Of a stretch of DNA of 64,000 bases, positions 1 to 64,000 are shown piece by piece. Under the pieces are notes generated by a model. It did not search any database. It was not told the DNA's origin and saw only the letters and a list, made by a program, of their open reading frames with translations. The DNA is from Mycolicibacterium baixiangningiae (lineage in GTDB: Bacteria > Actinomycetota > Actinomycetes > Mycobacteriales > Mycobacteriaceae), in the NCBI RefSeq assembly GCF_016313185.1, contig NZ_CP066218.1, forward strand, positions 1,240,001-1,304,000. Direction: 5' to 3'. Made by a program: the position numbers and the translations under genes. The number at the start of each line of letters is the position of its first letter. Position 1 is the stretch's first letter.

Positions 1-24
1 TGGTGGCGACCGCTGTCGACCTGC

Positions 25-471
25 TCAGTCGCTGACGGCGCCCAACGCGAAGTCCGCGAAGTCGAAACCGGGCACCACCACACAGGTCACCAGGGTGGGC
101 TCGTCGTCGCGGGGGCGGGCGCGCTGCCAGTGCCCCGGCGGCACGACCAGCTGCGGGCTCTCCCCGGCCTCGATGTCACTGCCCAGCACATGCGTTGTGG
201 CCGAATCGTGTTCGGGGCCCATCTCGAGAAGCAGGGGGCTGCCGCGGTGGAACAGCCACAACTCGGCGCTGCGCACGGTGTGCCACGCCGACTGCTGGCC
301 CGGCATCAACAGGAACAGGATCGCGGTGCCCGCGCTGCGCGGTCCGGTGTAATCCGGAGGGAGGACGGACTGGGTGACCGTCAGATCGCTGCGCCACGTC
401 TCCCGGTACCAGCCGCCCTCGGGGTGAGGCGACAGATCGAGCCGCTGCGCCCACGCCGGGAGATCGCTCAT
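25..471 (-). CDS. Cupin_5 (DUF985) family protein
   Basis: This 148-residue protein has the DUF985/Cupin_5 signature near its N terminus (HPEGGWYRETWRS, about residues 16-28) and a beta-rich body containing an SAWHTVRSAELW segment typical of the cupin barrel. Cupins of this group are small soluble proteins that are often annotated as possible sugar epimerases or isomerases, but no reaction is established for the family. The start ATG at 469-471 leaves the full domain intact. It is divergent from the membrane-protein gene at 565 and the first 24 bases of the window hold no separate feature. Family assignment is firm; the substrate is unknown. Confidence 0.85.
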   Translation of the reverse strand: MSDLPAWAQRLDLSPHPEGGWYRETWRSDLTVTQSVLPPDYTGPRSAGTAILFLLMPGQQSAWHTVRSAELWLFHRGSPLLLEMGPEHDSATTHVLGSDIEAGESPQLVVPPGHWQRARPRDDEPTLVTCVVVPGFDFADFALGAVSD

Positions 472-564
472 GCATGCACCACCTTGGTCGAAGTCACCTC
501 AGCGTAGAGATGATCCGCCCGGTGGTCGACGCCGCCGCGCGCCGCCGCACGCTAGTCTCATCGC

Positions 565-984
565 ATGCTGCGTCCCGGCTGGCTGGTCGCGTTGTGTGCG
601 GGGGTGCTGGCCGTGAGTGCGTGGTTGCCGTGGCTGACCACCAGCGCCGACGGCGGTGGACGGGCCAGTGCGATCGGTGGGACGGTCGGCAGCCTGGTGC
701 TCCCGGCCCGGTTCGGCGCCGGGCAGTTGATCGTGCTGCTGGCGTCCGTCCTGGTGGTCGCGGGCGCGATGGCGGCGCGAGGTGTGTCCGAACGCGCGGC
801 TTCTGTTGCTGCCGTGGCGATTTCACTGCTGATCGTCGGGATGACGGTGTGGTATCACCACATCAACGTCCACGACCCGGTGCACGCCGGCTACGGCCTC
901 TTCGTCGGCGGGGGCCTGGCCGTCGCCGCCGTGCTGTGCTCGGTGTGGTCGCTGCTTGTGGCGATGTCGCGCCGTCCCCGGTGA
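565..984 (+). CDS. Small integral membrane protein, unknown function
   Basis: The 139-residue product has four predicted hydrophobic segments: residues about 5-25 (ending in a WLPWLT motif), 45-65, 72-92 and 108-132. This layout is common in actinobacterial small membrane proteins, which often carry the WLPW motif early in the first helix. No catalytic or binding motif is visible. It ends 54 bases before the convergent hsp20 gene. Start is the ATG at 565; no good Shine-Dalgarno sequence precedes it. Its function cannot be inferred from the sequence. Confidence 0.75.
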   Translation: MLRPGWLVALCAGVLAVSAWLPWLTTSADGGGRASAIGGTVGSLVLPARFGAGQLIVLLASVLVVAGAMAARGVSERAASVAAVAISLLIVGMTVWYHHINVHDPVHAGYGLFVGGGLAVAAVLCSVWSLLVAMSRRPR

Positions 985-1038
985 CGCGGCGAGGCCGCGG
1001 ACGGATCGGGTGACCCGCCCGCAGCCTCGATGCGGCCG

Positions 1039-1488
1039 TTACTCGGCGTCGACGGTCGTGGGCCGGATGGACTTCTGTCCGCCCCCGTGGGCGACGTCGA
1101 TCTTGCGTGGCTTGGCGCGTTCGGCCATCGGAATGGTGACGGTCAGCACACCGTTCTCGTAGGTCGCCGTGATCGCCGACGCGTCGACGCCCTCACCGAG
1201 CGACAGCTGCCGCCGGTAGGTGCCGAAGAACCGTTCGCTGGCGAGCCATTGCGCGGAGTCCTCGGACCGAGCGGTGCGGTGCGCCGAAATGGTGAGTGTG
1301 CCGTTGTCGACATTGACGTCGACCGAGCCGGGGTCGACGCCGGGCAGGTCGGCGGTCAGCACGTAGTGATCGTCGATCTTGCAAAGATCCATCGGCATGA
1401 ACCGGGGTGTGCGGTTCGATCCGGTCTGACTGTTCAGCAAACCCCGGGTCCAGGTGTCCAGGTCACTGAAAGGATCAAAGCGAAGCAC
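1039..1488 (-). CDS. Hsp20/alpha-crystallin small heat-shock protein
   Basis: The 149-residue product is a small heat-shock chaperone that should hold unfolding proteins in an ATP-independent way. The alpha-crystallin domain runs from about residue 38 to 133, with the ADLPGVDPGSVDV and GVLTVTIP segments typical of the family. A longer open frame exists, but the GTG at 1486-1488 has a strong ribosome site (GAGGAGGTG) directly upstream and gives the normal N terminus (LRFDPFSDLDTW), so it is chosen. A CIRCE element lies 72 bases upstream, pointing to HrcA repression and heat induction. It is convergent with the membrane-protein gene at 565. Confidence 0.92.
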   Translation of the reverse strand: MLRFDPFSDLDTWTRGLLNSQTGSNRTPRFMPMDLCKIDDHYVLTADLPGVDPGSVDVNVDNGTLTISAHRTARSEDSAQWLASERFFGTYRRQLSLGEGVDASAITATYENGVLTVTIPMAERAKPRKIDVAHGGGQKSIRPTTVDAE

Positions 1489-1559
1489 AGTAATCCACCT
1501 CCTCGTCGATCCCGAGCCCACCACCCTGGCGGGCAGCCGTATCACTGTGCACGCTCAGA

Positions 1560-1586
1560 TTAGCACTCGGTGCGGACGAGTGCTAG
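1560..1586. promoter_or_regulatory. CIRCE element (HrcA operator)
   Basis: TTAGCACTC-N9-GAGTGCTAG matches the CIRCE consensus TTAGCACTC-N9-GAGTGCTAA in 17 of 18 arm bases with the exact nine-base spacer. CIRCE is bound by the heat-shock repressor HrcA, in actinobacteria best known at groEL genes. Its position 72 bases upstream of the hsp20 start makes hsp20 the likely target. Confidence 0.9.
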
Positions 1587-1956
1587 TCCGATTTCGGAGA
1601 ATTTTTACGGAGTCAGGGCTGGTGGGAGGTGTGTGGGTGACCGGGGGCCCGAGCCTGGTCGACGGGAAGCAGCCGGTTCGGACAACCCGCGCATATCGCG
1701 CAGGCCCACCCGTCGACCACTCGGTCTCTGGGCGACGTCGGGTCTTTTGGCTGCGGAGGTCGACGGTCGTGCAGCAACGACCGCGAGAAGGTGTCCCCCA
1801 GAAGTTCGGGCGGCCTCGCCGGCTCTGGTCTGAACCGACGAGACCTCGACGAGTGTGGTGGTCGACCGCCACACGCGTCTCAGCGCACCATTCCCCTCAG
1901 GCGACATCACAAACGTTCTCGGTGTGTGCGCTACCGACATCGGGAAGACTGCACCC
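1587..1956. other. Intergenic region between hsp20 and GAF-ANTAR genes
   Basis: About 370 bases without a convincing gene. It contains a near-perfect 22-base palindrome at 1853-1874 (GTGTGG and CCACAC outer arms around GGTCGACC), 83 bases upstream of the GAF-ANTAR start. That is a possible operator, but no protein can be assigned to it. Nothing else was recognised. Confidence 0.4.
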
Positions 1957-2640
1957 ATGACCGACCCGCAGACGCACGACCTCGCCATGCGTATGGCGGA
2001 GTTGGCGCGCACGCTCGCGCTGCCGCGCGACCTCGAGAAGATACTGTCCGGCGTCACGGCCGCGGCGAAGGATCTGATCCCCGGTGTCGATGCCGCCGGC
2101 ATTCTGCTCGTCGGCCGTGGGGGCACCTTCGAGTCGGTCGCCCAGGTCACCGACTTGCCGCATCAGCTCGACGAACTGCAGATGACCTACCAAGAGGGGC
2201 CGTGCATTGAGGCGGCACTCGACGACGTCGTCGTGCGCACCGACGACTTCCGGGAGGAGACGCGGTGGCCGAAGTACGCCCCGGCCTGCGTCGAAATCGG
2301 TGTGCTCAGCGGCCTGTCGTTCAAGCTCTACACCGCCGAGCGGACGGCGGGAGCGCTCAACCTGTTCGGACTCCGTCCCAACGTGTGGGACGGGGATGCC
2401 GAGACCACCGGCGCGGTGTTGGCAGCGCATGCCGCCGCGGCGTTGCTCGCGCACCGCGAGGGTGAGCAGTTGAAGTCGGCGCTGTCCACGCGTGACCGCA
2501 TCGGCCAGGCGAAGGGCATCATCATGGAGCGCTACAAGGTCGACGATGTGCAGGCGTTCGAGATGATGCGCCGGCTCTCCCAGGACAGCAACATGAAGCT
2601 GACCGAGATCGCGCAGCAGGTGATCGACACCCGCGGGTGA
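1957..2640 (+). CDS. GAF and ANTAR domain RNA-binding antiterminator
   Basis: The 227-residue protein has an N-terminal GAF sensor domain (about 20-160, including the YQEGPC segment typical of mycobacterial members) and a C-terminal ANTAR domain (about 170-225) with the conserved IGQAKGIIMER helix. ANTAR domains bind paired RNA hairpins and prevent transcription termination. The GAF domain probably senses a small ligand or redox state. The ATG at 1957 is preferred over an upstream in-frame start because it begins just before the conserved helix. A paralogue lies at 38539-39240. RNA targets are not visible in the window. Confidence 0.88.
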   Translation: MTDPQTHDLAMRMAELARTLALPRDLEKILSGVTAAAKDLIPGVDAAGILLVGRGGTFESVAQVTDLPHQLDELQMTYQEGPCIEAALDDVVVRTDDFREETRWPKYAPACVEIGVLSGLSFKLYTAERTAGALNLFGLRPNVWDGDAETTGAVLAAHAAAALLAHREGEQLKSALSTRDRIGQAKGIIMERYKVDDVQAFEMMRRLSQDSNMKLTEIAQQVIDTRG

Positions 2641-2871
2641 TCAGTGGTGGTGGCCGTGCTTCCCGTGGCCGTGGCCCCGCCCGCGTGGCCCGTCGTCGTA
2701 CCAGTCGACCCAGCGCGGAGTGTCCACACAGGCGTAGGCGAATCCGTATGGGCCGCTGACGCAGACGTCGGGGCTGGCCGACGCGGGCGCGGCGCCGGCG
2801 AGGGCGGCGCCGACGGGCAGGGCGACGGCGATGCCCACCGCGGCGGCCTTGAGAGCAGTCGAACGGAACAT
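2641..2871 (-). CDS. Small secreted protein with His/Gly-rich tail
   Basis: The 76-residue product has a clear Sec signal peptide (positive start, hydrophobic residues 7-27, AxA-type cleavage near residues 30-32). The mature part carries two cysteines (DVCVSG and AYACVD) that could form a disulfide and a tail rich in glycine and histidine (GHGHGKHGHHH), which may bind metal ions. GGAGG lies seven bases upstream of the ATG at 2871, fixing the start against a longer open frame. The family is a common but uncharacterised mycobacterial secreted type. Metal binding is inference only. Confidence 0.8.
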   Translation of the reverse strand: MFRSTALKAAAVGIAVALPVGAALAGAAPASASPDVCVSGPYGFAYACVDTPRWVDWYDDGPRGRGHGHGKHGHHH

Positions 2872-3054
2872 GTCTACCTCCGGTGCGCGGACTCGTGCGG
2901 AACCCCCCGCTCGGTGTGACACTGTAGTGCCCGACACGGGCTGAAAGAAGACGGGTGGCAGTGGTGTCGGCCACCAAAGCAGCTGGCCGACTGACGCTTT
3001 CGTCAAATTGCTTTGCTGTGGCCCCTCGTGAGGATGACGAGCCGTTCCGAAAAG

Positions 3055-3127
3055 TGCCCCCGGCAGGATTCGAACCTGCGACACCGGCTTTAGGAGAGCC
3101 GTGCTCTATCCCCTGAGCTACGGGGGC
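3055..3127 (-). tRNA. tRNA-Arg (anticodon CCU)
   Basis: The minus strand folds as a 73-base tRNA: acceptor stem GCCCCCG/CGGGGGC with discriminator A, D arm GCUC/GAGC, anticodon stem CGGCU/AGCCG with loop CUCCUAA (anticodon CCU, reading AGG), and T arm GCAGG-UUCGAAU-CCUGC. CCA is not encoded. No integrase or attachment-site duplication is visible beside it. Confidence 0.97.
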
Positions 3128-3160
3128 GGCCGTGGAAGTTTACCGCCCCGCGGCTGACGG

Positions 3161-3985
3161 TCACCGCAGCTGCGCGATGACCTTCGCGAACGCCTCCGCG
3201 TGCGGCGCCTGCACGATGACGTAGGAGATGCCGTAGCGGTCCCGGAACTCGCGCAGCCGGTCGGCCATGTCGAGCGGCGTCCCGGCCAGCACCCCCGGAT
3301 GCCTCAGCAGCTGGTCGTCGGTGAGCCCGGGCAGGAAGCGACGGGGGATCGTCAGATCCGGCCGTCCCGAGTCGTCGAGCGGCATCGCGGTGATCGCGAC
3401 GTTGAGCTCCAGCGCGTCGAACCTCTCTCCGGCGGCCTCACGGACGAACGCGATGCGGTCGGCCAGGGGATCGTCGTCGCCGTCGGCCGCCCGGTCACCA
3501 CCGGTGAGGCCGATGATGTGCGCGTGCCGGGCCGCCACCGTCAGCAGCCGGTCGCCGTTGCCCGCGATCAGCACCTTCACGCCCGGTACGTGGTCGGCGA
3601 TGTAGGTGGTGGTGTGCTCGAGATGGTCCACACGCTGCCGCGCCGACGGGAACGGCAGCTCGGCGGCCTCGAACTCCTTGCGCACGTAGCCGGCGCCCAG
3701 GCCCAGCTCGAACCGGTCACCGGACAGGTCCCGCAGCGCGGCGGTATCCCGGGCCAGCAGAGCCGGACGGTAGAAGCCCGCGTTCAGCACGAACGTCCCC
3801 ACGTGCAGTGTCGTCGTGGCGGCGGCCGCGGCGGTGAGCACCGGGAAGGGTGCCGGAGCGCCGAGATGGTCCGGGACGTGCAGGACGTCGAAACCGCTGT
3901 CCTGCGCCCGTCGGGCGGCCTCCTGCACCTCTACCAGCGACGCAGCCGAATGCAGTCCGACGCCGAACCGGAAATCCGCGACCAT
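3161..3985 (-). CDS. F420-dependent LLM-class oxidoreductase (TIGR03621-like)
   Basis: The 274-residue protein is a luciferase-like TIM-barrel enzyme. The N terminus (FRFGVGLHSAASLVEVQEAA), the VPDHLG motif and the GLGAGYVRKEFEAA segment fit the actinobacterial subgroup predicted to use coenzyme F420 for hydride transfer. The substrate is not known for this subgroup. It is cytosolic, with no signal peptide. It is divergent from the GCS2-like gene at 4166, with a 180-base shared upstream region. Three other LLM-type enzymes or F420-like partners appear elsewhere in the window, so this one is not part of a visible pathway. Confidence 0.88.
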   Translation of the reverse strand: MVADFRFGVGLHSAASLVEVQEAARRAQDSGFDVLHVPDHLGAPAPFPVLTAAAAATTTLHVGTFVLNAGFYRPALLARDTAALRDLSGDRFELGLGAGYVRKEFEAAELPFPSARQRVDHLEHTTTYIADHVPGVKVLIAGNGDRLLTVAARHAHIIGLTGGDRAADGDDDPLADRIAFVREAAGERFDALELNVAITAMPLDDSGRPDLTIPRRFLPGLTDDQLLRHPGVLAGTPLDMADRLREFRDRYGISYVIVQAPHAEAFAKVIAQLR

Positions 3986-4097
3986 TCCCGGATCCTATGC
4001 GCGCGGGAAAAATTCGATGTTTGATCGGGGCGGCCAGTGGTTACTAATGATCAGCACGCTTCGCGCCGCCGCGGAGACAACCGAAAAGCCTCACTGA

Positions 4098-4135
4098 GAT
4101 CCGGCCCGTCGTGAGTACGCCCGACGGGCCGGATC
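4098..4135 (+). promoter_or_regulatory. Perfect 14-bp stem-loop in the leader of the GCS2-like gene
   Basis: GATCCGGCCCGTCG at 4098-4111 pairs perfectly with CGACGGGCCGGATC at 4122-4135 across a ten-base loop. It ends 30 bases before the ATG at 4166 and lacks a T-run. It could be an attenuator, an mRNA-stability element or a terminator for upstream transcription; the sequence does not decide between these. Confidence 0.55.
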
Positions 4136-4165
4136 AATGTTCGCAGAAGGGATCCGCGCAACACC

Positions 4166-5263
4166 ATGGCTGCCCATCCCACCGTCGGAGTCGAAGAGGA
4201 GTTCCTCCTCGTCGACCCCGACACCGGCGCTCCGATCGCCCGCAGCCGTGAGGTGGCGCAACACGCCGCCGAGCGCGGCGTCGACCTGCAGCTCGAGCTC
4301 ACGTCGTGCCAGGTCGAGACGGCGACCGGGGTGGCGAGCAGCATGGCCGACGTGCGCGAACAGCTGACGCGCCTGCGGACCGCGGCCGCCCGCGCCGCCG
4401 AGGACAGCGGTGCCCGACTGCTGGCCGTCGCCGTGCCCCCGACCGTCCCGCACGAGTTCCCGGTGACCGACAGCCCGCGGTACCACCGCATCGCAGACCG
4501 GTTCGGGATGCTCGCCCGCGAACAGGGGATCTGCGGTGCGCACGTGCACGTCGCGGTGCCGACCCGCGAAGTCGCCATCCGCGTCAGCAACCGGCTGCGG
4601 CCGTGGCTTCCCGTCCTGCTGGCGCTCACCGCCAACTCCGCGATCTACCGCAACGCCTACAGCGGTTACGCCAGCTGGCGCCGGATGCTGTGGGCGCGCT
4701 GGCCCAGCGCGGGCCCGCCCCCGCACTTCGACTCCGTCGACGAATACGACGCGATGGTGGCGATGATGCTGCAGTCCGGCGCCATGCTCGACGAAGGCCA
4801 GGTCTATTGGGATGTCCGCCCGTCGGCCAACTTCCCGACGATCGAGGTGCGCGTCGCCGACGTGCCGGCCACCATCGCCGACACCGTGTTGTTCGCGGCG
4901 CTGGTGCGGGGAACGGTGATGACCGTCCTCGACGACGAACGCAGCGGCGCCGGCGTACCCCGCATCTCCGCCCACGCGCTCGACGCCGCGTACTGGCGGT
5001 CGGCCCGCGACGGGCTCGATGGGATGGCCATCGATCTCGCCGAATCACACGTCCCGGTGCCCGCGCGCGAACTGCTCGCAGGACTCGTCGACCGCATCGC
5101 GCCAGCGCTGCGGGCGGTCGGCGATGAAGAGCTGGTCCGCGACGAACTGGCGCGACTCGACGAGCAGGGCAACGGCGCCATGCGTCAGCGCGCGGCGTGG
5201 GGGCGTCGCGGCGACATCGCCGACGTGATCGACGCGGTCGCAGACGCCACGCTGGCCACTTAG
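4166..5263 (+). CDS. Carboxylate-amine ligase / glutamate-cysteine ligase type 2 (YbdK family)
   Basis: The 365-residue protein belongs to the GCS2 family, which forms gamma-glutamyl amide bonds using ATP. Visible marks are [11 protein letters not shown] at residues 8-18 (acidic ATP/metal residues), LELTSCQVE, the CGAHVHV motif near residue 125, and [16 protein letters not shown] near residue 215. Mycobacteria make mycothiol rather than glutathione, so members are usually called putative glutamate-cysteine ligase 2; the true substrates are open. AGAAGGGA precedes the ATG. Its stop codon overlaps that of the convergent rskA. Confidence 0.85.
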
Positions 5264-5991
5264 GTCAGGGGCAACTCGGCGAACGCCGGAGACGTGGGCC
5301 GCTGGGAGCCGCCGGGTGGTTCGACCGTGAACGCCAATGCCTGTGACGCCCCGAGGTCGGAGAGCACGGCGGTGGTCGACGGCGAGATCGCCTTGTCGTC
5401 CATCGTGCCCGCCGATTGCGGTCCGTCGGAGCCGACCAGCCACATCTGATACACGGTGCCGGGCTTCGGCGGAGGGACGTCGTTCATCACCAGCACGCCG
5501 GCGTCGCGTTCCTTGGAGAACACCACGGTCGCGGTTCCGCCGCCGGGTATCGGACCCGACACGGTCTGGACGTCCGGGGCGGCGAACACCTGATCGGCCG
5601 TCGTCGGAGTGACCGACGGGCGCAGGGCCAACCCCACTCCCAGTGCGCCCAGACCGACCACGGCCACCGCGGCGGCCGCCAACACGGCGGTGCGCCAACG
5701 TGATTCACCGGCCCGTTGACGGCGCGCGCTGTTCAGGTCGCGCACCGGATCGGCGGCGACCGCGGCGAGCACGCTGTCCCGGAGGTGCGGCGGCGGTTCG
5801 GCCGCGGTGGCAGCCGACAGCACCGCCATCGCCTCCCGCACCGAACGGACTTCGTCGGTGAACGCGTCCGCCACCTCGGGTTCGGCGGCGGTGAGCCACC
5901 GCTCGATGTCGGCGCGCTCGTCGGTGGACACCGCGTGCAGCGCATACGGGGTCGCGAGGTCGCGGAGGTCGGTATTCATCGGCTCTGTCAT
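5260..5991 (-). CDS. rskA: Anti-sigma-K factor RskA
   Basis: The 243-residue protein has a cytosolic N-terminal anti-sigma region (about 1-85, starting with [19 protein letters not shown]), one membrane helix (about 103-126) and an extracytoplasmic RskA domain ending in the [13 protein letters not shown] segment. In M. tuberculosis RskA holds SigK inactive at the membrane and is degraded under reducing signals. The start ATG overlaps the sigK stop by four bases, so translation is coupled. Its stop overlaps the stop of the convergent GCS2-like gene. Confidence 0.93.
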
Positions 5992-6533
5992 GAGATGGCC
6001 AGACAGTTCTTCAGTCCGCGGATGCCGTCGCGCATCCGGGATTTGATGGTGGCGAGGTTCGCCGACAGCCGCTCGGAGACCTGGACGTAGGTCAGCCCCT
6101 CGTAATACGCCAGCCGGATCGCCTCACGCTGCAGATCGCTCAGCGACGCCATGCAGTCGACGACGCGGCGGCGTTCGTCGAGCAGGATCACCGAGTCGGC
6201 GACATGGTCGACGGGTGGGTCGACGGTCGCCGCGCCGTATCGGGACTCCCGCTGCGACGCGGCCTCCTCCGAGCGCACCCGGTCCACGGCGCGGCGGTGC
6301 GCCAGGGTCAGCAGCCACGCCATCGGGGAACCGGCCTTGGGGTCGTAGTTGCCGGCCGACCGCCACACCTGCAGGTAGATGTCCTGCGTCGTCTCTTCGC
6401 TGTAGCCCGGGTCCCGCAGCACCCGGGCGACCATTCCGTACACCCGCGATCTGGTCCGGTCGTAGAGCGCGGCGAACGCGTCGACATCCCGCTGGGCCAC
6501 CTGCCGTAACAGTTCGTCGAGGTCAGTGGTCAC
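5988..6533 (-). CDS. sigK: ECF RNA polymerase sigma factor SigK
   Basis: The 181-residue product has sigma region 2 (about 15-80, with [13 protein letters not shown] and [15 protein letters not shown]) and region 4 (about 115-175, with [16 protein letters not shown] and TIKSRMRDG). These segments match M. tuberculosis SigK closely. The start is set at the GTG 6531-6533 because it gives the family's usual length (187 in M. tuberculosis) and sits seven bases below a promoter-like -10, suggesting a leaderless mRNA. It is followed by rskA with a four-base overlap. Confidence 0.93.
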
Positions 6534-6540
6534 AAACGGT

Positions 6541-6570
6541 AGCCTAACCGGCCCTGCCAGGGCGGTCACA
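6541..6570 (-). promoter_or_regulatory. Putative promoter of sigK-rskA, leaderless
   Basis: On the minus strand TGTGAC (6565-6570) and TAGGCT (6541-6546) are separated by 18 bases. The -10 ends seven bases before the sigK GTG, so transcription would start at or next to the start codon. No Shine-Dalgarno sequence is present, in agreement with leaderless translation. Confidence 0.45.
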
Positions 6571-6645
6571 GGTATGGCCATCCCCGGATGCGGTGCCTGG
6601 AATAGACTGTCCCGCAACCGATTCGGTGAAGAGCTGCGTCTCTGC

Positions 6646-7449
6646 TCACGAATGCGCCACGCTCGCGGCCCGGATTTCCGGCCTGCCGACGGCCGGCCGG
6701 GGTGTCACGGGCACCCGGCGCGCGCGCAGGATCAGCCCCTGCACCCGCAGGCTCAGCGCACTCATCAGCGGTGCGATCGGCTTGGTCATCTGAAGCCGAA
6801 GCACCTGGGCGAGGGTCGCCGGCCGGCCGGTGCCGCGCAGGGTGCCGACGATCGCCGGCTGGTTGTCGCGGTGCAACGAGATCGTCACGTCGAGCTCGCC
6901 GTCCGGCCGCGGCGCCCGCACCAGGTAGTACCCGTCCATACCGTTGAACGGAGAGGCGTAGAACCGCTTGCGGACCATCGCGGGGTTGGGGCCGTCCGGC
7001 GGGATCACGTACGCATGCCACTCGCCGTGGGTGTTGTGCACCTCGGCGATCACGTGCCGCAGCGCGCCGTGGGCGTCGTGACACCAGTACAGGCTCAGCG
7101 GATTGAACGTGTAGCCGAGCACCCGCGGTTGCAGCAGCGCGGTGATGCGGCCGCCACCGAGGTCGATGCCGCGGCCGGCCAGGAAGGTGTCGACGCGCGC
7201 CCGCAGGGTGTCGCCCGCGTTCCCGTCGAAGTGGTCGCCGGCCTCGAACCGGGCGAACGGCGCAACCCAGCGGGGCAGCCGCGGCAGCGCGTCGAGGTCG
7301 ACGTACCAGCTGTAGCTGTTGAGCTCGAAGTAGTGGTGCACGGGAGCCCGGCGCAGGTGGGTGACGCGGGTCCGGTACAGCGCGGGCGTCGTGTCGACGG
7401 GTCCGGTGACCACCGCGGCCGCTGCGTCGACGGCAGATTTCGTTTCCAC
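6646..7449 (-). CDS. DUF1365 family protein
   Basis: The product (about 267 residues from the GTG at 7449) has the DUF1365 core: ALYRTRVTHLRRAPVHHYFELNSYSWYVDLDALP, LGYTFNPLSLYWCHD and HNTHGEWHAYV segments can be read (given here in shortened form as LYRTRVTHLRRAP, YTFNPLSLYWC and HNTHGEWHAY). In M. tuberculosis the relative Rv0448c lies in the sigK operon with a flavoprotein, a cyclopropane-type methyltransferase and a DUF1295 protein; those are absent here. The function is unknown, possibly lipid modification. The start is uncertain because the divergent amidohydrolase begins at 7499. Confidence 0.82.
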   Translation of the reverse strand: METKSAVDAAAAVVTGPVDTTPALYRTRVTHLRRAPVHHYFELNSYSWYVDLDALPRLPRWVAPFARFEAGDHFDGNAGDTLRARVDTFLAGRGIDLGGGRITALLQPRVLGYTFNPLSLYWCHDAHGALRHVIAEVHNTHGEWHAYVIPPDGPNPAMVRKRFYASPFNGMDGYYLVRAPRPDGELDVTISLHRDNQPAIVGTLRGTGRPATLAQVLRLQMTKPIAPLMSALSLRVQGLILRARRVPVTPRPAVGRPEIRAASVAHS

Positions 7450-7484
7450 GATCGTTATTCGGAGCCGACTGCCGTAAGGATGGT

Positions 7485-7490
7485 TATAGT
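7485..7490 (+). promoter_or_regulatory. -10 element of the amidohydrolase-permease operon
   Basis: TATAGT ends eight bases before the GTG at 7499 and no ribosome site is present, so the mRNA is probably leaderless. No convincing -35 box is seen at the usual distance. Confidence 0.4.
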
Positions 7491-7498
7491 TCCCAGCC

Positions 7499-9106
7499 GT
7501 GGCAGCGACCTTATTCCGCAACGGCACCATCTGGACCGGCACGTCCGAACCCGACACCGAGGCGCTGCTGGTGGTCGACGGCGCGGTCGCTGCGATCGGC
7601 AACGAAGCCACCGCCTACACGGCCGACCAAGAGATCGACCTCGACGGCGGATTCCTGATGCCCTCGTTCGGTGACGGCCACGCCCATCCGCTCCTCGGTG
7701 GACTCGAGGAGGTGGGCCCGCCGGTCCGCGGCTGCGGTTCGGTGGATGAAATCGTCGAAGCGGTGCGCGGATACGCCGAGGCGCATCCGGAGGCCGACTG
7801 GATCGTCGGCGCCTCTTACGACGGCAGCCTCGCCGAGGGCGGACTGTTCGACGCGCGCTGGCTCGACGCGGCGGTTCCGGACCGTCCGGTGGTGTTGCGG
7901 GCGTGGGATTACCACACCGTGTGGTGCAACTCGGTGGCCCTGCAGCGCGCCGGCATCACCGCCGACACCCCCGACCCGGCGCTGGGTGAGATCCCGCACC
8001 GCGCGGACGGGTCGGTGCTCGGGACCCTGCGCGAGTGGGGCGCTGTCGACCTCGTCACCGCGGTGATGCCCGAACGCGACGAGGACATCCGGGTGGCCGC
8101 GCTGGGGACCGCCGCCGACTACTACCTCGCCCGCGGGGTCACCTGGGTGCAGGACGCCTGGGTCGAGCCGGGCGACGTCGACACCTACCTTGCCGCCGCC
8201 CGCCGCGACGCGTTGCGGATGCGGTTCAACCTGGCGCTCTACGCCGATCCCCGCCACTTCGACACCCAGCTGCCGCAGTACGCCGAGGCGCGCCGGCGCG
8301 TCGAGGAGCTGGCCGCCCCGATGCTGACCGCGCAGACCGTGAAGTTCTTCGCCGACGGCGTGGTGGAGAACGAGACCGGCGCGCTGCTCGAGGCGTACTG
8401 CTCCGGACTGCACAACCACGGGATGACGGTCTGGGAGGGCGACTCGCTGGCCGAGTCCGTGTGCCGGGTCGACGAACTCGGCTTCCAGATCCACGTCCAC
8501 GCGATCGGGGACGCCGCGGTGCGCCAGGCGCTCGACGCCATCGAACACACCATCAGGGTCAACGGTCCACGGGATCGCCGGCCCGTCATCGCCCACGCCC
8601 AGCTCGTCGACGACGCCGACATCGACCGGTTCGCGCGGCTCGGCGTGATCGCCAACATGCAGCCGCTGTGGGCGCAGCTCGATCCGCTGATGACGGTGCT
8701 GACCGTGCCGCGCCTCGGTCAGCAACGCTCGGACCGGCAGTACCGCATGCGCACTCTCGACCAGGCCGACGTGCTGGCGTTCGGCTCGGACTGGCCGGTG
8801 TCCTCGGGCGCCCCGCTCGACGGCATCGCCGTGGCGGCGTCGCGGCGCACCGCCGCCGGCACACCGGAGGGCGGCTGGACCCCGGCGGAGATCGTTCCCG
8901 TCGAGCGGGCCATGCGTGCCTACACCGCGGGCGTGGCGCGCCAGGCGTTCGCCGAGCAGCGGTGGGGCCGGCTCACTCCCGGCGCCAGTGCCGACCTGGT
9001 GTGGTTGAGCGCCGACCCGCGATCCACACCGGCGCTGGAGATTCCCGCGATCGAGGTACGCGGAACGTGTCTCGGAGGCAAGCTCATAGGGCCGTCGGGC
9101 CGCTGA
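7499..9106 (+). CDS. YtcJ-like metal-dependent amidohydrolase
   Basis: The 535-residue enzyme belongs to the amidohydrolase superfamily, YtcJ branch. Metal ligands are visible as GDGHAHP (His61, His63), the FFADGVVENETGALLE segment around the bridging residue, IHVHAIGDAAV, and GSDWPVSSGAPLDGI carrying the catalytic aspartate near residue 430. It hydrolyses an amide or related bond in a small molecule; the substrate is unknown. It starts with GTG, apparently leaderless. The amino-acid permease begins 11 bases after its stop, so the two probably act on the same imported compound. Confidence 0.88.
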   Translation: MAATLFRNGTIWTGTSEPDTEALLVVDGAVAAIGNEATAYTADQEIDLDGGFLMPSFGDGHAHPLLGGLEEVGPPVRGCGSVDEIVEAVRGYAEAHPEADWIVGASYDGSLAEGGLFDARWLDAAVPDRPVVLRAWDYHTVWCNSVALQRAGITADTPDPALGEIPHRADGSVLGTLREWGAVDLVTAVMPERDEDIRVAALGTAADYYLARGVTWVQDAWVEPGDVDTYLAAARRDALRMRFNLALYADPRHFDTQLPQYAEARRRVEELAAPMLTAQTVKFFADGVVENETGALLEAYCSGLHNHGMTVWEGDSLAESVCRVDELGFQIHVHAIGDAAVRQALDAIEHTIRVNGPRDRRPVIAHAQLVDDADIDRFARLGVIANMQPLWAQLDPLMTVLTVPRLGQQRSDRQYRMRTLDQADVLAFGSDWPVSSGAPLDGIAVAASRRTAAGTPEGGWTPAEIVPVERAMRAYTAGVARQAFAEQRWGRLTPGASADLVWLSADPRSTPALEIPAIEVRGTCLGGKLIGPSGR

Positions 9107-9117
9107 AGGGAGTCTCC

Positions 9118-10494
9118 ATGTCATCGACCACACCCCTGCACCCACCTGTGGGCGAGGGTGAGGGCCAGCTGCGCCGTGTCCTCGGCGTGCCCTCGCTGGT
9201 GTTGTTCGGCCTGGTGTACATGGTGCCGCTCACCGTGTTCACCACCTACGGGATCGTCACGGTCGAGTCCGGTGGCCGCGTGCCGCTGGCCTACGTGGTG
9301 ACGCTGGTGGCGATGATCTTCACCGCGCGGTCGTACGCCCGCATGGCCTACGCGTACCCGGTCGCCGGATCGGCGTACGCCTACACGCAGAAGACCTTCG
9401 GCGCACCCATCGGCTTCCTGGCGGGCTGGTCGCTGCTGCTGGACTACCTGTTCCTGCCGATGCTGAACTACCTCGTCATCGGCCTCTACCTCAACGAGGC
9501 GGTGCCCGCCATCCCGCAGTGGGCGATCGTGGTGGTCACCATCGTGATCGTCACGGTGCTCAACATCGTCGGAATCGTGTCGGTAGCGCGGGCCAACATG
9601 CTCATCATCGCGATCCAAGCGGTGTTCATCGCGGTGTTCCTCGTCATGACGGTCGCCACGCTCTCGGGATCGGGCCAGGTCGACGTGATGGCGCCGTTCC
9701 GCGGTGACGGCACCGCGGGCGGACTGGGGCCGGTGTTGGCGGGGGCGGCGATCCTGTGCTTGTCGTTCCTCGGATTCGACGCGGTCTCAACGCTTTCCGA
9801 GGAGGCCAAGGATGCGCGGCGCGACGTGCCGAAGGCCATCATGCTGGCCACCGTCATCTGCGGCGTGCTGTTCGTGATCCTGTCGTACGCGTCGCAGGTG
9901 GTGTTCCCGTCCAACGCCTTCGAGAGCGTGGACACGGGTTCGGTGGACGTCATGACCGCTGCCGGTGGCGCATTCCTGTCGGCGTTCTTCACCGCCGCAT
10001 ACGTCGCCGGGGCGCTGGGTTCGGCGCTGACGTCGCAGGCGTCGGTGGCGCGCATCGTGTACGCGATGGGCCGCGACGGTGTGCTGCCGCGCAAGGTGTT
10101 CGGGCACGTCTCGGTGAAGTTCAGCACGCCGACGTGGGCCATCCTGGTGATCTCGGTCATCTCGCTGGCGGCGCTCGTCATCGACCTGGCGATCCTGGCC
10201 TCGGTGGTGAGCTTCGGTGCGCTGGTGGCGTTCTCGGCGGTCAACCTGACGGTGGTCAAGCACTACTTCGTCGATGCCGGCGAGAAGAACGTGCTCAACA
10301 ACCTGGTCCTGCCCCTGGTCGGCTTCGCGCTGACGGTGTGGCTGTGGACCAGCCTTTCGGGTGAGGCGCTGACGATCGGGCTGATCTGGCTGGCAATCGG
10401 TTTCGGGTGGCTGCTCGTCGTCACCCGCGGCTTCAGCCGTCCGACGCCGGTCCTCGACCTCGAGGACCTACCGGCTCAGCCGGCGGCGAAGTAG
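9118..10494 (+). CDS. APC-superfamily amino acid/polyamine permease
   Basis: This 458-residue inner-membrane protein has about twelve hydrophobic segments and APC features: LVYMVPLTVFTTYGIV in helix 1, YPVAGSAYAYTQ before helix 3, and the SFLGFDAVSTLSEEAKD consensus near residue 220. Closest recognisable group is PuuP-like putrescine/amino-acid importers. GAAGGGAG lies upstream of the ATG at 9118. It is in an operon with the amidohydrolase. Its last 19 bases overlap the 3' end of the convergent cyclotransferase-hydrolase fusion gene. Confidence 0.9.
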   Translation: MSSTTPLHPPVGEGEGQLRRVLGVPSLVLFGLVYMVPLTVFTTYGIVTVESGGRVPLAYVVTLVAMIFTARSYARMAYAYPVAGSAYAYTQKTFGAPIGFLAGWSLLLDYLFLPMLNYLVIGLYLNEAVPAIPQWAIVVVTIVIVTVLNIVGIVSVARANMLIIAIQAVFIAVFLVMTVATLSGSGQVDVMAPFRGDGTAGGLGPVLAGAAILCLSFLGFDAVSTLSEEAKDARRDVPKAIMLATVICGVLFVILSYASQVVFPSNAFESVDTGSVDVMTAAGGAFLSAFFTAAYVAGALGSALTSQASVARIVYAMGRDGVLPRKVFGHVSVKFSTPTWAILVISVISLAALVIDLAILASVVSFGALVAFSAVNLTVVKHYFVDAGEKNVLNNLVLPLVGFALTVWLWTSLSGEALTIGLIWLAIGFGWLLVVTRGFSRPTPVLDLEDLPAQPAAK

Positions 10495-11549
10495 GTCTTC
10501 GCGGCTGCGGCCAATCCCTGGACGAGCGCCGAGGTGGCGGGGGACAGGCCGTCCTCGCCCGGGAGCGGGCTGCGCGGGCTCAGGCCGCGCACCCGGGAGG
10601 TCAGCTCGAGTTGGGTTCCACCGGCACGCATCCGGTTGACCGGGTTGTCGGCGTGCAGCCCGCGCAGTTCCGGCGGGATGGCGTCCAGGTCGGTGATCAC
10701 CCGGTATCCGGGGATGTCGATGTGGGCGGCCAGATGCGCGGCCAGCGCCCGGTTGCGCCCGCCGGCCAGCAGTTCGGTGCTGCGCCCGATGCGGCCGTAA
10801 CCGTGCAGAGAGACCGCCACGTCGACATGGTCGAGGAATGCCGCGAGCTGCGCCGACTCGTCGGCCAGATACCGCGCCGACGGCAGATGGTAGGGGTACT
10901 GCTCGGGGTGGCGCACCACGTACACCGAGGCGCCGGCCACCTCGGCGGCGCGTTCGGCGATCACGTCGGTCATCTGCTCGAGCCCGCCGCCGTGGATGGC
11001 CAGGAACCCGAAGCGCGACCGCAGTACGCTGTGCTCGATCACCGCGGGGTCGGCGAGCAGCTCTGAGAGTGTCTGCGGCCCTGCCGAATTCGAACTCTGC
11101 GGGCGGTGCGGCCAGTGCATCGGATCCCAGCGCCTGAGGAATTCGACCCAACGGTGCGGCAGACCGTGGTGCAGGGCGCCGTCGATGATGCGGTCCAGAT
11201 AGCCCGGTCGCGGTGGGCCCGGTTCGACGCGGTGGTCGATGTACACCCACGCCGGCGCCGGACCCTCGTCGGTGTGCACGGTGAGCCGGTCCCGGCGGTA
11301 GCGCACCGGAACGCCTTCGGCGCTGTCGAGCGTGGCGAGGTCGTGGTCGGACACCTGCCACAACACCCCGTGCACCTCGGCGCCGTGGAGCGGTTCGACG
11401 GTGGCCACGCCGCGTTCGTTGATCAGCCAGTCGTGGTGGGACAGGGTGGCCGGACGCGGGTCGACGGCGTCGGGGCAGCGCTGCGCCATCTGCCGCACGC
11501 ACAGGTTGGACCCGTACGCGAAGTAGGCGTGACGACGATCGCGCAGCAT
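10476..11549 (-). CDS. Gamma-glutamylcyclotransferase / poly-gamma-glutamate hydrolase fusion
   Basis: The 357-residue protein combines two domains. Residues 1-115 are a gamma-glutamylcyclotransferase-like fold with the YGSN motif (12-15) and the LDSAEG motif holding the putative catalytic Glu78. Residues about 163-357 resemble the poly-gamma-glutamate hydrolase family (PghP-like zinc peptidases), with FLAIHGGGLEQMTD and VSLHGYG carrying likely zinc-binding histidines and glutamate. Both activities act on gamma-glutamyl bonds. The ATG abuts the mntH stop with no gap, so translation is coupled. The physiological substrate is unknown. Confidence 0.8.
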   Translation of the reverse strand: MLRDRRHAYFAYGSNLCVRQMAQRCPDAVDPRPATLSHHDWLINERGVATVEPLHGAEVHGVLWQVSDHDLATLDSAEGVPVRYRRDRLTVHTDEGPAPAWVYIDHRVEPGPPRPGYLDRIIDGALHHGLPHRWVEFLRRWDPMHWPHRPQSSNSAGPQTLSELLADPAVIEHSVLRSRFGFLAIHGGGLEQMTDVIAERAAEVAGASVYVVRHPEQYPYHLPSARYLADESAQLAAFLDHVDVAVSLHGYGRIGRSTELLAGGRNRALAAHLAAHIDIPGYRVITDLDAIPPELRGLHADNPVNRMRAGGTQLELTSRVRGLSPRSPLPGEDGLSPATSALVQGLAAAAKTYFAAG

Positions 11550-12779
11550 TCAGCCTGTCACGGTCAGATAGATGAGCACCACATTCAGCAGACTAATCAA
11601 TCCTGCGACGGCCCACCCCAGCGTGGTGGTGACGCGGTGATTGACGTCGGCGCCCATCAGGGCCCGGTCACTGGTCAGCCGGATGAGCGGGATGAGCGCG
11701 AACGGGATGCCGAAGGACAGCACGACCTGCGACAGCACCAGGGCCCGGGTCGGGTCGACACCGATGGCGAGGATCACCAGGGCGGGAACGAGCGTGACGA
11801 GGCGACGCAGCAACAGGGGATAGGACCGGCGCAGTAGACCGCCCATGATCATCGCGCCCGCGTAGGCGCCCACCGATGTCGACGCCAGGCCGGATGCCAG
11901 CAGGCCGATCGCGAAACACAGCGCGACCGTGGGGCCCAGCGTCTGCTGCACCGCGGCGTGCGCGCCCTCGAGGGTGTCGGTGTCGGACATGCCCTGCAGA
12001 TTGGTGGCCGCGACCAGCAGCATCGCCATGTTCACCGCGCCGGCGATCAGCATCGCCAACCCCACGTCGATCCGCGTGGCCTTGAGCAGCGTGCGCCTTC
12101 GGGGGCCGGCATCGGGGTGGCCGTGGCGGTCGCGGGCGAGGCCGGAATGCAGGTAGACCGCGTGCGGCATCACCGTCGCACCCAGCATCGCCGTCGCCAG
12201 CAGCACGCTCTCGGCGCCGTCGAACCGCGGAAGAAGGCCGCCGACGACGTCGGCGACGGCGGGTGGCTCGACGAACACACTCGTCAGGAAGCCGATCGCG
12301 ATGACCAGCAGCAGGCCGGTGATCACCCGCTCGAACATCCGCTGGCCGCGCCAATTCTGCACCGCGAGCAAGGCGAGCGACACCGCGCCCGTGATGACCC
12401 CGCCGACCAGCAGCGGCAGGTCGAACAGCAGGTACAACGCGATCGCGCCGCCGACGACCTCGGCGAGATCGGTGGCGACGGCGACCAGTTCGGCCTGCAG
12501 CCAGTAGGCGATGCGCGTCGGCGTCCGGGCGCGGTCGGCGACCGACTCGGGCAGCGAGCGGCCGGTGACCAGCCCGAGTTTCGCCGACAGGTACTGCACC
12601 AGGCCGGCCATCACGTTGGCCAACACGATGACCCAGACGAGCAGGAATCCGAACTGGGCGCCGGCGCTGACGTTGGCCGCGACGTTGCCCGGATCCACAT
12701 AGGCGATCGCGGCCACGAACGCCGGCCCGAGCAGCAGCCACGTCGGCCTCGCGCGTCGTTCCTCGATGTCCGGCAGCAC
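11550..12779 (-). CDS. mntH: Nramp-family divalent metal transporter MntH
   Basis: The 409-residue protein has about eleven membrane helices and both Nramp signatures: DPGN in helix 1 (VDPGNVAANVSAGAQFG) and MPH in helix 6 (TVMPHAVYLHS). These bind Mn2+ or Fe2+ during proton-coupled uptake across the inner membrane. It corresponds in position to Rv0924c of M. tuberculosis. A DtxR/IdeR-like half-site lies 38 bases upstream, implying metal-dependent control. The cyclotransferase fusion follows with no gap. Confidence 0.93.
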   Translation of the reverse strand: MLPDIEERRARPTWLLLGPAFVAAIAYVDPGNVAANVSAGAQFGFLLVWVIVLANVMAGLVQYLSAKLGLVTGRSLPESVADRARTPTRIAYWLQAELVAVATDLAEVVGGAIALYLLFDLPLLVGGVITGAVSLALLAVQNWRGQRMFERVITGLLLVIAIGFLTSVFVEPPAVADVVGGLLPRFDGAESVLLATAMLGATVMPHAVYLHSGLARDRHGHPDAGPRRRTLLKATRIDVGLAMLIAGAVNMAMLLVAATNLQGMSDTDTLEGAHAAVQQTLGPTVALCFAIGLLASGLASTSVGAYAGAMIMGGLLRRSYPLLLRRLVTLVPALVILAIGVDPTRALVLSQVVLSFGIPFALIPLIRLTSDRALMGADVNHRVTTTLGWAVAGLISLLNVVLIYLTVTG

Positions 12780-12816
12780 CCGGCTTTTCCTTCCTGCGGA
12801 GCAGCGAATAGAAAAG

Positions 12817-12835
12817 TTAGGTTAGCCGAAAATCT
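12817..12835. promoter_or_regulatory. IdeR/MntR-like metal-regulator half-site upstream of mntH
   Basis: TTAGGTTAGCC at 12817-12827 matches the first half of the IdeR box TTAGGTTAGSCTAACCTAA exactly; the second half is degenerate. It sits 38 bases upstream of the mntH start, inside the probable promoter. MntR, another DtxR-family regulator, is the alternative binder. Confidence 0.5.
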
Positions 12836-12887
12836 GCGGACCAAACGCACGACCCCCGACCGCTGCGTGGTGCGGTGTCCGTTGCCG

Positions 12888-13112
12888 TCAGAACACGAAG
12901 GGGAATATGCCGAACCCCCAGAACGGGAAGCCGTAGTTGATATCGGGGGGTGTGGTGACGATCTGACTGCTGCCACCGGTCTGGCACTGCGTGGTACGCG
13001 GACTGGTGTTCACGCACTCGGGCAGAGCTGCGGCTGCAGGTGCCGTCACGATGGCCGCGCCGGTGAGCGCGAGAGCAGAAAGTGCTGTGGCCGTGGATAA
13101 TCCGATGTTCAT
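12888..13112 (-). CDS. Small secreted protein, tandem family member 1
   Basis: The 74-residue product has a signal peptide (residues 1-29, cleavage after APAAAA) and a short mature chain with two cysteines (PECVN and TTQCQ), a QIVTTPP segment and a C terminus of aromatic residues (GFPFWGFGIFPFVF). AGGAGG precedes the ATG at 13112. It is the first of three related adjacent genes that share a signal peptide, cysteine pair, TQ-(I/F)-(V/A)-T-x-P core and aromatic-rich end. No known family was recognised. Confidence 0.75.
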   Translation of the reverse strand: MNIGLSTATALSALALTGAAIVTAPAAAALPECVNTSPRTTQCQTGGSSQIVTTPPDINYGFPFWGFGIFPFVF

Positions 13113-13146
13113 CGGAGCCTCCTGGTACGGCCAGTCGGCGTGGTGG

Positions 13147-13392
13147 CTACCAGCCGAAGACCAGCGCCGGGCCGTAGTAGTAGTCGTTCCACGGGTACAG
13201 AAAGTTGGTCTGCCCCGGGGAGGTGACGATCTGTGTGTTGCCCGGCGAACTGCACTGTGTCGTGGTGCCGCCGATGCCGGTTTCGCCGGTGGTGACGCAG
13301 TTGGGTTGGGCGCCCGCGGAGGGCGCCATGAGGACCGCCGCACCGATGCCCACTGCGAGGGCGACGGGCGCAAGGCCGAAAGTCCTGTTCAC
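13147..13392 (-). CDS. Small secreted protein, tandem family member 2
   Basis: The 81-residue product begins at a GTG (13390-13392) preceded by AGAAGGGAA. A signal peptide spans residues 1-28 (cleavage at SAGA-QP). The mature part has cysteines in PNCVTT and TTQCSS, the NTQIVTSPGQ core and an aromatic-rich end (YPWNDYYYGPALVFGW). It aligns well with member 1 through TTQC-(x)-TQIVT. The 34-base gap to the next gene and shared strand suggest one transcript. Role unknown; secretion is inferred from the signal peptide. Confidence 0.75.
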   Translation of the reverse strand: MNRTFGLAPVALAVGIGAAVLMAPSAGAQPNCVTTGETGIGGTTTQCSSPGNTQIVTSPGQTNFLYPWNDYYYGPALVFGW

Positions 13393-13402
13393 GTGTTCCC
13401 TT

Positions 13403-13678
13403 CTAACCCCAGTCGACAACCGTGGCGGCACCGTAGAACGGGTCGCCGAACGGGTAGATGTAAGTGCTCTGGTTGTGGATGTCCTGTGGCTGCGTGGCGA
13501 ACTGGGTGTCCCATGGCGGGCAGGTAACGCCTTCTCCCAGGGCGTTGGGGGCCACGTTGAGGCACTTGCCGTCGTCGTCGCCACTGGGCTGGGCGACGGC
13601 AACCGGGGCGGCGAGGATCGCGCCGACCGCGCCGGCAGCCACGGCGAATGGGGTGAGGTAGCGCAGAGTGGTCCGCAT
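13403..13678 (-). CDS. Small secreted protein, tandem family member 3
   Basis: The 91-residue product starts at the ATG 13676-13678 after GAAGGAC. It has a signal peptide (residues 1-29, ending VAVA-QP), an acidic stretch GDDDGKC, cysteines at KCLN and VTCPP, the DTQFATQPQD core and the aromatic end YIYPFGDPFYGAATVVDWG. It is the most upstream and most divergent of the three tandem relatives. It lies ten bases upstream of member 2. Function unknown. Confidence 0.75.
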   Translation of the reverse strand: MRTTLRYLTPFAVAAGAVGAILAAPVAVAQPSGDDDGKCLNVAPNALGEGVTCPPWDTQFATQPQDIHNQSTYIYPFGDPFYGAATVVDWG

Positions 13679-13704
13679 AGCCACGTCCTTCACTAGGGTG
13701 TCCG

Positions 13705-14778
13705 CTAACAGCCAGCGTACAGCCCTTTCCCGGTCAGAAGGGGCAAGTCGAGCGTCGTTCGTATGCCCGATTCTGCAGCGACAACGGCGGGAATGGCGTT
13801 GACGATGCGCGCCGCCGTCGCCACCAGTCCTGCGCGGTTGTGGTCGCCGTTCGGACTGCTCTGGCAAAGGTCGAGGGCGTAGGTCGGTTCACCGGTGATC
13901 TCGATCCGGTACGAGCCGCCCGGTTGCGCGGGCTGCGGCCAGTCCGGGCACAGGTCTTCGCGCAGCCGGGTGACGTGTTCGAGCACCACCGCGGCCCTAC
14001 CGCCGCACATGCCGCGGACCTCGAAACGCAGTGCGGCGGCAGTGCCTTGGGCGATCGGCCCGGACGCGATCTCGAAATCATCCGGGGCGGGCTCACGCAC
14101 GTAGGTCTCGGTGACCTCGTCGAGTTCGATGCCCAGCCCGGCGGCGAGCTGGCGGACCACCGAACCCCACGCCAGGCTGAGCACACCCGGTTGCAGCAGA
14201 ATGGGGAGGTCGTCGAGCGGCTTGCCGAACCCCATGACGTCGAACATGACCGTCGGGCTGTCGTAGGTGGCGTAGTCGACGATCTCCATGCAGCGGATCT
14301 GGTCGATGCGCTGGCAGGTCCCGGCAAGCGCCAGCGGCAGCAGATCGTTGGCGAAGCCGGGATCAATGCCGCCGACGAAGAGGCTGGAACCGCCGGTGCG
14401 GGTGGCCTCCTCGATCGGGGCGATCAACTCCTCGGGCAGCACCTGCCACGGATACTGGAGGAACACCGGCCCGCTGCCGACCATGTTGATCCCCGCCGAC
14501 AGGATCCGCCGGTAGTCCTCGAGCGCCTCCGGCAACCGGTTGTCGGCCATCGCGGTGTAGACCGCACACTCCGGCTGGGCAGCCAACACCTCGTCCAGAT
14601 CGGTGGTGGCCGTGATGCCGGTGGGCTCGGACAGGCCGACGAGCTCTGCGGCGTCATTACCGGCCTTGGCCGGCGACGACACCCACACGCCGGTCAATTC
14701 GAACTGCGGGTCGTTGATGAGCTGGGTGAGCGCATGGGTGCCGACGTTGCCGGTGCCGATCTGAGCGACGCGAATCAC
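13705..14778 (-). CDS. NAD(P)-binding reductase, dihydrodipicolinate-reductase-like
   Basis: The 357-residue protein opens with a Rossmann motif (VAQIGTGNVG, residues 4-13) and resembles the mycobacterial group annotated as dihydrodipicolinate reductase-like or 2,4-diaminopentanoate-dehydrogenase-like enzymes. It is not the lysine-pathway DapB, which is shorter and lacks this C-terminal region. It lies 10 bases after the SDR gene on the same strand, as Rv0926c lies with Rv0927c. The pair probably performs consecutive oxidoreductions on one substrate, which is unknown. Confidence 0.8.
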   Translation of the reverse strand: MIRVAQIGTGNVGTHALTQLINDPQFELTGVWVSSPAKAGNDAAELVGLSEPTGITATTDLDEVLAAQPECAVYTAMADNRLPEALEDYRRILSAGINMVGSGPVFLQYPWQVLPEELIAPIEEATRTGGSSLFVGGIDPGFANDLLPLALAGTCQRIDQIRCMEIVDYATYDSPTVMFDVMGFGKPLDDLPILLQPGVLSLAWGSVVRQLAAGLGIELDEVTETYVREPAPDDFEIASGPIAQGTAAALRFEVRGMCGGRAAVVLEHVTRLREDLCPDWPQPAQPGGSYRIEITGEPTYALDLCQSSPNGDHNRAGLVATAARIVNAIPAVVAAESGIRTTLDLPLLTGKGLYAGC

Positions 14779-14788
14779 CGTGAGTCTC

Positions 14789-15580
14789 CTAGAGGTCCGG
14801 GAAGGGCATGTCGAGGTTCGGGAACGTCAGCCCGCCGTCGACTTCGAGGGTCTTGCCGGTCAGGTAGCTCCCAGCCGGTGACGCGAGGTACACCGCGGCG
14901 GCGGCGATGTCCTCGGGCTCGCCGAGCCGGCGCATCGGGGTCGCCGTCTCCATCGGCACGCGCAGGTCGTCGTTGCTGGCCACGATGTCGAGTGCGGAGG
15001 TCAGGATGGAGCCGGGTGCGATCGCGTTGACCCGGATCCGCGGGCAGAGGTCGAGCGCGGCGAGGCGGGTGTAGTGGGCGAGTGCGGCCTTGGCGGTGCC
15101 GTATGCCGCGAAGCCGCGCCCGGCGACCCGGCCCATCGTCGAGGTGATGTTGATGATGCTGCCGCCGCCGGAATGCTCGAGCATCAGCGGTACGGCCGCG
15201 GTCGTCAACGCGTGGGCGGTGGCGACGTTGAAGGTGAACGCGTCTTTGAGGTCCTTCGCCGAGGTGTCGGTCAGCGCCGCCGGCATGGTGCCGCCGACGT
15301 TGTTGACGACGATGTCTAGTTTCCCGAACGCCTCGACCGCGGCGGTAGCGAGTTGCGCCGTCGACTCCGGGTGCGCGAGGTCTGCGACGATGACGTGGGC
15401 CTGCCTGCCGGTGGCCCGGATCTGCTCGGCGACCTCGTCGAGTTGGGACTGCGTGCGGGCCGCGATCACCACGTCCGCACCGGCTTCGGCGAACGCCAAC
15501 GCGATGGCGGCACCCAGTCCGCGGCCTGCGCCCGTGACGGTCGCGACCTGTCCGTCGAGCCGGAATCTGTCCAGGATCAC
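14789..15580 (-). CDS. Short-chain dehydrogenase/reductase (Rv0927c-like)
   Basis: This is a 263-residue classical SDR: cofactor motif TGAGRGLG (about 13-20), NNVGG, catalytic Ser in INITSTMGR, YxxxK in YGTAKAALA, and a C-terminal VDGG. The GTG at 15578-15580 is preferred to an ATG six codons upstream because GAAAGGAAGG lies at the right distance and the length matches the M. tuberculosis relative. It leads the two-gene unit with the reductase at 13705. A KstR-like motif lies 64 bases upstream. Confidence 0.9.
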
Positions 15581-15643
15581 CTCTGACCTTCCTTTCACCG
15601 GGCGTCACCGTAGCAAGGGCGGGCGGGTGTGATGAGGCGATCC

Positions 15644-15657
15644 TGCAACACGTTCTC
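15644..15657. promoter_or_regulatory. KstR-like motif upstream of the SDR-reductase pair
   Basis: TGCAACACGTTCTC fits TNNAACNNGTTNNA at seven of the eight fixed positions (the last A is C). It lies 64 bases upstream of the SDR start. A much stronger copy occurs at 44249. One weak match can occur by chance. Confidence 0.3.
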
Positions 15658-15730
15658 ATTGCCCTCGTTCGTGACCTGACGGCGGAAAGGCGCGCGATTT
15701 CCCGCCACCTGGTTACAAACGCGGAGCGGT

Positions 15731-16690
15731 CTACTTCTTGGCGGCAGCCTTCTTCGCTGCGGTCTTCTTGGCCGGTGCCTTCTTCGCTGCGGCCTTCTTC
15801 GCGGGTGCCTTCTTGGCAGCGGTCTTCTTCGCCGGCTCGTCGTCGGAGTCGTCAGAGTCGTCTGAGTCGTCTGAGTCGTCTGAGTCGGAGCTTCCGCCCG
15901 AGCGCCGCGCCTTCACACTGGCCTCCAGCTTTGCCAGCAGATCGGACACGTCCTCGGTCTCGTCGAGTTCGGTCGGCTGCTCCTCGACGGCGAACGCGTC
16001 ACCACCTTCGAGCTTGGCCGACACCAGCTCGCGCAGCTGATCCTGATAGTCGTCGTGATAGCGGTCCGGGTTGAAGTCGTCGGTCATCGACTCGACCACC
16101 TGACCGGCCATCTTCAACTCGGCCGGTTTGATCTCGACTTCCTTGTCCAGCACCGGGAAATCGGGGTCGCGGATCTCGTCGGGCCACAGCAGCGTGTGGA
16201 TCATCATCACGTCACGCTTGCTGAAATCCTTGACGCGCAGCGCGGCCAACCGGGTCTTGTTGCGCAACGCGAAGTGCACAATCGCCACCCGATCAGTCTC
16301 CGACAGCGTCTTGGCAAGCAGCACATACGATTTCGACGATTTGCCGTCGGGTTCGAGAAAGTAGCTGCGGTCGTACATCAGTGGGTCCAGATCGCTGGCC
16401 GGAACGAATTCGAGGACCTCGATCTCACGGCTGCGTTCCTCCGGCAGCGTGGAGATGTCCTCGTCGGTGATGATCACCATCTGACCGTCGTCGGATTCGA
16501 AGGCCTTGGCGATGTCGCGGTATTCCACGACCTCGCCGCAGACCTCGCAGGTCCGCTTGTAGCGGATGCGCCCGTTGTCCTTCTCGTGGACCTGGTGGAA
16601 CTTGATGTCATGGTCTTCGGTCGCGCTGTAGACCTTGACCGGTACGTTCACCAGGCCGAAGGCGATCGAACCTTTCCAGATGGACCGCAT
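15731..16690 (-). CDS. ku: Ku, DNA double-strand-break end-binding protein
   Basis: The 319-residue protein is bacterial Ku, which encircles broken DNA ends and recruits LigD for non-homologous end joining. The Ku core (about 1-255) starts with MRSIWKGSIAFGLVNVPVK and includes a Cys-x2-Cys pair (CEVCGEVVEY). The tail is unusual: an SDD tripeptide repeated five times (encoded at about 15838-15893), then a Lys/Ala/Pro tail of about 30 residues resembling histone H1 tails. Start is the second Met of the open frame, the conserved N terminus. The Lsr2-like gene overlaps its 5' end by 43 bases. Confidence 0.96.
   Translation of the reverse strand: MRSIWKGSIAFGLVNVPVKVYSATEDHDIKFHQVHEKDNGRIRYKRTCEVCGEVVEYRDIAKAFESDDGQMVIITDEDISTLPEERSREIEVLEFVPASDLDPLMYDRSYFLEPDGKSSKSYVLLAKTLSETDRVAIVHFALRNKTRLAALRVKDFSKRDVMMIHTLLWPDEIRDPDFPVLDKEVEIKPAELKMAGQVVESMTDDFNPDRYHDDYQDQLRELVSAKLEGGDAFAVEEQPTELDETEDVSDLLAKLEASVKARRSGGSSDSDDSDDSDDSDDSDDEPAKKTAAKKAPAKKAAAKKAPAKKTAAKKAAAKK
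15838..15893 (-). repeat. 9-bp tandem repeat inside ku (SDD repeat)
   Basis: The unit GAGTCGTCT (plus strand) is repeated about five times and encodes an Ser-Asp-Asp run between the Ku core and the lysine-rich tail. Repeat number is likely to vary between strains by slippage while keeping frame. Confidence 0.8.
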
Positions 16691-17070
16691 ACGCCCAGTA
16701 TGGCCCACCGCGATGGCAGAAGCGGTTCACCAACGCACGCGGCGGTGTACGCGTCCACGACATGGCGGGGGATTCGGCCGTGCACTGCGACGCCGTATCC
16801 GTTGAGTCGAGCCCACGCGCGAATCGCCGCTCGGTGCTCTCTAGCCGAGGCCCGGCGTGGCATCGCGTTGATCGGGCGACGACGCGTGCGGCGGTCGCCG
16901 GTTCGTCTGGCGGCGTCGATCCATGGCTGTAGTTCGGCGCGCAGCCGTGATGCGTTCGCTGCCGACAACACAATCTCGTACGAGTTGCCGTCGAGTTCGA
17001 ACCGCACTGTCTCGTGATCGAAGGAGAACCCGTCGAGGCCATCGACGACGGTAGAAGTCTGTGCCGACAA
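16648..17070 (-). CDS. Lsr2-like nucleoid-associated protein
   Basis: The 140-residue product aligns with Lsr2: an N-terminal oligomerisation region (TVVDGLDGFSFDHETVRF, then ELDGNSYEIVLSAANASRLR) and a C-terminal DNA-binding region (AAIRAWARLNGYGV, then HGRIPRHVVDAY in place of the classical RGRIP). Lsr2 bridges AT-rich DNA and silences genes. The TTG at 17070 gives the usual N-terminal length and has GGGGGA upstream; a GTG at 17097 is the alternative. The C terminus runs about 20 residues past the DNA-binding end and overlaps ku in another frame, so the two are probably co-transcribed. Confidence 0.8.
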   Translation of the reverse strand: MSAQTSTVVDGLDGFSFDHETVRFELDGNSYEIVLSAANASRLRAELQPWIDAARRTGDRRTRRRPINAMPRRASAREHRAAIRAWARLNGYGVAVHGRIPRHVVDAYTAACVGEPLLPSRWAILGVCGPSGKVRSPSAW

Positions 17071-17131
17071 CCTCTGTCCCCCAATCTGATTGGCCACGGG
17101 GAGTGGCAGTGGTGCGCTCGGTTTGCCGAAC

Positions 17132-17162
17132 GGTCCTCCTCCCGACAGGCGGGAGGAGGACC
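17132..17162 (-). terminator. Strong hairpin terminator after the porin-like gene
   Basis: GGTCCTCCTCCCG pairs perfectly with CGGGAGGAGGACC around a five-base loop (13-bp stem). It starts 17 bases after the stop codon of the gene at 17180 and has no U-tract, a common form in mycobacteria. Confidence 0.75.
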
Positions 17163-17179
17163 GACCATGCTGGCATGGG

Positions 17180-18571
17180 TCAGCTGTCGCCGTCGCCGCC
17201 GTCGCCGCCGTCATCGCCCGTATCGTTGCCGCCGCCGTCGTTGCCGGCGCCACCTGCCGTGCCGCCACCGGTGTTGGAATCGGCGGTCTTCTTGGTACCG
17301 GCGCCGCTGCGGCCGGTGAGCCTATCGATCGCGCCACCGATGCGCTTCTCGACGCTCCTGATCTGCTGCCCCGCCCGTTCGACCGCATTCTGGAAGCCCT
17401 TATGCAGATTCTGGCTGGGCCGCACCTTCCCGGGCTTGATCGTCTCGCCGGCTTCCACGTCCGCCTCCCCCGAGCCCTCGTCGACCTCCGTCACCGTGGT
17501 CACCACCTCGGTGCCGCCCTCCTCGGTGACGCCGAGGCCGTCAACGTCGGTGTTCGCGGCCGGAATGCCGCCCTGCGGTTCTGGTGTCGTGCCGTCCGCC
17601 GGGGTCTGGACATCCTCCGTGCTGACCGTGATTGTCTGGCCCTCGTCGGCAATGCTGTTGGCCTCCGGCAAGCCTTCCCCCGCTTCGGGATCGCCGGCGA
17701 TGCGCTGCTCAGCAGTGCTGAGAGGCGCTGGCGGCGTTATCGCGTCGGCGATTGCCTGCCGAATTGCGAGGACGAATCCGATGGGCCCGGCACCCAGCGT
17801 CCCGAACACGGCATTGGGGGTGAGGAGGCCCGGTGCCGGAACGACGAGCAGTGGCGGGCCGTATCCGCCGTTCAACAATCCGTCGATGATCACGCCGGGA
17901 GCGTTGACGATTGCGTCGGCCACCGCGCCTATATCGCCGGCGGCCACACCGTCGAGCACGCCCTGGATAGCGGTTCCGCTTGCGCCGACAGTGCTAAGTA
18001 GCGGACCGAATGCCGCGACGGCCCCGCCGAGAATCGCACCCCCGAGGACTTGCTGAACAACGTTGTTGATGTTGCCTGACGCCGTGATGATCGGCAGGAG
18101 GGCGGCGCCGAGGCCGACGAAAGCAGGTAGTGCGGCGACTGTTGTCGGGATCGACAGCAGTGTGTTCAGGGCTGTCTCGACATCGCCCTCGGCGAGAGCG
18201 GCGAACGCCGTTTCCAGCAGCAAGGGAACCTGCTGGGTAAGGATGGGCACGAGCCCCTCGGCCACCTGCTCGAGCGCGCCGGCGATCAGCTCTGCGTTGG
18301 CAAGCTGGTTGTCGAAGACCTGCGAGAGGATCGGCGTCGGATTGGCCAGGAATATGTCGACGAGGGCACCGACGTTGTCCGCGGATTCTGCGAATAGGGC
18401 GGCGTAGAAGTCGATCGGATTCACCACCAGGTCGACGGCAGCCGACGAGGTGGCGACCGCGGGAACCTTGATATCCGCCGGTGTGATCGGGCTGACCGGG
18501 CTGAGGGCGATGGCGCTGGCTCCGACGAGCGACACCCCCGCCGTGACATAAGGACGCAGAGTTGCGTGCAT
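17180..18571 (-). CDS. GjpA-like outer-membrane porin candidate, secreted
   Basis: The 463-residue product starts MHATLRPYVTAGVSLVGASA, the N-terminal pattern of a mycobacterial family annotated as GjpA-type outer-membrane porins. After the signal segment there is a long alanine/valine/leucine-rich region (about 30-290) and then an acidic, Thr/Glu-rich stretch, a basic amphipathic segment (about 385-420) and a Gly/Asp-rich end (GGGNDTGDDGG). AAGGGG lies upstream of the ATG at 18571. Porin activity in the family is inferred from one Gordonia protein, so the function here is tentative. A hairpin terminator follows. Confidence 0.65.
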   Translation of the reverse strand: MHATLRPYVTAGVSLVGASAIALSPVSPITPADIKVPAVATSSAAVDLVVNPIDFYAALFAESADNVGALVDIFLANPTPILSQVFDNQLANAELIAGALEQVAEGLVPILTQQVPLLLETAFAALAEGDVETALNTLLSIPTTVAALPAFVGLGAALLPIITASGNINNVVQQVLGGAILGGAVAAFGPLLSTVGASGTAIQGVLDGVAAGDIGAVADAIVNAPGVIIDGLLNGGYGPPLLVVPAPGLLTPNAVFGTLGAGPIGFVLAIRQAIADAITPPAPLSTAEQRIAGDPEAGEGLPEANSIADEGQTITVSTEDVQTPADGTTPEPQGGIPAANTDVDGLGVTEEGGTEVVTTVTEVDEGSGEADVEAGETIKPGKVRPSQNLHKGFQNAVERAGQQIRSVEKRIGGAIDRLTGRSGAGTKKTADSNTGGGTAGGAGNDGGGNDTGDDGGDGGDGDS

Positions 18572-19290
18572 AGACGACCCCTTGGTTGCTGTGATGTTGG
18601 ACACAGCGCAACGTACCTGAGACGAGGCTGAACAATTGCGAGTTTCGCAAACTGCCACTCGGTACTGGCGGGTAGCGAAGCTCCTTGCAAGCGGATCTAA
18701 TCGACGTAGCTGATCATGAAAGTGAAAGGTCTAAACCAGCAAATTGACCAGCACGGAAAAGTAGTTGCATGAGCAAGCTTGTGGTGCTGAACTGTAACGA
18801 GTTCTCGACGTTGCTGGGCTCAGCTCATACCCCCAGCACCATGGGTTTAATCAAGATCGACAGGCAGCCTGTCTTTGCGAACTGGCTCGCCGCCCTACGG
18901 TTCATTGCCTGATCTGCCATCGGGTCGAAACTGTGGAACGTCACCGCCGAACCCTGATCTGCCGATTGTCGATGGCGGCTGCAGACTTCGCCGACTGGTT
19001 GGTCAGGGGCATCGGCGCGGCGGTCCGGGCGGGCTCTACCGACCGCACAGCAAATTGATCAAGCAACAATGCGCGAGCGAAGTAGCGGACGAATTGCTGC
19101 TTAGCGCAAATACGGCCCTTACGGCCTCCTATAGCCCTCATCTGCGCGGCCGCCGCACTGATGAGATGTCAGGAATTCACCTCGACACCGGCGCAAGAAC
19201 ATGCTGTCGACAGGACGTTCCGCGAACTGCGCTGCGAGCGTGCCCTACCGCAGCACGAAGCGGAAGATGGCCGTGCCGGCGCTCGGTGGG
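18572..19290. other. Gene-free region between porin-like and fructokinase genes
   Basis: About 720 bases in which no frame has convincing coding character. It is somewhat richer in A+T around 18680-18860 than its surroundings. A perfect 15-base inverted repeat (GACAGGCAGCCTGTC) lies at 18859-18873 with no adjacent gene to explain it. The right part precedes the end of the fructokinase gene. It may be a remnant of lost genes. Confidence 0.5.
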
Positions 19291-20208
19291 TCAGCGTGCC
19301 GCGTCGCGGGTCGCCCGGTCCGGAAGGTCCGCGCCCGGGCGGGCAACCGTCAATGCGGAATTCAGCGCGGCGGTCTGCAGGACGTCGTGCAGGGCGTCGA
19401 GCCGGATTCCGCGGAGTTGCGGGCGTTTCTCGGCGCCCAGCAGATCGCGTGTCCAGAGCCCATCGATCAGCCCTGCCATGAATGCGTCACCGGCGCCGAC
19501 GGTGTCGACCACCTCGACCGGGAGCGCCGCCACCCGCACCGCACCCGCCGCGCACACCGCGAACGCCCCCTGGCCGCCCTCGGTGACCGCGACGATCGAC
19601 GGCCCGAGTTCCAGCCACGAGCGGGCGATCTGTTTGGGCGACCGGTTCGGGTCCAGCCAGCGCAGATCTTCGTCGCTGGCCTTGATGACGTCGGCGCGTT
19701 CGACGAGACGGTCGATCCGGTTGCGGGCCGCGTCGGCATCGTCGATGAGCGCCGGGCGGATGTTCGGATCGAAGGTGATGGTCGCCGACAGGTGGTAGGC
19801 GTCGAGCAGCGCGGCCGTCGGACGGCATCCGGGTTCGAGCACCGTGGCGATCGACCCGGTGTGGGCCACCATCGGCGGCGCGGCCTCCGGTGTGCCGGTG
19901 AGGTCCCACTCGATGTCGAATTCGTAGCGGGCCGAACCGGCCTCGTCGAGCGTGGCCCGCGCGGTCGGGGTGTGGGCGGCGCTCGTGCTCCCGGCGACGA
20001 GCTGCACCCCGGAGTCGTGGAGATGCTCGATGATCCGCCGCCCGCGCGCGTCGTTGCCGATGTGGGTGATGAAATCGACCCCGCGTCCGAGCCGGGCCAA
20101 CCCGACGGCGACGTTGAGCGGGCTGCCGCCGACGTGTTCTGCGGACTCACCGTCGCGTTCGACGATGTCGATCAGGGCCTCGCCGATCACCAGAGCGCGG
20201 GGGCTCAT
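19291..20208 (-). CDS. PfkB-family carbohydrate kinase, probable fructokinase
   Basis: The 305-residue protein is a ribokinase-fold sugar kinase: GEALIDIV at the start, the GGSPLNVAVGLARLG signature (about 27-41), FDPNIRP, and the C-terminal VDTVGAGDAFMAGL motif with the catalytic Asp near residue 240. Following mannitol/arabitol dehydrogenase in the same operon, it most likely phosphorylates the resulting ketose (fructose to fructose 6-phosphate, or xylulose). The ATG overlaps the upstream dehydrogenase stop by four bases. Confidence 0.88.
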   Translation of the reverse strand: MSPRALVIGEALIDIVERDGESAEHVGGSPLNVAVGLARLGRGVDFITHIGNDARGRRIIEHLHDSGVQLVAGSTSAAHTPTARATLDEAGSARYEFDIEWDLTGTPEAAPPMVAHTGSIATVLEPGCRPTAALLDAYHLSATITFDPNIRPALIDDADAARNRIDRLVERADVIKASDEDLRWLDPNRSPKQIARSWLELGPSIVAVTEGGQGAFAVCAAGAVRVAALPVEVVDTVGAGDAFMAGLIDGLWTRDLLGAEKRPQLRGIRLDALHDVLQTAALNSALTVARPGADLPDRATRDAAR

Positions 20209-21623
20209 GACGGTTTCACCAGCGCTTCGAGTGTGGCGCGGGCTCCGTCGCGGTGCAGCGCCTCCAACGCCGCCACATACTCGTCGACGAACCGCTTGTG
20301 GTCGACGAGATCTCCGAAGACGGCCCGGTTTTCGATGAAGGAGGTCGGATTGTCGCGTTGTGCGCGGGCCAGGGGAACCAGCGTGTCGGCCAGCTGATCC
20401 TGGACGTCGATCGGCCCGCCCTGCTCGTCGACACCCTCTGCGTAGCGCGCCCAGCTCGCGACGACGGCCGCCGAGAGCCGGATCGGTGCGCCGGTCCGCA
20501 GATTGTCGCGGACAACTGGCAGCAGCCATTTGGGAATGCGGTCCGACGAGCCGTAGCACAGCCGGGCGATGGTGTCGCGCACACCAGGATTGGCGAATCG
20601 TTCGATGAGGGTGCGTTTGTAGTCGGGCAGGTCGATACCGGGTACCGGCTGCAGTGTCGGCGTCGCCTCGGAATCCATGTACTGGGAGAGGAATTCGGCG
20701 AAGAGTGGATCGCCGGCGGCGTCGTGCACCAACCGGTAGCCGACCAGGTAGCCGAAGTAGCACAGCGCCTGGTGGCCGGCGTTGAGCAACCGCAGTTTCA
20801 TCTGCTCGTACGGGGTGACGTCGTCGACGAGCAGCACGCCGGCGTCCTCGAACGGCGGCCGCCCGTCGGTGAAGGCGTCCTCGAGTACCCACGAGGTGAA
20901 CGGTTCGGCGACCACGGGCCACGCGTCGTCCACGCCGAATTCGTCTCGCACGACGGCGATCACCTCCGGGGTGGTGACCGGTGTGATGCGATCGACCATC
21001 GAGTTGGGGAAGCGCGTGTTCGCACCGATCCACTTGGCGAGCCCGGGGTGCGTGCGGTCGGCGTAGGTCATGAACGCCGCGCGGGCCACGTGCCCGTTGC
21101 CCTCGATGTTGTCGCACGAGACGATCGTCGGCGACGCGATGCCGCGGTCGCGCCGACGGGCGAGCGCCTCGGTCACCAGGCCGAAGACGTTGACGGAGTC
21201 GACGTCGACCGTGTCGACGCCGTAACCGCCCTCGGTGATGGTGAGCGAGATGATGCGGGTGCTCGGCGCGCAGAGCAGTTCGACGACGCCCTCGGGATCG
21301 TCGGGGGCGTAGCGGTAGTCGACGATCGACCCGATGACCCGGGCGTCGCGGGTGCCGTCGGGATTCTCCAGCAGCAGCGTGTAGAGCCCGTCCTGGCTGC
21401 CGAGCGCATCGGCCATCTTGCGGTCACCGGGCAGCACCCCCACTCCGCAGATGCCCCAGCGGGAGGCGAGACCCTTCTCCATCAGCCGGTCGACGTACAT
21501 GGCCTGGTGCGCGCGGTGAAATCCGCCGACGCCGAAGTGCGCGATGCCGACGGTGACGTCGTCACGTGCGTAAGTCGGCCTCTCAATTTGGATGTCCGGC
21601 AGGGTCGCCTCGCTGAGCTTCAT
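20205..21623 (-). CDS. Mannitol dehydrogenase family polyol 2-dehydrogenase
   Basis: The 472-residue cytosolic enzyme belongs to the long-chain mannitol dehydrogenase family: N-terminal Rossmann region with GIAHFGVGGFHRAHQAMYVD (about 26-45), SCDNIEGNG near residue 165, and KLRLLNAGHQALCYFGYL near residue 283, which holds the catalytic lysine region. It oxidises mannitol, sorbitol or arabitol to the ketose with NAD+. It is first in a two-gene unit with the fructokinase and divergent from the SorC regulator and transporter; the shared upstream region carries the operators. Confidence 0.92.
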   Translation of the reverse strand: MKLSEATLPDIQIERPTYARDDVTVGIAHFGVGGFHRAHQAMYVDRLMEKGLASRWGICGVGVLPGDRKMADALGSQDGLYTLLLENPDGTRDARVIGSIVDYRYAPDDPEGVVELLCAPSTRIISLTITEGGYGVDTVDVDSVNVFGLVTEALARRRDRGIASPTIVSCDNIEGNGHVARAAFMTYADRTHPGLAKWIGANTRFPNSMVDRITPVTTPEVIAVVRDEFGVDDAWPVVAEPFTSWVLEDAFTDGRPPFEDAGVLLVDDVTPYEQMKLRLLNAGHQALCYFGYLVGYRLVHDAAGDPLFAEFLSQYMDSEATPTLQPVPGIDLPDYKRTLIERFANPGVRDTIARLCYGSSDRIPKWLLPVVRDNLRTGAPIRLSAAVVASWARYAEGVDEQGGPIDVQDQLADTLVPLARAQRDNPTSFIENRAVFGDLVDHKRFVDEYVAALEALHRDGARATLEALVKPS

Positions 21624-21697
21624 GACACGGTCACCATCGTCTCGAAGTTACCGGGCAGAAAAGTGTTGTCTGCGTCACATTCGCCATGTTAGCGTCA

Positions 21698-21731
21698 TGA
21701 GCATCTACTCGCACCAATGAGCATCTGCTCA
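21698..21731. promoter_or_regulatory. Paired operator of the polyol locus (SorC-type)
   Basis: TGAGCATCTGCTCA (21718-21731) is a perfect inverted repeat with a two-base centre. An imperfect copy, TGAGCATCTACTCG, lies exactly 20 bases away (21698-21711), so both face the same side of the helix. They sit between the divergent dehydrogenase and regulator genes and are the likely binding sites of the SorC-family regulator. Confidence 0.6.
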
Positions 21732-21758
21732 CAGTACTCATGGAGAGGTGAGATACTC

Positions 21759-22778
21759 TTGGCGACACCGACGTCGGCTCCCGTGACGAACGGCCACGTG
21801 TCCCAGCGCTCCCCGGAAGACCTGCGGCTCGCGCTGCGCGCGGCGACGCTGTATTACCTCGACGGTCTGACCCAGGCCGAGATCGCCGTCCGGCTGGGCG
21901 TCTCGCGGCCGACCGCCGGCCGCCTCGTCGCCCGCGCCAGGGCACGCGGGCTGGTGCGGATCGACATCGTGGTTCCACCCGAGCTGCAGGACGATCTGCA
22001 TGCCGACGAGGAGCGGGAACTCGAGGCGCGGTTCGGCCTCACCGAGGTGGTCGTCGCAGGCCACGGCGTCGACACCGGTGCACCCGGCCGGCCCGCCGCC
22101 TTCGCCAACCTCGGCCGTGCGGCCGCCGCGCTGTTGACGCGCCGGCTGGGGTCCGACGACGTTCTCGGCTTCACCTGGGGTCCCGAGCAGGCTGCGGTGG
22201 CGGCCGCGCTGATGCCTGGCGTGGCGACCTGTCGCGCGGTGGTCCAACTCGACGGCGCCATGTCCAGCGCCGCGTACCAGACCGGCGTGGAGATGATCCT
22301 CGGCCGGTGCGCGGACATGTTGCGCGCGAACACGATCCGCTTACCCGCACCGCTGTACGCCGATCCGTCCACCGTCATGTCGATGCGCTGCGATTCGGTG
22401 ATCTCCCGGACACTGGAAGCCGGGCGGCACGCCGACGTGATGCTGTTCGGGGTCGGTGCGGTCTCGACGTCGACCACGCTGTTCGAGGGCAGCTATCTCG
22501 ACACCCGCATGCTCGACGAGCAGATCGCGGCAGGCGCGGTCGGCGAGATCGGTGGCCGGTTCTTCGACGAGCAGGGCGCACCCGTCGACACCGAACTGCA
22601 GCAGCGCGCGGTGTCGGTTCCGCTCGAAGACATCCGGGCCTGTGAGAAATCGATGCTCATCGCCAGCGGAGTTGCCAAATACCGCGCCACGCTGGCTGCC
22701 CTGCGTGGACGGCTCGCTCGGCTGCTGGTCTGCGATATCGACTGTGCACGTTGGCTTCTCGACCACGGAAAGGGGTGA
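21759..22778 (+). CDS. SorC/DeoR-family sugar-binding transcriptional regulator
   Basis: The 339-residue protein has an N-terminal helix-turn-helix (LTQAEIAVRLGVSRPTAGRL, about 37-56) and a C-terminal sugar-phosphate-binding domain related to phosphosugar isomerases (GFTWGPEQAAVAAAL; LFGVGAVS). Effectors of the family are sugar phosphates. A TTG start at 21759 is chosen because GGAGAGGTGAG lies just upstream; an upstream in-frame ATG would place the operator inside the coding sequence. The importer operon begins two bases after its stop, so regulator and transporter share a transcript. Confidence 0.85.
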   Translation: MATPTSAPVTNGHVSQRSPEDLRLALRAATLYYLDGLTQAEIAVRLGVSRPTAGRLVARARARGLVRIDIVVPPELQDDLHADEERELEARFGLTEVVVAGHGVDTGAPGRPAAFANLGRAAAALLTRRLGSDDVLGFTWGPEQAAVAAALMPGVATCRAVVQLDGAMSSAAYQTGVEMILGRCADMLRANTIRLPAPLYADPSTVMSMRCDSVISRTLEAGRHADVMLFGVGAVSTSTTLFEGSYLDTRMLDEQIAAGAVGEIGGRFFDEQGAPVDTELQQRAVSVPLEDIRACEKSMLIASGVAKYRATLAALRGRLARLLVCDIDCARWLLDHGKG

Positions 22779-22780
22779 AG

Positions 22781-24148
22781 GTGAAAGCGCAGACAATGGT
22801 GCGCCGGCTGGCGGGAGGTCTGGCCGCTGCCGGACTGGTGTTCACCTCCGGCTGCGCCGGCGCCGGCAGCCTGGGAGCGTCGGACAACGAGGTGACGATC
22901 GCCCTGGTGTCCAACTCGCAGATGACCGACGCCCAGGAGCTCTCCTCGGAGTTCGAGAAAGAGAATCCGGGCACGAAGCTCAAGTTCATCACGCTGTCCG
23001 AGAACCAGGCCCGGGCCAAGATCACCATGTCGGCCGCGATGGGCGGCAGTGAGTTCGACGTCGCGATGATCAGCAACTTCGAGACCCCCCAGTGGGCCAG
23101 AGACGGCTGGCTGCACAACCTCTCGGACTACGCGAAGAACACCCCCGGTTACGACGAGAACGACTTCATCTCGTCGCTGCGGGAGTCGTTGTCGTACGAG
23201 GGCAATATGTACGCGGTCCCGTTCTATGGCGAGTCGTCGTTCCTGATGTACCGGAAGGACCTCTTCGAGCAGGCCGGCATCAAGGTCGACCAGAATCCGG
23301 ACTACCAGCCGACCTGGCCTGAGGTCGCCCAGTGGGCCGAAACGCTCAAGACCGATGACCGCGCCGGCATTTGCCTTCGGGGGAAGCCGGGCTGGGGCGA
23401 GGTGCTCGCACCGCTGGACACCGTGATCAACACTTTCGGTGGACGTTGGTTCGACGAGCAGTGGAACGCCCAGCTCGACAGCCCCGAGGTCAACAAGGCC
23501 GTCAACTTCTACGTCGACACGGTCAAGAACTTCGGTGAACTCGGCGCAGCCTCAACAGGTTTCCAGGAGTGCGCCAACCTGTTCGGGCAGGGCCAGACCG
23601 CGATGTGGTACGACGCGACGTCGGCGGTCTCGGTACTCGAAGATCCCAAGGAATACCCAGACCTGGTCGGCAAGATCGGTTACCTGCCCGCTCCGATCGT
23701 CGAGAAGCCGAACTCGGGTTGGCTCTACACCTGGGCACTGGGCATCCCGAAGGGTGCCAAGAACCCCGACGGCGCATGGAAGTTCATCTCGTGGATGACC
23801 AGTAAGGACTACATGAAACTGGTCGGGGAGAGGCTCGGCTGGGCGCGGGTACCACCCGGCAGCCGAACGTCGACCTACACCGACCTGCCCGAGTACGAGG
23901 CCATCTCGGAGTCCTACGGACCGCTGACGCTGAAGTCGATCGAGAGCGCCACCCCGAATCAGCCCACCGTGCAACCGGTTCCGTACTCCGGAATCCAGTT
24001 CGTCGGCATCCCTGAGTTCCAGGACCTGGGAACCCGGGTGAGCCAGCAGATCAGCGCGGCGATCGCCGGACAGAAGTCGGTGGACGACGCACTCGCCCAG
24101 GCACAGGAATACGCCGAGGTCGTCGGCCGCACATACCAGGAGAAGTGA
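22781..24148 (+). CDS. Polyol/sugar ABC transporter substrate-binding lipoprotein (SmoE-like)
   Basis: The 455-residue product has a lipoprotein signal peptide ending in FTSGC (Cys about residue 25), so it is anchored on the outside of the inner membrane. The rest is a family-1 extracellular solute-binding protein, with the MISNFETPQWARDGWLHNL and AVPFYGESSFLMYRKDLFE segments. Partner dehydrogenase genes suggest mannitol, sorbitol or arabitol as ligand. The GTG at 22781 has AAAGGGG upstream. Its stop overlaps the first permease start (TGATG). Confidence 0.9.
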   Translation: MKAQTMVRRLAGGLAAAGLVFTSGCAGAGSLGASDNEVTIALVSNSQMTDAQELSSEFEKENPGTKLKFITLSENQARAKITMSAAMGGSEFDVAMISNFETPQWARDGWLHNLSDYAKNTPGYDENDFISSLRESLSYEGNMYAVPFYGESSFLMYRKDLFEQAGIKVDQNPDYQPTWPEVAQWAETLKTDDRAGICLRGKPGWGEVLAPLDTVINTFGGRWFDEQWNAQLDSPEVNKAVNFYVDTVKNFGELGAASTGFQECANLFGQGQTAMWYDATSAVSVLEDPKEYPDLVGKIGYLPAPIVEKPNSGWLYTWALGIPKGAKNPDGAWKFISWMTSKDYMKLVGERLGWARVPPGSRTSTYTDLPEYEAISESYGPLTLKSIESATPNQPTVQPVPYSGIQFVGIPEFQDLGTRVSQQISAAIAGQKSVDDALAQAQEYAEVVGRTYQEK

Positions 24149-25122
24149 TGACGGTTACCGCTGAAACCGAGGCTGACACCGGCCAGCAGGCGATGGCCGA
24201 ACGGGTCCGCAAGATCAAGGAGGCCCAGGGACTGGGCGTGAGCCGCGCCGAGGGCTGGCGACGGCGTGGACCGTTGCTTCCGGCGCTGATCTTCATGATC
24301 GTCGTCACGCAGATCCCGTTCCTGTTCACCCTCTACTACTCGACCCTGTCGTGGAACCTGGTTCGCCCCGGATCCCGGCGGTTCGTCGGGCTGCAGAACT
24401 ACATCGCCGTCGTCAAGGACAGCCAGTTCTGGTCAGTGGCGTTCAACACCGTCATCCTGATCGTCGGTGTGGTGCTGATCTCCGCGTTCCTGGGCCTGTT
24501 GCTGGCCCTGTTGTTGGACCGCGCCTTCCTCGGGCGCGGCGTCGTCCGGACCCTGCTCATCACCCCTTTCCTCGTCACTCCTGTTGCAGCGGCGCTTATC
24601 TGGAAGACGACCATTCTCGATCCCAACAACGGGATCCTGAACTGGCTGCTGTCGCTCGTCGGCATCGGCAGGGTGGACTGGATCGGTCAGTTCCCGCTGA
24701 CGATGGTGATGGTCGAACTGATCTGGCAGTGGACGCCGTTCATGATGCTTCTGATCCTCGCCGGCCTCCAGTCGATGCCTCGCGACATCCTGGAGGCCGG
24801 TCGAGTCGACGGTGCGGGCGCCGTCCAGCTCTTCCGTGAGCTGACGCTGCCCCACCTTCGGCGCTTCATCGAACTGGGGGTCGTCCTCGGTGCGATTTAC
24901 CTGATGAACACCTTCGACGCGATCTACATGATGACCCAGGGTGGGCCCGGCATCGCGAGTGCGAACCTGCCGTTCTACATCTACCAGCGCGCGTTCCTGG
25001 GCTTCGACATGGGCCAGGCGGCAGCGATGGGCGTGGTGGTGGTCATCTTCACGATCGTCATCGCCAACTTCGCTCTGCGGTTGATCTTCAAATCGTTCTC
25101 CGGCAAGGAAGAAGCAGCCTGA
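24148..25122 (+). CDS. Polyol/sugar ABC transporter permease 1 (SmoF-like)
   Basis: The 324-residue integral membrane protein has six helices and the permease EAA-type loop (DILEAGRVDGAGAVQLFREL, about 212-231) that contacts the ATPase. The ATG at 24148 shares a base with the preceding stop; a GTG one codon earlier is possible. With permease 2 it forms the importer channel. The N-terminal 45 residues before the first helix are polar and charged, which is usual for the SmoF/MalF group. Confidence 0.92.
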   Translation: MTVTAETEADTGQQAMAERVRKIKEAQGLGVSRAEGWRRRGPLLPALIFMIVVTQIPFLFTLYYSTLSWNLVRPGSRRFVGLQNYIAVVKDSQFWSVAFNTVILIVGVVLISAFLGLLLALLLDRAFLGRGVVRTLLITPFLVTPVAAALIWKTTILDPNNGILNWLLSLVGIGRVDWIGQFPLTMVMVELIWQWTPFMMLLILAGLQSMPRDILEAGRVDGAGAVQLFRELTLPHLRRFIELGVVLGAIYLMNTFDAIYMMTQGGPGIASANLPFYIYQRAFLGFDMGQAAAMGVVVVIFTIVIANFALRLIFKSFSGKEEAA

Positions 25123-25991
25123 TGACCACCACAGTCGAGAAAGATACGCCGACACAGGGTTCCGACCTCACATCGAAGAAGAAGTCCCGCAAGTTCTCCG
25201 TCTGGGGGGTGCTGGCCTGGCTCGTCGGGCTCGGGTTCTTCTTCCCGGTGTTCTGGATGATTCTGACCTCGTTCAAGCAGGAGGGTGACGCGGCGACCGA
25301 TCCGCCGAAGCTGTTCTTCACCCCGACGCTGGACCAGTACGGCGCGGTATTCGACCAGGGCATCGGGCCGGCGATGCTGAATTCGTTGTTCGCCACAGGA
25401 CTGTCGACGATCCTGGTGCTGCTGCTGGGGACGCCCGCGGCGTTCGCGCTGTCGCTGCGCCCGGTGCGCAAGACACAGGACGCGTTGTTCTTCTTCATGA
25501 GCACCAAGATGCTTCCCATCGTGGCGGTGATCCTGCCGCTGTATGTGATCGTGTCGAACATCGGTCTGCTGGACAACATCTGGGCACTGGTGATCCTCTA
25601 CACCGCGATGAATCTGCCGATCGCGGTGTGGATGATGCGGTCGTTCTTCCTCGAGGTGCCCGCGGAACTGCTCGAGGCGGCCAGCCTCGACGGTGCGAGC
25701 CTGTGGCGGTCGGTGCGTGAGGTGATCCTCCCGCTGGTCTCACCCGGCATCGCGGCGACGGCGTTGATCTGCGTGATCTTCGCCTGGAACGAGTTCTTCT
25801 TCGCGGTGAACCTGACCGCCGTGAACGCCCAGACCATGCCCGTGTACCTCGTGGGCTTCATCGCCGGTGAGGGCCAGTACTGGGCGGTGCTCTCGGCGGC
25901 GGCCACCATGGCCGCACTCCCCGTCATCATCTGCGGTTGGTTGGCGCAGAACAAGCTGGTGCGCGGGCTTTCCTTCGGCGCGATCAAGTAA
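25122..25991 (+). CDS. Polyol/sugar ABC transporter permease 2 (SmoG-like)
   Basis: The 289-residue protein has six membrane helices and the EAA loop ELLEAASLDGASLWRSVREV (about 183-202). The WNEFFFAVNLT segment near residue 225 is typical of MalG/SmoG partners. Its start overlaps the stop of permease 1 (TGATG), showing tight translational coupling. The N-terminal 28 residues are polar, with a run of lysines before helix 1. Confidence 0.92.
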   Translation: MTTTVEKDTPTQGSDLTSKKKSRKFSVWGVLAWLVGLGFFFPVFWMILTSFKQEGDAATDPPKLFFTPTLDQYGAVFDQGIGPAMLNSLFATGLSTILVLLLGTPAAFALSLRPVRKTQDALFFFMSTKMLPIVAVILPLYVIVSNIGLLDNIWALVILYTAMNLPIAVWMMRSFFLEVPAELLEAASLDGASLWRSVREVILPLVSPGIAATALICVIFAWNEFFFAVNLTAVNAQTMPVYLVGFIAGEGQYWAVLSAAATMAALPVIICGWLAQNKLVRGLSFGAIK

Positions 25992-26020
25992 ACGGATTCA
26001 CGAGAGACACGGAGAACGCA

Positions 26021-27106
26021 ATGGCTGCCATCACGTACAAGAACGCGTCGTGCATCTACGAGGGCTCGGACAAGCTCGCGGTGGATTCGCTCAGCCTCGA
26101 CATCGCCGACGGCGAATTCGTCGTGTTGGTCGGGCCTTCCGGTTCGGGTAAGAGCACCGCGCTGCGGATGCTCGCAGGACTCGAGGAAATCGACGAGGGC
26201 GCCATCGAGATCGGCGGCAAGAACATGGTCGGCGTGCCGTCGAAGGACCGGGACATCGCGATGGTGTTCCAGAACTACGCGCTGTACCCGAACAAGACGG
26301 TCGCCGAGAACATGGGTTTCGCGCTGAAGCTGCGGGGCGTGTCGGCCGACGAACGGCGCCGCAAGGTCGAGGAGGCGGCCAAGATCCTGGATCTGACCGA
26401 GTTCCTGGACCGCAAACCCGCCAAGCTGTCCGGCGGTCAGCGGCAGCGCGTGGCCATGGGGCGTGCCATCGTGCGGGAGCCGCAGGTGTTCTGCATGGAC
26501 GAACCGTTGTCGAACCTCGACGCGAAACTGCGCGTGCAGACCCGCACCCAGATCGCCGCGCTGCAACGCCGCCTCGGCACCACCACCGTCTACGTCACCC
26601 ACGATCAGGTCGAAGCCATGACGATGGGCGACCGGGTGGCGGTGCTGCGCTTCGGCAAGCTGCAGCAGTTCGCCGCGCCCAACGAGCTCTACGACCGGCC
26701 GGCCAACGCGTTCGTCGCCGGCTTCATCGGCTCACCCGCGATGAACCTCGTCACGGTTCCCGTCGCCGGCGACGGCGTGAAGATCGGGGACTCCACGCTC
26801 ACCCTCGAGCGCGACAATCTGACCAGGCTGAGCGACGCCGGCCTGTCGGAGGTCACCTTCGGAATTCGGCCCGAGCAACTCGAGATCACCGACTCCGACG
26901 GCGTGGATGTCGTCGTCGACCTCGTCGAGGATCTCGGCAGCGAGGCCTACGTGTACACCCACGCCAGTTCCGGCTCGGGCATCGAACTGGTGGCGCGATG
27001 CAATCCGCGCACCGCCCCCAAACTCGCCGACACGGTGCGGTTGCGCAGGCATCCGGAGGGTGTGGTCCACCTGTTCCATCCGGAGACCGGCGCCCGACTG
27101 AACTAG
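26021..27106 (+). CDS. ABC transporter ATP-binding protein, UgpC/MsmK/SmoK type
   Basis: The 361-residue ATPase has Walker A (GPSGSGKST, about 39-47), the LSGGQRQRVAMGRA signature (about 137-150), Walker B (VFCMDEPLSNLDAKLR) and a C-terminal OB-type regulatory domain (about 240-361). Such subunits power carbohydrate importers and may serve more than one system. GGAGAA precedes the ATG, 29 bases after permease 2. A hairpin repeat at 27124-27178 follows the stop and may end the transcript. Confidence 0.93.
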   Translation: MAAITYKNASCIYEGSDKLAVDSLSLDIADGEFVVLVGPSGSGKSTALRMLAGLEEIDEGAIEIGGKNMVGVPSKDRDIAMVFQNYALYPNKTVAENMGFALKLRGVSADERRRKVEEAAKILDLTEFLDRKPAKLSGGQRQRVAMGRAIVREPQVFCMDEPLSNLDAKLRVQTRTQIAALQRRLGTTTVYVTHDQVEAMTMGDRVAVLRFGKLQQFAAPNELYDRPANAFVAGFIGSPAMNLVTVPVAGDGVKIGDSTLTLERDNLTRLSDAGLSEVTFGIRPEQLEITDSDGVDVVVDLVEDLGSEAYVYTHASSGSGIELVARCNPRTAPKLADTVRLRRHPEGVVHLFHPETGARLN

Positions 27107-27123
27107 GCGCGGCGTGGCGCGGC

Positions 27124-27178
27124 GAGTTCTACACCAGGGTCGTTTGCGTCGACGTCTGACGACCCTCACGTAGAAGTC
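27124..27178. repeat. Hairpin repeat, left copy, framing the DUF559 gene
   Basis: GAGTTCTACACCAGGGTCGT (27124-27143) pairs imperfectly (16 of 20) with ACGACCCTCACGTAGAAGTC (27159-27178) across a 15-base loop. The whole unit reappears in inverted orientation at 28049-28103. The stop codon of the DUF559 frame lies inside the right arm. It also sits 17 bases after the ABC operon and could terminate it. Confidence 0.7.
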
Positions 27179-27980
27179 GGCGGCGTCCAACCGCGTTCGG
27201 CGAACGCTGTCCGAACGCGGTGCAGGATGTACCGCCGGCTGTGTTCGGCGACTACCCGAAGGTCGAACCACCCTTCGCGGGCGATGCGCTCGGCGCGCCC
27301 GATGTCGTAGACGTACTGGCCCCGGTTACTGGCATGGTGGGCGCCCTCGTAGTCCAGGCCGACCTTCGGCTCGTCGTACCCCATGTCGATGAACGCCTCC
27401 GAGTATCCGTCCGACACCCGGATCTGCGTCCTCGGTCGGGGAAGCCCGCCGTCGATCAACGTCAGGCGTAGCCGGGTCTCCTGCGGTGACTGAGCGCCGC
27501 CGTCCATCAAGTCCAACGCGATACGTGACGATCGGACACCGCGCGCGCCGCGATAACGCTGCGCCAACGGCCCGGTGTCCGCAGCGCTCACACCCGTGGC
27601 GGCGGCGAGCGCGTCGAGGTGCACGAGAGCCGCGTCGCGCGAGAGATGCCGAGCGAGGTCGAACGCCGTGCGCGCCAGCGACGTCACCGGTAACGCACCG
27701 ATGCGGACGATCTCGTCGTCGCCGACTATCTCTTCGCGCACGACGACGCCGGCTCGGTGGCGACCGTGCTCAGCGATGATCTCGACCGGCGTCGTCGGCT
27801 CTATCCACTTCGCTCCGTGCAGAGCCGCGGCGGCGCGCCCCGCGCGATGACGCCTTGGCGGCCGGTCCACAGCCACGCGGCGAGCGCGTTGACGAGGAGG
27901 GTGCGCTCGGCTTGCTTGGGGACGTAGAAGCCGGGGTGAATGCTGGTGTACCTGGCACGCAGTTGGCCGCGGGTCAGCAT
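27166..27980 (-). pseudogene. DUF559-family (endonuclease-like) protein, frameshifted
   Basis: The C-terminal part (27166 to about 27838) reads through GRAAAALHGAKWIEPTTP, LDLMDGGAQSPQETRLRL, and DEPKVGLDYEGAHHASN, the last being the DUF559 core related to very-short-patch-repair-type nucleases. The N-terminal part, MLTRGQLRARYTSIHPGFYV, lies in another frame from 27980 to about 27840. The two join if the C4 run at 27838-27841 had one more base, so a one-base deletion (or a sequencing error) has broken the gene. Such proteins are common in mycobacteria and may be toxin- or restriction-related; function is unproven. It lies between inverted hairpin repeats. Confidence 0.75.
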
Positions 27981-28048
27981 GCCGTCGGCGTCGCCGTCAC
28001 CAGCGTCGCGCGGCTCGGCCTGTGGAGGAAACAGTCGTTGTGGACAGC

Positions 28049-28103
28049 GAGTTCGACGTGAGGGTCGTGCATCGGCGTCGACAACGACCCGGGTGTAGAA
28101 CTC
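28049..28103. repeat. Hairpin repeat, right (inverted) copy
   Basis: GAGTTCGACGTGAGGGTCGT (28049-28068) pairs (15 of 20) with ACGACCCGGGTGTAGAACTC (28084-28103) across a 15-base loop. Its reverse complement aligns with the copy at 27124-27178 over the full length with the same loop size. It ends 40 bases before ligD. Confidence 0.7.
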
Positions 28104-28142
28104 GGCGGCAGGCCGCCCGCCTCGAATGGGTAATACCGTGGC

Positions 28143-30419
28143 GTGGTGGATCACTTCGGTCGGGTGCGCCTGACCAACCCGGACAAGGTGCTGTACCCCG
28201 CGACGGGGACCACCAAGGCCGAGGTCTTCGAGTACTACGTCGACGTGGCCGACGCGATGGTGCCCCACATCGCCGGCCGGGCCGTCACCCGCAAGCGCTG
28301 GCCCAACGGCGTCGGTGAGCTGGAGTTCTTCGAGAAGCAGCTGGCCAGCTCGGCGCCGGACTGGCTGCAGCGCGGCACGATCGTCCACAAGTCCGGCACC
28401 ACCACCTACCCGATCATCGACACCCGCGAAGGGCTGGCGTGGCTTGCGCAGCAGGCCTCCCTCGAAGTGCACGTGCCGCAGTGGCGGTTCGTGGGTGAAC
28501 CGGACAACCTCACGCCCGGACCGGCCACGCGCGTCGTGTTCGACCTGGACCCCGGCGACGGCGTGACCTTCCGCCAGCTCTGCCAGGTCGCCCACGAGGT
28601 CCGCGATCTCATCACCGGTATGGGGCTGGCCGTGTATCCGCTGACCAGCGGGAGCAAGGGTCTGCACCTCTACGTCCCGCTCGACGAGCCGATCAGCAGC
28701 CACGGCGCGTCGGTGCTGGCCAAACGTGTTGCCCAGCAGCTCGAGAAGACGATGCCCAAGCAGGTCACCGCCACGATGACCAAGAGCCTGCGTGACGGCA
28801 AGGTGTTCCTCGACTGGAGCCAGAACAACGGGAACAAGACGACGATCGCGCCGTACTCGCTGCGCGGGCGTGAGCAGCCGACGGTCGCCGCACCGCGCAC
28901 CTGGGACGAGATCGAAGATCCCGACCTGCGGCATCTGCGTTTCGACGAAGTGCTCGAGCGCATCGAAGAGTTCGGCGATCTGCTGGCCGACCTCGACGAG
29001 AAGGTGCCCGTCTCCGACCGGCTGACCAAGTACCGCAGCATGCGCGACCCGTCGAAGACCCCCGAACCGGTGCCGCCGCGTCCGCCGACCAAGGGCAACA
29101 ACGACCGCTTCGTCATCCAGGAACACCATGCCCGACGGTTGCACTACGACCTGCGCCTGGAACGCGACGGCGTCCTGGTCAGCTGGGCGGTGCCGAAGAA
29201 CCTGCCCGACGGCCCCTCGGAGAACCGTCTCGCCGTGCACACCGAGGACCATCCGCTGGAGTACATCGCCTTCCACGGCACCATCCCGAAGGGGGAGTAC
29301 GGCGGGGGCGACATGTTCATCTGGGACACCGGGACCTACGAGACCGAGAAGTTCAACGATCACGCTCCCGACGGGCCGGCCAAGGGCGGCGAGGTGATCG
29401 TCACCCTGCACGGCACCAAGATCGACGGTCGCTACGCGCTGATCCAGACCGACGGCAAGAACTGGCTCGCCCACCGGATGAAGGATCAGGGGAATCCGAC
29501 CTTCGAGGATTTCGCGCCGATGCTGGCCACCCACGGCTCGGTCGAGAAGTACACCGCCAAGAACTGGGCCTTCGAGGGCAAGTGGGACGGCTACCGGCTG
29601 CTGGTCGACGCCGACCACGGCAAGCTCTTCCTGCGTTCGCGCAGCGGCCGCGACGTCACCGCCGAATATCCCCAATTGCGGGCGCTGGCAGCCGATCTCG
29701 CCGACCATCACGTGGTGCTCGACGGGGAGGTCGTGGCACTCGACGACAACGGGGTGCCCAGCTTCGGGCAGATGCAGAACCGGGCGAGGGCCACGCGCGT
29801 CGAGTTCTGGGCGTTCGACATCCTGCGTCTCGACGGGCGCTGGCTGCTGCGCGCAAAGTACCGGGACCGCCGAAAACTGTTGGAGACGCTGGCCGGCGGC
29901 GGCGGCCTGACCGTGCCACCGCTGCTCGACGGCGACGGCCCCGAAGCGCTCGAGCACGCCCGGATGCGCAAGTGGGAGGGCGTCGTCGCCAAGAAGTGGG
30001 ACTCCACCTATCAGCCGGGGCGGCGGTCGTCGGCGTGGATCAAGGACAAGCTGTGGAACACCCAGGAAGTCGTGATCGGCGGCTGGCGGCAAGGTGAAGG
30101 TGGCCGCAGCAGCGGGATCGGCGCGCTGGTGCTCGGCATCCCGGGGCCCGATGGTCTGCAGTTCGTCGGCCGGGTCGGCACCGGCTTCACCGAGAAGGAA
30201 CTCGGCCACCTCAAGGAGACCCTCAAACCGCTGCACACGAAGGAATCCCCTTTCACCACAAGGCTTCCCACGCAGGACGCGAAGGGGGTGACGTTCGTGC
30301 GGCCGGAGTTGGTGGGGGAGGTGCGCTACAGCGAGCGCACCGGTGACGGCAGGCTGCGGCAGCCGTCGTGGCGGGGTCTGCGTCCGGACAAGACGCCCGA
30401 CGAGGTCGTGTGGGAGTAG
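28143..30419 (+). CDS. ligD: Multifunctional non-homologous end-joining DNA ligase LigD
   Basis: The 758-residue protein matches M. tuberculosis LigD in length and order: primase-polymerase domain (about 1-290, with the metal-binding FDLDPGDG), 3'-phosphoesterase domain (about 315-440, with EHHARRLHYDLRLERDG), and ATP-dependent ligase domain (about 445-758, with nucleotidyl Lys480 in EGKWDGYR). It fills, trims and seals ends held by Ku. Two adjacent GTG codons can start it; TAATAC ends seven bases upstream of 28143, suggesting a leaderless mRNA. It is 11.4 kb from ku, rather than adjacent as in M. tuberculosis. Confidence 0.96.
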   Translation: MVDHFGRVRLTNPDKVLYPATGTTKAEVFEYYVDVADAMVPHIAGRAVTRKRWPNGVGELEFFEKQLASSAPDWLQRGTIVHKSGTTTYPIIDTREGLAWLAQQASLEVHVPQWRFVGEPDNLTPGPATRVVFDLDPGDGVTFRQLCQVAHEVRDLITGMGLAVYPLTSGSKGLHLYVPLDEPISSHGASVLAKRVAQQLEKTMPKQVTATMTKSLRDGKVFLDWSQNNGNKTTIAPYSLRGREQPTVAAPRTWDEIEDPDLRHLRFDEVLERIEEFGDLLADLDEKVPVSDRLTKYRSMRDPSKTPEPVPPRPPTKGNNDRFVIQEHHARRLHYDLRLERDGVLVSWAVPKNLPDGPSENRLAVHTEDHPLEYIAFHGTIPKGEYGGGDMFIWDTGTYETEKFNDHAPDGPAKGGEVIVTLHGTKIDGRYALIQTDGKNWLAHRMKDQGNPTFEDFAPMLATHGSVEKYTAKNWAFEGKWDGYRLLVDADHGKLFLRSRSGRDVTAEYPQLRALAADLADHHVVLDGEVVALDDNGVPSFGQMQNRARATRVEFWAFDILRLDGRWLLRAKYRDRRKLLETLAGGGGLTVPPLLDGDGPEALEHARMRKWEGVVAKKWDSTYQPGRRSSAWIKDKLWNTQEVVIGGWRQGEGGRSSGIGALVLGIPGPDGLQFVGRVGTGFTEKELGHLKETLKPLHTKESPFTTRLPTQDAKGVTFVRPELVGEVRYSERTGDGRLRQPSWRGLRPDKTPDEVVWE

Positions 30420-30484
30420 TTCAGCGTGAGAGGGAGTCCGTCATCTCCGCGAGTCCGTCGGCCAGTTGACGTGGGAGTCGCGCG

Positions 30485-31165
30485 TCAAGCGCGTCCGTGG
30501 ATGACCACGCTTCGGCTGAGAGGAAGTCGATGCATGCGGATGTCGTTCACGGGTGCCGCCGGATCCGCATACCCGAAGGAGATTCCGAACAGCAGTTTGA
30601 GGTCGTTCGATACGCCGAGTGCTTTGCGGACTTCGTCGGCGTACATGCCCAGAATGGTCTGTGGGACGCCGTGGAACCCTCGAGCGGTCAGCGACAGCAG
30701 GAACGTCTGTGCGTACATGCCGATGTCGCCTGCGGTGCGGACCCCGTCGCCGAGCGCAGGCATGAACAGAAAAGCGACGTGGGGAGCACCGTAGAATCGC
30801 AGGTTGTCGCGTATCACTTCGCGTCTGCCTTCGACATCGGAGCGCGCCACTCCCCATGCCTCATAGAGGACTGCTCCGTGGTCACGTGACCGCTCCAGGT
30901 AGATGCCCTCGCCGTAGTCGGCGGTGAAATCGGGGGATTCCCGCTCGTCTTCGTAGGCTTGTAATAGTTCATTGCTCACCGCGTCCTTCACTGCGCCCGA
31001 GACGACGTGCACTGCCCACGGCTGGGTGTTGCTGTTGGAGGGAGCGGTCTGTGCGTCTTCGAGCACGTTTCGGATGTCCGCCGTCGACATCGGATCGGGC
31101 AGGAATCGCCGAGCGGACCGCCGAGACCGGACGACGTCGGTGAACGCTGTCGATGAGTCAGTCAT
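30485..31165 (-). CDS. Nitroreductase family FMN-dependent oxidoreductase
   Basis: The 226-residue protein has the nitroreductase fold: RRSARRFLPDPM near residue 15 for FMN phosphate binding, APSNSNTQPWAVHVVSG near residue 41, and the GIGMYAQTFLLSLTARGF-like helix (DIGMYAQTFLLSLTARGFHG). The enzyme uses FMN and NAD(P)H to reduce nitro groups, quinones or enones. It is the last gene of a three-gene unit after a MarR regulator and an LLM oxidoreductase, suggesting a stress- or xenobiotic-inducible detoxification operon. Confidence 0.9.
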   Translation of the reverse strand: MTDSSTAFTDVVRSRRSARRFLPDPMSTADIRNVLEDAQTAPSNSNTQPWAVHVVSGAVKDAVSNELLQAYEDERESPDFTADYGEGIYLERSRDHGAVLYEAWGVARSDVEGRREVIRDNLRFYGAPHVAFLFMPALGDGVRTAGDIGMYAQTFLLSLTARGFHGVPQTILGMYADEVRKALGVSNDLKLLFGISFGYADPAAPVNDIRMHRLPLSRSVVIHGRA

Positions 31166-31180
31166 GTCGACCTTTCGTTC

Positions 31181-32080
31181 TCAGAGCTGCAGAGCTTTGG
31201 CGAGTTCCCGCAACGCCGACCGTGGGTCCGCGCTCGCTCCGTCGCCGACGACCTGAACGACGACGTGATCGGCACCCGCATCGAGGTGTGCCGTGACCGA
31301 CGCGGCGGCCTGTTCGGCGGTGCCCATGCCGACCAGCGCACGGGCCAACCGGTCGGATCCGCCGGGCACCAGGTCGGACTCGTCGAAACCTTGTCGCAGC
31401 CAGGAATTCCGGTAGTTCTGAAGCGGTATGTAGAAACCGACGTGGGTGTGCGCTCTTCGGAGTTGATCCTCTGCGTCGCCGCCGATCGCCACTGCTTGCT
31501 CAGGCACGAGCCACTTGTCGGGACCGAGGACCGACCGAGTCGCCGCGGTCTGTTCGGGCGTGACGAGATAGGGGTGCGCCCCGTCGGCGAGCTCACCGGA
31601 CAGCTCGATCATCCTCGGGCCCAGGGCGGCCAACAGGCGGGCTGGCCTGGCGCCTTCTTCGATCTCTGTAGGCACCGAGTTCATCCGCTCCAAGTAGGTG
31701 CGCATGGTTGCCAGCGGCTTGCCGTAGGAACCGTGCATGGAGTCTTCCACGAAGGGTGCATGGCTGACGCCGAGACCGAGCACGAACCGTCCCGGATGCA
31801 GGGCCGCGAGGGTTCGTGCGCCGGTCTCTGCCGGTATCGGGATCCGGAAGTGGATGTTGGCGATGCCGGTGCCGACGACCAGCCGGTCGGTGGCCGCCAG
31901 GAACGCTGCCGACTCGACGAGGGCGTCTTTCCCGCCGCCCTCGGGCATGAACAGCGATCCGAATCCCAATTGTTCGATCTCACGGGCGATGTTCTGCGCG
32001 TCACGGATGGGCCAGGGTTCGCTGTTCCACCAGACGCCTACTTTGGAGGGAAAGTTCACGCCCGCTGGCTTGTTCGTCAT
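31181..32080 (-). CDS. F420-dependent LLM-class oxidoreductase (TIGR03620-like)
   Basis: The 299-residue luciferase-like protein has a start region KVGVWWNSEPWPIRDAQ and the segments LGLGVSHAPFVEDSMHGSYG and ELADGAHPYLVTPEQT, typical of an actinobacterial F420-dependent subgroup. Substrate unknown. It lies 15 bases upstream of the nitroreductase and 28 bases after the MarR regulator on the same strand, so all three are probably transcribed together and controlled by the MarR protein. Confidence 0.88.
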   Translation of the reverse strand: MTNKPAGVNFPSKVGVWWNSEPWPIRDAQNIAREIEQLGFGSLFMPEGGGKDALVESAAFLAATDRLVVGTGIANIHFRIPIPAETGARTLAALHPGRFVLGLGVSHAPFVEDSMHGSYGKPLATMRTYLERMNSVPTEIEEGARPARLLAALGPRMIELSGELADGAHPYLVTPEQTAATRSVLGPDKWLVPEQAVAIGGDAEDQLRRAHTHVGFYIPLQNYRNSWLRQGFDESDLVPGGSDRLARALVGMGTAEQAAASVTAHLDAGADHVVVQVVGDGASADPRSALRELAKALQL

Positions 32081-32108
32081 ACGGTTACCTCAATATCTGA
32101 TTGTTCTT

Positions 32109-32576
32109 CTAGTCGACCGCGGGGTGTGCGAGGCCTTCGAGCGTCTGTCGAAGGTCATCGATGTCCCTATACGTGAGCCGGCACGCTGATTTGATCTTCT
32201 CGGTGACTCCGCGGATTTCAGCCTCGAGCGCCCGGCCTTCAGTCGTCAGGTCGACCAGCACCCGGCGTTCATCGGTGCGATCCCGCACGCGAGTGACCAT
32301 TCCGGCACCTTCGAGTCGTTTCACCAGGGGCGTGATCGTGCCCGTATCCATGTCGAGACGGGCGCCGAGTGTGCCGACCGTCAAGGGTGCGCCATCCAGT
32401 AGCGCCAGCATGACGAGGTACTGGGGAAAGGTCAGACCGAGGGGCTCCAGAAAAGGTTTGTGCTGACGGATCATCCGGTTCGCGGCGCCGTACAGCGCGA
32501 AGGACAGTTGCTGACCCAGCTCGTAGCGTGAGCCTGCCTGCGTCCGAGCAGAACGATCTCTAGAGCGCGATTCCAT
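32109..32576 (-). CDS. MarR-family regulator, OhrR-like but lacking the sensor cysteine
   Basis: The 155-residue protein has a winged-helix MarR domain (about 20-145). The LSFALYGAANRMIRQHKPFL segment matches the OhrR N-terminal helix, in which the peroxide-sensing cysteine is normally in LCFALY; here it is Ser25. The only cysteine seen is in SACRLTYRD (about residue 131). It may respond to a ligand instead of organic peroxide. An imperfect inverted repeat overlapping its start codon suggests autoregulation of the operon with the LLM enzyme and nitroreductase. Confidence 0.85.
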   Translation of the reverse strand: MESRSRDRSARTQAGSRYELGQQLSFALYGAANRMIRQHKPFLEPLGLTFPQYLVMLALLDGAPLTVGTLGARLDMDTGTITPLVKRLEGAGMVTRVRDRTDERRVLVDLTTEGRALEAEIRGVTEKIKSACRLTYRDIDDLRQTLEGLAHPAVD

Positions 32577-32603
32577 AGCGCACTAGACGATAGCACGCCA
32601 TAG
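32573..32603. promoter_or_regulatory. Imperfect inverted repeat, candidate MarR operator
   Basis: CCATAGCGCACTA (32573-32585) and TAGCACGCCATAG (32591-32603) form arms with 9 of 13 matches around a five-base centre. The repeat overlaps the start codon of the MarR gene, a typical place for autoregulation. Confidence 0.4.
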
Positions 32604-32707
32604 GCAAGTTGCCTCGGATCGGCGGCGTTGGTTCAGTGACTCAGGCGACGACCCGGAAGTGTTCCGCCCTCGAGTCCGACGAGTCGGGCAGCGTCATACC
32701 GGCAGCC

Positions 32708-32940
32708 GCAGAGCCCTGCTCGAATCCGCGCCCATCTTGTGGACGCTGACGACGCAGACGTCGGCACCAGCGTCCATTGCCCACCTGGGCAGGTCCTCAT
32801 GGGAAGGCAGGCGCGCACCCCATGCCTCGTCGACGATCAGCGGTTTGCCCCGGTCATGACAGATCTTCGCGATGCCGGCGCAGATGCCGTACGGGCCGGG
32901 ACTGACGATGAGCGCGCCGACGCGTCGGGGTGTTTCAGCC
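32708..32940 (-). pseudogene. Remnant of an Orn/Lys/Arg decarboxylase
   Basis: One frame reads VGALIVSPGPYGICAGIAKI, then CHDRGKPLIVDEAWGARLP, HEDLPRWAMDAGADVCVVSV and HKMGA, matching the PLP-binding core of ornithine/lysine/arginine decarboxylases (the HKMGA lysine region). A one-base loss after HKMGA shifts the continuation FEQGS into another frame, and the upstream HPDA lies in yet another frame. Only about 75 of the 900-odd residues remain, so it is a decayed fragment directly behind rnhA. The 32641-32707 stretch continues open but shows no family similarity. Confidence 0.7.
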
Positions 32941-32942
32941 AG

Positions 32943-33416
32943 TCAACTGGGAATAGCCGCAGCGGCGATCGCCTGCTGCAGACCGCGGGTCGCCAACTGA
33001 TCGGCCAACTCGTTGTCGGCGATACCTGAGTGACCCTTCACCCAGAACCACTCGACACGGTGTTGCGCGCAGGCCTTTTGGAGCCGCTGCCACAGATCGA
33101 CGTTCTTCACCGGCTGCTTGGCGGCGGTCATCCAGCCGTTGCGCTCCCACCCGAGCACCCACTTCGTGATGCCGTTGCGGACATAGGTGCTGTCGGTGTG
33201 GAGGTGGACCACCACGGGTCTGGTGAGTGCCTCGAGCGCCATGATCGGCGCGGTCAGCTCCATCCGGTTGTTGCTCGTCGCGCCGGGCTCTCCACCGCAC
33301 ATCTCACGGACGTGTCCGCGCTGGCGCAGGACGGCTCCCCATCCGCCGGGGCCTGGGTTGGGGCGGCATCCGCCGTCGGTGTGGATGACCACTGGGTCCT
33401 CGACGGATTCACTCAC
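32943..33416 (-). CDS. rnhA: Ribonuclease HI
   Basis: The 157-residue protein is a complete type 1 RNase H, which cuts the RNA strand of RNA-DNA hybrids. The four catalytic acids can be seen in [16 protein letters not shown] (Asp14), NNRMELTAP (Glu), HTDSTYV (Asp) and DNELADQLA (Asp); KGHSG is the histidine loop. The ATG at 33416 fits the usual length. It is upstream of the decarboxylase remnant on the same strand and shows no operon partner. Confidence 0.95.
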
Positions 33417-33468
33417 GCGCCGAGGATAGGCACCGGGGCGGTTGCCGGGGTAAGTGACGCGCCGGGAA

Positions 33469-33954
33469 CTAGGTGTGGCGCCGGTCGTGCGGTGCGGTCG
33501 GCGGGACGCGACCCAGCAGGATGCCCAACGCCAGCATCCCGAGCGCCAGCCCGAGGTGCAGCCAGTTGTCGGCGGTGTTGAGGGGGACGAAGTTGGCCGC
33601 CGAATCGTGGTCGATCAGCAGGCCGTAGAGCCACAGCACCGCGTAGACGAGGCCGCCGCCGATCAGGTACCACTTCGCCGCGTTGAACGTGCCGTGCAAC
33701 GTGACGCCGAGGACACCGAACACCAGGTGCACGACGTTGTGCAGGGCCGAGACGGCGAAGACGCCCAGCAGCATCGCCCCCGAATGATGGCTCGCGAAGG
33801 TCAGCTCGTCGTAGTGGGTGGTGATCCCCGGGACGAAGCCCAGGATGCCGACGACCAGGAAAACCGCGCCGACGGCCAACGCCGCCTTCTGCACGGGCGC
33901 TTTGTCCCAGCCCGGCGCGGCCGTCGGTGTGCCCTGCGTACCCGGTGTCGCCAT
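33469..33954 (-). CDS. DUF4383 membrane protein
   Basis: The 161-residue protein has a proline/threonine-rich N-terminal region, then four membrane helices (about 23-45, 57-78, 86-108, 128-148). The [15 protein letters not shown] segment is the DUF4383 mark. The function of this family is unknown; in mycobacteria members are often linked to stress. The ATG at 33954 has GGAGAAAGGG upstream. A SigF-like promoter lies 39 bases upstream. Confidence 0.85.
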
Positions 33955-33992
33955 CGGTGAGCCCTTTCTCCTCTGTCTGCCGAGGTTTGCCC

Positions 33993-34018
33993 GTACCCCG
34001 CTGCGCCGCGGGGAAACC
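33993..34018 (-). promoter_or_regulatory. SigF-like promoter of the DUF4383 gene
   Basis: On the minus strand GGTTT (34014-34018) and GGGTAC (33993-33998) are 15 bases apart, matching the mycobacterial SigF consensus GGTTT-N15-17-GGGTA. The start codon is 39 bases downstream. Confidence 0.6.
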
Positions 34019-34053
34019 GATTCACCGAGCACCGAGCGGGGTACCTGCCGGAC

Positions 34054-34902
34054 ATGTCCTCCGACCACCCCGCCTGGGACGACCTCGCGGGACGGTTCGC
34101 GGGGCGGTTGAAGGCCGTGCGGAGCTGCGCGAACCCTGGTTATGTGCGCCCGGACTGGGCCGAACGCAACGAACAGCTGGCCCGCGATCTGCTGCCCGTC
34201 CCACCCGCCGACTTCCTCTGCCATCCGGCCATCGCCTTCCAGATGCTGATGGGGGAGCGCATCGTGCCGCACGAGTTGCCGTACGTCCGGGAACGGCTGC
34301 CCGACGAGGCGCTGTTGACCGAGGATCCAGTGGGCGCGCCGTCGACCGTCCGGGTGCCCGGCACCGAGATCCGCACGTCGCCCAACACCGTGCATCAGCT
34401 CTACCACCTGTTGCGCTACGAGGAGGCCACCGGACGGCGGGTCCGCGACGCCTCGACGATCGTCGAATGGGGTGGCGGGTTCGGCAGCCTGATGCGGTTG
34501 CTCGTGCGGCTGCACGGCGCGGATCCGACCTGCGTAATCATCGACACCCCGGTCTTCACCGCGCTGCAGTGGCTCTACCTGTCCGCGGTGCTGGGGGAGG
34601 ACCGGGTGGTCCTGCACCACCGCGGACCCGTCCGACCCGAAGCGGGACGCGTCAACGTCGTCCCGATCGGCCTCGTCGCGGATCTCGACGTCGACGCGGA
34701 CCTGTTCATCTCGAACTGGGCGCTCAACGAGAGCATGCCCGCCGCGCAGCGCGAGGTGGTGGTGCGGCGCTGGTTCGGTGCACAGTCGCTGCTGCTGGCC
34801 ATGCATGCCGGCGATCCGTTCGCCGCGGTGGTCCTGGACCACGGGGCCCGGGCTGTGCTGCTCGGCGATTTCATGCCCGGCCAGCAGTACCTGGTGCTCT
34901 AA
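34054..34902 (+). CDS. Putative SAM-dependent sugar O-methyltransferase
   Basis: The 282-residue protein carries a glycine-rich SAM-binding motif (IVEWGGGFGSLMRLLVRL, about 137-154) followed by a strand ending in an acidic residue (CVIIDTPVFTALQW). The QLYHLLRYEEATG and FISNWALNESMPAAQRE segments resemble proteins annotated as putative sugar O-methyltransferases. Mycobacteria methylate glycolipid sugars, but no glycolipid genes are nearby. The ATG at 34054 is divergent from the DUF4383 gene; its stop overlaps that of the convergent SDR by three bases. Confidence 0.65.
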   Translation: MSSDHPAWDDLAGRFAGRLKAVRSCANPGYVRPDWAERNEQLARDLLPVPPADFLCHPAIAFQMLMGERIVPHELPYVRERLPDEALLTEDPVGAPSTVRVPGTEIRTSPNTVHQLYHLLRYEEATGRRVRDASTIVEWGGGFGSLMRLLVRLHGADPTCVIIDTPVFTALQWLYLSAVLGEDRVVLHHRGPVRPEAGRVNVVPIGLVADLDVDADLFISNWALNESMPAAQREVVVRRWFGAQSLLLAMHAGDPFAAVVLDHGARAVLLGDFMPGQQYLVL

Positions 34903-35660
34903 GTGATGGTGATGCCGCCGTCGACCACGATCGTCTGCCCCGTCACGTAACCGCCCGCGTCCGATACCAGCCACACCAGCGTGGCCGCGAGTTCCTCCGG
35001 GTCGCCGATGCGGCCCAGGGCCGCCCGCTGGATGACGCTGTCGAGATAGCCGGGCTTGTATTGGTCGGTCATCTCAGATTTGAAGAACCCGGGTGCGATG
35101 GCGTTGACCCGGATGCCCTTGCGAACTCCCCACTGCTGGGCCAGGTCTCGTGTCAGCCCCGTGATCGCCGCCTTGCTCGCGCTGTAGGCCGCCTGCGGCA
35201 GACCCGCCGTGGTGATGCCGAGGATGCTCGAGATGTTGACCACCGAACTGCCCGGCGCCATCACCCGCCCGCAGGCCTGCGCGGCCCAGTACGCACCGTT
35301 GAGGTTGATGTCGACGACCGCGCGGAACTCCTCCGGGGTCTCGCGGGTGGCGGGGACAGCGGTGCCCACACCGGCATTGTTGACGAGTACGTCGACCCGC
35401 CCGAATTCGGCCATCGCCGCGTCGACCATCGCCTGGCACTGCGCGGGGTCGGTGACGTCGGTGGCGACCGACAGCGCGCGGCGCCCCGACGAGCGCACCA
35501 ATTCCGCGGTGCCCTCGAGTTTCTCGACGCGGCGGGCGGCCAGCACGACGTCCGCACCGGCCTCGGCGCACGCCGTGGAGAACGACACACCGAGACCAGA
35601 GGAGGCGCCGGTGACGATGACGACCTTGTCGTCGAGACGGAATCTGTCGAGAACGGACAT
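34899..35660 (-). CDS. Short-chain dehydrogenase/reductase, 3-oxoacyl-ACP-reductase-like
   Basis: This 253-residue SDR has TGASSGLG (cofactor binding, about 15-22), NNAGVG, NISSILG with the catalytic serine, and YSASKAAITGL with the YxxxK pair; it ends VDGG. It probably uses NAD(P)H on a small alcohol or ketone. The ATG at 35660 gives the normal MSVLDRFRLDDK start; an in-frame ATG three codons upstream is equally possible because neither has a clear ribosome site. It follows cydB by about 50 bases on the same strand but may have its own promoter. Confidence 0.88.
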   Translation of the reverse strand: MSVLDRFRLDDKVVIVTGASSGLGVSFSTACAEAGADVVLAARRVEKLEGTAELVRSSGRRALSVATDVTDPAQCQAMVDAAMAEFGRVDVLVNNAGVGTAVPATRETPEEFRAVVDINLNGAYWAAQACGRVMAPGSSVVNISSILGITTAGLPQAAYSASKAAITGLTRDLAQQWGVRKGIRVNAIAPGFFKSEMTDQYKPGYLDSVIQRAALGRIGDPEELAATLVWLVSDAGGYVTGQTIVVDGGITIT

Positions 35661-35710
35661 GGTGGTCATCCCATCACACCGGCACTGCGCCACCGGAGCC
35701 CGTTCCTGGG

Positions 35711-36712
35711 TCAGGCCCGGCTCCACTCCTCGGTCTGCGTGAGCCACAGCAGATAACCGAGCGCGGGCAGCACCAGGACCGCGGCCAGGCCGACCACCAC
35801 GAGCAACCCGACCAGCGTCGCGTCGGCGCCGGCCGCGTCGGCGATCGTCACCTCGCCGACCAGCAGCCACGGATACTGACCCACACCCCAGCCGGTGATG
35901 ACGGCGACCACCGCCCCGGCCGCCGGGAACCGCGCCAGCGCGTACCGCCGCCGCCACACCAGCACGAGCGTCGCGATGCCGCCCAGCGCCGCGACGACCA
36001 GCAGCGGTGCGCCGCGGCTCGCGAGCCCGGCGGAGAGCACCGGGGCGTCGTGCGCGACGGGATACAGCCCGGCGAAGACGATGACACCGGCGACGATGCC
36101 GACGATCAGCGTGCGCATCCGCAGCATGTCGGCGAGCGCAGTGTGGCCCGCGCGCTGGGCGTCCGCGGTGAGGAACACTCCCGCCAGGAATACGCACGTC
36201 GTGACCGCCAGCGCACCACCCACCAGCGAGGTCGGGTTGAGCCACGATCCGATCCGGTCGCCGTACCCGTCGGCGGGCACCCGGCCCGAGGCGATGGCCC
36301 CGGCGACGGTGCCCAGGAAGAACGGGGTGATCAGCGACGACCCGGCGAAGACCGCGCCGAACAGCTGGGCTTGGCGGAGGGTGCCGGAGTACTTGCGGAA
36401 GGCGAAACTCGCTCCGCGCAGCACGATTCCGGCGAGCGCGAGCATCAGCGGGATGAACAGCGTGGTCATCGCGGCGGCGAATGCGGCCGGAAAACCCGTC
36501 CACCAGATGACGAGGATGTAGATCAGCCACACGTGGTTGGCCTCCCACACTGGCCCGATGCTGTGATCGACCAGCGTGCGGACCTCACTGCCGCGGCGAG
36601 CGTTGCCGGCGGTCAGATCGTAGAAGCCGGAGCCGAAGTCGGCACCGCCGAGCACGGCGTAGACGATGACCCCGAGGAACATCGCCGCGGCGACCACCGT
36701 CGCCAGACTCAC
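35711..36712 (-). CDS. cydB: Cytochrome bd-type (CioB) ubiquinol/menaquinol oxidase subunit II
   Basis: The 333-residue protein has about eight membrane helices and the CydB start region (FLGVIVYAVLGGADFGSGFYDL). It pairs with subunit I and helps bind the haems of a bd-type terminal oxidase that reduces oxygen to water with menaquinol. The GTG start overlaps the cydA stop (GTGA), so translation is coupled. The cydDC exporter genes that accompany the main mycobacterial bd oxidase are not present here. Confidence 0.9.
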   Translation of the reverse strand: MSLATVVAAAMFLGVIVYAVLGGADFGSGFYDLTAGNARRGSEVRTLVDHSIGPVWEANHVWLIYILVIWWTGFPAAFAAAMTTLFIPLMLALAGIVLRGASFAFRKYSGTLRQAQLFGAVFAGSSLITPFFLGTVAGAIASGRVPADGYGDRIGSWLNPTSLVGGALAVTTCVFLAGVFLTADAQRAGHTALADMLRMRTLIVGIVAGVIVFAGLYPVAHDAPVLSAGLASRGAPLLVVAALGGIATLVLVWRRRYALARFPAAGAVVAVITGWGVGQYPWLLVGEVTIADAAGADATLVGLLVVVGLAAVLVLPALGYLLWLTQTEEWSRA

Positions 36713-38094
36713 GGCACCGGTTCCCGCTGCGGTGGCCCGTACGGGCTGGGCAGGTCCTCGTCACCGGCGCGCCACCGCCGGGCCATGGAACGCAGCACGA
36801 CGACGGCGCCGACGGTCATGCCGAGATAGACCACCAGCACACCGATGTAGCTCCACCACAGGCCGCTGCTCATGCTGGCCGCGTCGCTGGTGCGCAGGGT
36901 CTGCCACACCGTCCACGGTTGCCGTCCGACTTCTGTTGCCACCCAACCGAATTCGACGGCAAGGATCGCCAGGGGCCCGGCGATGACGGCGAATCGCAGG
37001 AACCAGCGGTTGCCGAGGAGGTCGCGGCGGCGCCACCGCAGGAACCAGTAGAGGACGACCGCCGCGGCGAGCAGTGTGCCAATAACCACCATCGACTGGA
37101 ACGCCAGGTGCGTGATGTTGACCGGCGGATGTTCATCCTCGGGGATGGTGTCGAGACCGGGCACCGGGGCGTCCCAGGAGTTGCGGGCGATGATCGACCC
37201 CAGCCGTGGAATGTCCAGCGCCCAGCGGACTTCGCCGTCGACGAGGATTCCGCCCAGCCGCAGCGGCGCCGGACTCTCGGTCGTCTCGGCGAGTTCGAAG
37301 GCCGCTAGCTTCGCCGGCTGGGTGTCGTGGATCCGCATGCCGAGGAAGTGGCCGATGAAGGGCTGGGCCAGGGCCGCCACGGAGGCGAAGGCGAACGGCA
37401 CCATGAAGCCGAGCCGGTGGTGAGCATCGTTGCGGCCCCGCAGGATTCCGGCGGCATACACGCCCGACACCACCAGCCCGACGACCATGAACGCGGCCAC
37501 CCACATGTGCAGGAACTGCAACCAGACACCGCTGTTGAACATCGCCCGCCACGGGTTGACGTCCACCACCTCACCATCGCGGATCGCGAACCCGGCGGGG
37601 TGGTTCATCCACGCGTTCACCGACACCACACAGAATGTGCCGACGACGCCGGAGACCCCCATCGGGATGAGCATCGCCAGGTGGCGGCGTGGCGGCATGC
37701 GGTCCCAGCCGTAGAGGTAGATGCCGAGGAAGATCGCTTCGACGAAGAACGACAGGCCTTCGAACGCGAACGGGAGGCCGAGCACATCGCCGAACCGGCC
37801 CATCAGCCCCGGCCACAGCAGGCCCATCTCGAAGCTGAGGACCGTACCCGAGACGGCGCCGATCGCGAAGAGCACCGCGGCGACCTTGGCCCAGCGCCGG
37901 GCCAGGCCCAGCGCAACGGGATCCTCACGCACCAGGCCGCGGCGGTGCACGACGTAGATGATGGTGGGAAAAGCCACCCCGAAGCACGCGAGAATGATGT
38001 GCCAGCCGAGCGATACCGCCATCTGCTGGCGCGCCGGGAGCAGGCCGGGCGGCTCCCCGCTCGACGCCAGCACCAGGAACTCGGTGAGTGCCAT
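36709..38094 (-). CDS. cydA: Cytochrome bd-type (CioA) quinol oxidase subunit I, short Q-loop
   Basis: The 461-residue subunit has about nine helices and the bd landmarks: an early His (LGWHIILACFGVAFP), GRQPW in VATEVGRQPWTVWQTLRT near residue 400, and FEGLSFFVEAIFLGIYLYGW. The Q-loop between helices 6 and 7 is short, as in the cyanide-insensitive CioA group, not the long-loop CydA of E. coli. The ATG at 38094 gives the family start; the upstream codons are not conserved-looking. It is the first gene of a two-gene operon. Confidence 0.9.
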   Translation of the reverse strand: MALTEFLVLASSGEPPGLLPARQQMAVSLGWHIILACFGVAFPTIIYVVHRRGLVREDPVALGLARRWAKVAAVLFAIGAVSGTVLSFEMGLLWPGLMGRFGDVLGLPFAFEGLSFFVEAIFLGIYLYGWDRMPPRRHLAMLIPMGVSGVVGTFCVVSVNAWMNHPAGFAIRDGEVVDVNPWRAMFNSGVWLQFLHMWVAAFMVVGLVVSGVYAAGILRGRNDAHHRLGFMVPFAFASVAALAQPFIGHFLGMRIHDTQPAKLAAFELAETTESPAPLRLGGILVDGEVRWALDIPRLGSIIARNSWDAPVPGLDTIPEDEHPPVNITHLAFQSMVVIGTLLAAAVVLYWFLRWRRRDLLGNRWFLRFAVIAGPLAILAVEFGWVATEVGRQPWTVWQTLRTSDAASMSSGLWWSYIGVLVVYLGMTVGAVVVLRSMARRWRAGDEDLPSPYGPPQREPVP

Positions 38095-38538
38095 CGCGTG
38101 CGCGGTACCCGATGTGGTGGCCTGCAAACATCCACGCGGGCGCATACGGGCGCGGTTGCGTTTCTCGCAGAGCTTCCGCGGCCCGTCGGCTCTGGCGGCA
38201 GACGGTCGCGTACGTCAAACATATTGTTCTGCAGGGTGGTTCGACTGCCACCCCGCTGCCCTGGACATACCGGCCGCCTGCTCGCGGCCGACGCGCTGCA
38301 GTCCGCGCCGGCCTCGGTTGCAGTATGCTGATGACGGCCTTCCCGTCGCGAACCGCACCACCGAGACCGTCGCCCGCGTCGCCACCGAATGGGGTTTCGC
38401 ACACACTGGCAGGTTCGCCGTGAGGGACCGCGAAGCCGACGGTCAGAGCCCGCACGCCACGTTGCGTGGCGAGACGCCACACGTTCGGAGTCCGACAGCA
38501 GTATCGTTTTAACGGTCAGCAGAAGAGGGGGTCGCCGA
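38095..38538. other. Intergenic region between cydA and GAF-ANTAR gene
   Basis: About 440 bases without a recognisable gene. It contains an imperfect hairpin (GCAGGGTGG with CCACCCCGCTGC) near 38230-38260. It must hold the divergent promoters of the oxidase operon and the GAF-ANTAR gene, but no clear -35/-10 pair or operator was identified. Confidence 0.4.
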
Positions 38539-39240
38539 GTGATCGAAGACCGTCAGAGTGCCCTCGCGCAGAAGCTCGCAGAGCTGACTCGCGACGTCAC
38601 CGTCCGCAACACCGGCGACCCGCCTGCGGCGCTTGAAGAGCTGGTCGGAAACGCCACCGACTACGTTCCCAACGCCCGGTATGCCGGTATCACCTTGGCC
38701 ACGCGCGACGGCGCCGTCGAATCGGTCGCGGCCACCCACCGGTATGCGGAGCTGCTGGACCACATTCAGGAGAAACACCAAGAAGGACCGTGCCTGTCGG
38801 CTGCCTGGCACCAGCACACCATCGAGGTCCCGGACCTCAAGACGGACGGCCGCTGGCCGGCTTACCAACGTGAGGCACTCGCTGCGACGCCTGTCAGGTC
38901 GATCCTCTCCTATCAACTGTTCACCGGGGCGAAGAATCTGGGAGCGCTCAACTTCTACGCTCATCACGCCGATGCCTTCACCGCCCAGGATGTGGAGCTC
39001 GGTCTCGTCTTCGCCACCCACGTCGCGCTCACCTGGAACATGGTGCTGCTCGACTCGCAGATGCGCAGTGCGCTGGCCTCCCGCGACATCATCGGGCAGG
39101 CCAAGGGGATGATCATGGAACGCTTCGATGTCGACGCCGTACGCGCCTTCGAGCTGCTGAAGCGGCTGTCACAGGATTCGAACACCTCGCTGGTCACGGT
39201 CGCCGAGCGGCTGGTGACCGCTGACCATCCATCCCGATGA
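38539..39240 (+). CDS. GAF and ANTAR domain RNA-binding antiterminator, second copy
   Basis: The 233-residue protein has a GAF domain (about 20-165, with HQEGPCLSAAW) and an ANTAR domain (about 170-228, with IIGQAKGMIMERFDVDAVRAF). It parallels the protein at 1957 but its GAF region differs. The GTG at 38539 follows AGAAGAGGGGG, a strong ribosome site, and the codons upstream have no family similarity. A small Arg/Ala-rich ORF starts inside its stop codon. Confidence 0.88.
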   Translation: MIEDRQSALAQKLAELTRDVTVRNTGDPPAALEELVGNATDYVPNARYAGITLATRDGAVESVAATHRYAELLDHIQEKHQEGPCLSAAWHQHTIEVPDLKTDGRWPAYQREALAATPVRSILSYQLFTGAKNLGALNFYAHHADAFTAQDVELGLVFATHVALTWNMVLLDSQMRSALASRDIIGQAKGMIMERFDVDAVRAFELLKRLSQDSNTSLVTVAERLVTADHPSR

Positions 39241-39632
39241 CGGCACCGGAAGAGCAGGACGGCAACCCTGCGGCGCGGCGCGAGGCGGCACGAGTTCGTG
39301 CCGACGAACTGCGCCGGCGACGTGAAGAGCTCGACAACGGTGTACCGCCCTCGGATGAAACCGTCGAACGTGCGCGCCGCCGCGCCGACGCGGCCCTCGA
39401 ACGCGCGATACAGGCCCATGAAGCCGCCGCACTGCGGCACCGGGATGCCAGCGCGGCCCATCGCCGGGTAGCGGCCGTTCACGAGGACGCCGCGGTGCGC
39501 GCGGGCGACGGGAACGCGGACGCGCACCAAGACGCTGCGGCCTATCACCGCAACGAAGCCGAGCGGCACGACGCCGCGGCCGCCGAAGAGTGCGATCGGG
39601 GCGAAGAGGACGAAGCGCGGCGCCGGGTCTAG
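39237..39632 (+). CDS. Small Arg/Ala-rich coiled-coil protein, unknown function
   Basis: The 131-residue product is almost wholly helical in composition: alanine, arginine and glutamate dominate, with repeats such as RRADAALERAIQAHEAA and histidine-rich HRDASAAHRRVAAVHEDAA. No domain is recognised. The ATG overlaps the stop of the GAF-ANTAR gene by four bases, so it is translated with that regulator and may be its partner. The histidines recur at regular spacing through the middle of the protein. Confidence 0.7.
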   Translation: MTAPEEQDGNPAARREAARVRADELRRRREELDNGVPPSDETVERARRRADAALERAIQAHEAAALRHRDASAAHRRVAAVHEDAAVRAGDGNADAHQDAAAYHRNEAERHDAAAAEECDRGEEDEARRRV

Positions 39633-39647
39633 AGGCTACTCACCCCG

Positions 39648-41492
39648 TCAGTTCTGAACTTCCATCAGCAGCAGCGCGCCGTTGACCGTGCCCTGCGGTG
39701 ACCGGAACGCGCTGCAGGTGACGCGGAGCCGGGCGGTTCGGCCTCGACGGTTGACGGCGTCGACGACCGTTTCGCCCGTGCTGTCCGGTTCGACGAACGC
39801 CCGTCCGATGAGCGGGTGGATCTCCGCGATGGGCATGCCCGAGTCCAGCGAGGACAGCGGTACGCCCGTCGTCTCGTCGGCGCGCAGCCCCCACAGGTCC
39901 TCACATTCCCGGTTCCAGACCACCACCCGCATCTCGCGGTCGACCACGATCATCCCGAGCTGGACCGAGTTCACCAGTGAATCGAGGAAGGCGCTGGCCT
40001 CGTCGAGTTCGACGCTTCGCTCACGAAGGGTGTCGTTGATCGTGTGCAACTCGTCGTTGGTGGACTGGAGTTCCTCGTTCATCGTCTCGAGTTCCTCGTT
40101 GGTGGACTGGAGTTCCTCGTTGGTGGTCTCCAACTCCTCCACCGTCGACTGGAGTTCCTCGTTGGTGGTCTCCAACTCCTCGTTGGTGGACTGCAACTCC
40201 TCGTAGGCGGCCTCCAACTGGTGATTGACCTGCACCACCTTGCCCACCAGTGCCCTCGTGGCAGTGATGTCGAAGAAGACGATCGATACCCCGAGCAGTC
40301 CGTTGTCGACGTCGACGAGCGGGTTGACGTGGATCTCAAACCAGATCGGATCCGGGCCGGCACGCTGCCACTCCACGTCCTCGATACGTGCCGAGCGTCG
40401 CTCGACCTTCGCCTGCTCGATGTAAGCGCGCAACTCGACCGGCCGGAACGACACCTCGAGATCACGCAGCAGCCGACCTATGTCGCGCGCAGAGAGCCCG
40501 AACGTCGACTCGGCCTGCTGATTGATCATGGCGACCGTGTCATCGCCCGTCACCACGATCTGAGCGACGGGGCTGGCGCGGAAGGCAAGTTCCCGAATGG
40601 GCGACAACCCCGGTAGGTCACCGTGCCGCTCGATGGCGGAGACGCTGTCGCGAAGGGGCCCCAGACCGTTCTGCGCGTTGGGCGCCTTCCGGAAGATGCG
40701 ATTTTTCAAGTCGATCGGAACGAACCGCTCGCTGTGGCTGAGCAACATCTCGGCGTGCCCGAGGAACAGCGTGCCGCGGGGCGCCAGTGCGAATTGCAAC
40801 CGCTTCAAGACGTTCTGCTGAGTCTCGGCGTTCAGGTACATCAACAGGTTCCGGCAGACGAGGAGATCGACCCGGGATATCGGTGCGTCCTTGACCAGGT
40901 CGTTGCGCCCGAAGATGACCGCCCGGCGCAGATCCTTGCGGAAGACGTAGTGGCCGTTGGTGTGGTCGAAATAGCGTTCGAGCAGTTCCGGCGGTATCGA
41001 TTCGACGGCCTTGGCCTCGAAGGTGCCCGCCCGCGCCTCGGCCAGCGCGTCCTCGTCCACATCGGTGGCATAGATCTTCACCCGCTGCCGGAAGCCGTCC
41101 GGGCCGAGCGCTTCGGCGAGGAGCATGGCGACTGTGTAGGCCTCCTGCCCCGAGGCGCATCCGGCGCTCCACACCCGGATCTGGTCGTTGGGGCCCCGCT
41201 CGGCCAGCATGGCCGGAATCACGTCGTCGCGGATGACGTCCCAGGCCGGCCGGTCCCGGAAAAAGGTGGTGACGTTGATCAGGATCGTGTTGAACAGGGA
41301 CACGAATTCATCGGCGGAGGCCTGCAGCACGTCGAGGTACTCCTCGAACGTCTGGAAGCCGGCGTGGTCCATCCGATGCCGGACCCGCCGCATCAACGAG
41401 GCGCGCTTGTAGCCGGTGAAATCGAAGCCACGGGTGTCCCGCAGATAGCGCAGCAGCGCTTCGAACGCCTCGTCTGTCTCGCCGCTCGCCAT
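39648..41492 (-). CDS. CheR-type methyltransferase with coiled coil and two PAS-like regions
   Basis: The 614-residue protein has an N-terminal CheR domain (about 1-270) with the GYKRASLMRRVRHRM helix, SAM motif VWSAGCASGQEAYTVAML and CRNLLMYL. PAS-like regions follow (about 300-400 and 500-610), separated by a long heptad coiled coil (about 405-495) built from repeats such as TNEELETTNEELQSTVEEL. CheR methylates glutamates in chemoreceptors, but none are seen here, so the target is unknown. It is last in a cheB / STAS-ATPase / cheR operon. Confidence 0.9.
   Translation of the reverse strand: MASGETDEAFEALLRYLRDTRGFDFTGYKRASLMRRVRHRMDHAGFQTFEEYLDVLQASADEFVSLFNTILINVTTFFRDRPAWDVIRDDVIPAMLAERGPNDQIRVWSAGCASGQEAYTVAMLLAEALGPDGFRQRVKIYATDVDEDALAEARAGTFEAKAVESIPPELLERYFDHTNGHYVFRKDLRRAVIFGRNDLVKDAPISRVDLLVCRNLLMYLNAETQQNVLKRLQFALAPRGTLFLGHAEMLLSHSERFVPIDLKNRIFRKAPNAQNGLGPLRDSVSAIERHGDLPGLSPIRELAFRASPVAQIVVTGDDTVAMINQQAESTFGLSARDIGRLLRDLEVSFRPVELRAYIEQAKVERRSARIEDVEWQRAGPDPIWFEIHVNPLVDVDNGLLGVSIVFFDITATRALVGKVVQVNHQLEAAYEELQSTNEELETTNEELQSTVEELETTNEELQSTNEELETMNEELQSTNDELHTINDTLRERSVELDEASAFLDSLVNSVQLGMIVVDREMRVVVWNRECEDLWGLRADETTGVPLSSLDSGMPIAEIHPLIGRAFVEPDSTGETVVDAVNRRGRTARLRVTCSAFRSPQGTVNGALLLMEVQN
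40030..40206 (-). repeat. Heptad-repeat coding segment in the CheR-like gene
   Basis: A 21-base-type repeat encodes the tandem (T)NEEL(E/Q)(T/S) coiled coil of the CheR protein. The near-identical DNA units may shrink or expand by recombination while leaving the frame intact. Confidence 0.7.
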
Positions 41493-41536
41493 CGTCCACC
41501 CGCCCAGTTGTGCCGCAGGATCAGAGTACTTGGCGA

Positions 41537-42307
41537 CTACAACCGGTTCTCCGGGCCCAATACCGCCCAGACGGCCTTACCGGTCGGGGTCGGGGCGTTG
41601 CCCCAGGCCCGGGACAGCGCCGCGACGATCTTCAGTCCCGAGGGGCGGTTGACCTCCTCCACGAATTCGTGGACGTTGGCCGCTACGTGGCTGGCGTCCT
41701 CGACGGCCACCGTGACGACGGTGCCGTCGGTCTCCAGTCGCAGACTGGGCCGGCTGTCGGTGTGTCCGAGAACATTCTCGACGAACGCCGTGACGACGAC
41801 CTTGGCGACCGGGACCAGCGCGGCCTGCGACCACGTCGTCAGCCAATCCTCCACGAATTGTCTCGACTGGTTCAGGCTCGAGCGATCAGCCGACAGATCG
41901 GCCCGCGCCCGGCGCCGGTAGCGCGGCGGTTCGGCGCCGTCCAACACCGTCAGCGCCTCGCCGAGGGTCGCGTGCACCGGCACATACCGGGCGATGCCGT
42001 TGCGCCTGATGGCCGAGCGGCCTTCGCTGTGCTCACAGACGAGCAGAATGGGTACCTCCGGCCAGCGGGCGACATGCCAGCTCGCACTCGTGAACACCGC
42101 CCATGCCGACTCGGCGGGTACATCGAGCGCACTGACATCGACGACGACGCCCGCGGGGGCGTCCAGCGCCGCTTTGATGATCCTGTCCCGCAGGGCACGG
42201 TAGGAAACGCTGTCCAGACGTCCCCGGCATGTGAGCAATGCCGTATCGCCCACGATCGTCTCGGCGACCGTGATGTCGGTGTCGTCAGCCTTCACCGTGA
42301 TCGCCAT
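41537..42307 (-). CDS. STAS domain fused to RsbW-like ATP-binding domain
   Basis: The 256-residue protein joins an N-terminal STAS-like domain (about 10-125) to a C-terminal HATPase domain (about 140-250). The ATPase N-box is visible in VVTAFVENVLGHTDS. In separate proteins these are an anti-anti-sigma factor and its serine kinase/anti-sigma factor; here one chain holds both. The gene position matches Rv0941c of M. tuberculosis. Its start overlaps the CheB stop by 23 bases. It probably controls a sigma factor, perhaps SigF, but the partner is not known. Confidence 0.82.
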   Translation of the reverse strand: MAITVKADDTDITVAETIVGDTALLTCRGRLDSVSYRALRDRIIKAALDAPAGVVVDVSALDVPAESAWAVFTSASWHVARWPEVPILLVCEHSEGRSAIRRNGIARYVPVHATLGEALTVLDGAEPPRYRRRARADLSADRSSLNQSRQFVEDWLTTWSQAALVPVAKVVVTAFVENVLGHTDSRPSLRLETDGTVVTVAVEDASHVAANVHEFVEEVNRPSGLKIVAALSRAWGNAPTPTGKAVWAVLGPENRL

Positions 42308-43307
42308 CGAGGGTAGGGGCCGCGGCCAGCCTTTCGCCCAGGACCATGAGGGCGCGGTCGGCTTCGTCGGCCTGCTCGGTGTACTTCTTGCTCAGAGCCC
42401 CATGCCTGGCGTTCTCCGCCATTCTGCGGGCGAGCTTCGCTTTCTCGCGCAGACTGCGCAGCGCCACCCACAGGGCACCGTCCACCTCTACGTCGCGGGC
42501 CCGCAGGAGGGCGTCCGCAGTCCACGCATGACCGACCTGGCAGCGGTAGTTGATACCGCTCACCGTCTGCAGCGAACCGTTGCAGTCGGGGCAGGTGTAG
42601 CCGGACGGGGGACCCAGTGCTTCGGTGTCGAAGTCGGTGGAGAACCGGCTGCCCATGGCGATGCGGTTCTCCAGTTCCATGCTCGTATCGCGTTCCATCT
42701 CCCGCTCCTCGATGTCTCGCTCCACCAGCTTCGCGAGGATCCCTCCGATGTCGGAGGCCGCGGCCTGGTGATCGATCAGACCTGCATCAAGAGCGTGCTG
42801 CGGCATTGCGGGGAACAGCGCGTCATCGGGATCCTGTGCAACGGTGACGCCGCCCCGGTCCCTGATGGCCTTCGATCCCAGCACGCCGTCGTCGAGCACT
42901 CCGGACAGCACCACACTGATCGCACGCGAGCCGAAGCTGAGTGCGACAGAGCGAAACAGCGCATTGACTGCCGGCCGGTGCGCGTTCTCCGTCGGGCCTT
43001 CGGACAGAATCACCCGCTGCTTGTCGGCCAGGAGGTGACGATCGGGTACGGCGACGTGGATATGGCCGGCACGCAGCGGTTCACCGTCGACCGCCGACCG
43101 GGCGGGCAACGGCCCACTTCGATCGATGATCTTGGCGAGCATGCTCGGCGCACTGGCGGGCATGTGCAGCACCACCAGGACCGCGTACGGGAAGTCGCTC
43201 GGCAGACCCGCCGCGAACTGCGTCAGCGCCTCCACCCCGCCCGCCGACGCACCCACCGCCACCACGCCGTACGGTGCGTCGTTCGGTTGGGTATGAGGGT
43301 CGACCAT
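42285..43307 (-). CDS. CheB-type methylesterase with C-terminal zinc ribbon
   Basis: The 340-residue protein has a CheB catalytic domain (about 10-200): Ser21 in GASAGGVEAL, His in VVLHMPASAPS and Asp in VLSGVLDDGVLG form the likely triad. It lacks the N-terminal receiver domain of standard CheB, so it is not phosphorylation-controlled in the usual way. A C-terminal zinc-ribbon-like segment follows (YTCPDCNGSLQ ... YRCQVGHAW), then a helical tail. The ATG at 43307 sits 11 bases below a SigF-like -10, pointing to a near-leaderless mRNA. It is first in the three-gene operon. Confidence 0.88.
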   Translation of the reverse strand: MVDPHTQPNDAPYGVVAVGASAGGVEALTQFAAGLPSDFPYAVLVVLHMPASAPSMLAKIIDRSGPLPARSAVDGEPLRAGHIHVAVPDRHLLADKQRVILSEGPTENAHRPAVNALFRSVALSFGSRAISVVLSGVLDDGVLGSKAIRDRGGVTVAQDPDDALFPAMPQHALDAGLIDHQAAASDIGGILAKLVERDIEEREMERDTSMELENRIAMGSRFSTDFDTEALGPPSGYTCPDCNGSLQTVSGINYRCQVGHAWTADALLRARDVEVDGALWVALRSLREKAKLARRMAENARHGALSKKYTEQADEADRALMVLGERLAAAPTLDGDHGEG

Positions 43308-43317
43308 CTGTAGGGAC

Positions 43318-43343
43318 GTACCCCGACGGCGGATATCTACACC
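43318..43343 (-). promoter_or_regulatory. SigF-like promoter of the cheB operon
   Basis: On the minus strand GGTGT (43339-43343) and GGGTAC (43318-43323) are 15 bases apart, close to the SigF consensus GGTTT-N15-17-GGGTA. The start codon is 11 bases below the -10, so the 5' leader would be only a few bases. Confidence 0.5.
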
Positions 43344-44203
43344 TTCGCGATGACGTTTTCCGCGAACCACTCGAGATTGCGGATCTTGTCCGCCAGCGGT
43401 TCGGTGTCCGGGCCGGTGATGTAGGGGATGCGGAATCCGACGATGACGTCGGTGACGCCCTTGTCCTCCAGCCGTTTGATGCCGTCGACGCTGAACGCGT
43501 CGACCGAGATGACGTGGATTTCGAACGGTCCGGTCTGCCCCTGCTCCTCGCGGAACCGGTTGAGCCGAGCGAGTAGACGGTCGAGTTCCTCGGCGTCGCC
43601 ACCGCCGTGCATCCAGCCGTCGCAGCGCGCGGCCCGTTTGAGCGCGGCGTCGGCGTGGCCGCCGACCAGGATCGGCACGGGCTTCGTCGGGGCGGGCGTC
43701 ATCTTGGTCTTGGGGATGTCGTAGAACTCGCCGTGGAACTCGAAGTACTCACCGGTGGTCAGGCCCCGGATGATTTCGATGCACTCGTCCATCCGCTTGC
43801 CGCGCTTGGCGAACGGCACGTTCATGAGCTCGTAGTCCTCCTGCCACGGGCTGGTGCCGACACCCAGACCCAGCCGGTTGTCGAACAACGCGGCCAGCGA
43901 CCCGGCCTGCTTGGCGACCAGGGCCGGCGGGCGGATGGGCAGCTTGAGCACGAAGAAGTTGAACCGCAGCGTCGTGGTGACCGCACACAGCGCGCTCGCC
44001 AACACGAACGACTCGATGAACGCCTTGCCGTCGAGGAACTCTCGGCTGCCGTCGGGGGTGTAGGGGTAGGTCGAATCGGATTCGAAGGGATAGGCGACGC
44101 TGTCGGGAATCGTCATCGCGTCGTAGCCCGCCGCCTCGGCGGCCTTCGCCAGCGGGATGTGGTACGTCGGGTCGGTCATCGCCTCGGCGTAGGTGAACCG
44201 CAC
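43337..44203 (-). CDS. F420-dependent LLM-class oxidoreductase (Rv0940c-like)
   Basis: The 288-residue enzyme is a luciferase-like TIM barrel: LAKAAEAAGYDAMTIPDSVAYP, LGLGVGTSPWQEDYELMNVPF and VPILVGGHADAALKRAARCDGW (split here) are readable. The GTG at 44203 has CCAGGAGG just upstream, deciding the start. A perfect KstR-type box lies 46 bases upstream, which would place it in the steroid-catabolism regulon. The LLM substrate may then be a steroid or its side chain, but this is inference from the box alone. Confidence 0.85.
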   Translation of the reverse strand: MRFTYAEAMTDPTYHIPLAKAAEAAGYDAMTIPDSVAYPFESDSTYPYTPDGSREFLDGKAFIESFVLASALCAVTTTLRFNFFVLKLPIRPPALVAKQAGSLAALFDNRLGLGVGTSPWQEDYELMNVPFAKRGKRMDECIEIIRGLTTGEYFEFHGEFYDIPKTKMTPAPTKPVPILVGGHADAALKRAARCDGWMHGGGDAEELDRLLARLNRFREEQGQTGPFEIHVISVDAFSVDGIKRLEDKGVTDVIVGFRIPYITGPDTEPLADKIRNLEWFAENVIAKV

Positions 44204-44248
44204 AGCGCCTCCTGGGGGTCGGTTGCCGCGGATGGACGGCTTGCGAAT

Positions 44249-44266
44249 ACTAGAACGTGTTCTAGT
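44249..44266. promoter_or_regulatory. KstR-type operator (perfect inverted repeat)
   Basis: ACTAGAACGTGTTCTAGT is an 18-base inverted repeat (ACTAGAAC-GT-GTTCTAGT). Its core TAGAACGTGTTCTA meets TNNAACNNGTTNNA at every fixed position. KstR represses cholesterol-catabolism genes in mycobacteria. The site lies between the divergent LLM enzyme and the DUF4235 gene and may control both. Confidence 0.7.
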
Positions 44267-44305
44267 GCGATGTTTGAAGAATGCACAGCCGGGAACGCCT
44301 CGGCC

Positions 44306-44575
44306 GTGAGCGCAGCGAAAACCTTCTACAAGCCCCTGGCCCTCGCTAGCAGCATCGGGGGAGGGCTTCTGGCCGGCAAGATCTTCACCGAGATCTGGCA
44401 GCGGGCGAACCCGGACGGCACCGAGCCGCCGGAGCCCAAGGACCTCGACAGCTCCGCGCGTCAGATCTTCATCGCCGCGGCCGTGCAGGGCCTGATCGTC
44501 GGCCTGGTGCGGGCGGCCCTCGCGCGGGCGCAGGCCAAGGGATTCAAGGCGCTGACGAACGAGAGCCCCGAGTAG
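44306..44575 (+). CDS. DUF4235 small membrane protein
   Basis: The 89-residue protein has two hydrophobic segments (YKPLALASSIGGGLLAGKIF and IFIAAAVQGLIVGLVRAALA) with an acidic Pro/Glu linker (GTEPPEPKDLD). This is the pattern of DUF4235 proteins, of unknown function. GTG at 44306 with GGGAAC upstream is chosen; an in-frame ATG at 44270 lies only four bases from the KstR box. It is divergent from the LLM oxidoreductase and may share the operator. Confidence 0.75.
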   Translation: MSAAKTFYKPLALASSIGGGLLAGKIFTEIWQRANPDGTEPPEPKDLDSSARQIFIAAAVQGLIVGLVRAALARAQAKGFKALTNESPE

Positions 44576-44588
44576 CACCATGGCGTAG

Positions 44589-44732
44589 GTGCGCACCCGG
44601 CGGCCAAGGCTGACCCGTAATGTCCGGCTGCTGTCGGGGGTGTCGTTCCTGCAGGACGCCGCCAGCGAGTTGCTCTATCCAGGCGGGATCTTCGCGATCA
44701 CCGTGGCGGTGCCGGCTCTGCGGCGCCGGTGA
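44589..44732 (+). pseudogene. Remnant of a major facilitator superfamily transporter
   Basis: This 48-codon open stretch reads RLTRNVRLLSGVSFLQDAAS then ELLYP, which is the helix-1 region of MFS transporters, then jumps to GGIFAITVAVPALRRR, resembling the end of such a protein. The intervening 350-odd residues are missing, so it looks like an internal deletion. It lies between the DUF4235 and TPP-enzyme genes. Confidence 0.45.
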
Positions 44733-44764
44733 TTGGCGCCCGGTTCGGCGGGTATGACCCGGCC

Positions 44765-46534
44765 ATGACCGATCTTGTGGCTGATGCATTGGTGGCCCGG
44801 CTGCGTGACTGGGGCGCCGACCGGGTGTTCGGGTACGCGGGCGACGGCGTGAACACGTTGCTGGGAGCGCTGCAACGTTCCGGCGCACCGGAATTCGTCT
44901 CGACCCGGCACGAGGAATTCGCGGCGTTCATGGCGTGCGGCCATGCCAAGTACACCGGCCGGGTGGGCGTCTGCATGGCCACCCAGGGCCCCGGCGCCAT
45001 CCACCTGCTGGCGGGTCTCTACGACGCCAAACTCGACAAGCGACCCGTCGTGGCGATCGTCGGGCAGGTGGTCTCGACCGCGCTGGGCAGTGGCTATCTG
45101 CAGGAGGTCGACCTGCACACGCTGTTCAAGGATGTGTGCGGCCAGTACGTGCAGACGTTGTTCGCGCCGGAACAGGCCCTGATGGCGCTCGACAACGCGA
45201 TGCGCACCGCGATCGCCACGTCGACGCCGACCTGCCTGATCATCCCGCACGACGTGCAGCAGATGGAGATGCCCGAGCATCTCGAGCACAGCCACGGAGT
45301 GGTGCCGTCGACGGCGGTCAGCGCCCAGGCCCGGATCATCGCGCCCGACGAACAGATCCGGGTAGCGGCCGAGGTGCTCAACGCCGGCGAGCGGGTGGCA
45401 TTGCTGGTGGGCCGCGGCGCCGCCGGTGGCGCCGCCGAGATCGCACAGGTCGTAGAGACGCTCGGGGCCGGGGTGACGACGTCGCTGCTGGGTAAGCCGG
45501 TGCTCGACGAGGGCGAGCCGTGGCACACCGGTGTGATGGGTCACCTCGGCACCACCGCGAGCGCGGAGCTGATGGCCAACTGCGACACGCTGCTCATCGT
45601 GGGCTCCAACGATCCGTGGACGGAGTTCTACCCGGCGCCCGGTCAGGCCAGGGCGGTCCAGATCGACATCCAGGCGCGCGTGGTCGGCGCGAAGTACCCT
45701 GTCGAAGCGCCGGTGATCGGGCAAGCGGCACAGGCGCTTTCGGCACTGTCGGCACTGCTCGAACCAAAGACAGACCGTCGCTGGCAGGAGCAGGTGCACC
45801 AGTGGCGGCAGCGGTGGGACGAGGACGCCGCCCGACGGGCCGCCGTAAAGACCACCGACGCCAACCCCGAGGCCGTGGTGCGGGCGCTGTCCGATCACCT
45901 GCCCGCCGATGCGCGAGTGGCGGTGGACACCGGCTCGTCCACCTACTGGTACGCGCGGCACCTCCGCCTACCGCCGGGTGTGCCCGCCCACCTGTCGGGT
46001 TACCTCGCCTCGATGGGTTGCGCGCTGCCCTACGGGGTGGCCGCCAAACTCGATGCGCCGCAACGGCCGGTGGTCGCGCTGGTCGGTGATGGGGCCATGC
46101 AGATGAGCGGGCTGCTCGAGCTCATCACCATCGCCGACATGTGGCCGTCGTGGCAGGATCCGCGGTTCGTCGTGCTGGTGCTGAACAATGCGGACCTCAC
46201 CGAGGTGTCGTGGGAGCAGCGTGAGATGGAGGGCAATCCGCGTTTCGCCGCATCCCAGGACGTGCCGCGGTTCCCGTACGCCGACTACGCCGAACTGCTG
46301 GGGCTGCACGGCATCCGGCTGACCGATTCGGCCGATGCGGGTGACGCGTGGGCGAGGGCGTTCGCGGCGGACCGTCCGACGGTCATCGAAGCGGTGGTCG
46401 ATGCCGGGACCCCGCTGCTGCCGCCCCTGATGCCGGACAGCAAGACCGACAAGGTGCGCGATGCGCTCGACCGGGAGGGCCAGAACGCGCTCGGCGAGCG
46501 GGTGGCCGATCAGCGCCGCCACGAACAGGATTGA
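44765..46534 (+). CDS. Thiamine-pyrophosphate-dependent enzyme (pyruvate oxidase/acetolactate-synthase-like)
   Basis: The 589-residue protein has the three TPP-enzyme domains: N-terminal pyrimidine-binding (catalytic Glu in TRHEEFAAFMACGHAK, near residue 48), central (about 190-330), and C-terminal PP-binding with the GDGAMQMSGLLELITIAD motif near residue 440 followed by NN about 30 residues later. It probably acts on a 2-oxoacid, like PoxB, but no FAD-specific feature is certain. ATG at 44765. The C-terminal tail (about 40 residues) is charged. The substrate is not determined. Confidence 0.85.
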   Translation: MTDLVADALVARLRDWGADRVFGYAGDGVNTLLGALQRSGAPEFVSTRHEEFAAFMACGHAKYTGRVGVCMATQGPGAIHLLAGLYDAKLDKRPVVAIVGQVVSTALGSGYLQEVDLHTLFKDVCGQYVQTLFAPEQALMALDNAMRTAIATSTPTCLIIPHDVQQMEMPEHLEHSHGVVPSTAVSAQARIIAPDEQIRVAAEVLNAGERVALLVGRGAAGGAAEIAQVVETLGAGVTTSLLGKPVLDEGEPWHTGVMGHLGTTASAELMANCDTLLIVGSNDPWTEFYPAPGQARAVQIDIQARVVGAKYPVEAPVIGQAAQALSALSALLEPKTDRRWQEQVHQWRQRWDEDAARRAAVKTTDANPEAVVRALSDHLPADARVAVDTGSSTYWYARHLRLPPGVPAHLSGYLASMGCALPYGVAAKLDAPQRPVVALVGDGAMQMSGLLELITIADMWPSWQDPRFVVLVLNNADLTEVSWEQREMEGNPRFAASQDVPRFPYADYAELLGLHGIRLTDSADAGDAWARAFAADRPTVIEAVVDAGTPLLPPLMPDSKTDKVRDALDREGQNALGERVADQRRHEQD

Positions 46535-46537
46535 CGA

Positions 46538-47305
46538 TCAGCGGGCAGGCACGTGCACGACGACGTCGTCGACGGGAAACGGCGGGGCGCCGACACCGGT
46601 GATCGCGTGGCCCCACGGTGTCGGCTCGCCGATCCGCCCTTCGGCGCTCGATCCGTCGACGGCCACGGTGACCGGCTCCGTATGCCTACGGTTCGGCAGT
46701 TCGCCGAAAACTGTTCCGCGCCAGTGGTACCGGCCGTCGACCGGATCGAGGTGCCCGGACAACCGCACCCGTCGGATCTGCGTGGACCCGGCGAGGGTGA
46801 CCAACGCGGGACCGTCGTACACCTCGTCCTCGACGCCGATCTGCGAGTCCAGATCGAACACCGACGGGATCTGCCGCCTCATCCTCCGCCAGTACCACCG
46901 GCCCGTCCGCTCGCGCACGTCGGCGGTGCGCTGTGTACGGTGGCGCACCTCGATGCGGGTGGCCTGCGCCTCGGCCATCACGTGCAGACAACCGACCACG
47001 TAGCGCCACCTGTGCACGCGGATCCGTCCCGGCCCGGAGATGGTGAAGTGGTTGGGGAACCCGTGCGCGGCGACACCGAGATAGGCCGGCAGCGGGCCAC
47101 CCGGCGCCTCCGCCGAGACGACGATGCGCCCCCGGACCGTGTCCTCTGCCGTCTGCACCGACCACGTGTGCTCGGCGTCGTCGAACGTTCGGGTGACCGC
47201 GGCCGGGTCCGGCAGTTCCGCGACAGCGGGGATCCCCGCATCGCGCAGAACACGAACCGCATCAGGAACGCCGATCGCGATGGCATCGAACACGGTGGTA
47301 CTCAC
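46538..47305 (-). CDS. DUF4873 protein with a truncated flavin-monooxygenase-like N terminus
   Basis: The 255-residue protein has a C-terminal DUF4873 domain (about 160-255, with YDGPALVTLAG and RLSGHLDPVDGRYHWRGTVF). Before it, YLGVAAHGFPNHFTISGPG resembles the C-terminal end of flavin-containing monooxygenases, but no FAD or NADPH motif precedes it, so catalysis by that part is unlikely. The GTG at 47305 overlaps the upstream diiron oxygenase stop (GTGA). The gene position matches Rv0943c. Function is unknown; the oxygenase partner is the best clue. Confidence 0.7.
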   Translation of the reverse strand: MSTTVFDAIAIGVPDAVRVLRDAGIPAVAELPDPAAVTRTFDDAEHTWSVQTAEDTVRGRIVVSAEAPGGPLPAYLGVAAHGFPNHFTISGPGRIRVHRWRYVVGCLHVMAEAQATRIEVRHRTQRTADVRERTGRWYWRRMRRQIPSVFDLDSQIGVEDEVYDGPALVTLAGSTQIRRVRLSGHLDPVDGRYHWRGTVFGELPNRRHTEPVTVAVDGSSAEGRIGEPTPWGHAITGVGAPPFPVDDVVVHVPAR

Positions 47306-48207
47306 AGGAATCCGCTGCGCCGCCACAGTCGCCGGGAGATCGGGCCCATCAACCCGGACTCGTCGAGGAACGCCGCCAGCGATGCGAACCCCAGGACCTG
47401 GACCTCGCGGCGATGGGGGCTGGTGCGCGCCATCTGCCGCGCCTGACCGGGATCAAGGCCGACCCGGTGATACGGAACCGGATTGGTGAACAGGCGCCGG
47501 AAGAACAATCCGCCGACGCCGTTGATGTTGGCCACCCACATCTTGGTGAACCGGCGCATGTGCGGCACCCGCCTGCGCACCCCGTCGCGCGCGAACTGGA
47601 TGTGGCGCGCCTCCTCGGCGACGTGAATTCTCATGAGGCGCTGGACGACTGGCTGCAGTTCGGGGTCGTCCATCATCTGTCTCTGCAGCGAGTCGAAGAT
47701 CTCCTCGCCGACGAGCGCGGCCACCCACAGCAGTGAGCCGCGGAACGTCAGCGGCAGCAGGTTGATGATCATCCGCTGGTACCGCTTCGGCTGCACGGGC
47801 CTGGCGCCGACCTTGGCGATGGCCTTGCCGAACATCACCATGTGCCGGGCCTCGTCACCGAGTTCGGTCAGCTCGTAGTGGGTGGCGTGTGCGGTCGGAT
47901 CCTGGTGCATCATCTTGCGCAGGAGGGCCTGGTTGAGGATGTTCTCGAACCAGATCCCCGCCGAAAGGGTGTTGACCAGTTCCTGGCGGGACAACTCGAT
48001 CCGCTGTTCGCGGGTCATGGTGTCCCACAGCGGTGTTCCGTAGATTGAGACGACCTTGGGTGGCAGGAAGAACTTGTCCGGTTCGAGTGGAGCGTCCCAG
48101 TCGATATCGACGATCGGGGCGTAAGACTTCCTGACCGATCCCTTGAGCAGGCGTTCGGAGAATTCCTGCCTGCGGCGGGCGGTGCCGGTCCTGGCCGAGG
48201 TTGTCAT
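47302..48207 (-). CDS. AurF-like diiron oxygenase
   Basis: The 301-residue protein fits the AurF/p-aminobenzoate N-oxygenase family: two helix pairs with metal ligands, ENILNQALL then ELGDEARHMVMFGK (about 100-145), and GEEIFDSLQ then HVAEEARHIQFARDG (about 180-220). Such enzymes use two iron ions and O2 to oxidise amines or other substrates. The ATG at 48207 has GAAGGGAC upstream. It leads a two-gene unit with the DUF4873 protein and is divergent from the YihY gene over an inverted repeat. The substrate is unknown. Confidence 0.85.
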   Translation of the reverse strand: MTTSARTGTARRRQEFSERLLKGSVRKSYAPIVDIDWDAPLEPDKFFLPPKVVSIYGTPLWDTMTREQRIELSRQELVNTLSAGIWFENILNQALLRKMMHQDPTAHATHYELTELGDEARHMVMFGKAIAKVGARPVQPKRYQRMIINLLPLTFRGSLLWVAALVGEEIFDSLQRQMMDDPELQPVVQRLMRIHVAEEARHIQFARDGVRRRVPHMRRFTKMWVANINGVGGLFFRRLFTNPVPYHRVGLDPGQARQMARTSPHRREVQVLGFASLAAFLDESGLMGPISRRLWRRSGFL

Positions 48208-48285
48208 CGTCGACGTCCCTTCGTTGGCACTTCTGAAGGTAGGGAGGCGTCCACGGCGTGTCAATACTCCGGGTACCGGATACAT

Positions 48286-48305
48286 GTGTCCCGGTTTTGG
48301 GACAC
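48286..48305. promoter_or_regulatory. Inverted repeat between diiron oxygenase and YihY genes
   Basis: GTGTCCC-GGTTTT-GGGACAC is a perfect 7-base-arm inverted repeat. Its centre contains the -35 of the YihY promoter, so a bound repressor would block that promoter. The palindrome lies 79 bases upstream of the diiron oxygenase start. Confidence 0.5.
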
Positions 48306-48319
48306 GGCCGCTCGGGTAT
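48293..48319 (+). promoter_or_regulatory. SigF-type promoter of the YihY gene, leaderless
   Basis: GGTTT (48293-48297), 16-base spacer, GGGTAT (48314-48319): an exact fit to the mycobacterial SigF consensus. The ATG at 48329 lies nine bases below the -10, so transcription probably starts at or near the start codon. Confidence 0.65.
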
Positions 48320-48328
48320 CGACCACGC

Positions 48329-49381
48329 ATGGCCGAAGATGCGTCTACGAAAGACCGCGCACCCGATCCGGACGACGCGCGTAAGCCGGATTCGCCGACC
48401 GACCTGACCAAGCCGTCGACGATGTACGTGCTGCGCAAGACCGCCCGTGAGTTCGGCCACGACCAGTGCACCGACCTCGCCGCCGCGTTGACGTACTACG
48501 CCGTCCTGTCGCTGTTCCCCGCGGTGCTGGTGATGGTGTCGCTGCTCGGTGTCTTCGGCCAGGGCCGCCGGACCACCGACGCGCTACTCGACATCGTCTC
48601 GGACATCGCGCCGGCATCGACCGTCGACACCCTGCGTCCGACGATCGAGCAACTGGTCGATTCCCCCTCTGCGGGTTTTGCTCTCGTGATCGGCATCCTC
48701 ACCGCGCTCTGGTCGGCCTCGGGATACGTCGGCGCGTTCGGCCGGGCGATGAACCGGATCTACGAGGTCGACGAGGGCCGGCCGGTGTGGAAGCTGCGGC
48801 CCCTTCAGCTGGTGCTCACCTTCGCCGCACTGCTCGGGGCAGCCCTGGTGGCATTCATGCTCGCGGTGAGCGGGCCGGTGGCCGAGGCCATGGGCAACGC
48901 AATCGGTCTCGGCGAAGCGGCGGTGACCGTTTGGAGCATCGGACGATGGCCGGTGATCCTGTTGCTCGTCGTCATCGCCGTCGCCGTGCTCTATTACGTC
49001 ACCCCCAACGTGCAGCAACCCAAGTTCCGGTGGATCAGCATCGGTGCCGGCCTGGCCATCCTCACCTGGGTCCTGGCCTCGGTGATCTTCGGGATCTACG
49101 TCGCGAACTTCAGCAGCTACAACAAGACCTACGGGGCTCTGGCCGGCGTCATCGTCTTCCTGCTGTGGCTGTGGATCACCAACCTGGCGCTGCTGTTCGG
49201 CGCGGAACTGGACGCTGAACTGGAACGGGGCCGCCAGCTCCAGGCCGGACTGCCCGCCGAGCGCGAACTCCAGCTCCCGCCGCGCGACACCCGCGTGATC
49301 GAGAAGAAGGAAGCCGCGATCGAGGAAGACGTCAAGCGGGCCAAGGCCCTGCGCCGCAGCCGGGGTCGCGACGACGGCTGA
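48329..49381 (+). CDS. YihY/BrkB-family inner-membrane protein
   Basis: The 350-residue protein has a polar N terminus and about six membrane helices between residues 50 and 300. The family start motif is DLAAALTYYAVLSLFPAVLV (about 49-68), and TYGALAGVIVFLLWLWITN (about 265-283) is also typical. YihY proteins were once called RNase BN by mistake; the true role is unknown. The C-terminal 60 residues are charged and basic (KKEAAIEEDVKRAKALRRSR). Expression likely depends on SigF. Confidence 0.88.
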   Translation: MAEDASTKDRAPDPDDARKPDSPTDLTKPSTMYVLRKTAREFGHDQCTDLAAALTYYAVLSLFPAVLVMVSLLGVFGQGRRTTDALLDIVSDIAPASTVDTLRPTIEQLVDSPSAGFALVIGILTALWSASGYVGAFGRAMNRIYEVDEGRPVWKLRPLQLVLTFAALLGAALVAFMLAVSGPVAEAMGNAIGLGEAAVTVWSIGRWPVILLLVVIAVAVLYYVTPNVQQPKFRWISIGAGLAILTWVLASVIFGIYVANFSSYNKTYGALAGVIVFLLWLWITNLALLFGAELDAELERGRQLQAGLPAERELQLPPRDTRVIEKKEAAIEEDVKRAKALRRSRGRDDG

Positions 49382-49394
49382 CATACTCGCCTGC

Positions 49395-50132
49395 GTGACC
49401 CGACGGATCCATGTCATCGGCATCGGTGCAGGTGACCCGGACTACGTGACCGTTCAGGCGGTCGCGGCGCTCAACGACACCGACGTCTTCTTCGCCATGG
49501 ACAAGGGCGAGGCGAAAGACGATCTGGTGGCGTTGCGCCGCCTGATCTGCGAACGGTTCATCCGCGAACCCGGCTACCGCTTCGTCGAACTGCCCGACCC
49601 GGTCAGGGCGAAGACCGGTGACTACCGCCAGGCCGTCGACGAATGGCACACCGCGCGGGCGCGGCTGTGGGCCGAGGCGATCCGCACCGAACTGCCCGAA
49701 AACGGTGTCGGCGCGTTCCTCGCCTGGGGCGACCCGTCGCTCTACGACAGCACGCTGCGCATTCTCGACCGGGTGGCCGGCCACGTCGAGTTCGACCACG
49801 ACGTCATCCCCGGCGTCACCGCGATCCAGGCGCTCACCGCGCGGCACCGGATCCCGCTCAACGACGTCGGCGAACCCGTGCTCGTCACCACCGGGCGGCG
49901 ACTGCGCGAACAGGGATTGGCGGGCTCCGCGGTGGTGATGCTCGACGGCGACTGCGCGTTCACCGAGACGCCCCCGCAGACCCGCATCTGGTGGGGCGCC
50001 TATCTCGGCACCGATGACGAGCTGCTGGTGTCGGGCACCGTCGGCGAGGTGGGGGAGCGGATCGTGATGATGCGCGCGGAGGCGCGGGCCCGGCACGGCT
50101 GGATCATGGACACCTATCTGCTCCGCGCCTGA
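49395..50132 (+). CDS. cobF: Precorrin-6A synthase (deacetylating), CobF
   Basis: The 245-residue enzyme is a cobalamin-pathway methyltransferase: an N-terminal SAM/tetrapyrrole fold with VIGIGAGDPDYVTVQAVAAL at the start and GVGAFLAWGDPSLYDST near residue 105, plus GVTAIQALTARHRIPLN. CobF methylates C-1 of precorrin-5 with loss of the acetyl group, in the aerobic vitamin B12 route. It starts with GTG and lies 13 bases after the YihY gene, away from other cob genes. M. tuberculosis lacks cobF, so its presence suggests full B12 synthesis in this organism. Confidence 0.92.
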   Translation: MTRRIHVIGIGAGDPDYVTVQAVAALNDTDVFFAMDKGEAKDDLVALRRLICERFIREPGYRFVELPDPVRAKTGDYRQAVDEWHTARARLWAEAIRTELPENGVGAFLAWGDPSLYDSTLRILDRVAGHVEFDHDVIPGVTAIQALTARHRIPLNDVGEPVLVTTGRRLREQGLAGSAVVMLDGDCAFTETPPQTRIWWGAYLGTDDELLVSGTVGEVGERIVMMRAEARARHGWIMDTYLLRA

Positions 50133-50162
50133 ACCCGCCGTCCACCGTGCGAAGATCAGCCC

Positions 50163-50555
50163 ATGGGTAGCTTCCTGCTGCGGGCCGCGGTCACCGGGGT
50201 GGCGTTGTGGGTGGTGACGCAACTGGTCTCGGGGATGGAGTTCGTCGGCGGCGACAACTCGGCGCAGCGGATCGCCATCATCTTCGTCGTGGCGGTGGTG
50301 TTCGGCCTCGTCAACGCGATCGTCAAACCGATCGTGCAGCTCATGTCGATCCCGCTGTACATTCTCACGCTCGGGCTCTTCCACATCGTCATCAACGCGC
50401 TGATGCTGTGGCTGACCGCGTGGATCACCGAGCACACCACCCACTGGGGGCTCTACATCGACGACTTCTGGTGGACGGCGATCTGGGCCGGCATCCTGCT
50501 GTCGATCGTGAGTTGGGTGCTGTCTTTGCTCAGCGGCGGTCTGATCAAGCGCTGA
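50163..50555 (+). CDS. Phage-holin-4-like small membrane protein
   Basis: The 130-residue protein has four hydrophobic segments and the NAIVKPIVQLMSIPLYILTL motif (about 52-71), the mark of the phage_holin_4_2 / DUF family found in many bacteria outside phages. Its role is unknown. It lies between cobF and the glycosylase with no phage genes near, so it is a chromosomal member and not prophage. Confidence 0.88.
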   Translation: MGSFLLRAAVTGVALWVVTQLVSGMEFVGGDNSAQRIAIIFVVAVVFGLVNAIVKPIVQLMSIPLYILTLGLFHIVINALMLWLTAWITEHTTHWGLYIDDFWWTAIWAGILLSIVSWVLSLLSGGLIKR

Positions 50556-50571
50556 CCGGCACACTGGACCC

Positions 50572-51492
50572 ATGCCGGAACTACCCGAGGTCGAAGCACT
50601 GGCCGACCACCTGCGGCGCAACGCCGTCGGACTGCCGATCGGACGCGTCGACGTGTCGGCGTTCTCGGTGCTCAAGACATTCGACCCGCCGATCACCGCA
50701 CTGCATGGACGCGAGGTCACCGACGCCCACCGCTGGGGGAAGTACCTCGGGCTGCAGGCCGGCGACCTGCACCTGATCACCCATCTGTCGCGCGCCGGCT
50801 GGCTGCGCTGGTCGGACAAGCTGGCGGGCGCACCCCTGAAACCCGGTAAGGGGCCCATCGCGCTGCGGGTGCACCTCGGCACGCCCGGGGAGGCACATCG
50901 GCCCGATGTCGCCGCCGGGGCGGCTCGGCCCGATGTCGCCGCCGGGGCGGCTCCGGGATTCGACCTCACCGAGGCGGGCACCCAGAAACGCCTGGCGGTC
51001 TGGCTCGTCGACGACCCCACCCTGGTGCCCGGCATCGCCACGCTGGGGCCCGACGCGCTGGAGCTGACGGCCGAGGATCTCGGCGCGCTGCTGGCGAAGC
51101 AGGGCGGGCGCATCAAGACCGTCATCACCGATCAGAAGGTGATCGCCGGCATCGGCAACGCCTACAGCGACGAGATCCTGCACGTCGCCCAGTTGTCGCC
51201 GTTCGCCACCGCCAACAAGCTGACCGCCGCCCAACTCGGCGGCCTGCACGACGCGATGATCTCGGTGCTGACCGACGCGGTGTCGCGGTCGGTGGGGCAG
51301 CAGGCCGCCACCCTCAAGGGCGAGAAGCGATCCGGGTTGCGGGTGCACGCACGCACCGGGCTGCCGTGTCCGGTCTGCGGGGACACGGTGCGCGAGGTGT
51401 CGTTCGCCGACAAGTCGTTCCAGTACTGCCCGACCTGTCAGACCGGCGGCAAGGTGCTCGCCGACCGGCGGATGTCACGGCTGCTCAAATAG
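50572..51492 (+). CDS. Fpg/Nei-family DNA glycosylase
   Basis: The 306-residue protein is a complete base-excision glycosylase/AP lyase. The start MPELPEVE holds catalytic Pro2 and Glu3; WGKYLG near residue 57 holds a conserved lysine; GIGNAYSDEIL binds the backbone; and CPVCGDTVREV with CPTCQ near residues 265-290 form the zinc finger. It repairs oxidised bases. An in-frame 27-base tandem duplication adds RPDVAAGAA twice in the interdomain loop. It is complete here, unlike the much shorter annotated Rv0944 of M. tuberculosis (recalled, not checked). Confidence 0.9.
   Translation: MPELPEVEALADHLRRNAVGLPIGRVDVSAFSVLKTFDPPITALHGREVTDAHRWGKYLGLQAGDLHLITHLSRAGWLRWSDKLAGAPLKPGKGPIALRVHLGTPGEAHRPDVAAGAARPDVAAGAAPGFDLTEAGTQKRLAVWLVDDPTLVPGIATLGPDALELTAEDLGALLAKQGGRIKTVITDQKVIAGIGNAYSDEILHVAQLSPFATANKLTAAQLGGLHDAMISVLTDAVSRSVGQQAATLKGEKRSGLRVHARTGLPCPVCGDTVREVSFADKSFQYCPTCQTGGKVLADRRMSRLLK
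50899..50952 (+). repeat. 27-bp in-frame tandem duplication in the glycosylase gene
   Basis: Two perfect copies (50899-50925 and 50926-50952) of a 27-base unit encode Arg-Pro-Asp-Val-Ala-Ala-Gly-Ala-Ala twice. The insertion lies in the loop region, away from the catalytic residues, so activity may survive. Confidence 0.9.
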
Positions 51493-51494
51493 TG

Positions 51495-51547
51495 GTGATT
51501 TGGGCGTGTGTGGTCGCGCTGGGCGCAACCCACCACGCCGAAATCAC
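51495..51547. repeat. Palindromic repeat GTGATTT..AAATCAC, copy 1
   Basis: GTGATTTGGGCGTGTGTGG (51495-51513) faces CCACCACGCCGAAATCAC (51530-51547) with 16 unpaired central bases. The outer arms match the repeat at 58607-58659. It begins two bases after the glycosylase stop and ends 18 bases before the SDR start. Confidence 0.7.
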
Positions 51548-51565
51548 TGCCGTTACGCTGCCCGG

Positions 51566-52315
51566 ATGACCCGCCAGAGAATCCTGATCACCGGGGCGAG
51601 CTCCGGACTGGGCGCAGGAATGGCCCGGGCGTTCGCCGCCAAGGGCCGCGACCTCGCGTTGTGCGCCCGCCGCGTCGACCGGCTCGATGAGCTGAAAAAC
51701 GAACTGACGCAACGGTATCCGAACATCACGGTCGCGGTCGCCGAACTCGACGTCAACGACCACGACCAGGTGCCGAAGGTGTTCGCGGCGCTGGCCGACG
51801 AACTCGGCGGCATCGACCGCGTCATCGTCAACGCCGGAGTCGGCAAGGGCGCACCGCTGGGCTCGGGCAAGCTGTGGGCCAACAAGGCGACCATCGAGAC
51901 CAACCTCGTCGCGGCGCTCGTGCAGATCGAGACGGCGCTCGAGATGTTCAAGCACACCGGCAGCGGCCATCTCGTGCTGATCTCGTCGGTACTGGGCAAT
52001 AAGGGTGTGCCGGGCGTGAAGGCCGCCTACGCCGCGAGCAAGGCCGGGGTGTCCTCGCTGGGGGAGTCGCTGCGCGCCGAGTACGCGAAGGGGCCGATCC
52101 GCGTCACCGTCCTCGAACCCGGCTACATCGAATCGGAGATGACCGCGAAGTCCGCGTCGACGATGCTCATGACCGACACCGAGACCGGCGTCGCCGCGAT
52201 GGTCCGCGTGATCGAGAAGGAGTCCGGCCGCGCCGCCGTGCCGTGGTGGCCGTGGGCGCCGCTGGTGCAGGTGATGCGGGTGCTGCCGCCGCGGCTGACC
52301 AAACTGTTCGGGTAA
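51566..52315 (+). CDS. Short-chain dehydrogenase/reductase (Rv0945-like)
   Basis: The 249-residue SDR has TGASSGLG (about 9-16), an NAG motif (IVNAGVG), catalytic Ser in LISSVLGN and YAASKAGVSSL with YxxxK. The C terminus (PWWPWAPLVQVMRVLPPRL) is hydrophobic, typical of this mycobacterial subgroup and possibly membrane-associated. Cofactor and substrate are not determined; NADP preference is suggested by a basic residue after beta 2. ATG at 51566. It follows the glycosylase and the palindromic repeat. Confidence 0.9.
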   Translation: MTRQRILITGASSGLGAGMARAFAAKGRDLALCARRVDRLDELKNELTQRYPNITVAVAELDVNDHDQVPKVFAALADELGGIDRVIVNAGVGKGAPLGSGKLWANKATIETNLVAALVQIETALEMFKHTGSGHLVLISSVLGNKGVPGVKAAYAASKAGVSSLGESLRAEYAKGPIRVTVLEPGYIESEMTAKSASTMLMTDTETGVAAMVRVIEKESGRAAVPWWPWAPLVQVMRVLPPRLTKLFG

Positions 52316-52343
52316 TTCCGGCGCGCTGGGCCGTTGTCCACGG

Positions 52344-52372
52344 TTGACATATCGTTGGGTTTTCCCAATACT
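52344..52372 (+). promoter_or_regulatory. Promoter and operator of the XRE module, leaderless
   Basis: TTGACA (52344-52349) and AATACT (52367-52372) are 17 bases apart; the -10 ends seven bases before the ATG at 52380, so the mRNA should be leaderless. The inverted repeat TTGGG-TTTT-CCCAA (52355-52368) lies within the spacer and overlaps the -10, an ideal place for autorepression. Confidence 0.65.
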
Positions 52373-52379
52373 TCGTTGT

Positions 52380-52673
52380 ATGAGTCCGGTGAGACGGGGC
52401 CAGGCGCTTCCGATCCACAACCGCATCGGCGTCCTGCGCGCCGAGCGGCGCATGTCGCGGGCTGAGCTGGCGGATCTGATCGACGTGAACCCGCAGACCG
52501 TCGGCGCGCTGGAGCGCGGAGACCACTACCCGAGCCTCGATCTGGCGTTCCGGATCTGCGACGTCTTCAACCTGCCGGTCGAGGCCGTGTTCTCCCGCAC
52601 GGAATTCGTCCCGCTGTCCGCCGAGCTCTACCGCAGCACACGACGAGCCAAAGGAGACGACCCCGATGTCTGA
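52380..52673 (+). CDS. XRE-family transcriptional regulator
   Basis: The 97-residue protein is a Cro/CI-type helix-turn-helix protein: NRIGVLRAERRMSRAELADL, then IDVNPQTVGALERGDHYPSL. The end resembles YozG-like regulators paired with membrane proteins. The ATG at 52380 is at the predicted transcription start. Its stop overlaps the start of the membrane-protein gene by eight bases. The pair probably regulates itself through the inverted repeat in its promoter. Confidence 0.88.
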   Translation: MSPVRRGQALPIHNRIGVLRAERRMSRAELADLIDVNPQTVGALERGDHYPSLDLAFRICDVFNLPVEAVFSRTEFVPLSAELYRSTRRAKGDDPDV

Positions 52674-53211
52674 GACGTCCGTGCCAGCCGACCGAACCCT
52701 GATCGACCGATACCAGGACTACCGCACCCGCCGATTCCTCAAGACCGAGCGCGCCTACGCCAACAAGCTGCCCGGTTGGCGCAGCCAGCCCCGGCGTCGA
52801 CTCCTGGTCATCGTGCTCGCCGCGACGTTCGCCTTCATGTTCGCGGTGAGTGTGTTGTGCGCGTTCGGGATCGACTGGGCGCCGCTGCTGTGGCTGCCCG
52901 CGTGCCTGGTGTTCTTGCCGGCCTGGACCATGCTCCAGATCGTGTCCGGCCGTCAGGGCGACGCGCCCCAGGCGGCGCTCGACGAGTACGAGGTGCAGCA
53001 ACGCAACAGCGCGCGTTCGATCGGTCTGACCGTGACGCAGTACCTGATGCTCGTACCGATCTTCTACCTGGTCTTCGGCGCAACCCTCACCGGCGGCACG
53101 GATACCGACATGGCCTATGCCGGCGGGTCGATGGCGCTGGCCGTGCTGCTGGTCGGCGGGTGCCTGCCCGCGATGATCCTCGGTTGGATCCGGCCAGACC
53201 CCGAAGCCTAG
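52666..53211 (+). CDS. Membrane protein paired with XRE regulator
   Basis: The 181-residue protein has a basic N terminus (residues 1-45) and four hydrophobic segments (about 47-66, 71-92, 124-142, 148-172). No catalytic motif is visible. Such two-gene modules (small HTH protein and multi-helix membrane protein) occur in many bacteria, and the membrane protein may influence the regulator; this is inference. It overlaps the regulator gene by eight bases, showing coupling. Confidence 0.75.
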   Translation: MSETSVPADRTLIDRYQDYRTRRFLKTERAYANKLPGWRSQPRRRLLVIVLAATFAFMFAVSVLCAFGIDWAPLLWLPACLVFLPAWTMLQIVSGRQGDAPQAALDEYEVQQRNSARSIGLTVTQYLMLVPIFYLVFGATLTGGTDTDMAYAGGSMALAVLLVGGCLPAMILGWIRPDPEA

Positions 53212-53236
53212 GCTGAGCGACCTCGCTCAGTCCGGC

Positions 53237-54904
53237 TCAGGCCGATCGACCTCGCTCCGCTCGGTAGCGCCGCACCAGCGCATCGGTCGAGGTGTCCGAC
53301 TGTTCGGCGGGCGAACCGTCGCCGGTGAGGACCGGCAGCAGCGCCTTGGCCTGGGTCTTGCCCAGCTCGACACCCCACTGGTCGAACGAGTCGATACCCC
53401 AGATGACCCCCTCGGTGAACACCTGGTGTTCGTAGAGCGCGATCAACTGGCCGACCACCGACGGCGTCAGCTTGGTCGCGAGAATGCTTGTCGTGGGCCG
53501 GTTTCCGGGCATCACCTTGTGCGGTACGACGTTGGCCGAGGTGCCCTCGGCGGCAATCTCCTCGGCGGTCTTACCGAACGCCAGCACCTGGGTCTGGGCG
53601 AAGAAGTTGCTCATCAGCAGGTCGTGCATGCTGCCGGTGCCGTCAGCGGTCGGCAGATCGTCGGTGGGCTGGCTGAACCCGATGAAATCGGCCGGCACCA
53701 GCCGCGTGCCCTGGTGCAGCAATTGGTAGAACGCGTGCTGGCCGTTGGTGCCCGGTTCACCCCAGAAGATCTCACCGGTGTCGGTGACGACGGGGGTGCC
53801 GTCGGCGCGCACCGACTTGCCGTTGGACTCCATCGTCAGCTGCTGCAGATACGCCGCGAACCGCGACAGGTCGTTGGAGTACGGCAGCACCGCCCGCGAC
53901 TGCGCGCCGAAGAAACTCGAATACCACAGGCCGATCAGCCCCAGGAGCGCCGGCGCGTTCGCGTCCAGCGGTGCGGTGCGGAAATGCTCGTCGACGATGT
54001 GGAAACCGTCCAGGAACTCGGCGAACCGCTCCTTGCCGATCACGGCCATCACGCTCAACCCGATGGCACTGTCCACCGAGTAGCGCCCACCGACCCAGTC
54101 CCAGAAGCCGAACATGTTGTCGGTGTTGATGCCGAACTCGTCGACCAGGCGCTTGTTCGTCGACACCGCGACGAAGTGCTTGCTCACCGCGGCGTCACCC
54201 AGTGTGTCGGTCAGCCAGCGCCGCGCCGCGGTCGCGTTGGTCAGCGTCTCCAGCGTGGAGAACGTCTTGGAGGCGACGATGAAAAGCGTTGTGGCAGGGT
54301 CGAGTCCGTCGAGCTTCGCGACCAGGTCGGCCGGGTCGACGTTGGACACGAACCGCGCCGAGATCCCGGCGTCGGCGTAGTGGCGCAGCGCCTCGTAGAC
54401 CATCACCGGGCCGAGGTCCGAGCCGCCGATACCGATGTTGACGACGGTGGTGATGCGCTCACCCGTCGCGCCCGTCCACTCGCCGCTGCGCAGCCGGTCG
54501 GTGAAATCGCCCATCCGGGTCAGCACGTCGTGCACGTCGGCGACCACGTCCTGCCCGTCGACGGTCAGCTTCGCGTCGCGGGGCAGCCGCAGCGCGGTGT
54601 GCAGCACCGCACGGTCCTCGGAGGTGTTGATGTGCACCCCCGAGAACATCGCGTCGCGGCGTTGCTCCAAGTCGGCGGCGCGGGCCAGATCGACGAGCAG
54701 CCGCAGGGTTTCCCCGGTGACGCGGTGCTTGCTGTAGTCGATGTAGAGATCGCCCACCGACACCGTCAGTTCCGTGCCGCGCGACGGTTCCTGGTCGAAC
54801 AGCTCCCGCAGGTGCGTTCCGGCGATTTGATCATGATGGCGCTGGAGCGCCTGCCATGCGGGGGTGGCTGCGATGTCGGCGATCTGGGGCTCGTCGGAAT
54901 CCAT
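53237..54904 (-). CDS. pgi: Glucose-6-phosphate isomerase
   Basis: The 555-residue enzyme interconverts glucose 6-phosphate and fructose 6-phosphate in glycolysis and gluconeogenesis. Family marks: [18 protein letters not shown] (about 153-170), the SNVDPADL segment, and the signature [19 protein letters not shown] with catalytic Glu/His near residue 385. The ATG at 54904 is chosen over a TTG two codons earlier. It is divergent from the aldehyde dehydrogenase with 49 bases between them, as pgi also stands alone in M. tuberculosis. Confidence 0.96.
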
Positions 54905-54953
54905 GCCCAAACCCTAGTGCGGTAACGCAAAAGAAGGCGTAGAGAATTGACCT

Positions 54954-56402
54954 ATGGACACCACCGCTCTGCTGAAGTCAGTTCCCACCGGCCTGTGGAT
55001 CGGCGGTGAGGAACGCCAGGCGAAGTCGACGTTCAACGTGCTGGATCCCAGCAACGACGAGGTGCTGGTCGCCGTCGGCGACGCGACCGCCGAGGATGCG
55101 GTCGCCGCACTCGACGCGGCGTGCGCGGTGCAGGCCGAATGGGCGGCCACCCCGGCGCGTCAGCGCGGCGAGATCCTGCGGTCGGTCTTCGAGGCGATCA
55201 CCGCCCAGGCCGACGACATCGCCGCGTTGATGACCCTCGAGATGGGCAAGGTGCTCGCGGAGAGCAAGGGGGAGGTCACCTACGGCGCCGAGTTCTTCCG
55301 CTGGTTCGCCGAAGAGGCCGTCCGCATCGGCGGCCGCTACACGCCCAGTCCGGCGGGCACCGGCCGCATCATCGTCACCAAACAGCCCGTCGGCCCCTGC
55401 TACGCGATCACCCCGTGGAACTTCCCGCTCGCGATGGGCACCCGCAAGATGGGCCCCGCGTTCGCCGCCGGCTGCACGATGATCGTCAAACCCGCGCAGG
55501 AAACCCCGTTGACCATGCTGTACCTGGCCAAGCTCATGGCTGAGGCCGGACTGCCCAAGGGCGTGCTGTCGGTGCTGCCGACCAGCAGCCCCGGACCGGT
55601 CACCGAGGCGCTCATCGACGACGGCCGGTTGCGCAAGCTGACCTTCACCGGGTCCACGGGCGTGGGTAAGGCACTGGTGAAACAGTCCGCCGACAAGCTG
55701 CTGCGCACCTCCATGGAACTGGGCGGCAACGCACCGTTCATCGTGTTCGACGATGCCGACGTCGACGCCGCCGTGGACGGCGCGATGCTGGCCAAGATGC
55801 GCAACGGCGGTGAGGCGTGCACTGCGGCCAACCGCTTCCACGTCGCCAACTCCGTGCGCGAGGAGTTCACCGAGAAGCTGGTCAAGCGGATGAGCGAGGT
55901 CACCCTCGGCAACGGTCTCGACGAATCGTCGACGCTCGGCCCGCTGATCAATTCCAAGCAGCTCTCGAAGGTGACCGAACTGGTCTCCGACGCCGTGTCG
56001 CGCGGAGCGACCGTCGCCGTCGGCGGCGTCGCACCCGGCGGCCCCGGCAATTTCTACCCGGCGACAGTGCTCGCCGACGTCCCCGGCGACGCCCGCATCC
56101 TCAAGGAGGAGGTGTTCGGCCCCGTCGCGCCCATCACCGGATTCGACACCGAGGACGAGGGCATCGCCGCGGCGAACGACACCGAATACGGGCTCGCGGC
56201 CTACGTCTACACCCAGTCCCTGGACCGTGCGCTGCGCGTCGCCGAGGCCATCGAATCCGGCATGGTCGGGGTGAACCGCGGGGTGATCAGTGATGCCGCC
56301 GCCCCGTTCGGCGGCATCAAGGAGTCCGGCTTCGGCCGCGAAGGCGGCACCGAAGGCATCGAGGAGTACCTCGACACGAAATACATCGCGCTGACGAAGT
56401 AG
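54954..56402 (+). CDS. gabD: NAD(P)-dependent aldehyde dehydrogenase, succinate-semialdehyde type
   Basis: The 482-residue enzyme is an ALDH with catalytic Cys in GGEACTAANR (about residue 284) and Glu in MELGGNAPF (about 250), the cofactor loop FTGSTGVGK and the TPWNFPLAMGTRKMGPA segment. The sequence is most like GabD, which oxidises succinate semialdehyde to succinate in the GABA shunt; a broader aldehyde range is possible. A long hairpin repeat follows the stop at 56411. It is a single-gene unit. Confidence 0.88.
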   Translation: MDTTALLKSVPTGLWIGGEERQAKSTFNVLDPSNDEVLVAVGDATAEDAVAALDAACAVQAEWAATPARQRGEILRSVFEAITAQADDIAALMTLEMGKVLAESKGEVTYGAEFFRWFAEEAVRIGGRYTPSPAGTGRIIVTKQPVGPCYAITPWNFPLAMGTRKMGPAFAAGCTMIVKPAQETPLTMLYLAKLMAEAGLPKGVLSVLPTSSPGPVTEALIDDGRLRKLTFTGSTGVGKALVKQSADKLLRTSMELGGNAPFIVFDDADVDAAVDGAMLAKMRNGGEACTAANRFHVANSVREEFTEKLVKRMSEVTLGNGLDESSTLGPLINSKQLSKVTELVSDAVSRGATVAVGGVAPGGPGNFYPATVLADVPGDARILKEEVFGPVAPITGFDTEDEGIAAANDTEYGLAAYVYTQSLDRALRVAEAIESGMVGVNRGVISDAAAPFGGIKESGFGREGGTEGIEEYLDTKYIALTK

Positions 56403-56410
56403 GTCACTTT

Positions 56411-56482
56411 CTCTGCGCGAGCAGACGCAGAACTGCCCGTTTTTCCGCGAATCGGGACACTTTTGCGTCTGCTCGCGAAGAG
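56411..56482. repeat. Inverted repeat with GCGAGCAGACGCA arms
   Basis: Arms 56411-56439 and 56453-56482 (GCGAGCAGACGCAGAA facing TTTTGCGTCTGCTCGC) form a long imperfect stem with a 13-base loop. It begins nine bases after the gabD stop and may act as its terminator. Confidence 0.65.
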
Positions 56483-56561
56483 GGCGGTGCGCCTTCCGGA
56501 TTCGGCGTCGCGGCCGCCATAGACTTCCCTGCTCGTAACAGATTTGGGAGGCGCCGGAGAC

Positions 56562-58610
56562 GTGACTGCCGTGACTGCGGCGCCGGTCCGCGTTGCTGCA
56601 CGCCGGCGGTGGGTGGCGCCGGTAGCGGGCCACCCGCGCCGCGGCACGGCCGGGCGCCGTGAGATCCGCGCGCTCGACGGGATCCGCGCCGTCGCGGTGG
56701 GCCTGGTGCTCGCCGATCACGGTGGACTGCCCGGGGTATCGGGCGGCTTCCTCGGCGTCGACGTCTTCTTCGTCCTCAGCGGATTCCTGATCACCTCGCT
56801 GCTGCTCGACGAACTCGGCCGCACCGGCCGGGTCGACCTGCGGGGGTTCTGGATCCGCCGGGCCCGCCGCCTGCTGCCCGCCCTGCTCGCGATGGTGCTC
56901 GCCGTCGTCGCGGCGCGGGTGTTCTTCCCGCCCGACGCCGTCACCTCCCTGCGCGAGGATGCCGTCGCCGCGTTCTTCTGGGTCGCCAACTGGGCTTTTG
57001 TGGCCCAGCAGACCGACTACTTCTCCCAGGGCAGCCCGCCCTCGCCGCTGCAGCACGCCTGGTCGCTCGGCGTCGAAGAGCAGTTCTACCTGGTGTGGCC
57101 GCTGCTGCTGGTCGCCGTCGTCGGCGTGCTGGCGTTTCGCCGTTCGGCGCCCACCCTGCGCGCCGTGCGCTGGGGGATGTTCGGGCTGGCGGTGGTCGGC
57201 GCGTCAGCGTCGGCCGCGGCAGCTGTCCTGCTGACCTCCGACGGGACGGCCAACCGGGTCTACTTCGGCACCGACACCCGGGTGCAGGCCCTTCTGATCG
57301 GCGCTGCCGCGGCCGCCCTGCTGGTGCGCGACTGGTCGACGGTCACGATGGGCTCGCCGATCCGCGGGCGCTGGGGCCGGTGGGCGGCCCGGCTGCTGTC
57401 GGTGATCGGGCTGGCCGGTCTGGCTGCGCTGGCGCACTATGCGACGGGCGCGCCGGCCGAGTACCGGATGGGGTTGTTCACCGCGACGGCGGCCGCGGGG
57501 GTGCTCGTCGTCGCCACGGTGGCGCTGGACCAGCGTGGTCCGGTCGCGCGCCTGCTCGCCTGCCGACCGCTGGTGTGGCTGGGCGCCGTCTCCTACGGCG
57601 TGTACCTGTGGCACTGGCCGATCTTCCTGATCCTCAACGGCGAACGCACCGGCTGGGCGGGCTGGCCGCTGTTCGCCGCCCGCTGCGCGGCGACGCTCTC
57701 GGTGGCCGTGCTGAGCTACTGGCTGCTGGAACGGCCGATCCGGCAGTGGCGGCCGGCCACCGTGCCGCAGCTTCCGCTCGCGCTGGCCACCGCCGCGACG
57801 GCCGCCGTCGTGACGATCTCGGTGGTGCCCGTCGGTGTGCACCCCGCCGACGACCTCCCGCCCGGCGGACCGCTCGACATCGCCTCGGCCGCGGCGGTGC
57901 TGCCGGAACGACCGGTGGCCATCGGCGCCGCGGGTGTGCAACGGCCGCCGGGCACCCGCAGCGTCGCGGTGTTCGGCGATTCGGTGGCGTGGACGCTGAT
58001 GCGGTATCTCCCGGAAACCCCGGGGCTGCACTTCTCCAACTACACGACCATCGGCTGCGGCATCGCCCGCGGCGGGCCCTACCGTACGACCGGGCAGACG
58101 CTGACGCAGAAGCCGGAGTGCGAGACGTGGCCGAGCCGCTGGGCGCAGCGCATCAGCCATGACCGGCCCGACGTCGTGCTGTTGATGGTCGGGCGCTGGG
58201 AACTGGTCGACCGCGTCAACGAGGGGGAGTGGACGCACGTCGGCGACCCGGCGTACGACGCCTACCTGCGCGGGGAGCTGGACCGGGCGCTCGACATCCT
58301 GGGTTCGACGGGCGCGCGCGTGGTCGTGACGACCGCGCCCTACAACCGGCGGGCCGAACAGGCCGACGGCAGCCTGTATCCGGAGGACGATCCGGACCGC
58401 GCCGACGCATGGAACGACCTGCTGGCCGAGGCGACCGCGAAGCGGCCCAACGTCACGGTGCTCGACCTCAACGAGAAGCTCTCACCCCGCGGCTACTACA
58501 CCAACCGGATCGACGGCATCCAGATGCGCAGCGACGGCGTGCATCCGACACCGGAGGCGGTCGAATGGCTGACGCCGTGGCTGACGAAGGCGCTCTCTGC
58601 CGCGAGGTGA
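56562..58610 (+). CDS. Acyltransferase-3 / SGNH-domain membrane protein
   Basis: The 682-residue protein has an acyltransferase-3 domain with about ten membrane helices (residues 35-400), starting IRALDGIRAVAVGLVLADHG and GVDVFFVLSGFLI, with the catalytic His-Glu pair expected in that region. An extracytoplasmic SGNH domain follows (about 460-682): FGDSVAWTLM (Ser), and DGVHPT (Asp/His). OafA-type proteins acetylate surface sugars or glycolipids; the substrate is not visible here. The GTG at 56562 follows GGAGAC; a GTG nine bases on is an alternative. Confidence 0.85.
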   Translation: MTAVTAAPVRVAARRRWVAPVAGHPRRGTAGRREIRALDGIRAVAVGLVLADHGGLPGVSGGFLGVDVFFVLSGFLITSLLLDELGRTGRVDLRGFWIRRARRLLPALLAMVLAVVAARVFFPPDAVTSLREDAVAAFFWVANWAFVAQQTDYFSQGSPPSPLQHAWSLGVEEQFYLVWPLLLVAVVGVLAFRRSAPTLRAVRWGMFGLAVVGASASAAAAVLLTSDGTANRVYFGTDTRVQALLIGAAAAALLVRDWSTVTMGSPIRGRWGRWAARLLSVIGLAGLAALAHYATGAPAEYRMGLFTATAAAGVLVVATVALDQRGPVARLLACRPLVWLGAVSYGVYLWHWPIFLILNGERTGWAGWPLFAARCAATLSVAVLSYWLLERPIRQWRPATVPQLPLALATAATAAVVTISVVPVGVHPADDLPPGGPLDIASAAAVLPERPVAIGAAGVQRPPGTRSVAVFGDSVAWTLMRYLPETPGLHFSNYTTIGCGIARGGPYRTTGQTLTQKPECETWPSRWAQRISHDRPDVVLLMVGRWELVDRVNEGEWTHVGDPAYDAYLRGELDRALDILGSTGARVVVTTAPYNRRAEQADGSLYPEDDPDRADAWNDLLAEATAKRPNVTVLDLNEKLSPRGYYTNRIDGIQMRSDGVHPTPEAVEWLTPWLTKALSAAR

Positions 58611-58659
58611 TTTCGGCGTGCGCAGTCGCGCTGACCGCGACTGCGCACGCCGAAATCGC
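58607..58659. repeat. Palindromic repeat GTGATTT..AAATCGC, copy 2
   Basis: The 24-base arms (58607-58630 and 58636-58659; 23 of 24 paired) flank a five-base loop. Ends begin GTGATTTCGGCGTG. It overlaps the stop codons of both convergent genes, acyltransferase and chorismate mutase, and would act as a bidirectional terminator. Confidence 0.8.
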
Positions 58660-58922
58660 TAGTGGCCGAGGCGGCCGCGGCCCAGGCGCAGCAGCAGCAT
58701 CGCGAGGTCCTTGCCCTCCGGGCCGAGCACGCTGTAGCGCTCGATGACCTTCATCTCACGGTTGTGCACCAGACGGGTGCCGCCGGAGGCCATCCGGACC
58801 TTGCCGATGATCTTGGAGACCTCGGCGCGCCGCTGCACGGCCGCGAGGATGGCGGCGTCGAGGTCGTCGATCTCCTGGCGCAGGGCGTCGATGTCGGGCG
58901 ACGGGTCTGTTTCGATGCTCAT
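58659..58922 (-). CDS. Chorismate mutase, AroQ type
   Basis: The 87-residue protein is the intracellular mycobacterial chorismate mutase (Rv0948c type), which converts chorismate to prephenate for Phe and Tyr synthesis. Helix 1 IDALRQEIDDLDAAILAAVQ, RRAEVSKIIGKVRMASGGTR and REMKVIERYS are almost identical to M. tuberculosis MtCM, including the LLLRLGRGRLGH C terminus that contacts DAHP synthase. GAGGAG precedes the ATG at 58922; a longer form from 58958 is possible. A Phe/Tyr-rich leader peptide and a hairpin lie upstream. Confidence 0.94.
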   Translation of the reverse strand: MSIETDPSPDIDALRQEIDDLDAAILAAVQRRAEVSKIIGKVRMASGGTRLVHNREMKVIERYSVLGPEGKDLAMLLLRLGRGRLGH

Positions 58923-58985
58923 CTCGGACTCCTCGTTGTGTGGGGGTGGTGGTCTCATCCGGTTTCGGGCCTCACACAAGAGAAG

Positions 58986-59016
58986 AGCCCCGGATCCGGA
59001 AGCGGACCGCGGGGCT
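58986..59016 (-). terminator. Terminator-like hairpin in the chorismate mutase leader
   Basis: On the minus strand AGCCCCG pairs with CGGGGCT, with an inner TCCG/CGGA stem, followed by CTTCTCTTGTG, a pyrimidine-rich run. It lies 10-40 bases after the leader-peptide stop and 64 bases before the mutase ATG, the position expected for an attenuator. Confidence 0.6.
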
Positions 59017-59026
59017 GGGGAAGCAG

Positions 59027-59083
59027 CTAGACCACGGGCACCGCAGGCCGGTACCCGTAGAAAAATCGCTGCGTGTCACGCAC
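59027..59083 (-). CDS. Leader peptide, Phe/Tyr-rich, upstream of chorismate mutase
   Basis: A GTG-started 18-codon frame encodes MRDTQRFFYGYRPAVPVV and stops at 59027. Phe-Phe-Tyr-Gly-Tyr is the regulatory amino-acid cluster expected for attenuation of an aromatic pathway gene. CACACT ends seven bases upstream with TTGCGC 18 bases before it, giving a leaderless mRNA. The codons overlap a stable hairpin (ACGGGTACCG / CGGTGCCCGT), and the terminator-like hairpin follows. Absence of Trp codons fits control by Phe/Tyr. Not proven to be translated. Confidence 0.65.
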   Translation of the reverse strand: MRDTQRFFYGYRPAVPVV

Positions 59084-59123
59084 GGTAGTCAGTGTGCCAC
59101 TCGCGGCCGTGCCAGCGCAAAGA

Positions 59124-59146
59124 GTGTCACCGCACGGCGGTAAGTT
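59124..59146 (+). promoter_or_regulatory. RecA-independent (PafBC-type) DNA-damage promoter of uvrD1
   Basis: GTGTCACCG, eight bases, TAAGTT resembles the mycobacterial motif tTGTCRgtg-N8-TAnnnT with the exact N8 spacing; core TGTCA and TAAGTT match, the flanks less well. The ATG at 59156 is nine bases below the -10. Confidence 0.5.
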
Positions 59147-59155
59147 GGGGCAGAC

Positions 59156-61501
59156 ATGAGTGTGAACGTGACTGAACCGAGATCCAGGCCCGACAGCGGG
59201 CCCGAGGAGCTGCTCGACGGCCTCAACCCCCAGCAGCGCCAGGCGGTTCTGCACGAGGGCTCGCCCCTGCTGATCGTGGCCGGTGCGGGTTCGGGCAAGA
59301 CCGCGGTGCTGACCCGCCGCATCGCCTACCTGCTGGCCGCCCGCGACGTCGGTGTGGGTCAGGTGCTGGCCATCACGTTCACCAACAAGGCCGCCGCGGA
59401 GATGCGCGAACGCGTGGTGGGGCTGGTGGGTCCGCGCGCCCGATCCATGTGGGTGTCGACATTCCACTCCACCTGCGTGCGGATCCTGCGCAACCAGGCG
59501 ACACTGCTGCCCGGCCTGAACTCGAACTTCTCGATCTACGACGCCGACGATTCCCGCCGGTTGCTGCTGATGATCGGCAAGGATATGGGCCTGGACACCA
59601 AGAAGTACTCGCCCCGCCTGCTGTCCAACGGCATCTCCAACCTGAAGAACGAGCTGATCGGGCCCGAACAGGCCGCCGCCGAGGCGTCGGAGGCCGCCGA
59701 CGACCTGGCCCGCATCATCGCCGAGGTCTACGCGGAGTACCAGCGCCGGCTGCGGTCGGCGAACGCACTCGACTTCGACGACCTGATCGGTGAGACGGTC
59801 GCTGTGCTGCAGCGTTTCCCGCAGATCGCGCAGTACTACCGCCGCCGGTTCCGCCACATCCTGGTCGACGAGTACCAGGACACCAACCACGCCCAGTACA
59901 TGCTGGTGCGTGAGCTGGTGGGCCACGACCTCCCCGAGGACGACGGGGTGCCTCCCGCGGAGTTGTGCGTGGTGGGCGACGCCGACCAGTCGATCTACGC
60001 GTTCCGCGGCGCCACGATCCGCAACATCGAGGACTTCGAGCGGGACTACCCCAACGCCACGACCATCCTGCTGGAGCAGAACTACCGCTCCACCCAGACC
60101 ATCCTCAACGCCGCCAACTCGGTGATCGCCCGCAACACCGGCCGGCGGGAGAAGCGGCTGTGGACCGACTCCGGCCAAGGTGAGCTGATCGTCGGCTACG
60201 TCGCCGACAACGAGCACGACGAGGCCCGCTTCGTCGCGAGTGAGATCGACCGGCTCGCCGACCAGGGTGGCTACAACTACTCAGACGTCGCGGTGTTCTA
60301 CCGCACCAACAACAACTCACGCGCACTCGAAGAGGTGTTCATCCGCGCCGGCATCCCGTACAAGGTGGTCGGCGGCGTTCGCTTCTACGAGCGCAGGGAG
60401 ATCCGCGACATCGTCGCCTACCTGCGGGTGCTCGACAACCCCGGTGATTCGGTGAGCATGCGCCGCATCCTCAACACCCCGCGGCGCGGGATCGGCGACC
60501 GGGCGGAGGCGTGCGTCGCGGTGTACGCCGAGAACACCGGCAGCAGCTTCAACGACGCCCTTCAGGCCGCGGCCGAGGGCAGGGTGCCGATGCTCAACAC
60601 CCGCTCGGAGAAGTGCATCACGAGCTTCGTGCAGATGCTCGACGATCTGCGCGGCCGCCTGGGCGACGAACTCGGTGAGCTGGTCGAGGCGGTGCTCGAC
60701 CGCACCGGCTACCGCGCGGAGCTCGAAGCGTCCAACGATCCGCAGGACCTCGCACGGCTGGACAACCTCAACGAATTGGTCAGCGTCGCGCACGAATTCA
60801 GCATCGACCGGGCCAACGCCGCCGCACTGGCCGAGGACCTCGACGAACCGGTCGACGAGGACGTCCCCGACACCGGTGTGCTGGCCCAGTTCCTCGAGCG
60901 GGTGTCACTGGTAGCCGACGCCGACGACATCCCCGAGCACGGCTCGGGCGTCGTCACCATGATGACGCTGCACACCGCCAAGGGGCTGGAGTTCCCGGTC
61001 GTGTTCGTCACCGGCTGGGAGGACGGCATGTTCCCGCACATGCGGGCCCTGGGCGACCCGAACGAACTGTCCGAGGAACGCCGACTGGCCTACGTGGGCA
61101 TCACCCGGGCCCGGCAACGGCTCTACCTCAGCCGGGCGAAGGTGCGCTCGTCGTGGGGGCAGCCGATGCTCAATCCCGAATCGCGGTTCCTGCGCGAGAT
61201 TCCGCAGGAACTCATCGAGTGGCGGCGCACCGATCCGACGCCGTCGTTCAGCGCACCGGTCAGCGGTGCGGGGCGGTTCGGCTCACCAGATCAGCGACGA
61301 CCGGCCCCCGGCCGGTCCGGTGCGGGTAAGCGCCCGTTGATCGTGCTCGAGCCCGGCGACCGCATCACCCACGACAAGTACGGGCTGGGCCGCGTCGAGG
61401 AGGTGTCCGGGGTCGGTGAGTCGGCTATGTCGCTGATCGATTTCGGCAGCGCCGGACGCGTCAAGCTCATGCACAACCACGCGCCGGTGAGCAAGCTCTA
61501 G
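59156..61501 (+). CDS. uvrD1: ATP-dependent DNA helicase UvrD1 (UvrD/PcrA family)
   Basis: The 781-residue superfamily-1 helicase has motif I VAGAGSGKTAVLTRRIAYLL (about 41-60), the DEXX box VDEYQDTNHAQYM near residue 237, and TAKGLEFPVVFVTGWEDG near residue 605. It unwinds DNA 3' to 5' in nucleotide excision repair, and in mycobacteria UvrD1 is reported to work with Ku. The start region ELLDGLNPQQRQAVLH is typical. The C-terminal 60 residues carry the Tudor-like RNA-polymerase-binding motif (GDRITHDKYGLGRV). Its stop overlaps that of the convergent membrane protein. Confidence 0.95.
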   Translation: MSVNVTEPRSRPDSGPEELLDGLNPQQRQAVLHEGSPLLIVAGAGSGKTAVLTRRIAYLLAARDVGVGQVLAITFTNKAAAEMRERVVGLVGPRARSMWVSTFHSTCVRILRNQATLLPGLNSNFSIYDADDSRRLLLMIGKDMGLDTKKYSPRLLSNGISNLKNELIGPEQAAAEASEAADDLARIIAEVYAEYQRRLRSANALDFDDLIGETVAVLQRFPQIAQYYRRRFRHILVDEYQDTNHAQYMLVRELVGHDLPEDDGVPPAELCVVGDADQSIYAFRGATIRNIEDFERDYPNATTILLEQNYRSTQTILNAANSVIARNTGRREKRLWTDSGQGELIVGYVADNEHDEARFVASEIDRLADQGGYNYSDVAVFYRTNNNSRALEEVFIRAGIPYKVVGGVRFYERREIRDIVAYLRVLDNPGDSVSMRRILNTPRRGIGDRAEACVAVYAENTGSSFNDALQAAAEGRVPMLNTRSEKCITSFVQMLDDLRGRLGDELGELVEAVLDRTGYRAELEASNDPQDLARLDNLNELVSVAHEFSIDRANAAALAEDLDEPVDEDVPDTGVLAQFLERVSLVADADDIPEHGSGVVTMMTLHTAKGLEFPVVFVTGWEDGMFPHMRALGDPNELSEERRLAYVGITRARQRLYLSRAKVRSSWGQPMLNPESRFLREIPQELIEWRRTDPTPSFSAPVSGAGRFGSPDQRRPAPGRSGAGKRPLIVLEPGDRITHDKYGLGRVEEVSGVGESAMSLIDFGSAGRVKLMHNHAPVSKL

Positions 61502-62148
61502 CCCGGCTGGGCCCATCGTCCGGTGCTGGGCAGCAGCGTCAGCACGATCGCCGCCAGCGGCAGCACGGGGATCGCGTAGACGATCCACGGGAACTTCGCC
61601 CCGGCGACGAACAGGCTGCCGAAGATCAGCAGCCCGATGACGCAGCCGACGACGATCAGCAGGCGGCTCATCCGCCGGCGCAGCAGCAGCATGACCAGCC
61701 CGCCGATCGATGCTGCGGCGGAGATCGTCGTGAGGAATCCGATGGCCACGCAGAACAACCGGTCGGTCTGCCACCACCCGGCGATGAGATCGGTGGCGAT
61801 GACCGCCGTCGCCCATCCGGACAGGATCGCGAGCACCGCCGCGGCGACCGCGGTGCGCGGATGCGCGATCAGCCCCGTTCGGGGGATCTCCACCGGCCGG
61901 GGCCGCGGGATGTACGACGTCTGTGTGCCATCGTCGACCACAGGCGGTTCGATGTAGCTGGTCTGCGGTTCGTGGCTGACCGTGGGGAGTCCGCCGGTCG
62001 GGTGACGGCGGATGATGCCGGTCGGCGGATCGCTGGACGGCACGGGAATCGCGCCGGTCGGGTGCCGACGGATGATGCCCGTCTTGGGGTCGTCCTGAGT
62101 GGCCTGGGCCGGATCGTCTGGGTGGCCAGTCGAGTCAGCAGCGCTCAC
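61498..62148 (-). CDS. Membrane protein with TGIIRRHPTG repeats
   Basis: The 216-residue protein has a cytosolic proline-rich N terminus in which TGIIRRHPTG occurs twice (about 22-31 and 43-52) and QTSYI twice, then about four membrane helices (about 97-118, 130-155, 160-178, 184-208). No family was recognised. The GTG start abuts the stop of the upstream M23 peptidase gene, so both are likely co-transcribed. It converges on uvrD1 with a four-base overlap. A role at the cell envelope is possible given its partner. Confidence 0.75.
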   Translation of the reverse strand: MSAADSTGHPDDPAQATQDDPKTGIIRRHPTGAIPVPSSDPPTGIIRRHPTGGLPTVSHEPQTSYIEPPVVDDGTQTSYIPRPRPVEIPRTGLIAHPRTAVAAAVLAILSGWATAVIATDLIAGWWQTDRLFCVAIGFLTTISAAASIGGLVMLLLRRRMSRLLIVVGCVIGLLIFGSLFVAGAKFPWIVYAIPVLPLAAIVLTLLPSTGRWAQPG

Positions 62149-63246
62149 TCAGCCAACATAGCTGCCGGTGGTGACGCCCCGCTTGGACAACCACCCCACC
62201 GGATCGACGCGGTTCGCACCGCCGAGCAGCACCTCGAAGTGCAGGTGCGGTCCGGTCGAATTGCCGCGATTACCCATCGTCGCGATCTGGTCGCCGGCCA
62301 TCACCTGCTCGCCGACGCTCACCGACCAGGTGTTCAGATGACCGTAGAGCGTCACCGTGCCGTCGGCGTGGCGCAGCTTGACCCAGGCGCCGTAGCCGGC
62401 GGTCGGGCCGACGTCGGTGACGACACCGTCGGCGGCGGCCAGGATCGGCGTGCCGATCGGTCCGGCGACGTCGATACCGCCGTGCAGCACACCCCAGCGG
62501 TAACCGAACCCGGACGTCCACACGCCCTTCGTGGGCATCACGTACAGGGGGCGCAGCTGGCGCGCCTCGCGTTCGGCGCGCTCCTGGGCGAACGCGGCGG
62601 CCTTCTGGATCTCCTCGGTGTGCACGGAGGCGTTGGCGGTCGAGGCAACCGACACGATCTGCATGCCGTCGACAGAGCCCGTGATGGATGCACCCTCGAC
62701 CGTGGTCGAGCCCGCTGCCAGCACCGTGTCGGTGGTCGCCGGGGCGGAGTTCTGCGTCATCGTGTACGCGCCTGCGGCGGTCGCGCCCGCGGCCATGGCG
62801 GCGATCACCAGACGGCTCTTGATCGGGCCTTCGACGTCCTTGCGGTGCGACCCCCCACGGCGAGCGCGGAGATCGATGACGCCGGTGGCGGCGTTCCCGT
62901 CGCTGACGTCGGTGTGGCTGTCGCGGTAGGCGCGGGTGCGGCGCGGGACAGCGGAGCCGGCGGCGGGCGCATCGTTGGCGCGGAACTGCGCGGGGACGGC
63001 CAGTCGCAGCGGGATCAGGTCGTCGGTGTCGTGCAGGTCGTCGAGTTCGGGGGCGCTGATGACCTGCGCCTCACGATCGAAGGCGGTGCTGTCACGGAAG
63101 TCGAGATCAGCCAGGTCACCGAACTCGTTGAACGGGATGATGTCGGTGATCTCAGCGGCGCGCTCGGCGGGGATCGAAACCACCTGGCGCAGGCGGGCGT
63201 TCGTCGACGCTCCCTCGCGGGACCTGGACGAACGATGCGCTGCCAA
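62149..63246 (-). CDS. M23-family metallopeptidase (LytM domain), membrane-anchored
   Basis: The 365-residue protein has a cytosolic N terminus of about 140 residues with acidic segments, one membrane helix (about 148-168, LVIAAMAAGATAAGAYTM) and an external LytM domain (about 250-365). Zinc ligands are visible: HGGIDVAGPIG (His, Asp) and HLHFEV with the second histidine. Such enzymes cleave peptidoglycan cross-links. The TTG at 63246 after AAAGGA is chosen; upstream codons look non-coding. It matches Rv0950c in position and shares its upstream region with sucC. Confidence 0.85.
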   Translation of the reverse strand: MAAHRSSRSREGASTNARLRQVVSIPAERAAEITDIIPFNEFGDLADLDFRDSTAFDREAQVISAPELDDLHDTDDLIPLRLAVPAQFRANDAPAAGSAVPRRTRAYRDSHTDVSDGNAATGVIDLRARRGGSHRKDVEGPIKSRLVIAAMAAGATAAGAYTMTQNSAPATTDTVLAAGSTTVEGASITGSVDGMQIVSVASTANASVHTEEIQKAAAFAQERAEREARQLRPLYVMPTKGVWTSGFGYRWGVLHGGIDVAGPIGTPILAAADGVVTDVGPTAGYGAWVKLRHADGTVTLYGHLNTWSVSVGEQVMAGDQIATMGNRGNSTGPHLHFEVLLGGANRVDPVGWLSKRGVTTGSYVG

Positions 63247-63353
63247 CCTGAAGAATCCTTTGTCGTGACCAGAATGTGACCTATCAAGACCAGATGGCAC
63301 GTTAACCAAATCCCAATGTGGGTGGCAACCCGTGAGGGCGATGCGCGCGGTTT

Positions 63354-63369
63354 TGTGACGTGTATCACG
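63354..63369. promoter_or_regulatory. CRP-like site between M23 gene and sucC
   Basis: TGTGACGTGTATCACG matches TGTGA-N6-TCACA at 9 of 10 fixed bases. It lies 141 bases upstream of sucC and 108 upstream of the M23 start. Mycobacterial CRP (Rv3676-type) uses this consensus. Confidence 0.45.
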
Positions 63370-63509
63370 TTCGGGGCGCGGTGAGATCTCCCACATCCAC
63401 GGTGGGCGGTGACGACCGGCTCAGCCGGTGTGGATAAAGTTCCCCACAGCCCCCTGGGTGCAAACCTTCTCGATAAACGTGAACGTCAACGCAGACAGAC
63501 AGTGAGTCC

Positions 63510-64000
63510 ATGGACCTTTTCGAGTACCAGGCGAAGGAGCTGTTCGCCAAGCACAACGTTCCGACCACGCCCGGCCGGGTGACCGACACCGCAGAAGACG
63601 CCAAAGCGATCGCCGAGGAGATCGGCAAGCCGGTCATGGTCAAGGCGCAGGTCAAGGTCGGCGGCCGCGGTAAGGCCGGTGGCGTGAAGTACGCCGCCAC
63701 CGCCGACGACGCGTTCACCCACGCGCAGAACATCCTCGGCCTCGACATCAAGGGCCACGTCGTCAAGAAGCTGCTGGTCGCCGAGGCGAGTGACATCGCC
63801 GAGGAGTACTACATCTCGTTCCTGCTCGACCGCTCCAACCGCACCTACCTGGCGATGTGCTCGGTCGAGGGCGGGATGGAGATCGAAGAGGTCGCCGCCA
63901 CCAAGCCCGACCGCCTGGCCAAGGTGCCGGTCGACGCCGTCAAGGGTGTCGACGAGGCGTTCGCCCGCTCCATCGCCGAGCAGGGCCACCTGCCCGCGGA
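63510..64000 (+). CDS. sucC: Succinyl-CoA ligase, ADP-forming, beta subunit (5' part)
   Basis: The first 163 codons are present; the window ends inside the gene. [20 protein letters not shown] is the ATP-grasp N terminus and [19 protein letters not shown] (about 44-62) is the nucleotide-binding loop, as expected for SucC of the TCA cycle. The ATG at 63510 gives the universal start. In related genomes sucD follows directly. No ribosome site of note is seen, GTGAG being the nearest. Confidence 0.95.

Follow-up and report, generated by a model that had tools for sequence, protein, structure and literature searches.

The window, as we call the whole stretch of 64,000 nucleotides analyzed, carries on its minus strand, at 58659..58922, a gene whose product is a type II chorismate mutase (CM; PF01817, E 4e-10), the enzyme named in an earlier note on this DNA. 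The protein is a relative of the intracellular chorismate mutase Rv0948c of M. tuberculosis, the structure of which has been solved (2qbv); the M. tuberculosis mutase itself found no identical match among 294 genomes, the best listed being 80-92%. The divergent uvrD starts at 59156 on the opposite strand. Between the two genes lies a minus-strand leader of ~160 nt, in which a -10-like CACACT is followed 7 bases on by a GTG, the frame VRDTQRFFYGYRPAVPVV, two hairpins (P1 and P2) and the CM gene. The frame runs from 59083 to 59027 (GTG 59083-59081, 18 sense codons, TAG 59029-59027) and bears Phe-Phe-Tyr-Gly-Tyr at 59065-59051, just as the earlier note had described it. UUU UUC UAC (Phe7, Phe8 and Tyr9; 59065-59057) are the putative control codons, and Phe7 is UUU in most loci.

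The candidate promoter of a leaderless transcript (59120-59091) consists of TTGCGC at 59120-59115, a spacer of 18 bases and CACACT at 59096-59091, an arrangement that had also been noted before and was found as described. A [CT]AnnnT box, 5-8 nt ahead of an in-frame start codon, is present in 81/81 Mycobacterium loci and 29/38 loci from the rest of the order (a lenient test), and in 79 of the 81 Mycobacterium loci it reads CACACT or CAGACT. A pattern scan of the region (701 bases) gave no match to a sigma-70 consensus promoter. The same scan listed four terminator-like sites, with 0.2 expected in shuffles, and two of these are overlapping entries inside the P2 hairpin. Another terminator-like site in the scan is formed by a small hairpin at the leader start (59082-59064) followed by the run of Ts in the Phe codons; RNA polymerase might pause at this hairpin. 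The 161-nt leader folded at -75.4 kcal/mol (z -3.9), and none of 200 shuffles was equally good. No second copy of the leader was found in the same genome, where the next match (E 0.068) is an intergenic hairpin without an F/Y leader.

The CM gene has two possible in-frame starts. The earlier note used the one at 58922; an upstream in-frame ATG (58958-58956) lies closer to the terminator-like hairpin. Among 82 loci with the leader, the corresponding ATG is in frame with CM in only 44, out of frame or stopped in 14 and absent from 24, so the annotated N-terminus of CM is possibly wrong in some species.

The leader can form three mutually exclusive helices. P1 (segments 1:2; ACGGGUACCG / CGGUGCCCGU, arms 59058-59049 and 59043-59034) has 10 pairs with one G-U and overlaps the Tyr codons, which bears out the second hairpin proposed in the earlier note. 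P2 (segments 3:4), the terminator-like hairpin placed there upstream of CM, was recovered at 59016-58986 by folding, covariation and the pattern scan; it is followed by the tail CUUCUCUUGUG, which in the window (CUUCUCUUGU) is without a long U run. The third helix was missing from that description and is what makes the element a switch. This antiterminator pairs the loop and 3′ arm of P1 with the 5′ arm of P2: its segment 2 strand (CGGCCUGCGG, 59050-59041) pairs with segment 3 (CCGCGGUCCG, 59012-59003).

We assessed these pairings in an alignment (A3) of 64 sequences, comprising 26 Mycobacterium loci hand-picked for variety from 81 and all 38 loci from the rest of the order; three loci (L015, L084 and L088) were left out of the rows for P1, P2 and the antiterminator, the columns of which were picked after inspection of the sequences. 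The antiterminator columns (28-37:90-99) share bases with both P1 and P2, so that its formation excludes each of them. P1 and P2 together were 92.2% paired, with 46 cells changed on both sides versus 15.2 in shuffles (0/500), and the antiterminator was 80.2% paired, with 45 such cells versus 15.9 (0/500). By a coarser count of pairs changed on both sides, P1 and P2 reached 9 versus 6.1 in shuffles (21/500); the antiterminator, at 5 versus 3.4 (75/500), was not clearly above chance. All measures dropped when the pairing partners were slid along A3. Across the order, covariation includes U-G pairs, and many antiterminators are perfectly paired (GGACUCCGG with CCGGAGUCC); Mycobacterium carries a G-C for C-G exchange in the same columns.

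Because the shuffle control for A3 ignores relatedness, we also compared each locus with its nearest relative, as judged by the CM gene. Own arms paired better than, equally to or worse than the relative's in 28, 18 and 7 cases for P1 (p 1.6e-5), 20, 12 and 7 for the antiterminator (p 3.7e-4) and 20, 13 and 6 for P2 (p 7e-4). When arms were exchanged freely over 118 loci, the z scores of the own arms were -7.1 for P1, -4.6 for P2 and -7.8 for the antiterminator; one locus was omitted from this test as its arm was not found (L079), and in three the segment 3 pattern took an earlier site (L127, L132 and L150). Within Mycobacterium alone, where the sequence hardly varies, the signals were weak for P1 (125/5000 permutations as good) and the antiterminator (161/5000; relatives 6 better, 5 equal, 4 worse), and P2 showed no covariation (3851/5000).

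Folding of five sequences with the ribosome footprint removed gave an antiterminator-like fold as the lowest-energy structure in two with a stall at Phe7 and in none with a stall at Phe8; in the window, the Phe7-stalled fold used an antiterminator register different from the covarying one. Since stalled folds seldom favor the antiterminator, the switch must depend on which helix folds first, as known attenuators do. A fourth pairing (s4:s5), of the 3′ arm of P2 with the region just downstream, seemed to covary at first (0/2000), but it won only 19/75 folds, and a small CCG/CGG hairpin inside P3, a further helix described below, may account for its variation; we dropped it.

The comparison in at least ten mycobacteria that the earlier note had suggested as a check supported its proposal. 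The named loci examined are the best 80 of 281 confirmed CM loci, and leaders were called by ungapped peptide matches on both strands, as searches requiring a start codon or a strict motif missed loci. The peptide RFFYGYRxAVPVV or a close form lies at the same place in 70/80 of them, with the hairpins kept and with a compensatory pair change in P1 among mycobacteria, and the leader is carried by 14 of 15 loci drawn from the window's own genus. The 84 leaders are highly alike in DNA (80 distinct rows), and a covariance model of the leader (R1) matched 264/297 genomes of the genus.

A normal leader is missing from 10 of the 80 named loci. Loci without it include five (L019, L070, L075, L077 and L086) in which the GTG of CM itself stands 6 bases past a -10-like box, at the corresponding place; the box is a clear GGCACACT in L019 and L075 and weaker in the other three. 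A GTG frame after GGCACACT lacks the Phe-Tyr run in three loci (L026, L029 and L033), and P2 is lost from two (L084 and L088). One named strain (L037:1300-1500) has a rearranged leader, QRRFCFSNSYGQWYAEPVV, in which the outer hairpin arms seem to survive despite the changed peptide.

The element is far wider than the mycobacteria, the group to which the earlier note had addressed itself. Across the order, R1 matched 124/249 genomes, 97 of them outside the genus, and from these 97 we fetched 40 matches, chiefly higher-ranking ones. In 38 of them, CM follows an FFYG-type peptide and then a terminator-like hairpin; the remaining two were short partial matches and were dropped (L163 and L166), as was the stray 101-base stretch L218. 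Aligned to the CM of the window, the 38 CM proteins all score at least 122, and the 10 weakest all pass the Pfam CM_2 cut-off. A wider model (R2) matched 99/345 genomes of the class; many of these matches lie close to the threshold, and 75 of the genomes fall outside the order. Of 39 further loci from R2, 22 precede CM, 8 from two other families precede DAHP synthase, which Pfam identified in 8/8, and 9 precede neither. Leaders before CM were found in 12 families of the class (f1, f2, f4, f7, f8, f14, f15, f16, f33, f36, f46 and f50). A provisional result that the other genera of this family lack the leader (0/15 loci) proved partly wrong: R2 finds it before CM in five of them (g10, g12, g18, g22 and g24). 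At a loose threshold, R2 matched 63/121 genomes of the window's own family.

These wider loci show several variants. In some genera of the window's own family (loci L205-L208, L209, L211 and L212), the CM leader has drifted to WRFPSGYRP, RRFLSGYRP, LWRFFSQ or LWRYFTC, often gaining Trp and partly losing Phe-Phe-Tyr. Nine loci (L184-L191 and L203) from one large-genome genus of another family (6.8-9.9 Mb) encode FTYG.RP..CHGRAA or a close form, followed by a terminator-like hairpin before CM. The leaders before DAHP synthase (L195-L200, L219 and L220) are rich in F, W and Y, often reading MQRNFWRFYGYRP, and show the same hairpin pattern; several combine Trp, Phe and Tyr codons.

We propose, with a probability of about 0.85, that the leader belongs to the ribosome-mediated attenuators of the Trp/Phe type and puts chorismate mutase under the control of charged tRNA-Phe and perhaps tRNA-Tyr. 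Its most likely effect would be to raise the output of the CM gene when phenylalanine runs short. The leader GTG would itself be the transcription start, and a ribosome would load on the leaderless 5′ end. With ample Phe, this ribosome would reach the UAG and cover segment 2, leaving segments 3 and 4 to form P2, and transcription would stop. Under Phe shortage, it would halt at UUU UUC and cover segment 1, preventing P1; free segment 2 would then pair with segment 3, P2 would be blocked and the mutase gene would be transcribed. Of this scheme, the comparison shows the frame and its codons, the three exclusive helices, the link to CM and the broad distribution; the transcription start, the stalling, the response to amino acids and, in Mycobacterium, termination are inferred.

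The Phe/Tyr attenuator reading of the earlier note was thus supported by the comparison, with a shift in emphasis from both amino acids towards phenylalanine. Phe7 is the rare codon UUU in 80/81 Mycobacterium loci and 36/38 loci from the rest of the order (116/119); UUU makes up 2/58 of the Phe codons in five open reading frames of the window. Tyr9 is kept in 75/81 and 36/38, respectively, in peptides that across the order mostly keep FFYG or something close to it. Tyr stands at residue 11 in 81/81 Mycobacterium loci and in 21/38 outside the genus, the others having N, I, T, R, H or C, and a base altered at this residue often changes along with its P1 partner (column 25:39). Going by the size of the ribosome, a stall at Phe7 would cover the 5′ arm of P1 and leave most of the antiterminator strand free, whereas one at Tyr11 would cover that strand. 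Since Tyr11 varies outside the genus and Phe7 is nearly always kept, and since a Phe7 stall, unlike one at Tyr11, would leave most of the antiterminator strand free, Phe is the likelier and best-supported signal. The codon before UUU, CGA (CGA through Phe8, window 59068-59060), is invariant in Mycobacterium (53/53 rows of alignment A1); it lies outside all helices and is rare in the window's open reading frames (9/188 CGN codons).

It is possible, if on the whole unlikely, that the same sensor has another output in Mycobacterium, where stalling would act mainly on translation by altering a helix, P3, on the Shine-Dalgarno sequence. In the window, P3 (58985-58929) pairs the terminator tail (58985-58970) with 58945-58929, which covers the Shine-Dalgarno GAGGAG (58934-58929) of the 58922 start. 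With L084 and L088, which have lost P2, excluded, P3 could form in 75/75 distinct Mycobacterium sequences (-10.6 to -25.9 kcal/mol), and its own arms beat exchanged ones (0/5000 permutations; relatives 24 better, 2 equal, 14 worse, p 0.014). Covariation of P3 was not seen in the order loci outside the genus (3587/5000). The U-run after P2 is also weaker in Mycobacterium: runs of at least four occur in 5/80 loci versus 16/38 outside the genus, and the mean longest run is 2.31 versus 3.50 (p 2e-8). P3 goes with a shorter U-run in Mycobacterium only. Other features argue against translation as the main output. In many species, the P3 arm lies at least 10 bases upstream of the CM start and misses the Shine-Dalgarno sequence; P3 is clearly better than with shuffled downstream regions in only 44/75; and with segment 3 removed it remained the favored fold in 56/75, which is the wrong direction for an induced gene. 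The weak U-run and the genus-specific helix on the window's Shine-Dalgarno sequence together suggest that translation may also be controlled in Mycobacterium, with P3 backing up a weak terminator at that level.

Some arrest peptides, of which TnaC is a type, halt the ribosome on a small-molecule cue, and the nascent FFYG.R..PV could in principle do the same. The strong conservation of the peptide within the genus, including position 11 (81/81), would fit; across the order, however, the residue at position 11 and those at the C terminus differ between loci. In L055, L062, L063 and L073, where Pro gives way to Ser and the Gly codon GGG to GGA, P1 persists despite the altered peptide, and Phe7 is held to a single one of its synonymous codons, UUU, a constraint that peptide arrest would not need. 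This codon constraint holds across the loci compared. We therefore consider this reading very unlikely. That the region, lying as it does between divergent genes with uvrD starting nearby, holds only an unregulated upstream frame with a simple terminator, or else a DNA element belonging to the uvrD promoter, with no amino-acid sensing, is barely plausible given that the element precedes CM in distant loci of the order and class, that its RNA covariation includes U-G pairs and that relatives precede DAHP synthase.

The CM leader, read as a Phe-responsive attenuator, is a new family among the Trp/Phe-type attenuators. The E. coli pheA attenuator has a family of its own in Rfam (Phe leader), and its leader, pheL, is Shine-Dalgarno-led. 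It resembles the CM leader in its Phe codons, its alternative hairpins and the chorismate mutase activity of the gene product. It differs in that the E. coli enzyme is bifunctional (CM-PDT, according to the available part of PMC11802643) and in that the window CM leader is without an Rfam match at the gathering score. Across the region, Rfam covariance models gave 7 matches up to E 5, none of them, Phe leader included, at the gathering score, and five leader peptides drew no NCBIfam match. An aroR attenuator before aroF of C. glutamicum was reportedly described by Neshat in 2014, and a 2020 paper by Canestrari is said to call mycobacterial poly-cysteine short ORFs leaderless in its title. As far as the available parts of the sources go, the aroR attenuator is the closest known precedent, an actinobacterial Phe-Tyr-Phe leader peptide at an aromatic-pathway gene (PMC11802643, PMC4046766) that responds to limitation of Phe and not of Tyr (PMC11802643). 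By description, it differs in controlling DAHP synthase with F-Y-F, where the window has chorismate mutase and FFYG; the class-level leaders before DAHP synthase may be its relatives.

Among mycobacterial systems, the ilvB1 attenuator of M. tuberculosis likewise has a short ORF with control codons, an antiterminator and a terminator, and differs in its branched-chain amino acids, gene and sequence (PMC13236596, in the part available). The poly-cysteine short ORFs of mycobacteria also stand ahead of biosynthetic genes (PMC4633059, PMC13236596 and PMC1262725, each in the text available); they differ in their Cys codons, of which the window frame has none, in being termed translation attenuation (PMC13236596) and in that no conserved terminator hairpin was observed there (PMC1262725). 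Seliverstov and others predicted trp, cys and leucine-related elements and T-boxes in Actinobacteria and, in the available portion of their paper, found no conserved structures before genes of other amino-acid pathways (PMC1262725). The eight entries of an S. lividans leader-peptide table include none for Phe, Tyr or CM in the text available (PMC8079986), and Stav and others, in the accessible part of PMC6429828, give two candidate upstream ORFs with F and Y near shikimate genes, in five genomes and no actinobacterium. The main text of PMC13236596, as available, mentions neither chorismate nor Rv0948c, a statement that does not extend to locus names in one extended figure. In the available text of the literature searched, which also included PMC9094748, PMC2965389 and PMC10219788, with subscription papers mostly and supplementary tables outside its scope, no CM attenuator in Actinobacteria was reported.

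On a broader and more tentative view, for which the odds are well short of even, the leaders, with their leaderless FFYG-type peptides and three exclusive helices, belong to an ancient actinobacterial attenuator family that coordinates the entry step of the aromatic pathway, DAHP synthase, with its Phe/Tyr branch, CM. In Mycobacterium this U-run terminator would have become a two-level switch, the old terminator tail now serving as the anti-Shine-Dalgarno strand. If so, one sensor would act on both transcription and translation. Descriptions of chorismate mutase control in this group mostly concern the protein, namely its activation by DAHP synthase. The proposed attenuator would add control at the gene level to CM, the branch enzyme for Phe and Tyr, and may offer a Phe-responsive part for actinobacterial engineering. 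The losses and changes of the leader amount to natural mutants, and its spread over 12 families together with these mutants therefore makes it a testable case of how a terminator switch evolves where intrinsic termination is weak.
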